Assembly (NCBI RefSeq): GCF_017432245.1
Contig: NZ_JAFRJO010000058.1
Coordinates: 1 to 41,414, forward strand
DNA from: Methanobrevibacter sp.
GTDB taxonomy: Archaea > Methanobacteriota > Methanobacteria > Methanobacteriales > Methanobacteriaceae
Direction: 5' to 3'
DNA length: 41,414 bases
Part shown: in pieces, positions 1 to 41,414 of the stretch
Layout: the number at the start of each line of letters is the position of its first letter
How positions within the stretch are numbered: the first letter of the stretch is position 1
The notes under the pieces: generated by a model
The model's input: only the letters and a program-made list of their open reading frames with translations
Database searches by the model: none
Told to the model about the DNA's origin: nothing
Position numbers and translations under genes: made by a program

Positions 1-4
1 CACA

Positions 5-92
5 GAATAATAGAATAATAGAATAATAGAATAATAGAATAATAGAATAATAGAATAATAGAATAATAGAATAATAGAATAATAGAATAATA
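5..92. repeat. 8-bp tandem repeat (GAATAATA) x 11
   Basis: Eleven uninterrupted copies of GAATAATA lie downstream of cbiO at the window edge, and the array may be truncated by that edge. It is a simple A+T-rich microsatellite-like array with no coding potential seen. Copy number probably varies between strains through replication slippage (inference). Confidence 0.95.
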
Positions 93-93
93 T

Positions 94-152
94 AAAAATA
101 GTGAATAGCTAAAATAATAAAAAATAGAAAAATAGTGAATAGCTAAAATAAT
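94..152. repeat. 34-nt-spaced direct repeat
   Basis: A 25-nt A+T-rich segment containing GTGAATAGCT occurs identically at 94-118 and 128-152. It sits between the 8-bp tandem array and the stop codon of cbiO, in the cbiO 3' region. No function is assigned. Confidence 0.85.
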
Positions 153-169
153 ATTGAGCAGTGAATTAA

Positions 170-1000
170 TTATTCCAATAACTCCAGGAACTTTCTACGT
201 GCCTGACCAATAGTTAAAGGATAATTTCCTTCAAAGTCAATGTTGTCTTCCTTTTCCAAGATTTCAGCAAGATGCGCCATTCTTGGTAGACGCAAATCAG
301 CTTCCCTGATTGTGTCCACATCAGAAAATACCTCATTAGGTTTTCCTTCAGCAATGATTTCCCCATCACTTATCAAATGAATCTCACTTGAATAAACAGG
401 AACCAAATCCACATCGTGAGTGGAGATAACAATAGTCATTCCTTCCTTATTCAATTCATACAATAATTTAAGAATATGAGAAGCTCCTTTCGGATCCAAA
501 CCGGAAGTAGGTTCATCAAGAATCATAAGTTCAGGCTTCATGGCTAAAATACCTGCAATAGCTACTCTCTTCTTTTGTCCACCACTTAAATGGTGAGGGG
601 ATTTCTTTTCAAAGCCTGCCATTCCTACCTTTTCAAGAGAATCCTTAACCCTTTGTTCAACCTCTTCAATTGGAAGTCCTAAATTCATTGGTCCAAAGGC
701 AACATCCTCTTCTACAGTTGGAGCAAAGAGTTGATTATCGGGGTTTTGAAATACAATTCCTATCTTTTGACGAGCTTTAAAAAGGCTTTCCTTATCATAT
801 TCCAACTTCTCTCCATCAATAAAAACTTCGCCGGATTTTGGAATATTAATACCATTGAAATGTAAAAATAGAGTTGATTTTCCAGCGCCATTCCTTCCTA
901 AAAGAGCAACCATTTCTCCTTTATCTACTTTAAAATTAATATTGTTCAATGCCCTTGTCCCATCAGGATATTCAAAAACTATATTTCTTGCCTCTAAAAT
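170..1000 (-). CDS. cbiO: Cobalt/nickel ECF-type transporter ATP-binding protein CbiO (EcfA-like)
   Basis: Cytoplasmic ATPase of an energy-coupling-factor transporter, most likely for cobalt (or nickel). It has Walker A GRNGAGKST, signature LSGGQKKR and Walker B LMILDEPTSGLD, then the D-loop and switch His (STHD). The reading frame runs well upstream of the first ATG/GTG/TTG (a TTG at 949). The residues ILEARNIVFEYPDGTRAL before it match the normal CbiO N-terminus. The open frame reaches an ATT codon at 1000-998, preceded at the ideal distance by GGAGG (1008-1012), so I place the start at this ATT, giving 276 residues, normal for the family. No cbiM/N/Q genes are adjacent in the window. A TATA box at 1041-1048 suggests its own transcript. 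The cbiZ gene lies just upstream, consistent with cobalamin metabolism. Function is confident; the start codon is inferred. Confidence 0.9.
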   Translation of the reverse strand: MLEARNIVFEYPDGTRALNNINFKVDKGEMVALLGRNGAGKSTLFLHFNGINIPKSGEVFIDGEKLEYDKESLFKARQKIGIVFQNPDNQLFAPTVEEDVAFGPMNLGLPIEEVEQRVKDSLEKVGMAGFEKKSPHHLSGGQKKRVAIAGILAMKPELMILDEPTSGLDPKGASHILKLLYELNKEGMTIVISTHDVDLVPVYSSEIHLISDGEIIAEGKPNEVFSDVDTIREADLRLPRMAHLAEILEKEDNIDFEGNYPLTIGQARRKFLELLE

Positions 1001-1007
1001 ACTAAAA

Positions 1008-1048
1008 CCTCCAACTGATTAAATATTATATAAATAAGAGTATATAAA
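1008..1048 (-). promoter_or_regulatory. cbiO promoter and ribosome binding site
   Basis: On the minus strand TTTATATA occurs at 1041-1048 and again at 1027-1034. GGAGG lies at 1008-1012, seven bases before the ATT codon at 1000. A transcription start about 25 bases after the distal box would give a leader just long enough to hold the Shine-Dalgarno site. This supports translation starting at 1000 rather than 949. Confidence 0.6.
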
Positions 1049-1178
1049 TGTTTAAAAAGTAATAAAAAACCCTATAAAATCTTAAAAAAAGTAATACTTT
1101 TAAATAAATTAGGTTTGAAAAAATATCCAACATGTGATAGAAAAATAGAAAAAGAAAAAGAAAAATTTGTTTTGAAAA

Positions 1179-2342
1179 TCATTCTAATTGAGTCTTGATG
1201 ATATAATCTAAAAGCAATTTCATGGAAAGCCATTCGTCTTTATTCAATTGGTTTTCCAAAATTGAATTGGAAGCCTTTAAAACTGTTTTTTTGCTTAATA
1301 ATCCAGATTTATACTGATCCAAAAGATGAATTATCAATGAAACATATGAAACGAGCTCTGGATTTTTAGAGACTTCAATTAAAGAGACGATGAATTCCCT
1401 TTTATCATCTTCAGCATCCATTTTGATATGATTTGGCAGATAATTATTATAAAAATCATCTAAATTGTATTGGAATCTGTCTAATCTAACCAATGCATTC
1501 AATTGATAAGTTGGAGTCAACCATTGCAGTTTAGCCAAAGCGTCCTTTATTGAATCAATGACAACTTTACCTATAAGTTCTCCAATTTTAGCATGTTTGC
1601 TGACATTATCTGTAAAGTTTTCACTATCCATATTTGAAAAAATAGCTATTCCATCAGTTCCTGTGCCTGTAGCTATCTCATTGGAATAATTGCTTGACAC
1701 CATCAAATCCCTAAGAGCCACTGCTTTTGCCTCTACAGCAATCATTTCTGCCAATAGAAGAGAGCTTTCATCCAATCTTGTATTTATTAAAAGTATTGTA
1801 TTGATTGTTCCTGGCTTATTTGGATTTTGATTAAAATTTTGATTATTGCTTTGATTACTGTTTTGATTAATACTTTCAGCATCATTTAAATCATAACGAT
1901 AATCTGCATTGATTTCATAATATGAAGCAAGATCTCCTGCAGAAACTGCATTTACTCTTGCACCTGCTGTAGTAATTGCAATAACTTCAATATCCCTATA
2001 ATTTTCACAAGCTATTGAATAACTATTCATGTCTGCAGAGGTTATAAGACCACTTAACATATCGCTTCTTAAATCCAAATCATTGAAAAAATCAGCTGAC
2101 AGATCATTTAGGAAATCCAATATGCCTCCATCACCATACTTATCAATGTTTTCCTGAGACAATTGATGATTGAAAACAGCAGATAAATCCTCATTGTATC
2201 CCCCATTTAACCAAGAACTGACTATTCCATTCCTTTTAGGACCAAATTTAACAAGTACAGTGTCTGAATTCTTTAGTATTTCATCACCATCACTTGTTTT
2301 AATAATCAATTCAAATTCATTGTTTTTATCATCAATTGACAT
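1179..2342 (-). CDS. cbiZ: Adenosylcobinamide amidohydrolase, CbiZ family
   Basis: CbiZ enzymes hydrolyse the aminopropanol side chain of adenosylcobinamide to give adenosylcobyric acid, letting archaea salvage incomplete corrinoids. Family hallmarks seen are SSWLNGG and FNHQL near the N-terminus, the EAKAVALRDL helix in the middle, and ATGTGTDGIAIF with a following IGELIGKVV helix. An Asn/Gln-rich low-complexity stretch (about residues 157-178) interrupts the core. About 90 residues of predicted helical sequence follow the usual end of the domain, making this 387-residue protein longer than typical CbiZ. ATG at 2342 has a good site (AGAGGA). The neighbour downstream is the cobalt-transport ATPase. 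The family call rests on motif recall, and the role of the C-terminal extension is unknown. Confidence 0.82.
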   Translation of the reverse strand: MSIDDKNNEFELIIKTSDGDEILKNSDTVLVKFGPKRNGIVSSWLNGGYNEDLSAVFNHQLSQENIDKYGDGGILDFLNDLSADFFNDLDLRSDMLSGLITSADMNSYSIACENYRDIEVIAITTAGARVNAVSAGDLASYYEINADYRYDLNDAESINQNSNQSNNQNFNQNPNKPGTINTILLINTRLDESSLLLAEMIAVEAKAVALRDLMVSSNYSNEIATGTGTDGIAIFSNMDSENFTDNVSKHAKIGELIGKVVIDSIKDALAKLQWLTPTYQLNALVRLDRFQYNLDDFYNNYLPNHIKMDAEDDKREFIVSLIEVSKNPELVSYVSLIIHLLDQYKSGLLSKKTVLKASNSILENQLNKDEWLSMKLLLDYIIKTQLE

Positions 2343-2430
2343 ATGATTCCTCTAAAAATAGTTAATAGAAATAATTAATTTAATGATTTTAAATTTTCTT
2401 AATAATAATTTATTAAAAATAGTATTTAAA

Positions 2431-2438
2431 TATATAAA
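2431..2438 (-). promoter_or_regulatory. TATA box for cbiZ
   Basis: TTTATATA on the minus strand, about 90 bases before the cbiZ start codon, predicts a leader of roughly 60-65 nt. The region between here and glnK (2343-2610) otherwise holds only A+T-rich spacer and the glnK terminator hairpins. Confidence 0.5.
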
Positions 2439-2546
2439 AAAATTAAAAATATAAAAAATCAAAAAATTAGAAAAAAATGAAAAAATAGAAAAAAGAAAAT
2501 TAAAAAAGTAAAAAAAGAAAAAAATAAAAAACTAATTAATATTACT

Positions 2547-2598
2547 CAAAACTAGAGGAAAGAGTTTTGGTCAAGATTTTGCGTTGCCGAAGGCAACG
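2547..2598 (-). terminator. Tandem hairpins ending the amtB-glnK transcript
   Basis: Two stem-loops follow the glnK stop. The first is a G+C-rich seven-pair stem, CGTTGCC with a three-base loop (2582-2598). The second is CAAAACT / AGTTTTG with a nine-base loop (2547-2569), followed on the minus strand by T-rich sequence. The G+C-rich stem stands out against the A+T-rich spacer. Together they look like a terminator or 3'-end stabiliser for the ammonium operon. Confidence 0.6.
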
Positions 2599-2610
2599 GA
2601 AAAGCTTGGG

Positions 2611-2949
2611 TTAAACAGCATTAACCCCTCTTTCACCAGTTCTAATCCTAATAACTTCAGCTACATCAGAAACGAAAATCTTTCCGTCTCCAACTTCACC
2701 AGTGTGTGCACTTTCAATGATGACATCCAATATGCGTTCCAAGTCCTCATCATTGACAACAAGCTCTAAACGTGTTTTAGGAATGAGATCAATACAGTAA
2801 CTGGAACCTCTGTAAGATTCCCTAATACCCATTTGCCTTCCTCTTCCTTTAACCTCTGAAACATTCATTCCTTCACAGCCGGCATCAATCAGTGCTTTTT
2901 TAACACTTTCAAACTTTTCCTGACGAATAACAGCAATTATCCTTTTCAT
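2611..2949 (-). CDS. glnK: PII nitrogen-regulatory protein GlnK
   Basis: A trimeric PII signal protein that senses 2-oxoglutarate, ATP and ADP, and plugs the Amt channel when ammonium is sufficient. With the ATG at 2949 (site GGAG eight bases upstream) it has 112 residues, the usual size. The T-loop motif YRGSSYCIDLIPK places the conserved tyrosine exactly at position 51, and the B-loop TGEVGDGKIFV is intact. An upstream in-frame GTG at 2958 overlaps the ribosome binding site and is unlikely. It lies 26 bases after amtB on the same strand, the classic amtB-glnK pair. Whether Tyr51 is modified in this organism cannot be told from sequence. Confidence 0.95.
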   Translation of the reverse strand: MKRIIAVIRQEKFESVKKALIDAGCEGMNVSEVKGRGRQMGIRESYRGSSYCIDLIPKTRLELVVNDEDLERILDVIIESAHTGEVGDGKIFVSDVAEVIRIRTGERGVNAV

Positions 2950-2975
2950 AAATATCACTCCACTTTAAGAAAATC

Positions 2976-4187
2976 CTATAATCTGTATCCTGATTCATTG
3001 TGTAGATTTGCATCGAGTCCTCCAATCTCCTCTTTCTCATCAACTCTGATTCCAATTGTTTTATCAAGTATTTTTGCAAGAATTATACTGACAACAAATG
3101 CATAAACTGCTGTTACAATAATACTTATTATCTGTATTGTAAGCTGGTTAGGATTTCCAAATAATAGCCCTGCTGCTCCATTGATTGCAGGTGAAGCGAA
3201 AATACCGGTAGCTATTGCTCCCCATACACCTGAGAGACCATGAACACCAAATACATCCAATGCATCGTCGTAACCGAATCTTGATTTCAAATAGTAAATA
3301 GCATAGTAGGATACAAATGCAGTTACAAATCCTATAATTATTGCTGCTGGAACATCAACAAACCCTGCTGCAGGTGTAATTGCTACAAGTCCTGCAACAC
3401 CACCAGTAATAGCACCTAACATTGTAGGTTTTCCTACTTTAACTGTATCAATCAATACCCATGTGATAAGTGCAGTTGCTGCTGCAATATTTGAAACTAG
3501 AATAGCGGAAGCTGCAAGCCCATTAGCTGCAAGAGCGGATCCACCGTTGAATCCCATCCATCCGAACCATAGGAGACCTGCGCCTAAAACAGAATACCCT
3601 AAGTTATGTGGTAGCAATGAAGGATTTTTCCTTTTTCCAAGGACAAGAGCCAATGCTAAAGCTGTAACACCTGAGTTAATATGCACAACTGTACCTCCTG
3701 CAAAGTCCAATGCGCCCATTTGCATCAGCCATCCTCCACCCCATACCCAATGGGCAATAGGGATATAGACCAAGGTCACCCATGCAATGATGAATATCAT
3801 CCAGGCAGAGGTTTTCATCCTGCCTACAATAGCCCCTGATACAAGAGCTGCTGTAAGTCCTGCAAAGGTCAATTGGAAGACAATAAACAATATTGTTGGA
3901 ATGGAACCAGTCAAATCATTTATGCCTATTCCAGACATGAAGAAATTTGCAGGATGTGCAATCAATCCACTGATACTTACATCTCCAAAAGCAAACGGAT
4001 ATCCATAAACTACCCAAATTACGCTTGCTATGGAAAATGCAATAAATGTTAAAAACATTGTATTCAATACATTTTTCCTTTTTGTTAAACCGCTATAAAA
4101 GAAAGCTACTCCAGGGATGCTCATCAATAATACCAAGATAGTTGCTATGAGTATCCATGCAGTATCTCCTGTACTTAACATAACCAT
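2976..4187 (-). CDS. amtB: Ammonium transporter Amt
   Basis: Integral membrane ammonium channel of the Amt/Mep/Rh family, 403 residues with about eleven hydrophobic segments. The twin pore histidines are in [10 protein letters not shown] (about residue 167) and [11 protein letters not shown] (about residue 315). The N-terminal [12 protein letters not shown] segment and the cytoplasmic C-terminus with [10 protein letters not shown], which contacts GlnK, are also present. It is the first gene of an amtB-glnK operon. Upstream there is a candidate NrpR operator next to a TATA box (4425-4478), implying repression when nitrogen is plentiful. The ATG at 4187 has only a weak ribosome binding site; a second ATG two codons on is possible. 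Confidence 0.96.
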
Positions 4188-4424
4188 ATTATCATTTACT
4201 CATAAATTAATTAATATTAAAAATTTAGGAAATAAATAATCTTCAAATAATGTTGTTTTTAAATGACATATCATTAAGTTTGATTAATAAACTAATTAAT
4301 TAAATTTGATGTTTTAGACTAATTTTAGATTAAATTTAAGGATTATATTAATTTTTAATTAGTTTTTGCCATTAGCTATGATCATAACTAATTTCGATAT
4401 CAAGTGAATTATTTATTTCCTATC
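4188..4424 (-). other. Long A+T-rich amtB leader with 20-bp palindrome
   Basis: If transcription starts near 4448, as the TATA box at 4471-4478 predicts, amtB has a leader of about 260 nt. It holds no credible gene. At 4372-4391 lies a near-perfect 20-bp palindrome centred on ATGATCAT (TTAGCTATGA/TCATAACTAA), which could be a protein site or an RNA hairpin. A closer start site cannot be excluded. Confidence 0.4.
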
Positions 4425-4478
4425 GGAAGACGGCTTCCGACTTCCGACATAATACTATTTGTTTTTCAAGTATATAAA
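4425..4478 (-). promoter_or_regulatory. NrpR-like operator and TATA box of amtB-glnK
   Basis: GGAAGACGGCTTCC at 4425-4438 fits the GGAA-N6-TTCC consensus described for the methanogen nitrogen repressor NrpR. It lies within a longer inverted repeat CGGAAG/CTTCCG, and an extra TTCC half-site follows at 4442-4445. TTTATATA (minus strand) sits at 4471-4478, so the predicted start of transcription, about 25 bases downstream, falls at the edge of the operator, where bound NrpR would block RNA polymerase. NrpR itself is not in the window. Confidence 0.75.
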
Positions 4479-4629
4479 TATTCCCCATAAAAATTGCTAA
4501 AGTCAAAAATAAGGAAATATACTAAATGAATGAAAGAATTAACAAAGGTAAATAATTATTTTCAAAAAATGTTCCCTAAAAATAAAGATATTAAAGAAAA
4601 ATAGGCCAAATATAATAGATGTACCATAA

Positions 4630-4650
4630 TATATAAATACTATTTATATA
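4630..4650 (+). promoter_or_regulatory. Promoter of the secreted protein at 4732
   Basis: Two TATA-like boxes, TATATAAA (4630-4637) and TTTATATA (4643-4650), lie 80-100 bases before the TTG start of the next gene, divergent from the amtB promoter. The 150 bases between the two promoters hold nothing else recognisable. Confidence 0.45.
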
Positions 4651-4731
4651 GAAAGTTAATAATGTATATTAATTTAATAAAAATATGATAATTATTTATA
4701 ATTTAATATAATAACTTCTAGAGGTGAGAAT

Positions 4732-5139
4732 TTGAAAGTTGATCGCAAAGCTAAATTCTGCATATTTTTGGTTATTGCAATCCTTGCCTTGGGATTGAGT
4801 AATTTTGCAGCTGCATTTACAGGAGATTTTGTTAGTTCATCCTTTCCAGGAATAAATGATACTGACAAGATGATTGCCTTGGACAACGATAATTTTGTTC
4901 CAGCAACTATAAACGCAGCCTATGAGCCAAAAAAAGTTGTAGAAGTTAATGAAACAGATAATGAAACTGATTCAGATTCCACTATAGAAGATGATGCTTC
5001 TGATAATTCTGAAAATCAACATAATCAGAACACAAACAATAATCAGAACACTAATTCAAACGGCAATGAAAACGGTGGAGGACATAGTTCAGATTCAAGA
5101 CCAAGTTCTGGCTCTACAGATACTGGTGATGATGAATAA
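4732..5139 (+). CDS. Small secreted protein with Asn/Asp/Ser-rich tail
   Basis: Not recognised. The start is TTG at 4732 with a strong site (GAGGTGAG, 4721-4728). The product has 135 residues: a basic N-terminus, one hydrophobic signal segment (about residues 8-28, ending AAAF), a short ordered part, then from about residue 70 a hydrophilic tail rich in Asn, Asp, Glu, Ser and Gly. No membrane anchor, Cys or known domain is visible. The protein is probably exported and disordered, possibly held in or outside the pseudomurein wall. It is monocistronic; T-tracts at about 5150 and 5180 could end the transcript. Confidence 0.75.
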   Translation: MKVDRKAKFCIFLVIAILALGLSNFAAAFTGDFVSSSFPGINDTDKMIALDNDNFVPATINAAYEPKKVVEVNETDNETDSDSTIEDDASDNSENQHNQNTNNNQNTNSNGNENGGGHSSDSRPSSGSTDTGDDE

Positions 5140-5317
5140 CTCCAAAATCTTTTTTTATTAAATTTATTACTTCTAAATCTCTTTTTTTAAGCATTTAATG
5201 TAAAATTACTCGTTAAAAGAGAATATTATGAAATTATTCTAATTATATTAACTAACTATAAAATTAAAAATAAAAAATATCAAAATTTTAAAAAAAACCA
5301 TGTATAAAGGTGAAAAA

Positions 5318-5887
5318 ATGAAAGAAAACAAAGAATTTGCTTTAAAGGTAAAAAGCATTAGAGAAAGACAAAATATGAGCATTGAAGAACTTGCAGAAAA
5401 AAGTGACGTAAAATTAGAAGTTCTTCAAGCTATGGAAAATGGTGAAATCATCCCTTCCCTCACTCCACTTACAAAAATGGCAAAGGCACTTGGAGTTAGA
5501 GTAGGAACTTTCCTTGATGACACTCCACAGCTTGGACCTGTTGTTGTAAGAGGAGGAAAACCAAACAACGTATTATACTTCTCAGGAAGAGAAGATGTAA
5601 CTAATGCAAGTAATTTAGAATTCCACTCATTAGGTGCAGGTAAAATCGACAGAAATATCGATCCATACATAATTGACATCACATATGAAGAAGAGTATAA
5701 ATTATCTTCCCACGAAGGAGAAGAGTTCATTTATGTATTAGAAGGTGAAATTGAAGTTGAATACGGTAAAGATAAGTTTACTGTAGCTGCAGGTGACAGC
5801 ATATTCTATGATTCAGTTGTACCTCATCATTTACACTCCAGTGGAGACAAAGCAAAAATATTAGCTGTTTTATACAATCCTTATTAA
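5318..5887 (+). CDS. XRE-family regulator with C-terminal cupin domain
   Basis: A soluble two-domain protein of 189 residues from the ATG at 5318 (site AAAGGTGA). The earlier ATG at 5300 has no site. Residues about 6-62 form a Cro/C1-type helix-turn-helix (MSIEELAEKSDVKLEVLQAMENG). Residues about 110-185 form a cupin_2 barrel with the metal/ligand motif HEGEEFIYVLEGEIEV and the second motif GDSIFYDSVVPHH. Such HTH-cupin proteins usually regulate a neighbouring metabolic gene in response to a small ligand. The next gene, 103 bases downstream on the same strand, is an acyl-CoA synthetase, so its substrate or product is a reasonable but unproven effector. Confidence 0.9.
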   Translation: MKENKEFALKVKSIRERQNMSIEELAEKSDVKLEVLQAMENGEIIPSLTPLTKMAKALGVRVGTFLDDTPQLGPVVVRGGKPNNVLYFSGREDVTNASNLEFHSLGAGKIDRNIDPYIIDITYEEEYKLSSHEGEEFIYVLEGEIEVEYGKDKFTVAAGDSIFYDSVVPHHLHSSGDKAKILAVLYNPY

Positions 5888-5990
5888 GCCAATAGTAATT
5901 TAACCTTTATACGAAAGCAAATTAAAAACAGCAATATTAAAGAAAACAAGAAATAACAACTGAATGAATTATTATTAAAATGGTGAAAAT

Positions 5991-7655
5991 ATGAGTGAAC
6001 TATTTACTGAACTTCCTATTGGTAAATTCTTCGAAAATGTGGTTGAAAAGCAACCAGACCATGAATTTATCATTTATCCAGATAGAAATCTTAGATTTAC
6101 TTATAAAGAATTTGATGAAAGAGTAGACAATCTAGCTAAAGGAATGCTCTCAATCGGAATTGAACCTGGAGACCGGGTAGGTATTTGGGCTAAAAACGTG
6201 CCTGAATGGTTAACATTTATGTTTGCATGCGCTAAAATCGGTGCAGCTATTGTAACTGTAAACACCGCATACCAATCCCATGAGCTTGAATATGTATTAG
6301 GCCAATCTGAAATGAAAGCGATTGGAATGACTGACGGATTTAGGGACACTAGCTACTTCGACATCATTCATGAGCTTGTACCTGAAATGCTTACAAGCGC
6401 AAGAGGCAATTTAAACAGTGAAAAATTCCCTCACTTAAAGTACATTATCCATGTAGGCCAAGAAAAGCACAGGGGAATGTTCAACACCAATGAATTATTG
6501 CTCCTTGGTATGAACTATGATGAGGAAAAATACCAAAAGATCAAGGATGCAGTTACCCAATATGATGTAATCAATATGCAATATACAAGCGGTACTGAAG
6601 GATTCCCTAAAGGTGTAATGCTTACAAGCCGTAATATTCTAAATGACGGTTACTACATTGGAGAGAACATGAATTATACTGAAAAGGACAAGCTCCTCTT
6701 GCAAGTGCCATTATTCCACTGTTTTGGAACTGTATTAGGTGTAATGGCAGTGATTACCCATGGTTCAACCATGGTTGTCCTTGAGGAATATGACCCTCTT
6801 CTTGCTATATCATCAATCCAAAAGGAAAAGTGCACATCAATTTATGGAGTGCCTACAATGTTCATTGGTATGATGAACCATCCAATGTTTGAGATGTTTG
6901 ACATGTCTTCATTAAGAACAGGTATCATGGCAGGTTCTACTTGCCCTGTTGAAACCATGAAGGATGCAATCAATAAAATGAACATGAAAGAGATTACCAG
7001 TGTATACGGTCTTACAGAAGCAGGACCTGGTTTCACTCAAACCAATGCAGCAGACTCATTTGAGAAAAAGACCACTACTGTAGGAAGAAAATTCCCTAAT
7101 ATTGAAGTGAAAATCGTAGATCCTGAAACCGGTGAGGAACTTGGACCTGGAGAAACTGGAGAAATCATGTGCAGAGGTTTCAATGTAATGAAAGGTTACT
7201 ACAACATGCCTGAAAAAACCGCTGAAACCATTGAACCTGATGGATGGCTACACTCTGGAGACTTAGCTACTGTGGACGAAGACGGATACTACTCAATTGT
7301 AGGAAGGATCAAGGACATGATTATCCGTGGTGGAGAAAACATCTATCCAAGAGAAATCGAAGAGTATCTCTTCACTCATGAATGTGTTCAAGACGTTCAA
7401 GTGGCAGGTATTCCTGATGAGAAATATGGTGAAATCGTTGGTGCATTCATTATCAAGGAGCCAGGATTTGAAGATGTTACCGAAGCAGATATCAGAGACT
7501 TCTGTATCGGAAGCATTGCAAGGTATAAAGTTCCTAAATATGTATTCTTTGTAGATGAATTCCCACTTACAACCAGTGGTAAAATCCAAAAGTACAAATT
7601 AGGAGAAATCGGTTTAAAGCTTCTTGATGAAAGAAGAGAAAGAGGAGAATTATAA
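5991..7655 (+). CDS. AMP-forming acyl-CoA synthetase
   Basis: An ANL-superfamily enzyme that activates a carboxylic acid to acyl-AMP and then acyl-CoA. It has 554 residues with all core motifs: A3 P-loop [11 protein letters not shown] (about 197), YGLTEAGPG (about 338), A7 GWLHSGD (about 417), A8 hinge [16 protein letters not shown] (about 438) and the catalytic lysine in TTSGKIQK (about 529). The medium/long-chain type of sequence makes fatty or branched-chain acids more likely than acetate, but substrate cannot be fixed from sequence. In a methanogen it could scavenge volatile or branched acids from the gut. ATG at 5991 has a GGTGA site. It is probably controlled by the XRE-cupin protein just upstream. 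Confidence 0.92.
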
Positions 7656-7780
7656 TTCTTCTCAATTTATTTTTTTTACTAATTTTCATAATTTTTTAAT
7701 ATTTTAAATTTTTAACTATTTAAAACTATTTAACTATTTTTAATTATAATCATTAAAAAAAGGAAAAATGATCTATTAGA

Positions 7781-8398
7781 TTATTTTTTGAATTTATTTA
7801 TGAACTCTTGTGGATTATTTAATACATCCAAATATTCTTTTAATTCATTTTCTTCTAAATCCCACCAGTTTGTATTTGCCAATTCTCGAGCAGTATCTTC
7901 ATCAAATCTGTTTTTAATGAATTTTGCAGGAACTCCTCCCCAAATTTCAAAGGAACCTACATCTTTTGTCAAGACTGCTCCCGCAGCAATAATGGAACCA
8001 TCACTAATATGATGACAAGTAGGAAGAATTGTTACATTATCTCCAATCCAGACATCATTGCCTATTTCTAAAAGCTCATCCACTCTCCAATCTTCATTTA
8101 CCCAACCGAACTCTGGATTAAATGAACAAGGATGAGTTGTAACCCCATCAATAGGATGATTCTTTGAAATTCTTCTAAAGTTTCTACCAATGCTTACATA
8201 ATTGCCAATTTTTAAGGGACCGTCAATGAAATCATGAGCCCATCCATAAGAATTAATTCCTGCATCAATCTTATAATATTTCTTAAAAAGAGCCCTAATG
8301 GTTTTAGATCTCCATTCTCCACCCTCTTTTCTTTTTAAATACCAAAGCAAGAATTTTCTTGTGAATCTATTCATAGTAAATAATTTTTCAGATATCAT
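7781..8398 (-). CDS. Hexapeptide-repeat (left-handed beta-helix) acetyltransferase
   Basis: A 205-residue acyltransferase of the CatB/Vat/LbH type. Hexapeptide turns are visible (GPLKIGNYVSIGRN, LEIGNDVWIGDNVTI, GSIIAAGAVLTKDV), ending in the typical GGVPAKFIKNRF. The catalytic-type His falls in KNHPIDGVTTHP. An N-terminal basic helix of about 40 residues precedes the beta-helix. The ATG at 8398 has GGTG six bases before it; longer TTG or GTG starts would remove that site. Such enzymes acetylate sugars, wall polymers or small molecules; the acceptor is unknown. It stands alone, convergent with the acyl-CoA synthetase gene. Confidence 0.85.
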   Translation of the reverse strand: MISEKLFTMNRFTRKFLLWYLKRKEGGEWRSKTIRALFKKYYKIDAGINSYGWAHDFIDGPLKIGNYVSIGRNFRRISKNHPIDGVTTHPCSFNPEFGWVNEDWRVDELLEIGNDVWIGDNVTILPTCHHISDGSIIAAGAVLTKDVGSFEIWGGVPAKFIKNRFDEDTARELANTNWWDLEENELKEYLDVLNNPQEFINKFKK

Positions 8399-8668
8399 CT
8401 TATACACCAAAACTGAAAAAAATTAGTTTAAAAATTTAATAAATATTATGTATTTTAATATATCATACAAATTATTTAAAATTTTTTTAAAAAAAAAACT
8501 ATTTTAAAAATAAATTTAATTAAATAAAAAAATAAATATGATAAAAAATAAAATAATGATTTATATTTAAATTAAATAATATGATTAAATATTAAATAAA
8601 ATGATAAAGAAAAATAAAGATTTACATTAAAATGAATATTGACATTTAATTATTACTGGGGACATTTT

Positions 8669-10126
8669 ATGGATTATGATGTAATATATATCGGAAGTGG
8701 AAATGCAGCTTGGCAAGGAGGCCGTTTCTTAAGAAGAGCAGGCCTTAAAATATTAATCGTTGAAGAAAGCCTTTATGGAGGAACCTGTGCAAATAGAGGT
8801 TGCAACTCAAAGGCCATCCTTGATGCTCCATACGAAATTAAAGCATTGGCCGATAACTTCGAAGGCTGTGGAAAATCCGGGGACTTCGATGTTGATTGGA
8901 CAGCATTAATGGACTTGAAACGTAAACGCATTGCAAATATGGCCCCTTTCCTAGATGGAAAATTTAAGGAATATGACCTTGATGTTGCTCATGGAAAAGG
9001 GATTATCATTGATGAGCATACCGTTCAAGTAGGAGACAAACAGTTCACTACAGAAAAAATAGTAATTTGCACTGGCTTGAAACCAGTTATCCCTAATATT
9101 CCTGGAAAGGAATACTTGCATGACAGCACAGACTTTTTAGACATTGAAGAACTTCCAAAGCATGCAATAATCATAGGTGCTGGATTTGTGGGTATGGAAT
9201 TCGCTTCAATACTTGCAGAAGCGGGATTGGAAGCTGATGTTATTATTAGAGGAGACATGGCTTTAAAATATTTCCACCAACCATATGTTCAAAATGTAAT
9301 TGAAATACTTAAAGAAAAGAACATCAGATTCCATTTCAATGAAACTGTAACTGAAATCATTAAAGATGAAAATGTAAAGATTGATAATCCGGAAGAAAGA
9401 GTCCTTAATCTTGAAAATGCATTGAATACCGATGAAAAATTAAGGGATCCTGATGCTAAAATAGACAATAAAGCTTATGAAAATGCATTTACAGTAAACT
9501 GTGAAAGTGGACTAAACTTAACTGGAGATTATGTAATTTCAGCTATGGGCAGAGAGGCTAATGTAGAGGAAATTGGCCTTGAAAATGTCGGCTTGACATA
9601 CACTAAAAATGGAATTAAAGTAAATGAATACCTCCAAACTGATGTGCCAAACATCTATGCCTGCGGAGATGTTGCAGACAGTGGAATCGCAAAGCTTGTA
9701 ACCGTTGCAATTCACCAATCCAAATACCTTGGAAAAGCGTTATTGGAAGAGAATCCTGAAAAAATAGTATATCCAGTTGTTCCTGCAGTTGCATATACAA
9801 TTCCTAGAATCGCAACAGTGGGTGTTCCAGCATTTGTAGCTGAGGAAATGGATGAATATGAAGTTCATAGAATCCAATATGGAAAGTCATATTCCCTTGA
9901 GCTTAAAAACGATAGGACTGCAGAAGTTAAGGTTATAGTGGATGAAAATCTTCAAATAGTTGGTGCAGAAATCATAGCAGCAGATGCTGAAAATGTAGCA
10001 AATATGTTTACTTTCATCATCAATCAAAAAATAAGCCTTGAAGAGCTTGACCATATGATTTATGCATTCCCTTCAAGCAGTTCCGTATGTTTGTATAAAT
10101 TGCACAACATACATTATACTTTTTAA
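8669..10126 (+). CDS. FAD/NAD(P)-dependent pyridine nucleotide-disulfide oxidoreductase, class I
   Basis: A dihydrolipoamide-dehydrogenase/mercuric-reductase-like flavoprotein of 485 residues. It has an FAD site (GSGNAAWQGG, residues 9-18), a redox-active pair in GGTCANRGC (Cys40 and Cys45), an NAD(P) Rossmann motif IIGAGFVGMEFAS and the second FAD motif YACGDVADSG. The dimerisation domain ends in YAFPSSSS, where classical glutathione reductase or lipoamide dehydrogenase has the HPTxxE His-Glu dyad. The acid-base partner is therefore missing, as in several FPS-type flavoprotein disulfide reductases. An insertion of about 40 residues (DNPEERVL... to about residue 280) is unusual. ATG 8669 has a GGGGAC site. 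The substrate is unknown; a role in thiol or oxidative-stress redox balance is plausible. Confidence 0.88.
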   Translation: MDYDVIYIGSGNAAWQGGRFLRRAGLKILIVEESLYGGTCANRGCNSKAILDAPYEIKALADNFEGCGKSGDFDVDWTALMDLKRKRIANMAPFLDGKFKEYDLDVAHGKGIIIDEHTVQVGDKQFTTEKIVICTGLKPVIPNIPGKEYLHDSTDFLDIEELPKHAIIIGAGFVGMEFASILAEAGLEADVIIRGDMALKYFHQPYVQNVIEILKEKNIRFHFNETVTEIIKDENVKIDNPEERVLNLENALNTDEKLRDPDAKIDNKAYENAFTVNCESGLNLTGDYVISAMGREANVEEIGLENVGLTYTKNGIKVNEYLQTDVPNIYACGDVADSGIAKLVTVAIHQSKYLGKALLEENPEKIVYPVVPAVAYTIPRIATVGVPAFVAEEMDEYEVHRIQYGKSYSLELKNDRTAEVKVIVDENLQIVGAEIIAADAENVANMFTFIINQKISLEELDHMIYAFPSSSSVCLYKLHNIHYTF

Positions 10127-10311
10127 ATAGGAAGTAATTTTTTCTTTTTTTCTATTTTCCATTTTTTATAATATTATTTTTTTCTATATTTATAATTTTT
10201 ATAATTTTATTCCATTTTCCTATTTTATAATTTTATAAAAATTTTATATTTTTCCTATTTTTAAAAATTCAATATTTATAAAAAAAATCCTATAACTATT
10301 TTTTTAATTTT

Positions 10312-11145
10312 TTATGATTTTCTATAAGGTCCAAAATTTTCCAATTTTTTACTTGCGATCATTGATGCAAAATCTGCAGAATTTTTAAAAGTTTTGTTTT
10401 TTAACCTTGCTGATATATATGCAGCCATATAAGTATCGCCACATCCAGTAGCATCTACAATATTATTACATTTAACTGCATTTATTTTAATAGTTGTGTC
10501 ATTATCATCAATAATTCTTGAACCTTTACTTCCATTTGTGATAACTAATGTTAAACCTTCAAATTTTTCACATTTTATTATATCAAATTCCCCTTCATCC
10601 ATGAAAATTGTATCACTAATATCAAAAATATAATTTAGGTCATCGGATAGTTTCAATACCATCGAATTATTTTCATTCTTGAATCTTAAAAAACCTTGAA
10701 GTGAAATATAGATTGGAACTTCAAAAGATTTCAGAAATTTCAAAGTTGCAATTGGAAAGTCATTGCTATTAAGTGGTGTCAAGACAAATGCATCAATATC
10801 ACCATCATCAATTTTACACTCATCAAAAATATTTTTTATCTCATCAGCAAGTATGGGTATATCAGCAAAATTGGTTGATTGCTTTCTTATATCAAGATCA
10901 TCCTTATCAGGATATTCATTAATGAAATGATGAGTTTCATCCTTTAAAATTAGCTTTACTTTTGATTTATCTGGAAATTCATCGATTAAGTCCATATTTG
11001 AAGCATTCAATATCACTAAATAATCATTGTAAAACTCTTCATAGACAAAACTTTGGAAAAAACTGGCTCCACCTATTTTAGAGCTTTCATTATCTCCAAT
11101 GATTATTAAATCTTCACATGCTGGCCCAATTAAAACAAGTGTCAT
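10312..11145 (-). CDS. PfkB/ribokinase-family carbohydrate kinase
   Basis: A soluble sugar- or nucleoside-kinase-like protein of 277 residues. The N-terminal GGASFF substrate loop and the C-terminal signature DATGCGDTYMAAYI with the catalytic Asp are clear, though the anion-hole motif reads GCGD rather than the usual GAGD. It is shorter than typical ribokinases (about 300) and has an acidic middle. No Shine-Dalgarno site precedes the ATG at 11145. A TATA-like TTTATAAA (11165-11172) lies about 27 bases before that ATG, so the transcript is probably leaderless. The downstream end is marked by an eight-T run on the minus strand. Its substrate is unknown, and it has no operon partner. Confidence 0.85.
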   Translation of the reverse strand: MTLVLIGPACEDLIIIGDNESSKIGGASFFQSFVYEEFYNDYLVILNASNMDLIDEFPDKSKVKLILKDETHHFINEYPDKDDLDIRKQSTNFADIPILADEIKNIFDECKIDDGDIDAFVLTPLNSNDFPIATLKFLKSFEVPIYISLQGFLRFKNENNSMVLKLSDDLNYIFDISDTIFMDEGEFDIIKCEKFEGLTLVITNGSKGSRIIDDNDTTIKINAVKCNNIVDATGCGDTYMAAYISARLKNKTFKNSADFASMIASKKLENFGPYRKS

Positions 11146-11337
11146 GGCAATCAATCATTATTTGTTTATAAACAGGAAAAAAATATAAAATCTTTAATTT
11201 AAATTTATTTTCTTTTTAAAAATATATAAAGTTAGTGAAAGAATTAATTAGTATAAAAAAGAAATTAAATTAATATAAAATGAAATAATATAAATAAAAA
11301 CAAATTTTATAAACTAATACAATGAATAGGTAATAAA

Positions 11338-11877
11338 ATGGATATTTTAAGCTTGCCCATCAATATCATCATTGGAAACATGATATCTTTTTTTGCATCA
11401 ATTGCACTTATTATAAGTTGCATAGTCAATGATAAAAGAGAGGCATACAAATATCAAGTTATTGAAGCCCTTATACTTACTGTTTCTTCTGTATTCTTCC
11501 TCTCATGGACTGGAATACTTACAATGCTCATTGCAGCAGCGAGGAATTATTTGGTAATGAATGAAAGGTTAAGCTCCAAATTAGCCATACTGTTTATTAT
11601 TATAACCCTTATCATTTGTCCAATAATCAATACAATGGGCTTGATAGGACTTCTTCCTATGATTGGAATCATACAGCTAACCATTTGCAATTACTATTTA
11701 AAGACCATAAAATGGATTAAAATTGCATTTATTGTAAATGTTTTGATTTATGCAGTTTACTTTATAGGAATTTATGATATTGTCTCCTGCCTTACCCAAG
11801 TGATTACTGCAATCATTGGATTTGTTTCTTTGTTAAAATTAATCAAGGAAGAAAAAGAAATTAAGCTTCAAAATTAG
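11338..11877 (+). CDS. Multi-pass membrane protein, YgjV-like
   Basis: 179 residues with about five to six hydrophobic segments and short charged loops. The pattern (short N-terminal helix, DKREAYKYQ loop, an AAARNYL segment, and a basic C-terminal tail) resembles the YgjV/Imp inner membrane family of unknown function. ATG 11338 is preceded by AGGTAATAA, and a TATA-like box lies near 11310. It is monocistronic, divergent from the PfkB kinase gene. No transport or catalytic motif is visible. Confidence 0.65.
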   Translation: MDILSLPINIIIGNMISFFASIALIISCIVNDKREAYKYQVIEALILTVSSVFFLSWTGILTMLIAAARNYLVMNERLSSKLAILFIIITLIICPIINTMGLIGLLPMIGIIQLTICNYYLKTIKWIKIAFIVNVLIYAVYFIGIYDIVSCLTQVITAIIGFVSLLKLIKEEKEIKLQN

Positions 11878-11891
11878 ATTAAAAAAAGATT

Positions 11892-11950
11892 AAAAAATAG
11901 ATAAAATAATAAAAATAGATAAAATAAATAAAAAATAGATAAAATAAATT
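11892..11950. repeat. A+T-rich tandem repeat, about 20 bp x 3
   Basis: Three tandem copies of an A-rich unit containing ATAGATAAAATAA fill the gap between two convergent genes. It is simple sequence with no coding potential, resembling the other A+T arrays at 5-92 and 27211-27288. Confidence 0.75.
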
Positions 11951-11996
11951 AAAATGATTAAAAATAAAAAAATAGGAGAATAATTAAGTAATTAAC

Positions 11997-14411
11997 TTAA
12001 TCCCCATCTAAAATTTCATAAAATTCGTCAACAGCATGTTTATTATATTCTTCATAATCAACATCCAATAAACTTAGTTTATTGTCATGGAAATCATATA
12101 ATCCTTGTAAGATTCCTTCTTCAGAATCCTCATAAACATTTCCGTTAACATCCTTTAACCATTGTACACCAACAACATCAGTTGCAACAACAGGAAGCTT
12201 GAAAATGTCTGCTTCCATAATCACCAAACCCCATCCTTCGTAATGTGATGGTAAAATGAATAGATCACACTGCTTTATAATTGGCATTGGATTTGGAATC
12301 CACTTAATAAGAGTGACATTTTCCCAATGCTTTAGATTTCTTCTAACATCACAGGTTGGCTCATAATGCTTACCATATCCTCCAATGATTATAAGTTGAG
12401 TATCAGGATAATCTTCACAATAACTGTCAAATGCATTCAATAATCGCTCATGTCCTTTTTCTGGAGAAAATCTACCAATGGATATGAACTTTTTGCCTGG
12501 ACGGTCTAAAACACCTTTTATACCATAAATGCTAGTTGTAAGAATGGTTGTATCCTTATATAACTCAATCTCATCTTCACCTTTAGATTTGATTTCATCA
12601 TAATCACAAACATTATGGACAACTTTAATGTTATCCTTTCTGCCACTGAGTTGACTTGTAGGTTCTATTAAATCATCTGAAACAACAACCACATTATCAT
12701 ATTTAGCATAAACTTCCCTCAATACGTTAATGTATTGATTTTGCTTATATTCAATTTCCTGAACCATATCATTATGAACCCATAAAGCATTAGGCTCTTC
12801 AAAATTTTTAAATAAAAGCATTTCAATGCTTCCATAACCATCAAAATGAATGATCTTATCAAAATTGACCCCATAGAAATAACGTTTAATTTCCCGTTTG
12901 AACATGTTGTCAATCATTTTTGGATATTTTGTGCCTTTAGGGTCATGCCCATTCTTTAGGAAATTATCAAATGCATGTTGCTCACGAATTGTAGGGTTTA
13001 TTGCAGAACGTAATGAAATATACTCAATATCATCAGGGATTCTTTCAAAAATTTCTGCATGGTTAGCGACAATATTGTCATCCCATTGCCTGAATGAGAA
13101 AAAGATATTGTATTTGTCCCTATCAATTTTAGATAGCAGATTCAAAAGTGAGGAAGTGATTCCATTATTTAAGAGAGACCCTGCAAAAATCAATATATTA
13201 GGTTTGCCATTGTTTTCAACACTTATTTCTTTGCAGACCTTTTCTCCTTTAAATATATGCTGACAAATATATTTTGCTGCATCTGGCCTGTCATATGTAC
13301 AGAATTTTTCTACAAATTCACTGTCATCATAATCTTTAGGTGAATTCAATTCCTTGACCAAGTCATCAATATTTTGAACCTTTGGGAAAGGCAAATCTGA
13401 AATTGGGAAATAAATTTCACGATCAGCCAAGTATTCATCTTCATCATAATTGAAAATAATAATCTTTCTTTTGGAATTTGCAAAATCAAAGAATACGCTG
13501 GAATAATCGGTTATTAAAACATCCGCCATATTAAGCACATCATATGTTTCATAACCGTTTATAAATGGTTTAACATGCTTGAATTTTGAAAAATCAATTT
13601 GAGAATGATTGAAAACATGCAACTTAACCAATAAAACTTGGTCATCGGTTAGTTTGGAATCTAATTCCAATAGATAATCATTGATTTGATTGCTTTGTTG
13701 AGCATCTTTTCTTTTATGCAATGTTCCCCTATAAGTTGGCATATAGACAAATACTTCCTTATCTTCAAAGTTAAATTTGGATTTGAACTTCTCTTTTGAA
13801 TCCTCATCGAAAAATACACTGTTTCTAGGATAGCCTTCCAAAAGAATCTTTCCAGGAAGTATCTTTTCAACCATATAAGCATTGAGCATTTTGTCCATCA
13901 TATAGTCATTAGGATAAATTAAGTAATCAGCTGAAAGAAATGTGTGTTGGATAGTTCCAGTCCTATGCTCTTCAGGCATGTTATCCCTACCCATAACCTT
14001 CAATGGTGTTCCATGCCATGTGTTAACAAGTATTTGTTCAGGTTTTTTGATGTATTTAGGCCTAATGCCTGTATCAGTGAAAATATATTTTGCTTTTTCT
14101 AAAGTTACGGTTGCAAGAGATTCCTTTGAAATGATCTTATCAATTTTAAAATTATAGTTTTTTTCCAATTGTCTAATTTTTGAGTGAACTTCTTTTTTTG
14201 CAAATACATGGATTTTAAAGTTTCCATACTTACCTGAGGAAATCTCTTCAGCAATCTTAAGAATATTACCTGTGAAATCGTTCCCATCTCTAGATTCCAT
14301 ATAGATTAAATTCTTATCTACTTTCTTATCATAAGCACGATAAACTGCAGAATTAATACTTGCAATCTTATAAACATCCGCTTTCCTTTTTAGTTTCATT
14401 TTAATGCTCAT
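11997..14411 (-). CDS. Bifunctional CDP-glycerol-type polymer transferase / GT4 glycosyltransferase
   Basis: An 804-residue fusion. Residues about 60-395 form a TagF/TagB-like CDP-glycerol glycerophosphotransferase domain: TWHGTPLKVMGRD, MPTYRGT, a VLLVKLH segment and LITDYSSVFFDFA. Residues about 400-804 form a GT-B family 4 glycosyltransferase: FAGSLLNNGITSSLLN acceptor loop, SIGRFSPEKGHERLL nucleotide-sugar loop, and the EX7E region PSHYEGWGLVIMEAD (about 715-730). It is probably a cytoplasmic or membrane-peripheral enzyme building a wall- or capsule-associated polyol-phosphate or glycan polymer. Methanogens with pseudomurein lack classical teichoic acids, so the product is unknown. ATG 14411 has a strong AAAGGAGA site. 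It is a single-gene unit. Confidence 0.9.
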   Translation of the reverse strand: MSIKMKLKRKADVYKIASINSAVYRAYDKKVDKNLIYMESRDGNDFTGNILKIAEEISSGKYGNFKIHVFAKKEVHSKIRQLEKNYNFKIDKIISKESLATVTLEKAKYIFTDTGIRPKYIKKPEQILVNTWHGTPLKVMGRDNMPEEHRTGTIQHTFLSADYLIYPNDYMMDKMLNAYMVEKILPGKILLEGYPRNSVFFDEDSKEKFKSKFNFEDKEVFVYMPTYRGTLHKRKDAQQSNQINDYLLELDSKLTDDQVLLVKLHVFNHSQIDFSKFKHVKPFINGYETYDVLNMADVLITDYSSVFFDFANSKRKIIIFNYDEDEYLADREIYFPISDLPFPKVQNIDDLVKELNSPKDYDDSEFVEKFCTYDRPDAAKYICQHIFKGEKVCKEISVENNGKPNILIFAGSLLNNGITSSLLNLLSKIDRDKYNIFFSFRQWDDNIVANHAEIFERIPDDIEYISLRSAINPTIREQHAFDNFLKNGHDPKGTKYPKMIDNMFKREIKRYFYGVNFDKIIHFDGYGSIEMLLFKNFEEPNALWVHNDMVQEIEYKQNQYINVLREVYAKYDNVVVVSDDLIEPTSQLSGRKDNIKVVHNVCDYDEIKSKGEDEIELYKDTTILTTSIYGIKGVLDRPGKKFISIGRFSPEKGHERLLNAFDSYCEDYPDTQLIIIGGYGKHYEPTCDVRRNLKHWENVTLIKWIPNPMPIIKQCDLFILPSHYEGWGLVIMEADIFKLPVVATDVVGVQWLKDVNGNVYEDSEEGILQGLYDFHDNKLSLLDVDYEEYNKHAVDEFYEILDGD

Positions 14412-14529
14412 GGTTTCTCCTTTATATCTATAATGTAAATATATTTAAAAAAGATTATATTTATATTTTGCTTAAAAATTAAAATCCTAATAAAAAAAAG
14501 AAATTTGAAGAGAAAGATGCTTTAAAAAA

Positions 14530-15480
14530 TTACTCTTCATCATTATAATATTTGGTAAACACATATGCAAGAATTGACCCTGCAAAGTTTTGCCATACGG
14601 AATATAATGCTCCAGGAACTGTTGCTAATGTCAAAGCTGGAAAATGTGTTTTTGCAAGACTTGTAGACAATCCAGAGTTCTGGAAAGCAAGTTCTATAGC
14701 AATGGTAATCATCTGCTTTCTTTTCATTCCAGACAAGTATCCAACAGCAAACCCTAAAAGCATCGCTATGAAATATTGCAAGACAATAACTGCAATCACT
14801 ACAAGAGATGAACTGATGATTGCTTCCTTGTTTACTCCGATGACACCTGCAACGATTATTGCAATCACTATAGAAGACAATGTAGGCAAGAAATCTTTCA
14901 ATTTCTCACAAAAGTCTGGGAATTTATAGTTGAGGAACAAACCTAAAGCTATTGGAATGATAACAATCTGCACAATTGAAATGAACATATCAACTGGATT
15001 GAATGCTATTGTATTTCCAATTAAAAGCAATGTGATTATTGGAGTTAAGATAGGTGAAATAACTGTGGAAACTGCAGTAAGTGATACTGAAAGAGCCACA
15101 TCACCTTTTGCTAAAAAGGTAATTACATCAGATGCAGTTCCCCCAGGAACTGTTCCAACAAGAACAAGCCCTACAGTCAATGCCTCATTTAATGAAAACA
15201 AACTTGCAATTGCAAATGCTATCAATGGCATTAATAGATATTGGGCACTTACCCCCAATAAGATCTCTTTAGGCCTTTTGAAAACATTTACAAAGTGTTC
15301 TATTTTTAATGTTGTACCCATTCCAAAGAGAATTACACCTAAAAGAACATTAATAACATTTATTCCCATAAACTCTTCCATAACCCAATTAAATGAGTTT
15401 GGAATGATTATGGCAATTATAACTGCAATAAGAATGATTATAAAAAAATATTTTTCAACAAATTTAAAAATTCTTTTCAT
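14530..15480 (-). CDS. Bile acid:sodium symporter (BASS/SBF) family transporter
   Basis: An integral membrane secondary transporter with about ten hydrophobic segments. Typical BASS signatures are VPGGTASDVITFLAKGDVALSV, which includes the substrate/sodium region of the first half, and the second-half crossover ELAFQNSGLSTSLAKTHFP. Archaeal members are more likely to move organic anions such as pantoate or 2-oxo acids than bile acids. Two ATGs are possible (15504, 15480) and neither has a Shine-Dalgarno site. The TATA-like element near 15513-15521 predicts transcription starting between them, so the ATG at 15480 (316 residues) is preferred. No operon partner indicates the substrate. Confidence 0.88.
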   Translation of the reverse strand: MKRIFKFVEKYFFIIILIAVIIAIIIPNSFNWVMEEFMGINVINVLLGVILFGMGTTLKIEHFVNVFKRPKEILLGVSAQYLLMPLIAFAIASLFSLNEALTVGLVLVGTVPGGTASDVITFLAKGDVALSVSLTAVSTVISPILTPIITLLLIGNTIAFNPVDMFISIVQIVIIPIALGLFLNYKFPDFCEKLKDFLPTLSSIVIAIIVAGVIGVNKEAIISSSLVVIAVIVLQYFIAMLLGFAVGYLSGMKRKQMITIAIELAFQNSGLSTSLAKTHFPALTLATVPGALYSVWQNFAGSILAYVFTKYYNDEE

Positions 15481-15629
15481 AACTTTAATATTTGTTAAAT
15501 ACATAAATAAATGTTTATATTCTAAGTAATATGAAAATAAAATAATTAAAAAAATAACTAATTAAAAAAATAAAAAATTTATTCTTAAACTGCACTAAAC
15601 TTAAATATTTTTAAAAATAATATATTACC

Positions 15630-16061
15630 ATGACTTTCATGAATAATAATGCAAATATAAAACAGTTCCAATTGATTAAATTCCTAAATGAAAACGTCAA
15701 TGATGATCATGTGATATCAAGAATTTCAATTGTGCTTCGTCGAGACAAATTAGAAGCTCCTTATTATATGAATACTAAAATCAGACTCTCTTCCTGCCTT
15801 GATAATGAAGAAAATGGGCTTATTCATGCAATGAACATATTAAATCATAGCAGAATGTACAATCTAACTGAAGAAAAGTATAATGAAATCAAATCATTGA
15901 TTATTGATACATTTGAGTGCAATGAATCTGACCAAGTGGAATTCACTAAAAATGATAAACAGATTAAAATAGCTATAATGTCTAAAAATGATACAGAATT
16001 CAAGAATCTTTTTGAAAGTTATCATGAACTTTTTGGTAAAATAGATAATCTCATTGATTAA
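15630..16061 (+). CDS. Hypothetical protein, 143 residues
   Basis: Not recognised. A soluble, mixed alpha/beta-looking protein with alternating hydrophobic segments, an LRRDKLEAPYYMNTKIRLSSCLDNEENG region and a charged C-terminal half. It has no signal peptide, membrane helix or obvious catalytic motif. There is no Shine-Dalgarno site before the ATG at 15630, and a TATA-like TTAAATATT lies about 27-30 bases upstream, so a leaderless transcript is likely. A second ATG at 15639 is possible. It is monocistronic, between divergent BASS and convergent metal-ATPase genes. Confidence 0.6.
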   Translation: MTFMNNNANIKQFQLIKFLNENVNDDHVISRISIVLRRDKLEAPYYMNTKIRLSSCLDNEENGLIHAMNILNHSRMYNLTEEKYNEIKSLIIDTFECNESDQVEFTKNDKQIKIAIMSKNDTEFKNLFESYHELFGKIDNLID

Positions 16062-16122
16062 AAAAAAACATTGCTAAAAAAAAATGAACTAAAAAAATAA
16101 TAAATTATAAAAAAAAGTAGAA

Positions 16123-16143
16123 AATTGGTCATAATGACCAATT
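16123..16143. terminator. Bidirectional palindromic terminator
   Basis: A perfect inverted repeat, AATTGGTCAT-A-ATGACCAATT, lies between two convergent stop codons (16061 plus, 16156 minus). It is followed by T-tracts on both strands, so it can serve both transcripts. Confidence 0.75.
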
Positions 16144-16155
16144 GAAAATTTTTTT

Positions 16156-18741
16156 CTAAAATAAAGGATCTTTAACTCTAGCAATTCTAAATGAATTTAA
16201 TATAACTACTAAAGTTAAACCCAAGTCACCTATACCTACAGACATCATCAATGTAATTAAACCTAATATTGCAAGGATTACAAAGAGAGCCTTTACGAAA
16301 ATGGATAGTGAAATATTTTGTTTAATAATATTCATTGTCTTTTGGCTTAAACTGAATAGGTAAGGCAACTTACTGATATCATCTTGCATTAGAGCAACAT
16401 CAGCGGTTTCAATAGCTACATCTGAACCTGCCGCACCCATTGCAATACCGATGTTTGCACGTGCCAATGCTGGCGCATCGTTGATACCGTCACCAACCAT
16501 AGCCACATCACCAAACTTGTTTCTAATGGTATCGAGAATATTTAGCTTATCTTCAGGCAAAAGATTGGAGTAAACATAATCAAGACCTATTTCATCAGCC
16601 ACCTTATTTGCAGCGATCTTATTGTCACCAGTTAACATTATTGTTTTTACACCTTGGTCCTTAAGGTCCTTGATTACATCAGGAGCATTTTCACGAATCT
16701 TATCAACAACAGTTAAGCTTGCAATAACTCCTTCCTCATCACCAATGAAGACGACTGTCTTACCTTCTGCAGAGAACTGGTTGATTTCCTCTTGGGAAAT
16801 GTTAAACTCACTGCCTTCAATTAAAGACTCATTTGCAGCATAGAATTGTTTTCCTTCAACATTAGCGATAATGCCTTTACCAGGAACATTCTTAAAGTCT
16901 TCAATTTCCTCAAACTCAATATCATTAGATGTAGCATAATTAACAATTGCATTTGCTATAGGGTGAGATGAGTTGTTTTCCAATGAAGCAGCAATTCTGA
17001 CAATTTCCTCTTCGGTATAATTATCATTCAATACATTGATGTCACTCAATTCAAGTTTTCCTTCAGTTAAAGTACCTGTTTTATCGAAGATTACCGCTTT
17101 AACATTACGCATTTCCTCTACATAGGTACTTCCCTTAATGAGCACACCTTTTTTGGTAGCGGAAGTGATTGCAGATACCATACCTATTGGAGTGGAAATC
17201 AAGAATGCACAAGGACATGAAATTACCATGATTGAAAGTGCCTTGTAAACCCAGTCAACAAGGTTTTGGCCAAAGAGCAATGGAGGTACGAATGCTACAC
17301 AAGCGGCAATTACAATCATCAATGGAGTGTAATACTTGGAAATACGCTCTACCAAAGTTTCAGTGTTTGATCTGTTCAATTGAGACCTTTTAACAAGTGT
17401 TACGATTTTGGAAATAACTGAGTCCTTAGCTTCTTTTGTTACAACCATTTCCAAATAACCGTCTTCATTAACGGTACCTGAAAAGACTTCATCTCCAACA
17501 GTCTTGGTTACAGGAAGGCTTTCACCAGTAATGGATGCCTGATTGATTGAAGAGATACCTGAAACGATATTTCCATCTAAAGGAACTTTGTCTCCAGGTC
17601 TGATAACTACGATTTCACCAATTTTAACATCATCGACATTACGAACTTCTTCTCCACCTTCAACTTTAACTCTTGCGGTTTCAGGAGCTAATTCAACCAA
17701 TGACTTGATGGAACGTTTTGCTCTGAATTCAGCAAGGTCTTCCAGGAACTCAGCTATGTAGTAAAGCAAAGTTACAGCTGCACCTTCTTCACCGTGACCG
17801 ATGATGAATGAAGCGATACAAGCGATTACTACAAGAAGTGCAGGACCGACTGTATGACGTTTGACAAGTGAGTTGTATGCAAGGACAGCGATTTCATAAC
17901 CTGCTATAAGAGCACCAAACATATAAATGAGGGTTACAATTGTAGGGCTGAAGGACATGTATTCAAGAATATGGCCTGCAATGAATAGGATACCGCTTGA
18001 AACCATGATTTGAATAGGTCTGTTGTAAATGAGCGGTTTTCCTTCTGCAAGAAGTTCTCCATCCCCATGGCTGTGGTCATGTCCATGGCTATGTCCGTGG
18101 TCATGGTCGTGATCATCATCTGCACAATCAGGACAAGCGCAAAGTGAAAAATCATCTAAATCATCATCACAGCCACAGCTATCTCCATGATCGTGGTCGT
18201 GATCATGGTGATGGTCATGTCCATGATCATGCTCATGGTCGTGACTATGTTCATGTTCATGCTCGTGACCGTGGTCATGTCCATGATCATGCTCATGTTC
18301 ATGGTCGTGATCATGCTCATGATGATGCTCCTCCTCATGACTGTGCTCATGGTCATGATGGTCATGATGGTCATGACTGTGACCGTGGTCATGTCCATGA
18401 TCATGCTCATGATGGTCATGATGGTCATGACTGTGACCGTGGTCATGTCCGTGGTCGTGATCATGATCATGATCATGGTCGTAATCTGGGTCATCTGCAC
18501 AATCTGGGCATGCACAAAGACTTACATCAACATCTTCACTGTAATCTATCTCTTCTCTATGATCAAAAACACTTAAATCAGTGCTTTCTTGAAAATCCTT
18601 TAATAACTGCTTTTTATAATGCTCTTCATTCAAACATTTTTCATCTTTGCAGTCAGGATCAAAACAAATATAATTGTAATGGGCAGGATTGAAACATTCC
18701 TCTTCATTACAATCTGGATCATAACATCTGTTTTCTACCAT
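16156..18741 (-). CDS. P1B-type Zn/Cd-exporting ATPase with Cys/His-rich N-terminus
   Basis: A membrane metal exporter of 861 residues. The core (from about residue 228) has transmembrane CPC (about 508), TGES, phosphorylation DKTGT (about 549), SSHPIA, GDGINDAPAL, and the terminal GDLGLTLVVILNSFR typical of Zn/Cd/Pb pumps. The usual HMA domain is absent. Instead, residues 6-42 carry two back-to-back C-x4-C-x4-C-x4-H modules (CYDPDC..., CFDPDC...), two CACPDC motifs (Cys76-81 and near residue 205), and over 100 residues of His-Asp/Gly-His repeats (about 85-225). ATG 18741 has an AAGGTG site. The arsR-type regulator gene lies 82 bases upstream on the same strand, so the two probably form a metal-induced operon. 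The core is certain; the exact metal is inferred. Confidence 0.93.
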   Translation of the reverse strand: MVENRCYDPDCNEEECFNPAHYNYICFDPDCKDEKCLNEEHYKKQLLKDFQESTDLSVFDHREEIDYSEDVDVSLCACPDCADDPDYDHDHDHDHDHGHDHGHSHDHHDHHEHDHGHDHGHSHDHHDHHDHEHSHEEEHHHEHDHDHEHEHDHGHDHGHEHEHEHSHDHEHDHGHDHHHDHDHDHGDSCGCDDDLDDFSLCACPDCADDDHDHDHGHSHGHDHSHGDGELLAEGKPLIYNRPIQIMVSSGILFIAGHILEYMSFSPTIVTLIYMFGALIAGYEIAVLAYNSLVKRHTVGPALLVVIACIASFIIGHGEEGAAVTLLYYIAEFLEDLAEFRAKRSIKSLVELAPETARVKVEGGEEVRNVDDVKIGEIVVIRPGDKVPLDGNIVSGISSINQASITGESLPVTKTVGDEVFSGTVNEDGYLEMVVTKEAKDSVISKIVTLVKRSQLNRSNTETLVERISKYYTPLMIVIAACVAFVPPLLFGQNLVDWVYKALSIMVISCPCAFLISTPIGMVSAITSATKKGVLIKGSTYVEEMRNVKAVIFDKTGTLTEGKLELSDINVLNDNYTEEEIVRIAASLENNSSHPIANAIVNYATSNDIEFEEIEDFKNVPGKGIIANVEGKQFYAANESLIEGSEFNISQEEINQFSAEGKTVVFIGDEEGVIASLTVVDKIRENAPDVIKDLKDQGVKTIMLTGDNKIAANKVADEIGLDYVYSNLLPEDKLNILDTIRNKFGDVAMVGDGINDAPALARANIGIAMGAAGSDVAIETADVALMQDDISKLPYLFSLSQKTMNIIKQNISLSIFVKALFVILAILGLITLMMSVGIGDLGLTLVVILNSFRIARVKDPLF
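18058..18485. repeat. Imperfect tandem repeats encoding the His-rich region
   Basis: Degenerate repeats of CATG/CATGGTC/CATGATCATG type, with longer duplicated blocks (the GACCGTGGTCATGTCC block recurs several times). They encode the His-Asp and His-Gly runs of the metal ATPase. Such arrays expand and contract by slippage, so the length of the His-rich region probably varies among strains (inference). Confidence 0.85.
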
Positions 18742-18823
18742 ATTGACACCTTAATAATTAAATAATAATTAAAATTATATCTTTCATAAATTTCTAACAT
18801 TTAAGAATAACCAAAAGCTTGAA

Positions 18824-19210
18824 TTATTCATTCAAGTGTTCCAAACCCATCTTGTAAATCATTTCAACATGAAGGTCAGTTAATGAATATCTTGCTTGCT
18901 TTCCTTCTTTCTCGAATTTAACAATATTATGTGCTCTCAATATCCTTAATTGATTGGAAACTGCATTTTGATTCAATCCCAATGCTTCACAGATATCGCA
19001 TACACATAAATCTTCATAGCTCAAAAGAGAAATTATCTTAAGCCTTGTTGGATTTCCAAAAATCTTAAAGAACTCTGAAAGGTCAGAATACTCATCATCA
19101 TCTAAAACATGCTTTTTTGCTCTTTCTATTGAATCTTCATGAGGATGATATATTTCACACACATCATCTTTTTGATTACTTTCTTTATTTTGTGAATTTT
19201 GATTTTGCAT
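18824..19210 (-). CDS. ArsR/SmtB-family metal-sensing repressor
   Basis: A winged-helix metalloregulator of 128 residues. The core FFKIFGNPTRLKIISLL is followed by LCVCDICEALGLNQNAVSNQLRILR, where the two Cys of the CVC motif and a nearby Cys form an alpha3-type metal site as in CadC/ArsR. The N-terminal extension CEIYHPHED could supply further ligands, as in CadC-type alpha3N sites. I start it at the ATG at 19210 because AAGGTG lies six bases upstream; the frame extends to 19267 but without a site. A perfect 22-bp palindrome just upstream of its TATA box (19265-19286) is the likely operator. The target gene is the adjacent P-type ATPase. Confidence 0.92.
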   Translation of the reverse strand: MQNQNSQNKESNQKDDVCEIYHPHEDSIERAKKHVLDDDEYSDLSEFFKIFGNPTRLKIISLLSYEDLCVCDICEALGLNQNAVSNQLRILRAHNIVKFEKEGKQARYSLTDLHVEMIYKMGLEHLNE

Positions 19211-19250
19211 TTGGAACACCTTTTTATAATAATATTTTGTCACATCAATA

Positions 19251-19286
19251 TATTTAAATGTTTTCATATCATGATATTATGATATG
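19251..19286 (-). promoter_or_regulatory. Operator/promoter of the arsR-ATPase operon
   Basis: CATATCAT-GATATT-ATGATATG (19265-19286) is a perfect inverted repeat with 8-bp arms, like ArsR/SmtB operators (12-2-12-type A+T palindromes). A TATA-like TTTAAATA lies at about 19251-19258 on the minus strand, followed by the AAGGTG and ATG of the regulator gene. Binding would cover the TFB/TBP entry site. No second copy was seen in front of the ATPase gene. Confidence 0.7.
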
Positions 19287-19362
19287 TTATTAAAAAAAGT
19301 AAGAAAATAAGAGAAAAAGTAATAAAAAAATAGAAAATAAAAAAAGGTAAATTAGAATTTAA

Positions 19363-19542
19363 CTATAGGAATAAACGTAAAACAAAGAATGGACCTATAG
19401 CTGCTAGTAGGAAAAGACCTATCCCTAAAGCAGTAATGTGCTTTTGTTCATCCATTATTCCATTAATGATTAATAAAATGCTGAAAAATCCTATTATTAA
19501 AGGTAAGATATGAGAAAATATAATAATAAATCCATTTGCCAT
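19363..19542 (-). CDS. Small two-helix membrane protein, 59 residues
   Basis: Not recognised. The frame ATG 19542 to TAG 19363 encodes MANGFIIIFSHILPLIIG and on to FFVLRLFL. It has two hydrophobic segments (about residues 4-28 and 40-58) joined by a polar MDEQKHITA turn. A GTGAT site lies five bases before the ATG, and the codon composition matches a membrane protein. It lies between the hisAF-like gene and arsR on the same strand and has no other ORF over it. Too short for standard ORF cut-offs. It may be a small subunit or chaperone of a membrane complex, but nothing identifies the partner. Confidence 0.6.
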   Translation of the reverse strand: MANGFIIIFSHILPLIIGFFSILLIINGIMDEQKHITALGIGLFLLAAIGPFFVLRLFL

Positions 19543-19645
19543 TATATCACAATAATCATTTTTTACAATTATATAATAATTTATTTCATTTAATATTTAA
19601 ATTTAAGCAGAAAAAATAGCTAAAAATTAAAGATTAAAAAAAGAA

Positions 19646-20341
19646 TCAGAAATTGTTAATATTTATTTCCCCTTTATGCAAAGCAGTTCCAACCAAAGCC
19701 TTTTTGATTCCCATTTCATTGATTAAAGGAATCTCATCTTTAGTGATTCCACCGCCTAAGATTATTTTGTCCTTGAATTCATCAAACTTGTCAAGTAGTT
19801 CCTTGTTGAATCCAGCTTCTGTTCCAACTGAAGAGATATCAAGCAAGATTATTTCATTTGGATCAATTCTTCTTAAAACTTCCTTGAACCCTTCCAAATT
19901 CAAATCCATATTCTTAGTGTACAATTCATTGTTCTTTACATCCACACTTACAATGATTCTTTCCTTTGGATACTTATCAAAGATCTTTTCAAGCTCTTCA
20001 ATTGATTCTAAGGTTTCAGTGGCTACAATGATTTTATAAGCGAAATCAAGCATGAACTCAAATGTCTCTAAATTGTCTACACCTACATCCACAATAACAG
20101 GCAAAATGGTATTGACTTCCTTAATCTTATAGATATTATGATTTCCATTTCTTTCAATAAGGTCCAAATCAGCTATATACATCTCTTTTGCATTAGCCCT
20201 TTTTAATGAGTTGGCTATTTCCACAGGATCAGATGAAGATGCATAAATGGTTTGTAAAGGAGTGTAAGTGTCTCTATTACCGCTTTTACCGGATACAGCA
20301 ACAGAATTCATTAAATCTAAAACAGGAATAATCTCTAACAT
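19646..20341 (-). CDS. HisA/HisF-related (beta-alpha)8-barrel protein
   Basis: 231 residues. The pattern of phosphate-binding loops is that of the HisA/HisF family: IIPVLDLMNSVAVSGKSGNR at the N-terminus, then DVGVDN, ILLDISSVGTE, and LGGGITKDEI with LVGTALHKG. However, the HisA catalytic Asp/Thr context differs, and methanogens carry true hisA and hisF elsewhere. It fits the archaeal HisA/HisF-related group of unknown reaction. ATG 20341 is preceded by GGTGA. It is on the same strand as the DtxR-FeoA gene, 38 bases downstream of it, so it may belong to the same transcript, but a link to iron is not evident. Confidence 0.85.
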   Translation of the reverse strand: MLEIIPVLDLMNSVAVSGKSGNRDTYTPLQTIYASSSDPVEIANSLKRANAKEMYIADLDLIERNGNHNIYKIKEVNTILPVIVDVGVDNLETFEFMLDFAYKIIVATETLESIEELEKIFDKYPKERIIVSVDVKNNELYTKNMDLNLEGFKEVLRRIDPNEIILLDISSVGTEAGFNKELLDKFDEFKDKIILGGGITKDEIPLINEMGIKKALVGTALHKGEININNF

Positions 20342-20379
20342 ATTTTCACCATAAGTACCATATTTTTGATAATTATAAA

Positions 20380-21003
20380 TTATTCATCTAATTTTATAAA
20401 TATTTCGTTAGCCAATTCCTTGTCAACAGCAAGTTGAGTGTTTCCCAATTGGAACACATAATTAGGGAATTTTTGGATTAAACAGATTTTAGAACCTGGA
20501 ATAAGTCCTAAATTCATGATTTTTCTCAATTTACGAGCATCTTCTGTTTTGATATGGGAAACTTCACCTGATTCTCCACTGTGACATGATACTAAAGGCA
20601 CTGAATATTCGTTTCCTAAATCCTTATCCTCCTCTCCTTTTGGGATTGGATTGTTGTGAGGACAATTTTCAGGGTTTCCCAATATTCTGCAGATATTGTC
20701 TTCAACCTCTTCACTCATTACATGCTCAATCTGGTCAGCCAATTCCTCCATTTCATCCATATCAGCTAAAAACAAGTCTGCTACAACCTTTTCTGCAATC
20801 CTATGTTTTCTAACCAATGACCTTCCCAAACGTTCCCCTTCTTCAGTCAAGTTAACAAAGCCATCATCGATTTTAACATATTCCTTTTTAGCCAATAATT
20901 CAATATCATCACTATCAAATTCATCAATGACCAATTTCTCTTCCTTTTCAAATTCTCTAACCCAAATATCACGCAAATAATGTTCTATTTCCCTTTTTTC
21001 CAT
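20380..21003 (-). CDS. DtxR-like metal-responsive protein with FeoA (SH3-like) C-terminus
   Basis: 207 residues from the ATG at 21003 (site GGTGT). Residues about 45-115 match the DtxR wing and dimerisation region (NLTEEGERLGRSLVRKHRIAEKVV, then IEHVMSEEVEDNICRILGNPENCP and NPIP). Residues about 130-205 form a FeoA/SH3-like domain (KIMNLGLIPGSKICLIQKFPNYVFQLGNTQLAVDKELA). Two oddities are seen. The segment from the first helix (YLRDIW) to the wing is about nine residues shorter than in DtxR/MntR and lacks a clear recognition helix. The primary-site Cys of DtxR (CRWEH) is Asp here (DQIEH), and the His98 position is Glu. It follows feoB and the Cys-rich gene on the same strand. It may be a metal-sensing regulator or a FeoA-like partner of FeoB. 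Confidence 0.85.
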   Translation of the reverse strand: MEKREIEHYLRDIWVREFEKEEKLVIDEFDSDDIELLAKKEYVKIDDGFVNLTEEGERLGRSLVRKHRIAEKVVADLFLADMDEMEELADQIEHVMSEEVEDNICRILGNPENCPHNNPIPKGEEDKDLGNEYSVPLVSCHSGESGEVSHIKTEDARKLRKIMNLGLIPGSKICLIQKFPNYVFQLGNTQLAVDKELANEIFIKLDE

Positions 21004-21013
21004 TTTTAACACC

Positions 21014-21102
21014 AAAATTGTTAGAAACTATTTAAATCATGCTTTTAATCTTTTAAACACTAAAATTATTAGAAACTATTTAATCATGCTCTTAATCTTT
21101 CT
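21014..21102. repeat. Tandem duplication of the end of the Cys-rich gene
   Basis: A 40-nt segment, with AGAAACTATTTAA in its middle, occurs at 21014-21054 and again at 21062-21102 with few differences (period 47-48). On the minus strand the copy at 21062-21102 contains the last codons and stop of the Cys-rich gene. The second copy lies in the spacer and carries the ribosome binding site of the DtxR gene. Confidence 0.85.
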
Positions 21103-21285
21103 AAAACTGTCTTCCATAAACTTATATGATTTAGACTCTGGCAGAATCTCATATCCGCAATTTGGACATTTTACTGTTTTGCAATTAATAGGGCATGAAT
21201 CACAACTAATTCCATCACACTTTTGAAATGTGAAACCGCAGAATTCACATTTGATTATTTGGTCTTTTATCTTATTTTCATCCAT
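21076..21285 (-). CDS. Eight-cysteine mini-protein between feoB and dtxR-feoA
   Basis: 69 residues with eight Cys: C13-x2-C16, C23, C28-x2-C31, C35, and C40-x2-C43, the last three groups in CDGISCDSCPINC and CPNCGYE. This is enough for two zinc sites or one Fe-S cluster plus zinc. There is no signal or membrane helix, and the C-terminus is basic and helical. It lies 41 bases after feoB and 72 before the DtxR gene on the same strand, suggesting a part in ferrous iron handling such as an iron chaperone or a FeoC-like regulator. It is not homologous by eye to FeoC or to the FeoB-associated Cys-rich membrane protein. ATG 21285 is preceded by GGGG. Confidence 0.8.
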   Translation of the reverse strand: MDENKIKDQIIKCEFCGFTFQKCDGISCDSCPINCKTVKCPNCGYEILPESKSYKFMEDSFRKIKSMIK

Positions 21286-21326
21286 TTCAAAACCCCATCA
21301 ATATTAAACGATTAAATCCTTAAAAA

Positions 21327-23354
21327 TTATAAAACCACATGTAAACTAGTTAAAATTAGGTTTACTATAAAACCCATTGTAAATGCAAGTACTATGCTCA
21401 TTACAGCAATCAAACCAGCTAATTTCACTCCTCTTTCCTTTATCATAATCATCAATTGAGCCACACAAGGCAAGAATAAAGTCAATGTGACAGATGCAAC
21501 AAGCAATTGAACTCCTGTCAATTGATTTTGAATTGTCATAAGTCCTGCTGCACCAAAGTCTCTTCTAAAGAATCCAAGTACAAATGAAGAGCTTGTTGAT
21601 GTTGGAAGACCAATTGCATTTACTACAGGACTGATGCAAGCAATAATCCATTGGAAAATACCACATAAGTCAAGGGCCCAAATGATAACACTGATCAATA
21701 TGAAAATTGGAATCAATTCCTTGATATACATTACAAGACGTGTCCAAGTCTTTTTAATGATATGAGACAATTTAGGCCATCTTAAAGGAGGCAATTCCAT
21801 AAAGAAGCTTGGCTGTGCCCCTGGAACGAATCTTTTTGCAAGGAAACCTATTACAACAAAGTTGAATACAATTACAGCAAGCCAAATCCAGATGGATTTT
21901 GGACGTTGGGATAAAAGAGCCATAATAACTCCCAATTGAGCAGAACAAGGAATTGTAAGTGCCATAAGCATTGTAGCAATATTACGCTCCCTTCTTGTTT
22001 CCAATGTTCTTGTAACCATTGTTGCCATACTTCCACAGCCAACTGCAAGCACAAATGGAATTACACTTCTACCGCTCAAACCTATCTTTTTAAATCCATT
22101 ATCAACTAGCAAAGCAAGTCTTGGAAGGTACCCGCTGTCTTCAAGTATTGAAAATACTATAAAGAATAGAGATACAATTGGCAGGATGATACCGAAACCA
22201 TAGGTTAAACCAAGGGTGACAATACCGTATTCACCAACAAAAAGATTTTGGATCGGTACCCATGGAATGTATTGAACAACCACTGCAGTTACTGCAGGGT
22301 TAATGTACTGACCAAAGATTGTGTTTTCCAAGAAGTCTACAAGAATACCTGCTCCAAGCACTCCAACTATCAGATAAAGACCAAAGTAGAGTACACAGGC
22401 AAGTATGATTAGTCCATATATTGGGTGAATCATTATTCTGCTTAACTTTTCACCTAAACTATCCTTGTCTTGAACATTTATACTATCTATTGTTGTGTAA
22501 TTTGATTTGATGTGTTTAGCATAATCAGCAAGCCTAAGCTTAGTCAAATACTTGACTGGCTGATCAAATTTGGCTTTTTGAGCATCAATAACCTTTGATA
22601 AGACAGCATAATCCTCCTTTTCTTTTACAAGGTTTTCACTGTCTTCATCACCTTCAAGAAGAGAAACAGCCAAATATCTTTTAGAAACAGGATAAGTTTC
22701 ATTAATATTGTTTTTTATCTCAGAAATAGCTATTTCAATAGCCCTTCCATAATCTACATCCAACAATGTTTTTGATTCACTTAGTAACTGGTTTTCAATT
22801 GAATCATAGTTTACAATTGCATGCTTCAATTCATCCAATCCCCTGTTTTCTGCAGCTGCAGCCAAAACAATAGGGATTCCGAGGTCATGGGACAAGCTTT
22901 CAGCATCAATACTTGCTCCAATCTTTTCAAGCTCATCCATCATGTTTAAGACTAAGATAACATCTTTTCCCGCATCAATCAACTGCAATGTAAGGTCAAT
23001 TGACTTTTCAATGTTTTTAGCGTCAACTACATGAACCATCAGGTCAAACTGCCCATCCAATACTAATAATTTAGCTACTCTTTCCTCTTCTGTGATTGTA
23101 TTAAGATCATAAAGTCCTGGAGGGTCTGTAATATGGACTGTCTTGTTTTCATAGGTGAAATTACCTTCATCGATATCTACAGTAGTACCAGGATAATTGG
23201 AAACCATTGCAGTCATACCAGTCAATTTATTGAATGTTAAACTCTTCCCTACATTAGGACTTCCAATCAATAGAACATTCTTGTAGTATGAACTTTCTTT
23301 ATCGGTTGATTTTTCCTCATCTGAATTAAACTTAGAATTAGTGTCGTTCCCCAT
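21327..23354 (-). CDS. feoB: Ferrous iron transporter FeoB
   Basis: GTP-dependent Fe(II) uptake protein of 675 residues. The N-terminal G domain has G1 GSPNVGKS (about residues 31-38), G3 DPPGLYDL and G4 NMMD, then a GDI-like helical linker. The membrane part has the two Gate repeats and conserved Cys in VGCGSMATMVTRT and LPCVAQLMI. Standalone FeoA is absent; a FeoA domain is instead at the end of the DtxR-like protein encoded third in the operon. ATG 23354 has a GAAGGT site. A TATA box and a DtxR-type palindrome lie upstream (23477-23530), so it is probably repressed when iron is plentiful. Confidence 0.96.
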   Translation of the reverse strand: MGNDTNSKFNSDEEKSTDKESSYYKNVLLIGSPNVGKSLTFNKLTGMTAMVSNYPGTTVDIDEGNFTYENKTVHITDPPGLYDLNTITEEERVAKLLVLDGQFDLMVHVVDAKNIEKSIDLTLQLIDAGKDVILVLNMMDELEKIGASIDAESLSHDLGIPIVLAAAAENRGLDELKHAIVNYDSIENQLLSESKTLLDVDYGRAIEIAISEIKNNINETYPVSKRYLAVSLLEGDEDSENLVKEKEDYAVLSKVIDAQKAKFDQPVKYLTKLRLADYAKHIKSNYTTIDSINVQDKDSLGEKLSRIMIHPIYGLIILACVLYFGLYLIVGVLGAGILVDFLENTIFGQYINPAVTAVVVQYIPWVPIQNLFVGEYGIVTLGLTYGFGIILPIVSLFFIVFSILEDSGYLPRLALLVDNGFKKIGLSGRSVIPFVLAVGCGSMATMVTRTLETRRERNIATMLMALTIPCSAQLGVIMALLSQRPKSIWIWLAVIVFNFVVIGFLAKRFVPGAQPSFFMELPPLRWPKLSHIIKKTWTRLVMYIKELIPIFILISVIIWALDLCGIFQWIIACISPVVNAIGLPTSTSSSFVLGFFRRDFGAAGLMTIQNQLTGVQLLVASVTLTLFLPCVAQLMIMIKERGVKLAGLIAVMSIVLAFTMGFIVNLILTSLHVVL

Positions 23355-23476
23355 TTTACCTTCTCAATGACTGAATAAAAATATTAATTATATTCCTAAA
23401 ACTCTTATTTTAACCTTATATTTCAATTCAAGCTAATTATTTATCCTTTTTATAATTTACTTATTTAATAATGTAT

Positions 23477-23530
23477 TATATAAAAAAATTAGCCATAATC
23501 ATAGTTTAAATAAGAATTAGGTAAACCTAA
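23477..23530 (-). promoter_or_regulatory. feoB promoter with DtxR-type operator
   Basis: TTAGGT-AA-ACCTAA at 23517-23530 matches both half-sites of the DtxR/IdeR iron box (TTAGGTnAnnCTAA-like). TTTATATA (minus strand) follows at 23477-23484, predicting a transcription start near 23455 and a leader of about 100 nt for feoB. The operator lies 30 bases upstream of the TATA box, which would allow either repression or activation. Confidence 0.65.
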
Positions 23531-23757
23531 ATTATTATTTCGCTTATAAATTATATAAATATTTCTATAAGAAATATTACTTATTAATAAAAAAATAATA
23601 TTAAATTACAGAAAGAGCATTTTTAAGCAATGAAAATTAAGAAAAATAATACTTTCTAAAAATCTAAATTTAAAAAAATAATACTTTTAAGGTTGGAAAA
23701 GTTAAAAATAATTAAAAAATGTAAAAATTAAAAAATAAAAATTTAAAAAAGAGAATA
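23531..23757. other. A+T-rich spacer with perfect 21-bp palindrome
   Basis: This part of the feoB-tlyA spacer has no gene. At 23558-23578 lies a perfect inverted repeat, AATATTTCT-ATA-AGAAATATT, about 30 bases from the iron-box palindrome. It could be a second regulator site for feoB or a 3'-end element of tlyA. The rest is simple A+T sequence. Confidence 0.5.
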
Positions 23758-24546
23758 TCAAATTTCAGGAAATGCCTTATCGAGAATTCTGTCAACATCA
23801 ATTTCAAGTGATTCCACATTTCTTTTGAAATGTCCCAAATACTCCATATTGCCGCTTTTTCCTTGAATTTTAGAAAGATCCAAATTGATGATATTGTAAT
23901 CATGACTCTTGAAATAGGAGATTATGTCAAGAATCACATCCTTATGAACTTCCCTATCACTGATTATTCCCTTGAATTTACTAGCCAATTCCTTTCCACA
24001 TTCAAATTGGGGCTTAATAAGAAAAACCAATTCAAAATCCTCATCTTCAATAGCTATTCTATCAATGATATGCTTTAAGGAGATGAATGATACATCAGAG
24101 ACTATCATATCTATGCCCTCAAATAAGTTACTTGGGGCATTCTTGAAATTCAACTGTTCATGCAATTCCACTCTTTCATCATTTCTGAGGGAATCTGCCA
24201 TCAAGTCAGTTCCTACATCAATGGCAACAACCCTTTTAGCGCCATTCCTTAAAGAGCAGTCAGTAAATCCCCCAGTTGAAGATCCAATATCCATAATGCT
24301 CCTATTGTTTAAGTCCAAATTGAAGGATTCAATAGCTCCTTCAAGCTTTAATCCTGCTCGGGATACATATTTAAGAGAACTGCTATCTATTATTTCAATT
24401 TTATCATGATCTTTGACCATGTAGCTTGCTTTTGTAACTATCTTGTCATTTACCTTTACATTATTGGATTTAATCAATTCCTTTGACTTGGTTCTTGTAT
24501 TTGCAAATCCATTGCTTACCAAATATTTGTCCAATCTTTCTTTCAT
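23758..24546 (-). CDS. TlyA-family rRNA 2'-O-methyltransferase
   Basis: 262 residues in two domains: an N-terminal S4 RNA-binding domain (ERLDKYLVSNGFANTRTKSKELI) and an FtsJ/RrmJ-type SAM methyltransferase with motif I MDIGSSTGGFTDCSL, IDVGTDLM, MIVSDVSFISL and LIKPQFECG. The K-D-K-E-type catalytic residues are consistent with ribose 2'-O-methylation of rRNA, as for mycobacterial TlyA. The start is ATG 24546, since GGTGT lies five bases before it; the frame extends six codons further without a site. It has a separate transcript with no clear partner. Confidence 0.9.
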   Translation of the reverse strand: MKERLDKYLVSNGFANTRTKSKELIKSNNVKVNDKIVTKASYMVKDHDKIEIIDSSSLKYVSRAGLKLEGAIESFNLDLNNRSIMDIGSSTGGFTDCSLRNGAKRVVAIDVGTDLMADSLRNDERVELHEQLNFKNAPSNLFEGIDMIVSDVSFISLKHIIDRIAIEDEDFELVFLIKPQFECGKELASKFKGIISDREVHKDVILDIISYFKSHDYNIINLDLSKIQGKSGNMEYLGHFKRNVESLEIDVDRILDKAFPEI

Positions 24547-24739
24547 TGCAACACCAGCAATCATTAAATCTTAAGTAAGTGTTTAAAAGCATAATTATAT
24601 TTGTTCATTTTACTTATTAAAATAGATGTGTAAGAAAAATATCAAATAACTTAAAAATCAGCAATTGTGAGAGTGAAAAAAGCCCTAATTTAAAAGATAA
24701 AAATGATAATAAAAGCAGTGAAAATAATAAAAAAAATAA

Positions 24740-24864
24740 AATGGGGAGAAAAGAAAAGAGAATTCATCTCTTTTCTTATTCATATTGTGTTTAAAAATAC
24801 TAGCTAAGATTAAAAATAAAGAGAATGAACCCTTAAACATATTTTATACTTTATAGTATATAAA
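24740..24864 (-). ncRNA. Candidate orphan small RNA
   Basis: In the 455-base spacer between the geranylgeranyl reductase and tlyA genes, TTTATATA lies on the minus strand at 24857-24864. A perfect 11-bp stem (AAGAAAAGAGA / TCTCTTTTCTT, 24751-24777) with a five-base loop follows about 80 bases downstream and is itself followed by a T-rich run. This could produce an RNA of about 90-100 nt. Short frames here lack ribosome binding sites. Alternatively the box is a distant tlyA promoter. The rest of the spacer shows nothing. Confidence 0.3.
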
Positions 24865-25001
24865 GTTTACTTGAAAAATAATAAATTTTAATTGATTTGA
24901 ATAAAATTTAAAAAAATTGTATGTTTTTTAAAAATTATTAAGAAAATATTATTTTTTAAAAAAAATATGAAAAAAGAGAAAAATAAAAAATAGATTATTG
25001 A

Positions 25002-26195
25002 TTAAAATAGAATCTTAAATAACTTTGTAAACTTTAAAGCAAGACGTGGAGATATTTTTAGAAATACTTTTAAAATATCACTTGGAGTCATATTCTTGTA
25101 ATCAAGCCCTACAAATGCATGAATAATATTATTCAAATCATCATCACTTAAAGAAAGATATACATCACGGGCAATAGCCAATTTAGGAATAGCACCTTGA
25201 GTATACTCATCATATAGAACATCATATTCCTTAAGCCTTTCAGCAGAATAATCCTTGTCTCTAATGGCTCTTGCAGCCACCTGACCTGCAGTCTTTCCTC
25301 CTAGCATTCCCAAGATTATTCCTCCACCAGTGATTGGATCTACCTGACCTGCTGCATCACCGCAAACCAATAGGTTATCGCTATATATTTGTCCAATCAA
25401 TCCTCCTATTGGATCTCCACCTACATTAAGTTCAACGGCTTTGGCATTCTTTAATGGAGGATATGATTCAATGAATTCATTTAAGTATTCGATAGCTGGC
25501 TTTTTGCTTGCTGAAGATATTGCAATTCCAACATTTGCGATATCATCTCCCTTTGGAAATACCCAAGCATAGCCTCCACTTGCAAAAGCCCCTAAATGAA
25601 GTTCAATCAGATCCATTCTCTCACAATCAACACCTGCCATTTCATATTGAACTCCAGACATCATATGCTTTGGACTTGTTATTGAGTTTATTCCAAATGC
25701 CCTGGCTATTCTAGATTCAGGACCATCTGCAGCAATTACTATGCGAGCCTTTATTTCAATGATTTCACCCATATGTTCACAATCGATTACATAAAATGAA
25801 CCTTCAGAATCTTCATCTTTCATGATAGATTTTGCCAATGTCTTTACCATTATTTTTGCACCAGCTCTTGCAGCATCCATAGCCATATACTTATCAAAGA
25901 CTTTTCGTTCAATGATATAACCTTTTTCAGGCAAAATTGTCTCATCAAGAGTCAATCTTGTTCTATCAGGTGCAATTAGGGTTCCTCCATTGATTCTCTG
26001 AACAGCCCATTGAGGATCTGGTTCAATCTCCAACCATTTTAGACCATGATCATAAATTCCTTCAGCACACCTTTTAGGAGTTCCTATTTCTGATTTTTTA
26101 TCTATCAATATTACACTTGCTCCCCCTAAAGCAGCATGTTTAGCTGCAGCAGAGCCAGCAGGACCTGCACCAATTACCAATACATCAGTTTCCAT
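25002..26195 (-). CDS. Digeranylgeranylglycerophospholipid reductase
   Basis: FAD enzyme of the geranylgeranyl reductase family that saturates the isoprenoid chains of archaeal ether lipids. It has an N-terminal FAD motif VIGAGPAGSAAAKHA (residues 7-21), the RCAEGI motif with the conserved Cys (about residue 46), a substrate/FAD motif WVFPKGDDIANVGI, and the second FAD motif VCGDAAGQVDPITGGGI. The usual length is about 397 residues. Several ATGs cluster at the start. The one opening METDVLVIG (26195) is chosen from family alignment; GATGAT just upstream could be the ribosome binding site. It stands alone, and is essential for membrane lipid maturation in methanogens. Confidence 0.93.
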   Translation of the reverse strand: METDVLVIGAGPAGSAAAKHAALGGASVILIDKKSEIGTPKRCAEGIYDHGLKWLEIEPDPQWAVQRINGGTLIAPDRTRLTLDETILPEKGYIIERKVFDKYMAMDAARAGAKIMVKTLAKSIMKDEDSEGSFYVIDCEHMGEIIEIKARIVIAADGPESRIARAFGINSITSPKHMMSGVQYEMAGVDCERMDLIELHLGAFASGGYAWVFPKGDDIANVGIAISSASKKPAIEYLNEFIESYPPLKNAKAVELNVGGDPIGGLIGQIYSDNLLVCGDAAGQVDPITGGGIILGMLGGKTAGQVAARAIRDKDYSAERLKEYDVLYDEYTQGAIPKLAIARDVYLSLSDDDLNNIIHAFVGLDYKNMTPSDILKVFLKISPRLALKFTKLFKILF

Positions 26196-26447
26196 CATAA
26201 TTATCATCAAAATCAATAATGTTTTTAATTAATTTTTCTAGTTTAAATTTTAGAATTATATAATAATTAAGAAAATGTAATATTTAAATTTTTAGAAATT
26301 CAATTTTCTAAAAAGGAATGCCGAATTAATTATTAATAGGAAATTTTAAAAAATTAATTTAAAAAAAGGGAATTTTAAAAAAAAGATTAGAATATGAAAT
26401 TTATTTTAAATAAAGAACCAATAAAATCAGCCAAAAAAATATAATGA

Positions 26448-26470
26448 TAGGTTTAAGCAATTTAAACCTA
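26448..26470 (-). terminator. Stem-loop terminator of the secreted protein gene
   Basis: A perfect inverted repeat TAGGTTTAA-x5-TTAAACCTA lies 24 bases after the stop of the minus-strand gene at 26494. On that strand it is followed within nine bases by a seven-T run. Confidence 0.7.
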
Positions 26471-26493
26471 CATTTTTAAATCTAAAATAAATA

Positions 26494-27006
26494 TTAAGCT
26501 CTCACTGATTCAGATATAAATTCTTTTTCAGATGCAGAAACAACGACCAACTTATCATCTTTTGCATATGCAAAAGTGTAATATGGATAAGTAGTAATGG
26601 TATAAATGTAATTGCCACTTACAAATCTAGTTACATTTTCCGGATGATACTCCAGATAACCTGCAACTCCATTAATGGTTTCACTATTACCGCCATAACG
26701 ACGAGCAGTATCATCAGTTGCCTTATGGCTAGGGTTTTTAGAAACACTGAATGTAAGTGTATCATTTCCATTTTTATAATTTTTTATTTCTGAGAAATAA
26801 GCTATATTATCAACAGTTTTGTTATATTTTGTTGTGCTGTTTCTTACAATTTCCTCAAAACCATCAGGGAGATTAAAATCTATTCCATCAACAGTTACAA
26901 CATTTCCACCATTCAGGAGAGTTCCAAGATCAAAAGCATTGGCCGCCCCTATACTCACAATAGCTAAAATCGCTACAATCAATAGAGCAAATAGTTTTTT
27001 ATTCAT
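26494..27006 (-). CDS. Small secreted protein, 170 residues
   Basis: Not recognised. It has a clear signal peptide (basic MNKK, hydrophobic to about residue 22, cleavage near ANA-FD). The mature domain of about 145 residues contains VDGIDFNLPDGFEEI and, later, INGVAGYLEYHPENVTRF and YTFAYAKDDKLVVVSASE. There is no Cys and no anchor, and several N-x-S/T sequons suggest N-glycosylation. The layout (short predicted beta strands) resembles small exported Methanobrevibacter proteins with a single soluble domain. ATG 27006 has an AAGGTG site. Single-gene transcript ending at the hairpin at 26448-26470. Confidence 0.75.
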   Translation of the reverse strand: MNKKLFALLIVAILAIVSIGAANAFDLGTLLNGGNVVTVDGIDFNLPDGFEEIVRNSTTKYNKTVDNIAYFSEIKNYKNGNDTLTFSVSKNPSHKATDDTARRYGGNSETINGVAGYLEYHPENVTRFVSGNYIYTITTYPYYTFAYAKDDKLVVVSASEKEFISESVRA

Positions 27007-27376
27007 TTAAATGCACCTTAATCCATTTTGTAATATTATTTATATCATTTTTTATAAATAAAATTATTCATTTGATTAAGTATTCATTTAATAATTTTAA
27101 ATTAAATCATACTATTGTGAAGAAATTTTTATAATTCTATCATAATTTTTATGAAATAGAAATAAAATATTAAAAAATTTTCAAAAGATCAATAAAAAAA
27201 TAACTGAAAAATAACTGAAATAAAAATAACTAAAAAATAACTGAAATAAAAATAACTAAAAAATAACTAAAATAAAAATAATTAAAATAAAAATATAAAA
27301 TATGAAAAAGAATAAAAAGAAATAAAAAAAGTGTAAAAATATAAATAAAAAAAATAAAATTAGAAAAGTCATTTAT
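27007..27376. repeat. A+T spacer with 26-bp tandem repeat x 3
   Basis: The 370-base gap upstream of the secreted protein gene contains a 26-bp unit (starting ATAACTGAAATAAAAATAAC) repeated at 27211-27236 and 27237-27262 and, with changes, 27263-27288. No gene was seen. Promoter elements for the secreted protein should lie at 27030-27070, where the sequence is too A+T-rich to choose a box. Confidence 0.7.
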
Positions 27377-28135
27377 CTAATAATAGAATTCAAGCTCTTT
27401 TCTTTCTGCATTTGCACTTTCAAATTTAGGTTTTGTTGCTTCAAATGCATCTCCAGTGAAAGCTCTTGCATTTTCTGGGCAAATGTTAATGCATGATGTG
27501 CATCTTGAACATAAGTCAAGGTCTACATCTGCAGGATCATCATCTGGAATAGCTTTCTCAGGACAAACACCCACACATTCAAGACAAAATACACATTTTG
27601 CTTCATCACAGCTTACGACAAATGGAAGCTGCTTATAGTCGACATAAGGCCTGTTTCCTGGAATTTCTGATTCTAAAGAACCGCCTGCTTCAATTTTTTC
27701 AATGCATTTTTGTGCAAACTCATTGATCTTTTCAATGTCTGCCTCATCAGGCCTTCCAACTGCAACACCATCAAAGATGGAATGATGGCTTATAGTGGAT
27801 GCTGCTGCGATTACATCAAAATTGTTTTCCTTCAACAAGTCAACAAGTTCAATCAATGCATCACTTACATGGGCATTTCCATAATTTACAACAGCAATAG
27901 CTTTAGTATTGTCACCTGTCAATTTTGATAACCTATCCCTTGCGGTTTTTGGAATTCTTCCTGCAAATACAGGCATACCAACTACAACAATATCATCTGA
28001 TTCAAAATTCTTTTCATCATTGAAATACAACAAGTCACAAACAACACTTTCCTCATCAAAATTGTTAGCTATTTGACTAACTACTTTTTTTGTAGTTTCA
28101 GATGGACTGAAAAAAACTGCAATAACCTTACTCAT
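27377..28135 (-). CDS. EFR1-type flavodoxin/ferredoxin fusion
   Basis: 252 residues. The N-terminal flavodoxin-like domain binds FMN (phosphate loop SPSETTKKV, residues 10-18; VVGMPVFAGRIPKTA). The C-terminal domain holds two [4Fe-4S] clusters: CVFCLECVGVCP and CSRCTSCINICP. The fused electron carrier is soluble and probably shuttles low-potential electrons between hydrogenase or ferredoxin pools and a reductase. ATG 28135 has an AGGTGAG site. It lies 36 bases downstream of the DUF3194 gene on the same strand, at the 3' end of the information-processing cluster, though a functional link there is unlikely. Confidence 0.92.
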   Translation of the reverse strand: MSKVIAVFFSPSETTKKVVSQIANNFDEESVVCDLLYFNDEKNFESDDIVVVGMPVFAGRIPKTARDRLSKLTGDNTKAIAVVNYGNAHVSDALIELVDLLKENNFDVIAAASTISHHSIFDGVAVGRPDEADIEKINEFAQKCIEKIEAGGSLESEIPGNRPYVDYKQLPFVVSCDEAKCVFCLECVGVCPEKAIPDDDPADVDLDLCSRCTSCINICPENARAFTGDAFEATKPKFESANAERKELEFYY

Positions 28136-28171
28136 TTTCTCACCTATTTTAATGAAATCAAATTCAATTCA

Positions 28172-28465
28172 TTATCTGTAATGTTCGTTAATGTATTCAT
28201 CAAGTTCTAAGTAAGACTCATCGATTACTTCATCGATTCTTTCATTAGATAAATCGGACAACTCATCTGTATCAATTTCTATTGACGCCCATACATCAAG
28301 TTCCCCTTTTTCATTAGGATAATCAATTTCAATGCTTACATCCATATCCAAAATTTCCTTTTGGGACTTTACTGAAGATGAGATTTTCTTCACAATAGTT
28401 TCAGATAAAAAATTTGAAATGTCTTCAAGATCATCTTCAGATAATTCTTTAAGTTTTGATACCAT
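28172..28465 (-). CDS. DUF3194-family protein
   Basis: A 97-residue acidic protein: two short helices (LSEDDLEDISNFLSETIVKKI), a beta segment (DVSIEIDYPNEKGELDVWASIEID) and a C-terminal helix. This pattern and the position right after prefoldin beta match the archaeal DUF3194 group of unknown function. ATG 28465 has an AAGGTGTT site. Conservation next to prefoldin suggests a role in protein folding or ribosome assembly, which is inference. Confidence 0.7.
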   Translation of the reverse strand: MVSKLKELSEDDLEDISNFLSETIVKKISSSVKSQKEILDMDVSIEIDYPNEKGELDVWASIEIDTDELSDLSNERIDEVIDESYLELDEYINEHYR

Positions 28466-28602
28466 GATAACACCTTAAAAAAATTATTAATAAAAAATTA
28501 AAATTTAATGGATTGAATAAAACAAAAAAATTATTTTATACAATACGAATTAAAAAAATGAAAAATAAAAAAAGAAAATAGAAAAAAATAAATTTAATCT
28601 AT

Positions 28603-28950
28603 TTATCCTTGAATTCCACCCATAGCTTGTTGGATGGTTGCTTGCATTTCTTCAAGTTTTTTCATGACTCTTTCTTCTTGACGGGTCATGGTTTGTTGTC
28701 TTAATTTAAGAGTTTCAACTTTGTCTTCAAGCTCTTCTAATGTTTCATTACGTTCAACTTTAATGAGTAAGTTTCCTGCAGATTTGAATACTTCAGCTCC
28801 TTCTGGAGTCTTTTTAAGTTCTGCAAGAGCGGTTTCAGTTTCTCTTAATTGAATGTCAACGTTTTGTTTTTGAATGGTTACAGCTTGAGCTTGTTGTTGT
28901 AATTGTTGGAATTGGTTTAATTGATGTTGTATATTTTGTGGAATTTCCAT
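28603..28950 (-). CDS. pfdB: Prefoldin subunit beta
   Basis: Jellyfish-shaped hexameric chaperone subunit that delivers unfolded proteins to the thermosome. 115 residues: an N-terminal coiled coil rich in Gln (QLNQFQQLQQQAQAV), the central beta hairpin (VFKSAGNLLIKVERNETLEEL) and a C-terminal coiled coil (LKLRQQTMTRQEERVMKKLEEMQ). The length is normal. ATG 28950 has an AAGGTGA site. It is preceded by Pcc1 and followed by DUF3194 on the same strand, the conserved archaeal order. Confidence 0.96.
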   Translation of the reverse strand: MEIPQNIQHQLNQFQQLQQQAQAVTIQKQNVDIQLRETETALAELKKTPEGAEVFKSAGNLLIKVERNETLEELEDKVETLKLRQQTMTRQEERVMKKLEEMQATIQQAMGGIQG

Positions 28951-29077
28951 ATTTTCACCTTTAATCTTTTTTTTATAATAATATTAGTTTAATTTTTAAT
29001 TATTCAATATAATTAGCTAATAAATCATTATAGTATAATATATCATTAGTTAAATATTTAAAACTATTGATTGATAA

Positions 29078-29347
29078 TTAAGTTTCAGTCAATTCATTTA
29101 TCTCAACAGATAATTTAATCCATTTGATAGCTGAATTGATGGATGCTCTAAATGATGTTGCATCTTCTGCATCTATTGTGATTATGATAGAATTCTTATC
29201 CAATTTCAAATCCATGGAAGATCTGTAATCAGGAGAAGTCTCAAATTCAAGCAATATTGAATCGTAAACTATTTTAGCTTGCTTTTCTGTGTCAAAATCA
29301 ATGACAATGTCACTATTGATTGACTTTAATATATCACTTTCACTAAT
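29078..29347 (-). CDS. pcc1: KEOPS complex subunit Pcc1 (apparent ATT start)
   Basis: A small dimerisation subunit of the KEOPS complex that makes threonylcarbamoyl-adenosine at position 37 of tRNAs. The frame to TAA 29078 reads SESDILKSINSDIVIDF near the start, then SPDYRSSMDLKLDKNSIII and ITIDAEDATSFRASINSAIKW, the typical Pcc1 beta-beta-alpha-beta pattern. No ATG, GTG or TTG occurs early in frame; the first would cut away most of the domain. A strong site GGAGAG (29354-29359) lies six bases before an ATT codon at 29347-29345, giving 89 residues, normal for Pcc1. It lies 25 bases after the Brix gene and before prefoldin beta, as in other euryarchaea. The gene identity is secure; the start codon is inferred. 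Confidence 0.85.
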   Translation of the reverse strand: MSESDILKSINSDIVIDFDTEKQAKIVYDSILLEFETSPDYRSSMDLKLDKNSIIITIDAEDATSFRASINSAIKWIKLSVEINELTET

Positions 29348-29372
29348 ATGAATCTCTCCTAAAAATTTCTAT

Positions 29373-29864
29373 CTAATTTTCAACTATCTTTTTAACGTTT
29401 ATTTGGAAATCTATTTGTTCTCCTTTCTTATTTACAAAATAGAGAATTGCAAAGTTCTTGTCATCATCATAATCAGCATAGGATATCCTAATGTAATTTG
29501 AGTCTTGAGGCTCGGTAGTAACTTCAATCCCTAAGACTTCAGCCAAAACATCCAGTTCCCTTACAGTGGATCTGATTTTCAAATCCTTAGGACTGATGTG
29601 AAGACGCTCATTTGTAGTGTTTACAGAAACAAGCAAAGCCAATTTCTCATTTGCCTCAAGGTCATAAAAAGTCAATTTGCTTGGATTTCCCTTAATCTGA
29701 TACACTAAAACAAGACTGTCATGACCTAATTGCTTTGCTTTAATAAGCAAATCCCTTAAGCTGCTTTTTCCCCTATTGGTATAGTCAAAACCAAAGGCAT
29801 GGGAAAAATTCTTGCAGAAAGTTCTTGTTTTCTGAGATGGTTTTCTTGATGTAGAAATAAGCAT
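29373..29864 (-). CDS. Archaeal Brix-domain (Imp4-like) ribosome biogenesis protein
   Basis: 163 residues: a single Brix domain starting LISTSRKPSQKTRTFCKNFSHAF, with the RGKSSLRDLLIKAK segment and the LSPKDL-like turn ISPKDLKIR. Archaeal Brix proteins are related to eukaryotic Imp4/Rpf1 and are thought to assist rRNA folding. ATG 29864 has an AGAGGAT site. The place between rpoP and pcc1 is the conserved order. A 225-base spacer to rpoP (29865-30089) holds one hydrophobic short frame without a clear start site. Confidence 0.9.
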   Translation of the reverse strand: MLISTSRKPSQKTRTFCKNFSHAFGFDYTNRGKSSLRDLLIKAKQLGHDSLVLVYQIKGNPSKLTFYDLEANEKLALLVSVNTTNERLHISPKDLKIRSTVRELDVLAEVLGIEVTTEPQDSNYIRISYADYDDDKNFAILYFVNKKGEQIDFQINVKKIVEN

Positions 29865-30089
29865 GATAATCCTCTTTTTATATAATTTAAATAAGAATTA
29901 GAATTGAAAATGCATAAAATTAGTGAAAAGTATAAAAAACTAATTTTAATATATTAATATTAAAATTAGCAGCTAAAATAACTAAATAGCTAATAAAAAT
30001 AGGAATGAAAGCAGTGATTGCGACTGCCATAAGCCAAATAGTTATTAAAGATAATTAAAGAATTAATTACTAATAAAAAATATTAATAA

Positions 30090-30221
30090 CTATCTTGCTT
30101 TTACAGGTTTTCTAACTTCTGGAACTTTTTTAAATAAAATCCTATATCTACATTTAGGACATTTATTTTCCATGTAACCTTTATGGTCCACTTCAGTTCC
30201 ACATTCAGGACATCTGTACAA
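30090..30221 (-). CDS. rpoP: DNA-directed RNA polymerase subunit P (Rpo12)
   Basis: A zinc-ribbon subunit of archaeal RNA polymerase, 43 residues: [12 protein letters not shown], then [13 protein letters not shown] and [11 protein letters not shown]. The two CPxC pairs and the basic RYRILFKK tail are the family hallmark. The start is TTG at 30221, directly after the stop codon of rpl37Ae. The site GGAGGAAA lies in the last codons of that gene, so translation is coupled. Its size makes it easy to miss. The next gene encodes the Brix protein, as in other archaea. Confidence 0.93.
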
Positions 30222-30491
30222 TTAGTTTCCTCCAACTACTCTTTTAATGTTACGGGTAGCAGCTTTTGCCATTGGAGTTTCAGGTACGTATGCTCCACCG
30301 GTAAAGACAGTACCACATTTTTTACATTCCCAAATTCCAGCGCTTACTCTTTTTACGTAAGGTCTGTCACATTTAGGGCAAACATGTTTCTTTTTCATGT
30401 TTTCTTCGATCTTTTTAACTTGTCTTTTTGCTTTTCTTCCGTATCTAGCACCAAATCTGCCAGTAATACCTACTTTTTTTGTTCTTGCCAT
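30222..30491 (-). CDS. rpl37ae: 50S ribosomal protein L37Ae
   Basis: 89 residues of the large-subunit protein eL43. The basic N-terminus ([18 protein letters not shown]) is followed by a zinc ribbon, [11 protein letters not shown] and [19 protein letters not shown]. Length and motifs are standard. ATG 30491 has a GGAGATA site, and the final Gly-Gly-Asn codons supply the ribosome binding site of rpoP. A long leader with two hairpins precedes it. Confidence 0.96.
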
Positions 30492-31011
30492 TTAAAATAT
30501 CTCCAGTAAAATTGAATTAATTAAATAAGTTATTAAGCTTCAACACCTACAAAGCTTAATCTGAAATATTATTTAATCCTTCACATGATAAACAATAAAT
30601 ATGATAGTGATAAGACATACTCTTGTCTTAAATTGTAAGATTAAATAAAAAAATCTGCTTTACTAATTATAAAACTAAAATAATAATTAAAATAAAGAGA
30701 ATTCGTTAAAAGTATAAAGCCATTACAGCAATTAGGCTATAAACTTAACTAATAATATAATATAGTATTTGAAAGTATATAAAGTTAATGGTTTTTAGAT
30801 ATTTTAATTTGAGAAAAATAGCTGTTTTTTATTTTAGATTTAAATAAATCTTTAAATTTACAATTTAACATTAAATTAAACCATTTTTTACAATAATTAT
30901 TTATATTCAAAGGATTTTTAAAAATAAAAATAAAATTGAAAATAAATTATAAGAAATAAAAAATTAATAGAAAAATAAAAAATATTAAAACTAGTAAGGA
31001 TTAGTTCCAAA
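30492..31011 (-). promoter_or_regulatory. rpl37Ae leader and promoter region with two hairpins
   Basis: No gene was seen in this 520-base gap. TTTATATA on the minus strand at 30777-30784 predicts a transcript start near 30755, so the rpl37Ae leader would be about 260 nt. It contains two perfect stems: TTAAGCTT with an 11-base loop (30533-30559) and TAAGACA with a six-base loop (30611-30630). Autogenous control by a ribosomal protein is one possible explanation. The rest (30790-31011) is A+T-rich spacer after rrp42. Confidence 0.4.
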
Positions 31012-31803
31012 CTAGTCTAAATTACTTAATAAATCGTCTTTAGTGGTAAATGCCATATGTACAGCATCAAGGATTTCATCCCTGGTTAAAGGTGCTTCTC
31101 CACCTTTTTGCATAGAACAGACATGGTTTCCTTCATCAGTAACACCAATGGTTATTCTAGCTTCCAAGATTTCTTCCTCTTCTAAAGAAGGATCTAAAAT
31201 CAAGCCATCACCGATTTTTACAAAGGTGGATAAAGCCAATTTGTCTCTGATAGGTAAATCCATGGTTTCATCTTCAGACAATACAACTTCATCATCAATG
31301 TATTCAGCAACAGGCAATTTAGTGTTCATTAAAGCTGCCATTACAGCAAGATTAGATGCATCAAATAAGTTTCCATCGTAATCAATAACGTGTAAGTCAA
31401 TGAAAAGCATCCATACTTTTTTGCCTTCTTCAATACAAAGCTTTTCCAAGTCCACTAATTCACTTTCACGAATTCCACGGTCTACTACACGAGCAAGCTC
31501 AATGGATTCAGGGCTAGGTGGACCTGGTTCAAATCCAGGAGCAGCCATTGGCAATAGTTCACAATTAGTCATTAATACACCTAAATTAGGAGTGTCACCA
31601 AATGGTTCACCAATAGTTGGTTTCACACCTACAATAACTTGGGTGTCACCTAATTTAACTCTTGCAGAACCTTCTGCCTTTTCAATCACATTAGGTTCAA
31701 TGAAAATATCTCTTCTTTCATCAAAAGCTCTTCCATCAGCTCTTTTACCATCATTTATAAGTCTTGTAATACTTCTTCTAGTAATTTCTGGTACAATATC
31801 CAT
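31012..31803 (-). CDS. rrp42: Exosome complex component Rrp42
   Basis: The non-catalytic RNase PH-fold subunit of the archaeal exosome ring, pairing with Rrp41. 263 residues with GKRADGRAFDERRDIFIEPNVIEKAEGSA, TPNLGVLMTNCELLPMAAPGFEPG, and the C-terminal HLKI-type region around EGNHVCSMQKGGEAPL. Usual length. ATG 31803 comes 11 bases after the end of rrp41, with its ribosome binding site in that gap. Third of the rrp4-rrp41-rrp42 set. Confidence 0.96.
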   Translation of the reverse strand: MDIVPEITRRSITRLINDGKRADGRAFDERRDIFIEPNVIEKAEGSARVKLGDTQVIVGVKPTIGEPFGDTPNLGVLMTNCELLPMAAPGFEPGPPSPESIELARVVDRGIRESELVDLEKLCIEEGKKVWMLFIDLHVIDYDGNLFDASNLAVMAALMNTKLPVAEYIDDEVVLSEDETMDLPIRDKLALSTFVKIGDGLILDPSLEEEEILEARITIGVTDEGNHVCSMQKGGEAPLTRDEILDAVHMAFTTKDDLLSNLD

Positions 31804-31814
31804 ATTTTCACAAC

Positions 31815-32537
31815 CTATTCAGAACTATACCTGTTTTTTAAAGCTTCATGTTGGAGTTCGCTAATTTTCATACATCCTTCCATAGCTAAATCCAAAGCTT
31901 CTTCAAATTCTTCTTCAGTTAAGTTACCGTCTGCTTGGAGTAAAGTAATTTCACCGGTTCTTGGCATGATTGCGATAGGAACGTCAGCTTGTCCTTCCTT
32001 ATCCTCTTTTTCAGATAAGTCCAATACAATTTGGTCATTCACTTTACCTGCAGCACAGCCCACTACAATATCCTTCATTGGAATTCCTGCATCAGCTAAA
32101 GCAACAGCAGCTGCGGTAATTCCTGCACAACGGGTTCCACCTTCTGCTTCAATAACTTCAATTGATACATCAACCATAGATCTTGGGAAAGATTCCAACA
32201 TTAAAGCAGGTCTGAGTGCATCAGCAGCTATTTTGGAAATTTCAGTTGATCTTCTATCTGGACCAGGTCTTTTACGGTCATCTACTGAAAATGGAGCCAT
32301 ATTGTATCTTACTCTAATTACACCAGTATTAGGTTTTAATAAACGTCTGATATAGGATTCTCTAGGACCATAAACAGATGCTAAAATTTTATTTCCACCA
32401 ACTTCCAAGTAAGCAGAACCATCTGCTCTTTTCAAGACTCCAGCTTCAATTTTAATTGGACGGAGCTCATCATAAGCTCTTCCATCAGCTCTTAATTCTT
32501 TGTCATTTGAGATAATAAAAAACACCTCTTCTTGCAT
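31815..32537 (-). CDS. rrp41: Exosome complex exonuclease Rrp41
   Basis: The catalytic RNase PH-fold subunit of the exosome, which degrades or tails RNA using phosphate or nucleoside diphosphates. It has the opening [21 protein letters not shown], the RNA-binding [22 protein letters not shown] loop, and AALRPALM and [18 protein letters not shown] with the phosphate and catalytic residues. The start is uncertain. The ATG at 32537 (used here) and the one at 32549 have no ribosome binding site. GAGGTG (32523-32528) lies six bases before an in-frame ATT at 32516, which would give 233 residues opening [12 protein letters not shown]. Confidence 0.95.
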
Positions 32538-32596
32538 CACATTAATCATTAATCATTTAATACAAACAATAATTATTAAATTTTAAATTCAACAGC

Positions 32597-34054
32597 TTAA
32601 ATACCTCTTCCTTGTGAAATGTTTAAAGTAGGAGATTTAGAATTATCTGCACGACTTAAATCAAAAGAAGATTTATTGTTCTTTTTTTGCTCATTGATGT
32701 ATTCATAAGTGTCCATGAAATTAGGCTTTTTGGATTTTTCATCCTTTGAATCATCTTCTGAAGTCTCTTCATTTTCGTCTTCATTTTCTTCATCTTCAGA
32801 TTCTTCAACAGCTTCTTCATCTTCCTCTTCTGGACTTTCTTCGGAATCTTCTTCAATGTTTTCTTCATCTTCAGATTCTTCAACAGATTCCTCTTCAGAA
32901 TCATCTAAATCTTCATCATCTTCAGAATCTTCTTCAACTTCAGAATCATCTTCAGAATCTTCTTCGTCTTCAGATTCTTCAACAATTTCATCTCCGTCTT
33001 CAGAAATAGCATCAGAGATTACATCTTCCAATTCCTCATCAGAGATATCGTCTTCAAAGTCTTCGATGTCATCATCTGAAGTCTCTAAATCATCATCTTT
33101 ATCTTCCTCTTCAGAATCCTCATCATCTAAGTCTTCTTCATCAATATCCTCGTAATCTTCAGTTTCATCATTGAAGTCTTCTAAGTCCTCTTCAAATTCA
33201 TCATCTTCAGAATCATCATCTAAGTCTTCTTCTGAGTCTTCGTCAATGAATCCTTCTTCAGCTAATTCCTTTTCGACCTCATCTCTGAAATCTTGAAGTT
33301 CAGGTTTTTTCAAGCCATCTTCGAATGCATCCTCTTCAATCTCTTCCTCTACTTCTTCAACTTCTTCCTCTTCTGGAGGCAATTCGCCGTCAATAAGTAA
33401 ACAAAGCTTGTTTTTAATTCTATCAGTTAAACCAGATGTATGAGCTTCTTTTTCGATTAACTTGATAATGTTTTTAACGATTTGTTCCATGTCTTCATTA
33501 CCTTTTACCCAAACAAGACCATTTTGACCGACTACAATCTTACAGCCGGTTTTATCCTTGATCATGTTGATCATGGAACCTTTCTTACCAATTAAACGAG
33601 GTACTTTGGTTGGAGCGATATCTACGATAACTCCACCTTTGAATTTGCCCATTCCACGGCCTTTTAAACCTAATTTAACCTTTTTAACTTCATCAACATC
33701 AACGATTCTTAAGAAAAGAACATCCCCGATATCAAATACTCTACTTAATTCCTTTTTCTCTCTTCCGAATACTTCAGATGCAGGCAAGATACCAGAGTAT
33801 GGTGAGTTAATGTCTACTCCCCACATTGAAAATCTGACATCATCGATTTTACCAATAACCACATCTCCTTTTTTAGGAAGATATTTGCTTTTCAAAGGAA
33901 TTACACTAATTTTCTTATTTCTTAAAGAAACTAAACCTAAGAGTTTGGAACATATTTTTCCATCATCTTCAAAGGTTCCTCTTCCTGGATAATAATCATC
34001 CTCTGCTAATAATTCTCCAGGAACAACTAAATCTTTTTCATTCACATATATCAT
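32597..34054 (-). CDS. rrp4: Exosome RNA-binding protein Rrp4 with long acidic tail
   Basis: Cap subunit of the archaeal exosome. Residues about 1-65 form the N-terminal domain ([24 protein letters not shown]), about 65-135 an S1 domain, and about 145-205 a KH domain ([29 protein letters not shown]). From about residue 220 to 450 follows an extraordinary tail of Glu, Asp and Ser, containing repeated EDSEDDSE-type units, then a basic/polar end. Normal Rrp4 is 230-320 residues; this is 485. The tail DNA is repetitive: a 28-bp block at 32784-32811 recurs at 32859-32886, 75 bases away. ATG 34054 is the family start; one more ATG lies five codons upstream. Confidence 0.94.
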
Positions 34055-34193
34055 ACATATACTTCCCATAAGAGTATATTAAATTCAACTACACACCTAA
34101 ATTAAAACACCTATAAGTTAATTCAATTAGTCTCTTATTCTCTAATCAAATTAAAATCCATAGCCATTTATTGCCATAGATTGAAACATATAG

Positions 34194-34898
34194 TTAATTT
34201 ATTAATTTAGTTTCAGCTTCTCCTCCTGAGATAGAAGCCATTTTATGATTAAAATCATCTTGAAGACCACCAGGCATTTCCACAATTCCAATCCAAGAAC
34301 CATCTTGTTGCCATTCTTCATTTACAATTTTTCCAAATGGGCGAATTGCAGAATAGGCTTGACCTGCCGCTGTGCTTGGCAATCTAACAGCCATTTTAAC
34401 TTTTTCAAATTTAATTGGGATTAAAACTTTAATTGCTTTTAAAGCTATTTGAACCTGTTCATCAACAGATTTAAATGCATCGACTTTAACTTTTGCCTCA
34501 TTCATTGCATTTTCAATTCTCATTGCAGGGTGGGGAAGACCGTTTTGAGGGTTAATACCTTCTCTAGCTATTTTGGCAATAACCTGTTTTCTCTTGTCCT
34601 CTTGCATTTGTCTTCTCTGCTCAGCAGTTAATTGAACATGCCCTTTTTTAAGAATTTGGCTAGCCACTTCCAAAACATCAGTTGTTCCAAATACCTTTTC
34701 CATAGCTTCTTCAGAAGCCTTATCTCCTTTTTTGGAATCCTTGAATATTTCTTCAACAGCCAATATGTCTTCAATTTCAATTTCTTTTTCATTATCTGGA
34801 TTTCTAAAGTCTGCAGCTAAATCAGGATCAACTAAAATTTCAAATTTTTCTCCAAAAGATTCTAATCTTGCAATAATAGCATCATCTACATTTACCAT
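34194..34898 (-). CDS. Ribosome maturation factor SBDS homologue
   Basis: Archaeal homologue of the Shwachman-Bodian-Diamond protein that, with EF-2-like GTPases, releases the anti-association factor aIF6 from the large ribosomal subunit. 234 residues: N-terminal FYSH domain ([24 protein letters not shown]), helical middle with [33 protein letters not shown], and a C-terminal RNA-recognition-like domain. The usual length. ATG 34898 has a GGTGAG site. It lies between the proteasome alpha and rrp4 genes as in other archaea. Confidence 0.95.
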
Positions 34899-35001
34899 GC
34901 TTACTCACCAAAAACCAATTAATTTGATATCTTTTAATACATTTAAAAAATAAAAAATGTATGAAAATTTAAATACATTAATAAAAATGTAAAAATGAAA
35001 A

Positions 35002-35020
35002 TGAGTTCAAAATGAACTCA
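35002..35020 (-). terminator. Hairpin terminator after psmA
   Basis: TGAGTTCA-x3-TGAACTCA with T-runs on both sides lies about 180 bases after the proteasome alpha stop and 100 before SBDS. It probably divides the super-cluster into two transcripts. The sequence between it and the psmA stop (35021-35198) shows no gene. Confidence 0.65.
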
Positions 35021-35198
35021 AAAATTAAAATATAAAAATTTAAGAGATAGTTAAATAATTTTAGAAAACTTAGGGCTTTTTCAAACCAGTAAGTTTTATT
35101 AGATATACTTAACGATCATCCTTAAATGTTTATGTTTGCTTAAGACTTTTTCTGAAAGAACTAGCTTTACGCCAAACTTTGCAGTTTCCCTTAAAGCC

Positions 35199-36092
35199 TT
35201 ACTCTTCAGAATCTTTTTCACCATCGCTTTCTTCAGTAACATTTTCATCGACTACATCTTCAGAAGTCTCTTCGGAAGCTTCAGCCTCTGCAGTTTCATC
35301 TGCTTCTTTTTCAACTACTTCTTCAGCCTCTTCCTCAGATTCTTCTTCCTCTTCTTCAGCATTTCTCTCAAGAAGAGCTTCGACATACTCAGATACTTCA
35401 TCATCAGAAAGTTTTCTGTAGCTTTGAGTATCTACTTCAATGACAGCTATTTCAACGCTTTGAGCGGTAGTTCTGCCTTCAGTAGCTTCATAAAGTGCAT
35501 CTAAACCTAAGCTGATTGCATCTTCTAAGCTAATGTCATCATCATATCTTTCTTCAAAGACGTCCATAGCTGCTTGTACACCAGATCCAATAGCAGTTGC
35601 TTTGTATTCAATTAAAGCTCCACTTGGGTCTGTTTCGAATAATTTAACGTCATCACCATTCACTCCACCAATGATGAGTGCTGAACCGAAAGGCCTTACA
35701 CCACCATTTTGAGTGTACATTTGTTTCATGTCACAGATTTTTTTAGCTAAACCTCCAACGAGAATTGGTTCATTATAAGTTATTCTGTTAATTTGAGACT
35801 CAATACGTGCTCTTTCAATCAATGCTCTTGCATCAGCTACAAGACCAGAGGTAGCAGCACCGATATGATTGTCGATTTGGAATATTTTTTCAATAGATTT
35901 TGCTTCAACTAATCTGCTTACAGTTCTTTTATCTACAATGAGAACTACACCTTCTTTGGATTTAAGACCTAAAGAGGTGGTTCCTCTTTTTACAGCTTCT
36001 CTTGCATATTCTACTTGGAAAAGTCTTCCATCTGGACTGAATACAGTAATTGCTCTGTCGTATCCAGCATTTTGTTGTTGTAAAGGTTGCAT
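35199..36092 (-). CDS. psmA: 20S proteasome subunit alpha with acidic C-terminal tail
   Basis: Outer-ring subunit of the archaeal proteasome that gates substrate entry and binds the PAN ATPase. Residues 1-240 are a standard alpha subunit: [34 protein letters not shown] and a DALYEATEG segment. From about residue 242 follows a tail of more than 50 residues, nearly all Glu, Asp, Ala, Val and Ser, which ordinary archaeal alpha subunits (about 240-250) lack. ATG 36092 has an AGGTGATA site. It lies between pop5 and SBDS in the cluster, but separated from pop5 by an inserted surface-protein gene on the other strand. Confidence 0.95.
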
Positions 36093-36734
36093 TTAATATC
36101 ACCTATTTTTTCTAAAATTTTAAATTTCACAAACAAATTACTTAATAAATTACATATTTTATTTAAAATCAATCCAATTTATCTAAGCTAAGCAATGATG
36201 TTTATAATCTATTAAATAATAATTAAAAGATTTAAATGAAATTTAAATCAAATACTGAATTATTTAATATTTACTTATTCTATCTTATTTCATCTTATTT
36301 CAAAATCACAGTTATTTAAAAAGAAAATATAAAATTTTAACTGTAATTTTCATTAAACAATTGCATTTAAACAAATTCAAATTAATCTTAAAAAATAAAC
36401 CAAACATTCTGTTATTTGGTAATATGTATTTTATTGATATTTCTGTCAATAATATATTATTATAAAGTTACTTATAAATGTAATGATTTATTTATGATTT
36501 TTTATGAACATGATCCATATTATCTTAATTCAAAGAACTGGAATATTATTAAAAAAGGCGAAATTTTGCCTAAAAAGATAAAATAAGCCCAAATAAAAAA
36601 AATAGAAAAACATTAAATAAAATAAAAAATAAAAAATAAAACTATATTTATAAAAATATTAAGCTTTTATTCAAAAAAATAACATATGATTAAAAATAAG
36701 GAAAATGAATAAAAGCCAGGATTGAGGACTATTT
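36093..36734. promoter_or_regulatory. Divergent promoter region between psmA and a surface protein
   Basis: About 640 bases without a gene. On the minus strand, A+T boxes near 36157-36166 are the likely psmA promoter. On the plus strand a TATTTATAAAA-type box lies at about 36650-36658 for the surface protein. An inverted repeat TTATTGA-x8-TCAATAA lies at 36431-36452. The long spacer is consistent with the surface gene having been inserted between two genes that are normally adjacent. Confidence 0.45.
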
Positions 36735-39179
36735 ATGCGCATTGGAAAAACTATTTTTAGTAAGAAAAATATTTTAATCACATTATTGATATTTGCTTTA
36801 ATCCTTTCAATTTCAAGTGTTTCAGCAAGTGAAGGTGACAATATTAATCTAAATGATGGAGAAAGTTTAGATACTGCTATTGAAAGTGATATAAACAATA
36901 ATGAAATTGGGAATATCGGTGAAGATACAATTTTAAATGAAGGGGATTCCAATGATTCCTCTAATGATGAAACAAATGATGATGGAACAAGCAATGATGA
37001 AACAAGCGATGATACAACAGAACCTGAGGAGGAAACAGTAAGCATTACAGCTAAAGACCTTACTAAATATTATAAGGGAACTGCTAAGTACTCTGCCAGA
37101 TTGGTGGATGAGAATGGAAATGCTATTCCAAATAGACTTGTTTCAATTACATTCAATAATAAGGTTTACAATAGAACAACTGATAAAAACGGATATGTCT
37201 CACTGTCAATTAATGCAAATGTAGGAACTTATAAAATATTAGTTAAGGATCTTACAAGCGGCACTAAAATGACATCAACTGTAAAAATTTTAAGCACCAT
37301 CAAATCAAGCGATATTTCTAAAGTTGTAAAAGATGCCAGAAGATTCAAAGCTACTTTCCTAACTAATAATGGAAAACCCTTTATTTACACACATATTAAA
37401 TTTAAGATCAATGGCAAAACTTACAAAGTGAAAACAAACGGCAATGGTGTAGCAAGCTTATCCTTAATAAATCTTAAGAAAGGAACCTACAAAATAGTTT
37501 CCTATAATATTGATGGCTTAAGTAAAGTCAATTATGTCAAAGTTGTGAAAACAGCTAAAACTAAACTTTTAGCAAAGAATTACATATTCCTTATTGGTGA
37601 TAAAAAAGTGATTAGAGTTACTTTGCATAATCAATTTAATTATGCGCCTGGCCGTGGAAAAGTAGTTAAATTTGTTGTCAATGGTAAATCATACAAGAAA
37701 AAGACTAATTCCAAAGGTGTTGCAATCTTAACTCTCCCTAAATTAAAAAAGGGCACTTACACTGTAAAATATTACTTCGCAGGAAACAAATACTACAAGG
37801 CATCAAGCGCTAAGAGTAAAGTAATCATCTTGCCTAATAAAAGTTCTAAATTAAATGCAGTGGGCACTAAAGTATTCGGATATGGTGCAAAGACAAAATT
37901 TAAAGTAAAATTAACTGCAAGCGGGTTTGCAATACCAGATAGGAAAATCATAATAAGCGTGAAAAATATGAATTACACTCGAGTAACAGATAATTCAGGT
38001 ATCGCTTATCTTACAATTGGAATGAGAATAGGCAATTATGAAATGTCTTATAAATTTAATGGGGACTCTGAAGTAAATGCTGCAAGCGGAAAAACAAACA
38101 TTACCGTTAGGGAAAGAACTGGAACAAATATTACTTGGAGAAGTTCCGATTCATTCTACCAAGGCCCTCAGTATTATTATGTCCAATTAACTGATTTGAA
38201 CAATAACAGATTAGCAAATAAAGTTCTAAAATTGACAGTTAACAATGTAAATTATCAAGCTACAACAAATGCTAATGGAATTGCTAAATTCACTGCAAAT
38301 GTACGCCCAGGCAATACCACTGTACACTTTTCATTTGCCGGTGACAATTACTATGCCCCAAGTTCAAATAAGCAAAAAATCTCTGTTGAGAAAAGGGATT
38401 TCAATGGATTTGGATATTGGTTATTCGGATCAAACATGAAAAAAGTAGATCTTAATCTCCTTGCAAATAAAGGAACCACTGACATATTCCTAAATTTCCA
38501 AGCATTAACATTGCATGGCGAATCCACAGTAGAGAACTGGATTGGCAATGCAAACAAATTAGGCATAAGAGTCCATATCTGGATGCAAACATTCCATTAT
38601 GGTTCAACTTGGATAAACCCAGTGAAGAATGGCGCTCCAAATTATGCAGAATTTGATAAAATAATTGCCAAGGCAAAACATTATGCAAGTGTAAAAGGTG
38701 TTTCAGGCATTCACTTTGATTATTTAAGATATCCTGGAAACGCTTACAAAACTAAAGGATCAACCAATGCAATAAGCACCTTTGTGAAAAGAGCATGCAA
38801 TGCACTTCATGCTTCACATCCAAAAACCATTCTTTCTGCATCCATTATGCCAGAAAAAACCAGTAGCGCTTATTATTATGGTCAAGACTACTCAGTGATA
38901 AGTAAATATATGGATATAGTCATGCCAATGATTTATAAAGGCAATTATCATAAGAATAGCACTTGGATTACCACTACTACAAAATGGTATAAAACAAACT
39001 CTAAAGGAGCAAAAGTTTGGGTGGGATTACAATCATATAAATCAGATGCTGATGTTACCAAACTTTCTTATAATGCACTTAAAACAGATGCGCAAGCTGC
39101 ATTGAATGGAAATGGTGATGGAGTATTGATGTTCAGATGGGGACTTAGCCAAATGCTAGACTTCCTTTCCCTAAAATAG
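36735..39179 (+). CDS. Secreted Ig-like-repeat protein with glycoside-hydrolase-like barrel
   Basis: 814 residues: signal peptide (about 1-33, ending SVSAS), an acidic Asn/Asp/Glu/Ser/Thr linker (about 34-98), and five Ig-like (Big-type) repeats of about 85-95 residues (about 100-550). Each repeat carries a G(N)xx(Y)(K)xxT(N)xxG(V/I)AxLxxxxxxGxY-like signature. The C-terminal domain (555-814) looks like a TIM-barrel glycoside hydrolase-like protein of the GHL10/DUF4015 kind. It contains GIHFDYLRYPG (about 658-668, putative catalytic Asp), SASIMPE (about 700-706), DIVMPMIY and, near the end, GVLMFRWGLS. No anchor was seen. Its likely target is a wall or host/microbial glycan. ATG 36735 has a GAGG site. 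It lies on the opposite strand inside the proteasome/RNase P cluster. Catalysis is not proven. Confidence 0.8.
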   Translation: MRIGKTIFSKKNILITLLIFALILSISSVSASEGDNINLNDGESLDTAIESDINNNEIGNIGEDTILNEGDSNDSSNDETNDDGTSNDETSDDTTEPEEETVSITAKDLTKYYKGTAKYSARLVDENGNAIPNRLVSITFNNKVYNRTTDKNGYVSLSINANVGTYKILVKDLTSGTKMTSTVKILSTIKSSDISKVVKDARRFKATFLTNNGKPFIYTHIKFKINGKTYKVKTNGNGVASLSLINLKKGTYKIVSYNIDGLSKVNYVKVVKTAKTKLLAKNYIFLIGDKKVIRVTLHNQFNYAPGRGKVVKFVVNGKSYKKKTNSKGVAILTLPKLKKGTYTVKYYFAGNKYYKASSAKSKVIILPNKSSKLNAVGTKVFGYGAKTKFKVKLTASGFAIPDRKIIISVKNMNYTRVTDNSGIAYLTIGMRIGNYEMSYKFNGDSEVNAASGKTNITVRERTGTNITWRSSDSFYQGPQYYYVQLTDLNNNRLANKVLKLTVNNVNYQATTNANGIAKFTANVRPGNTTVHFSFAGDNYYAPSSNKQKISVEKRDFNGFGYWLFGSNMKKVDLNLLANKGTTDIFLNFQALTLHGESTVENWIGNANKLGIRVHIWMQTFHYGSTWINPVKNGAPNYAEFDKIIAKAKHYASVKGVSGIHFDYLRYPGNAYKTKGSTNAISTFVKRACNALHASHPKTILSASIMPEKTSSAYYYGQDYSVISKYMDIVMPMIYKGNYHKNSTWITTTTKWYKTNSKGAKVWVGLQSYKSDADVTKLSYNALKTDAQAALNGNGDGVLMFRWGLSQMLDFLSLK

Positions 39180-39219
39180 CTGATTAAAAAAATAATCCAA
39201 GAATAAATATTTAAATTTC

Positions 39220-39240
39220 GAATCCATCATTGATGGATTC
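39220..39240 (+). terminator. Palindromic terminator of the surface-protein gene
   Basis: A perfect GAATCCATCA-T-TGATGGATTC inverted repeat, about 40 bases after the stop, is followed within about six bases by a run of seven T on the plus strand. The remainder of 39180-39420 is A+T-rich spacer without a gene. Confidence 0.8.
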
Positions 39241-39420
39241 ATTGCTATTTTTTTATAAATTAATTAGATTTTACAAAAATTTTCTAAAATATTTAAAACT
39301 CTTTTAAGAATAATTAAAAATAATAAAAAAAGTTAAAACCCATTTTTTAAAAAATATATAAAATAAAAGGGTATGAAATCTTTTTTAAAAAATATAAAAA
39401 ATAAAATTAATTTAAGAAAA

Positions 39421-39798
39421 CTAATCTTCAATAAATTTAGAAATTCCAGATTTGATTGTTCCTGAAACTCCAATTGTGTTGATGGCAATTCTTTTTTTAT
39501 TTTGCCTTGTTAAAGTAGACAGTGCAACCCTTACATCATCTTCATAAGATCTCCCACATCTTAAGACTGTCTTATAATTGAAAATAGCTTCATTATTTTG
39601 AGTGCTTTCTTCAATAAGGTAGTGTCTCATAACCCATAAATCAAAGTTGCTTGAATGGTTCTCTCCCCAGTATCTAATACAAGCATCCCAGCTATATGAA
39701 AGCATATCCTCTATAGAAATTTCCACTTCTGACTTTATATCAAGAATCAAATAATGATGATTCTTCCTAAGTGTAGGAGGCAATACCTTAAGCTTCAT
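39421..39798 (-). CDS. rnp2: RNase P protein component 2 (Pop5)
   Basis: A protein subunit of archaeal RNase P, 125 residues. MKLKVLPPTLRKNHHYLIL matches the Pop5 N-terminal strand, followed by helical LSYSWDACIRYWGE and FNYKTVLRCGRSYEDDVRVALSTL. The start is ATG 39798 with AAGGAGG six bases upstream; longer in-frame starts exist but lack a site. The start overlaps the end of the Rpp30 gene by 11 bases in another frame, so the two are translationally coupled. Pop5 works as a complex with Rpp30. Confidence 0.92.
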   Translation of the reverse strand: MKLKVLPPTLRKNHHYLILDIKSEVEISIEDMLSYSWDACIRYWGENHSSNFDLWVMRHYLIEESTQNNEAIFNYKTVLRCGRSYEDDVRVALSTLTRQNKKRIAINTIGVSGTIKSGISKFIED

Positions 39799-40744
39799 AT
39801 TCATCCTCCTTAATTTGAATATCATCAATCAATTCAAAATCATCATCTAACAAAACCTCATCAATATCATCAATCAATTCAAAATCATCATCCATAAAAT
39901 CATCATCAATTAAATCATCTTGAAAGTCTTCAGATTCATTAAATTCTTCCAAATCACTATCCATATTATCATAAGTGTCTGTGAAATCATCGGTATCAAT
40001 AAGTTTTACACCATTTACAATCATGTCATGTCTTTCCTTATTGAAATCAACAATCTTTTTAGGGTAATAGTAAAATCCATTATAGATTTCTTCATCACTA
40101 AACCCAATGGATTTGAAGAAAGCTGCAATGTCTCTTGTAGAGCGGACATGATAAATTGATTTGGAATCTGTTGTTAGAATCAAAGGAAACTTGAATTTGC
40201 GATGAAACATCATTATTTCCTTAAAACTGCTTATTACACGAGCCCTATATTTAAGGCGATTGTTTAAAATATCCCTAAAGCATAATTCAATAGCTACATT
40301 ATTCCTTTGAGCTTCCTTTGCCAAGACGTGATTCATTCCAGAATCCTTTCTCTTATAGTAAGGTCTTGACAAAACATCAATTCTGCGGTTTTCACATACA
40401 CTGCGATTGATCTTTAAGTCTCCACCTAAGCAACTGATGTAATTGGATTTATTGCGATATCTATTGATGATTTTTCTAATTTCATTGGAATCAGCATTGA
40501 GAATATTTATTCCCATAGAAAGCTCAGCATGCTCAAAATTAGTTTTTTTATTCCTATAGGTCTGATTGAAGTCTATATTTGACAATTCATCAATCAAATC
40601 ATCCTTATATTCTAGAGCTTTTTCAAAATTGTCATGAGAATAATTCAAATTAAGATAATCCCAACCGAACTTATTGGCTTCCTTGACTAAAGCCAAGTCA
40701 TTTTCGTAATTCTGTCCTCTTAAATTCAAGTCATAAAATTTCAT
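39788..40744 (-). CDS. rnp3: RNase P protein component 3 (Rpp30) with acidic tail
   Basis: TIM-barrel RNase P subunit that pairs with Pop5. Core residues 1-235: KFYDLNLRGQNYEND, LGWDYLNLNYSH-like GWDYLNLNYSHDN, HAELSMGINILNADS, and AIELCFRDILN; LILTTDSKSIYHVRSTRDIAAFF is typical. Residues about 236-318 are a tail rich in Asp and Glu that includes a repeat (DDDFELIDDI twice). Ordinary Rpp30 is about 210-240 residues, so the tail is an extension. The end overlaps pop5 by 11 bases. ATG 40744 is the family start; its ribosome binding site is weak. Confidence 0.92.
   Translation of the reverse strand: MKFYDLNLRGQNYENDLALVKEANKFGWDYLNLNYSHDNFEKALEYKDDLIDELSNIDFNQTYRNKKTNFEHAELSMGINILNADSNEIRKIINRYRNKSNYISCLGGDLKINRSVCENRRIDVLSRPYYKRKDSGMNHVLAKEAQRNNVAIELCFRDILNNRLKYRARVISSFKEIMMFHRKFKFPLILTTDSKSIYHVRSTRDIAAFFKSIGFSDEEIYNGFYYYPKKIVDFNKERHDMIVNGVKLIDTDDFTDTYDNMDSDLEEFNESEDFQDDLIDDDFMDDDFELIDDIDEVLLDDDFELIDDIQIKEDEYEA
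39819..39892. repeat. 29-bp direct repeat in the Rpp30 acidic tail
   Basis: A 29-bp block occurs at 39819-39847 and 39864-39892 (period 45 bp, 15 codons) and encodes the repeated DDDFELIDDI motif. It keeps the frame, which suggests recent expansion by duplication. Confidence 0.9.
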
Positions 40745-40879
40745 TTGATTACCTTAATCGCTTTTTAAAAATAATTTATATAAAAATAATTTATTTAAAC
40801 AATATTGATTAATTCTCTTTAAAATAACTCATAAAAAAGAATATATTTTATAATTTATTTTTACTGTTTAAAATAGTTT

Positions 40880-41320
40880 CTAATCATTCTTGATATTCTC
40901 AGGGAATATTTCAGAGATTTTCTTAATTGCAACCTCTTTTTTAGCAGGATAAGCAGCTATTTTGATCTTTAGATGGATGCTGTCTCCACCATCGAGAATC
41001 TCCCACTCTTCTTCCAAAGCCTTTTCTTTAGATAACCTTAAGAACAGATTACCCTTTTCATCCATTTTCCTATCCAAATCATTATATAATTTAATCAATT
41101 GGTCTTCTCCAATGGATTCCACAAGAGTGTTTAGGAATTCTTTTGTTTCCCTTTTTTTGGAAACGGTTCCAGTCAAAATAAGCATTTTCTCTTCCAAAAG
41201 ACCTTCTGCCTCTTCCACTTCAGGTTCTGCAGTAGGCAATATATTCAAAAGAGCTTCTAAAACTTCATCTTTATCCTCATTTTCGTAAATAAAGACACGA
41301 TATCTGATATTATGAATCAT
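40880..41320 (-). CDS. COG1325-type RNA-binding (exosome-linked) protein
   Basis: 146 residues from ATG 41320, opening MIHNIRYRVFIYENEDKDEVLEALLNILP. It contains an ILTGTVSKKRETKEFLNTL segment and an IHLKIKIAAYPAKKEV end. This matches the archaeal RNA-binding family (PF01877) that usually heads this cluster next to the L15e and Rpp30 genes. The frame runs nine codons further upstream with no better site. The gene before it lies outside the window. Confidence 0.85.
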   Translation of the reverse strand: MIHNIRYRVFIYENEDKDEVLEALLNILPTAEPEVEEAEGLLEEKMLILTGTVSKKRETKEFLNTLVESIGEDQLIKLYNDLDRKMDEKGNLFLRLSKEKALEEEWEILDGGDSIHLKIKIAAYPAKKEVAIKKISEIFPENIKND

Positions 41321-41414
41321 GATTAACAATCCCAATAATAAAATCAATTCAATTTAATTAAATTATAAAATGAAATGATAATAATTGTAAAAAAAGTAAG
41401 ATTATAATTAAAAA

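Follow-up and report, generated by a model that had tools for sequence, protein, structure and literature searches.

A stretch of 41,414 nucleotides from the gut methanogen Methanobrevibacter sp., here called the window, contains a reading frame for Pcc1, a subunit of the tRNA-modifying KEOPS complex, with none of the usual start codons where its translation would be expected to begin, which raises the question of whether an intact pcc1 gene can start at AUU.

Identity of the gene and its putative start site

The original prediction placed a full-length Pcc1 frame between genes of the Brix and prefoldin families, with no ATG, GTG or TTG near its N-terminus and with GGAGAG six bases ahead of an ATT. 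All of this agreed with the features of the locus, which are as follows.

29373-29864, minus strand: upstream neighbour, a PRK00933-type rRNA maturation (Brix-like) gene with an ATG start
29356-29360, minus strand: Shine-Dalgarno AGGAG, at a spacing of 7 to the ATT
29345-29347, minus strand: putative start codon ATT (AUU), which is ATT or ATC in 15/15 genomes of the genus and at which constraint begins
29252-29254, minus strand: first in-frame canonical start, TTG, at codon 32 counted from the ATT and inside the Pcc1 domain; the truncated product would have 58 aa
29078-29347, minus strand: pcc1, KEOPS subunit Pcc1, 89 aa when read from the ATT
28603-28950, minus strand: downstream neighbour, the prefoldin beta subunit (PF01920, 77.9 bits; TIGR02338, 128.1 bits, above its cut-off)

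The frame is open from stop to stop between 29368 and 29081 on the minus strand, with its stop codon at 29078-29080, and it passed the Pfam Pcc1 family PF09341 with 72.4 bits (cut-off 20.9) and NF011470 of NCBIfam with 65.6 bits (cut-off 27), while the score of 68.4 bits for NF040853, also named KEOPS Pcc1, was below its cut-off of 140. Solved Pcc1 chains in the PDB matched the window protein with E values from 3.4e-29 to 6.6e-12, and their N-termini fall a few residues from the ATT. Since chain 8unk_P (82 residues) aligns over its residues 4-81 with positions 8-85 of the product read from the ATT, the ATT lies at the position expected for the N-terminus. The Brix-like neighbour scored below the curated NCBIfam cut-offs and had no Pfam match. 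The KEOPS partners Kae1 (PF00814) and Cgi121 (PF08617) were found in all 18 genomes searched, including G000, and the window gene is predicted to encode a member of the KEOPS complex that supports t6A synthesis. G000 also contains another Pcc1-like gene, starting with ATG (C44:5870-6570), whose match is weaker (22.8 bits) and which also passes NF011470 at 46.1 bits. It may be Pcc2, described as a widely conserved paralogue in PMC9889334, and the stronger of the two matches was taken as Pcc1 on match strength.

In the minus-strand direction, GGAGAG (29359-29354) is followed by ATTCAT (29353-29348) and by the ATT at 29347-29345, and the window frame holds no ATG, GTG or TTG ahead of codon 32. 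The gene had been predicted to span 29078 to 29359; its first coordinate was correct, while the coding sequence would end at 29347, position 29359 being the first G of the Shine-Dalgarno. An earlier ATT at 29351-29353 was rejected as the start, being too close to the Shine-Dalgarno and absent from genus g8.

To place the Shine-Dalgarno on a common scale, spacing was counted from the end of the aligned AGGAGG to the start codon and calibrated on 250 starts from 125 orthologous pairs of genomes G003 and G016. Among the 190 starts with a match, a spacing of 7 was the mode (83/190), followed by 8 (31) and 6 (17). The 23 near-cognate pcc1 starts described below gave, for the best ungapped duplex with at least four pairs, a spacing of 7 in 17 cases, of 5 in five cases and of 8 in a single case; with a minimum of five pairs, these numbers became 13, 5 and 1, with no duplex in the remaining four. 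The pcc1 gene of G008 has a weak Shine-Dalgarno (-2.6 kcal/mol). A comparison of Shine-Dalgarno strength between the near-cognate pcc1 genes and the ATG-start pcc1 genes of genus g9 found no difference (P 0.19), and since the duplexes were not stronger than those of g9, there was no sign of compensation by the Shine-Dalgarno.

Conservation of the start and onset of coding constraint

A match to Pcc1 was obtained in 15 of the 19 genomes of the genus (the remaining four are 62 to 73% complete); 14 of the 15 carry ATT at the start site, and G009 carries ATC. No ATG, GTG or TTG occupies this site in any of the 15, which come from clearly diverged species, and the same 15/15 rules out a sequencing error as the source of the ATT, a possibility that the original prediction had named and that many independent genomes exclude. 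A TTG occurs at codon 7 in three of the 15, with TTA or CTA in the others. The other finding that would have spoken against the prediction, orthologues with ATG at the site, was thus not encountered within the genus, but it is the rule in the related genus g9, where ATG occupies the same alignment column as the window ATT in 60/60 sequences.

At the level of the family, 126 of 138 genomes gave a match and 123 were aligned; G131 (missed by the motif), G067 and G094 (weak Pcc1-like matches only) and a partial second copy in G119 were left out. An ATT or ATC start was read in 23 of the 123, comprising 15 from the window genus, two from g7, five from g8 and one from g11, and the remaining 100 have ATG, GTG or TTG near the start place, as do three genomes from other families of the order. 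Upstream of the near-cognate start, 16 of the 23 have no canonical in-frame codon within the stretch examined. An ATG, GTG or TTG is present there in the other seven (G001, G007, G016, G029, G030, G031 and G034), none of them common to the set, and that of G029, a GTG, overlaps the Shine-Dalgarno and is ambiguous. The g11 sequence (G105) has a TAG stop immediately 5' of its ATT, and G005 and G014 have in-frame stops four to five codons 5' of theirs.

We placed these start states on a tree of seven proteins, Pcc1 excluded, from 21 genomes. The window genus formed one group with a support of 100 and lay, together with g3, g6 and g9, on one side of a fully supported split, the opposite side holding g7, g8, g11, g5, g10, g13 and the outgroups; the placement of g11 was weak (33). 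Read by eye on this tree, the start states imply that AUU either arose more than once, or is old and was lost more than once.

Invariance of the ATT is by itself weak evidence, because another Ile column of Pcc1 is equally invariant (ATT in 13/13), and of the 204 codons counted over the listed Ile columns, 80 are ATT. Where coding constraint sets in was examined in 11 of the 15 genus members, those with the ATT in register (the four with the start one codon off were omitted). Ahead of the ATT, from codon -16 to -5, all 36 of the 36 sites were variable. From codon +1 to +31, first, second and third positions were variable at 9, 4 and 25 of 31 each, and dN/dS had a median of 0.041 over the 37 pairs, out of 55, for which dS could be computed. 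These alignments indicate that coding constraint starts at the ATT and spans the part of the protein that a TTG start would lose. Retention of ATT or ATC in 15/15 genomes of the genus, together with constraint from the ATT onward, excludes chance as the source of this arrangement.

Two other accounts of where translation begins were weighed against these results. Initiation could take place upstream or in another frame, with the Pcc1 frame reached by frameshift or read-through, and most genus sequences do carry an out-of-frame GTG within ATTAGTGAA. This GTG is missing, however, in G014, G008 and G009, its frame in the window closes after five codons, in-frame stops stand 5' of the ATT (directly so in G105) and the upstream codons are unconstrained, which leaves such a route very improbable. 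The internal TTG at codon 32, before which the window frame has no canonical codon, could yield a short product, or the gene could be decaying, but truncation there would cost about one-third of the solved Pcc1 domain, and purifying selection acts on codons +1 to +31; we give this reading hardly any credence. AUU, by comparison, is very probably the start of pcc1.

Other genes with near-cognate starts

As a feature of pcc1 the ATT is real, but it is not unique to this gene, as a CbiO-like ATPase and pyrG have similar starts. We scanned two 400-kb stretches of G003 and G016, taken around pcc1 or up to the contig end, which gave 140 non-shadow orthologous pairs. The first-pass local alignment trims N-termini and missed both pcc1 and pyrG, and a second test was added. 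Clear near-cognate starts were found in three of the 140 pairs, namely pcc1, a CbiO/EcfA-type ATPase (ATT) and pyrG (CTG), a rate that is biased because the stretch was selected around pcc1. A small membrane protein (pair A1229/B1567 of G003/G016) also has a conserved N-terminus with no canonical start close to it; it is possibly a fourth case, with an ATT start, and has a weak Shine-Dalgarno and no family above cut-off.

The ATPase gene lies in the window.

170-1000, minus strand: CbiO/EcfA-type ATPase, 276 aa, with a putative ATT start at 998-1000 (TIGR01166, 281.5 bits; cut-off 211.8)

A check of 41 conserved frames in the window singled out three as having no canonical start close by: this ATPase, pcc1 and a frame that runs antisense to the gene of a ribosomal protein. 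The start column of the ATPase was readable in 20 of the 27 cbiO rows, seven not being read by the motif, and in these 20 it holds ATT in 9/9 sequences of the genus and in 2/2 of g6, with ATA in g3. In the remaining eight rows an ATG or GTG lies two or three codons further upstream. For pyrG, which encodes CTP synthase and lies outside the window, 21 of 26 genomes show CTG in the start column. Thirteen of the 21 lack a canonical codon over the six codons before it, and the CTG of G020 comes immediately after a TAA; the other eight are ambiguous, with an in-frame ATG, GTG or TTG nearby.

The comparisons indicate that pcc1 belongs to a broader pattern, in which near-cognate starts stand behind a well-placed Shine-Dalgarno. 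What had looked like a single oddity becomes a small class once the four genera that share the AUU or AUC start, the ATT directly behind a stop codon and the genes with similar starts are taken together.

Proposed initiation at AUU and comparison with known systems

Gene identity, the missing canonical start, placement and conservation of the ATT, purifying selection and the sister genes are read directly from the sequences. The reading that explains them best as a whole, and which we consider quite probable, is an intact and expressed pcc1 that would be translated from AUU. Start selection in archaea involves Shine-Dalgarno pairing and the factors aIF1, aIF1A and aIF2 (PMC6412873), and aIF1 favours discrimination against non-canonical starts (PMC8211752). 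At pcc1, the Shine-Dalgarno would position the 30S subunit with AUU in the P site, where the initiator Met-tRNA (anticodon CAU) could pair with it through a third-base mismatch; with AUU read by this tRNA, the N-terminus of the protein would be Met. The near-cognate codon would most likely make initiation weak and keep Pcc1 scarce relative to its partners. Initiation at AUU with Met as the first residue, the low efficiency of the process and its benefit are what we infer from the comparisons.

Why AUU has been kept is a separate matter. A dampened dosage of Pcc1, as opposed to near-neutral drift, is a tentative answer that we place slightly short of an even chance. Under drift, a strong and well-spaced Shine-Dalgarno would make AUU, AUC, AUA and CUG tolerable, and pcc1 would have left AUG with little effect. 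The near-cognate starts in at least three of the 140 orthologous pairs and the several start-state changes inside the family fit such a process, but the retention of AUU or AUC in 15/15 diverged genomes of the genus, with zero ATG, GTG or TTG, speaks against it, and we regard it as possible though doubtful. The third proposal is a feedback homeostat comparable to infC with its AUU start. KEOPS makes t6A37, and provided that the archaeal initiator tRNA carries this modification, a low level of it would loosen start choice and raise initiation at AUU, and the additional Pcc1 would restore t6A; if true, the AUU of pcc1 would be the sensor of a self-correcting loop joining tRNA modification and start-codon fidelity. 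In yeast without t6A, the number of non-AUG starts observed nearly doubles, and restriction to AUG has been credited to t6A37 of the initiator (PMC4717488). An initiator-type anticodon stem-loop with U36-A37 was found as an exact match in seven of the nine genomes searched, with no exact match in the other two, G000 and G025. The proposal is nevertheless weakened, because near-cognate starts occur in pyrG and cbiO, which have no t6A link, and because the start of Kae1 is canonical in 18/18 genomes (TTG in 13, GTG in one and ATG in four), as read in a Kae1/Cgi121 comparison in which five of the 18 Cgi121 frames were not located; pcc1 of g9, in addition, retains ATG. We consider the homeostat improbable.

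Starts other than ATG, GTG and TTG are handled as near absent in archaea, and an AUU start in a KEOPS gene would be common to several genera, with comparable cases in CTP synthase and a cobalt-type transporter. Gene finders that admit only these three start codons would truncate or omit such genes, and pcc1 would be a natural target on which to test how strictly archaea choose their start codons and whether this is linked to t6A. In a review, the start codons named are AUG, GUG and UUG, and its available text has no mention of AUU, CUG or non-AUG (PMC7531240). AUU or CUG starts in pcc1, pyrG or cbiO of archaea were the subject of no paper listed by text searches, whose coverage leaves out most subscription journals.

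Compared with archaeal KEOPS Pcc1 as defined by PF09341 and NF011470, the window gene agrees in sequence, length, family scores and solved structures, and it differs in its putative start, AUU, where the others have AUG, GUG or UUG. According to PMC9889334, pcc2 genes were absent from protein databases and were recovered by tblastn, annotation tools having missed them, and the same was expected of pcc1. The available text of that report gives no start-codon reason for these unannotated archaeal genes, whereas such a reason is visible here. Ribo-seq of Methanosarcina mazei revealed CTG starts in 5% of unannotated small ORFs (PMC11456600). M. mazei is a methanogen with some non-canonical starts, as would be the case here, but there they belong to small unannotated ORFs, while here they would belong to a conserved core subunit, a CTP synthase and a transporter ATPase.

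AUU starts are known from bacteria, and infC of E. coli, which encodes IF3, has an AUU start and is subject to autocontrol. This autocontrol is the topic of titles in the reference list of PMC9845219. Like pcc1, infC combines a conserved AUU with a gene that affects translation; pcc1 differs in being archaeal and in having a product that acts on tRNA modification, and autocontrol, a feature of infC, would be hypothetical for pcc1, the other genes with AUU or CUG starts speaking against a control specific to it.
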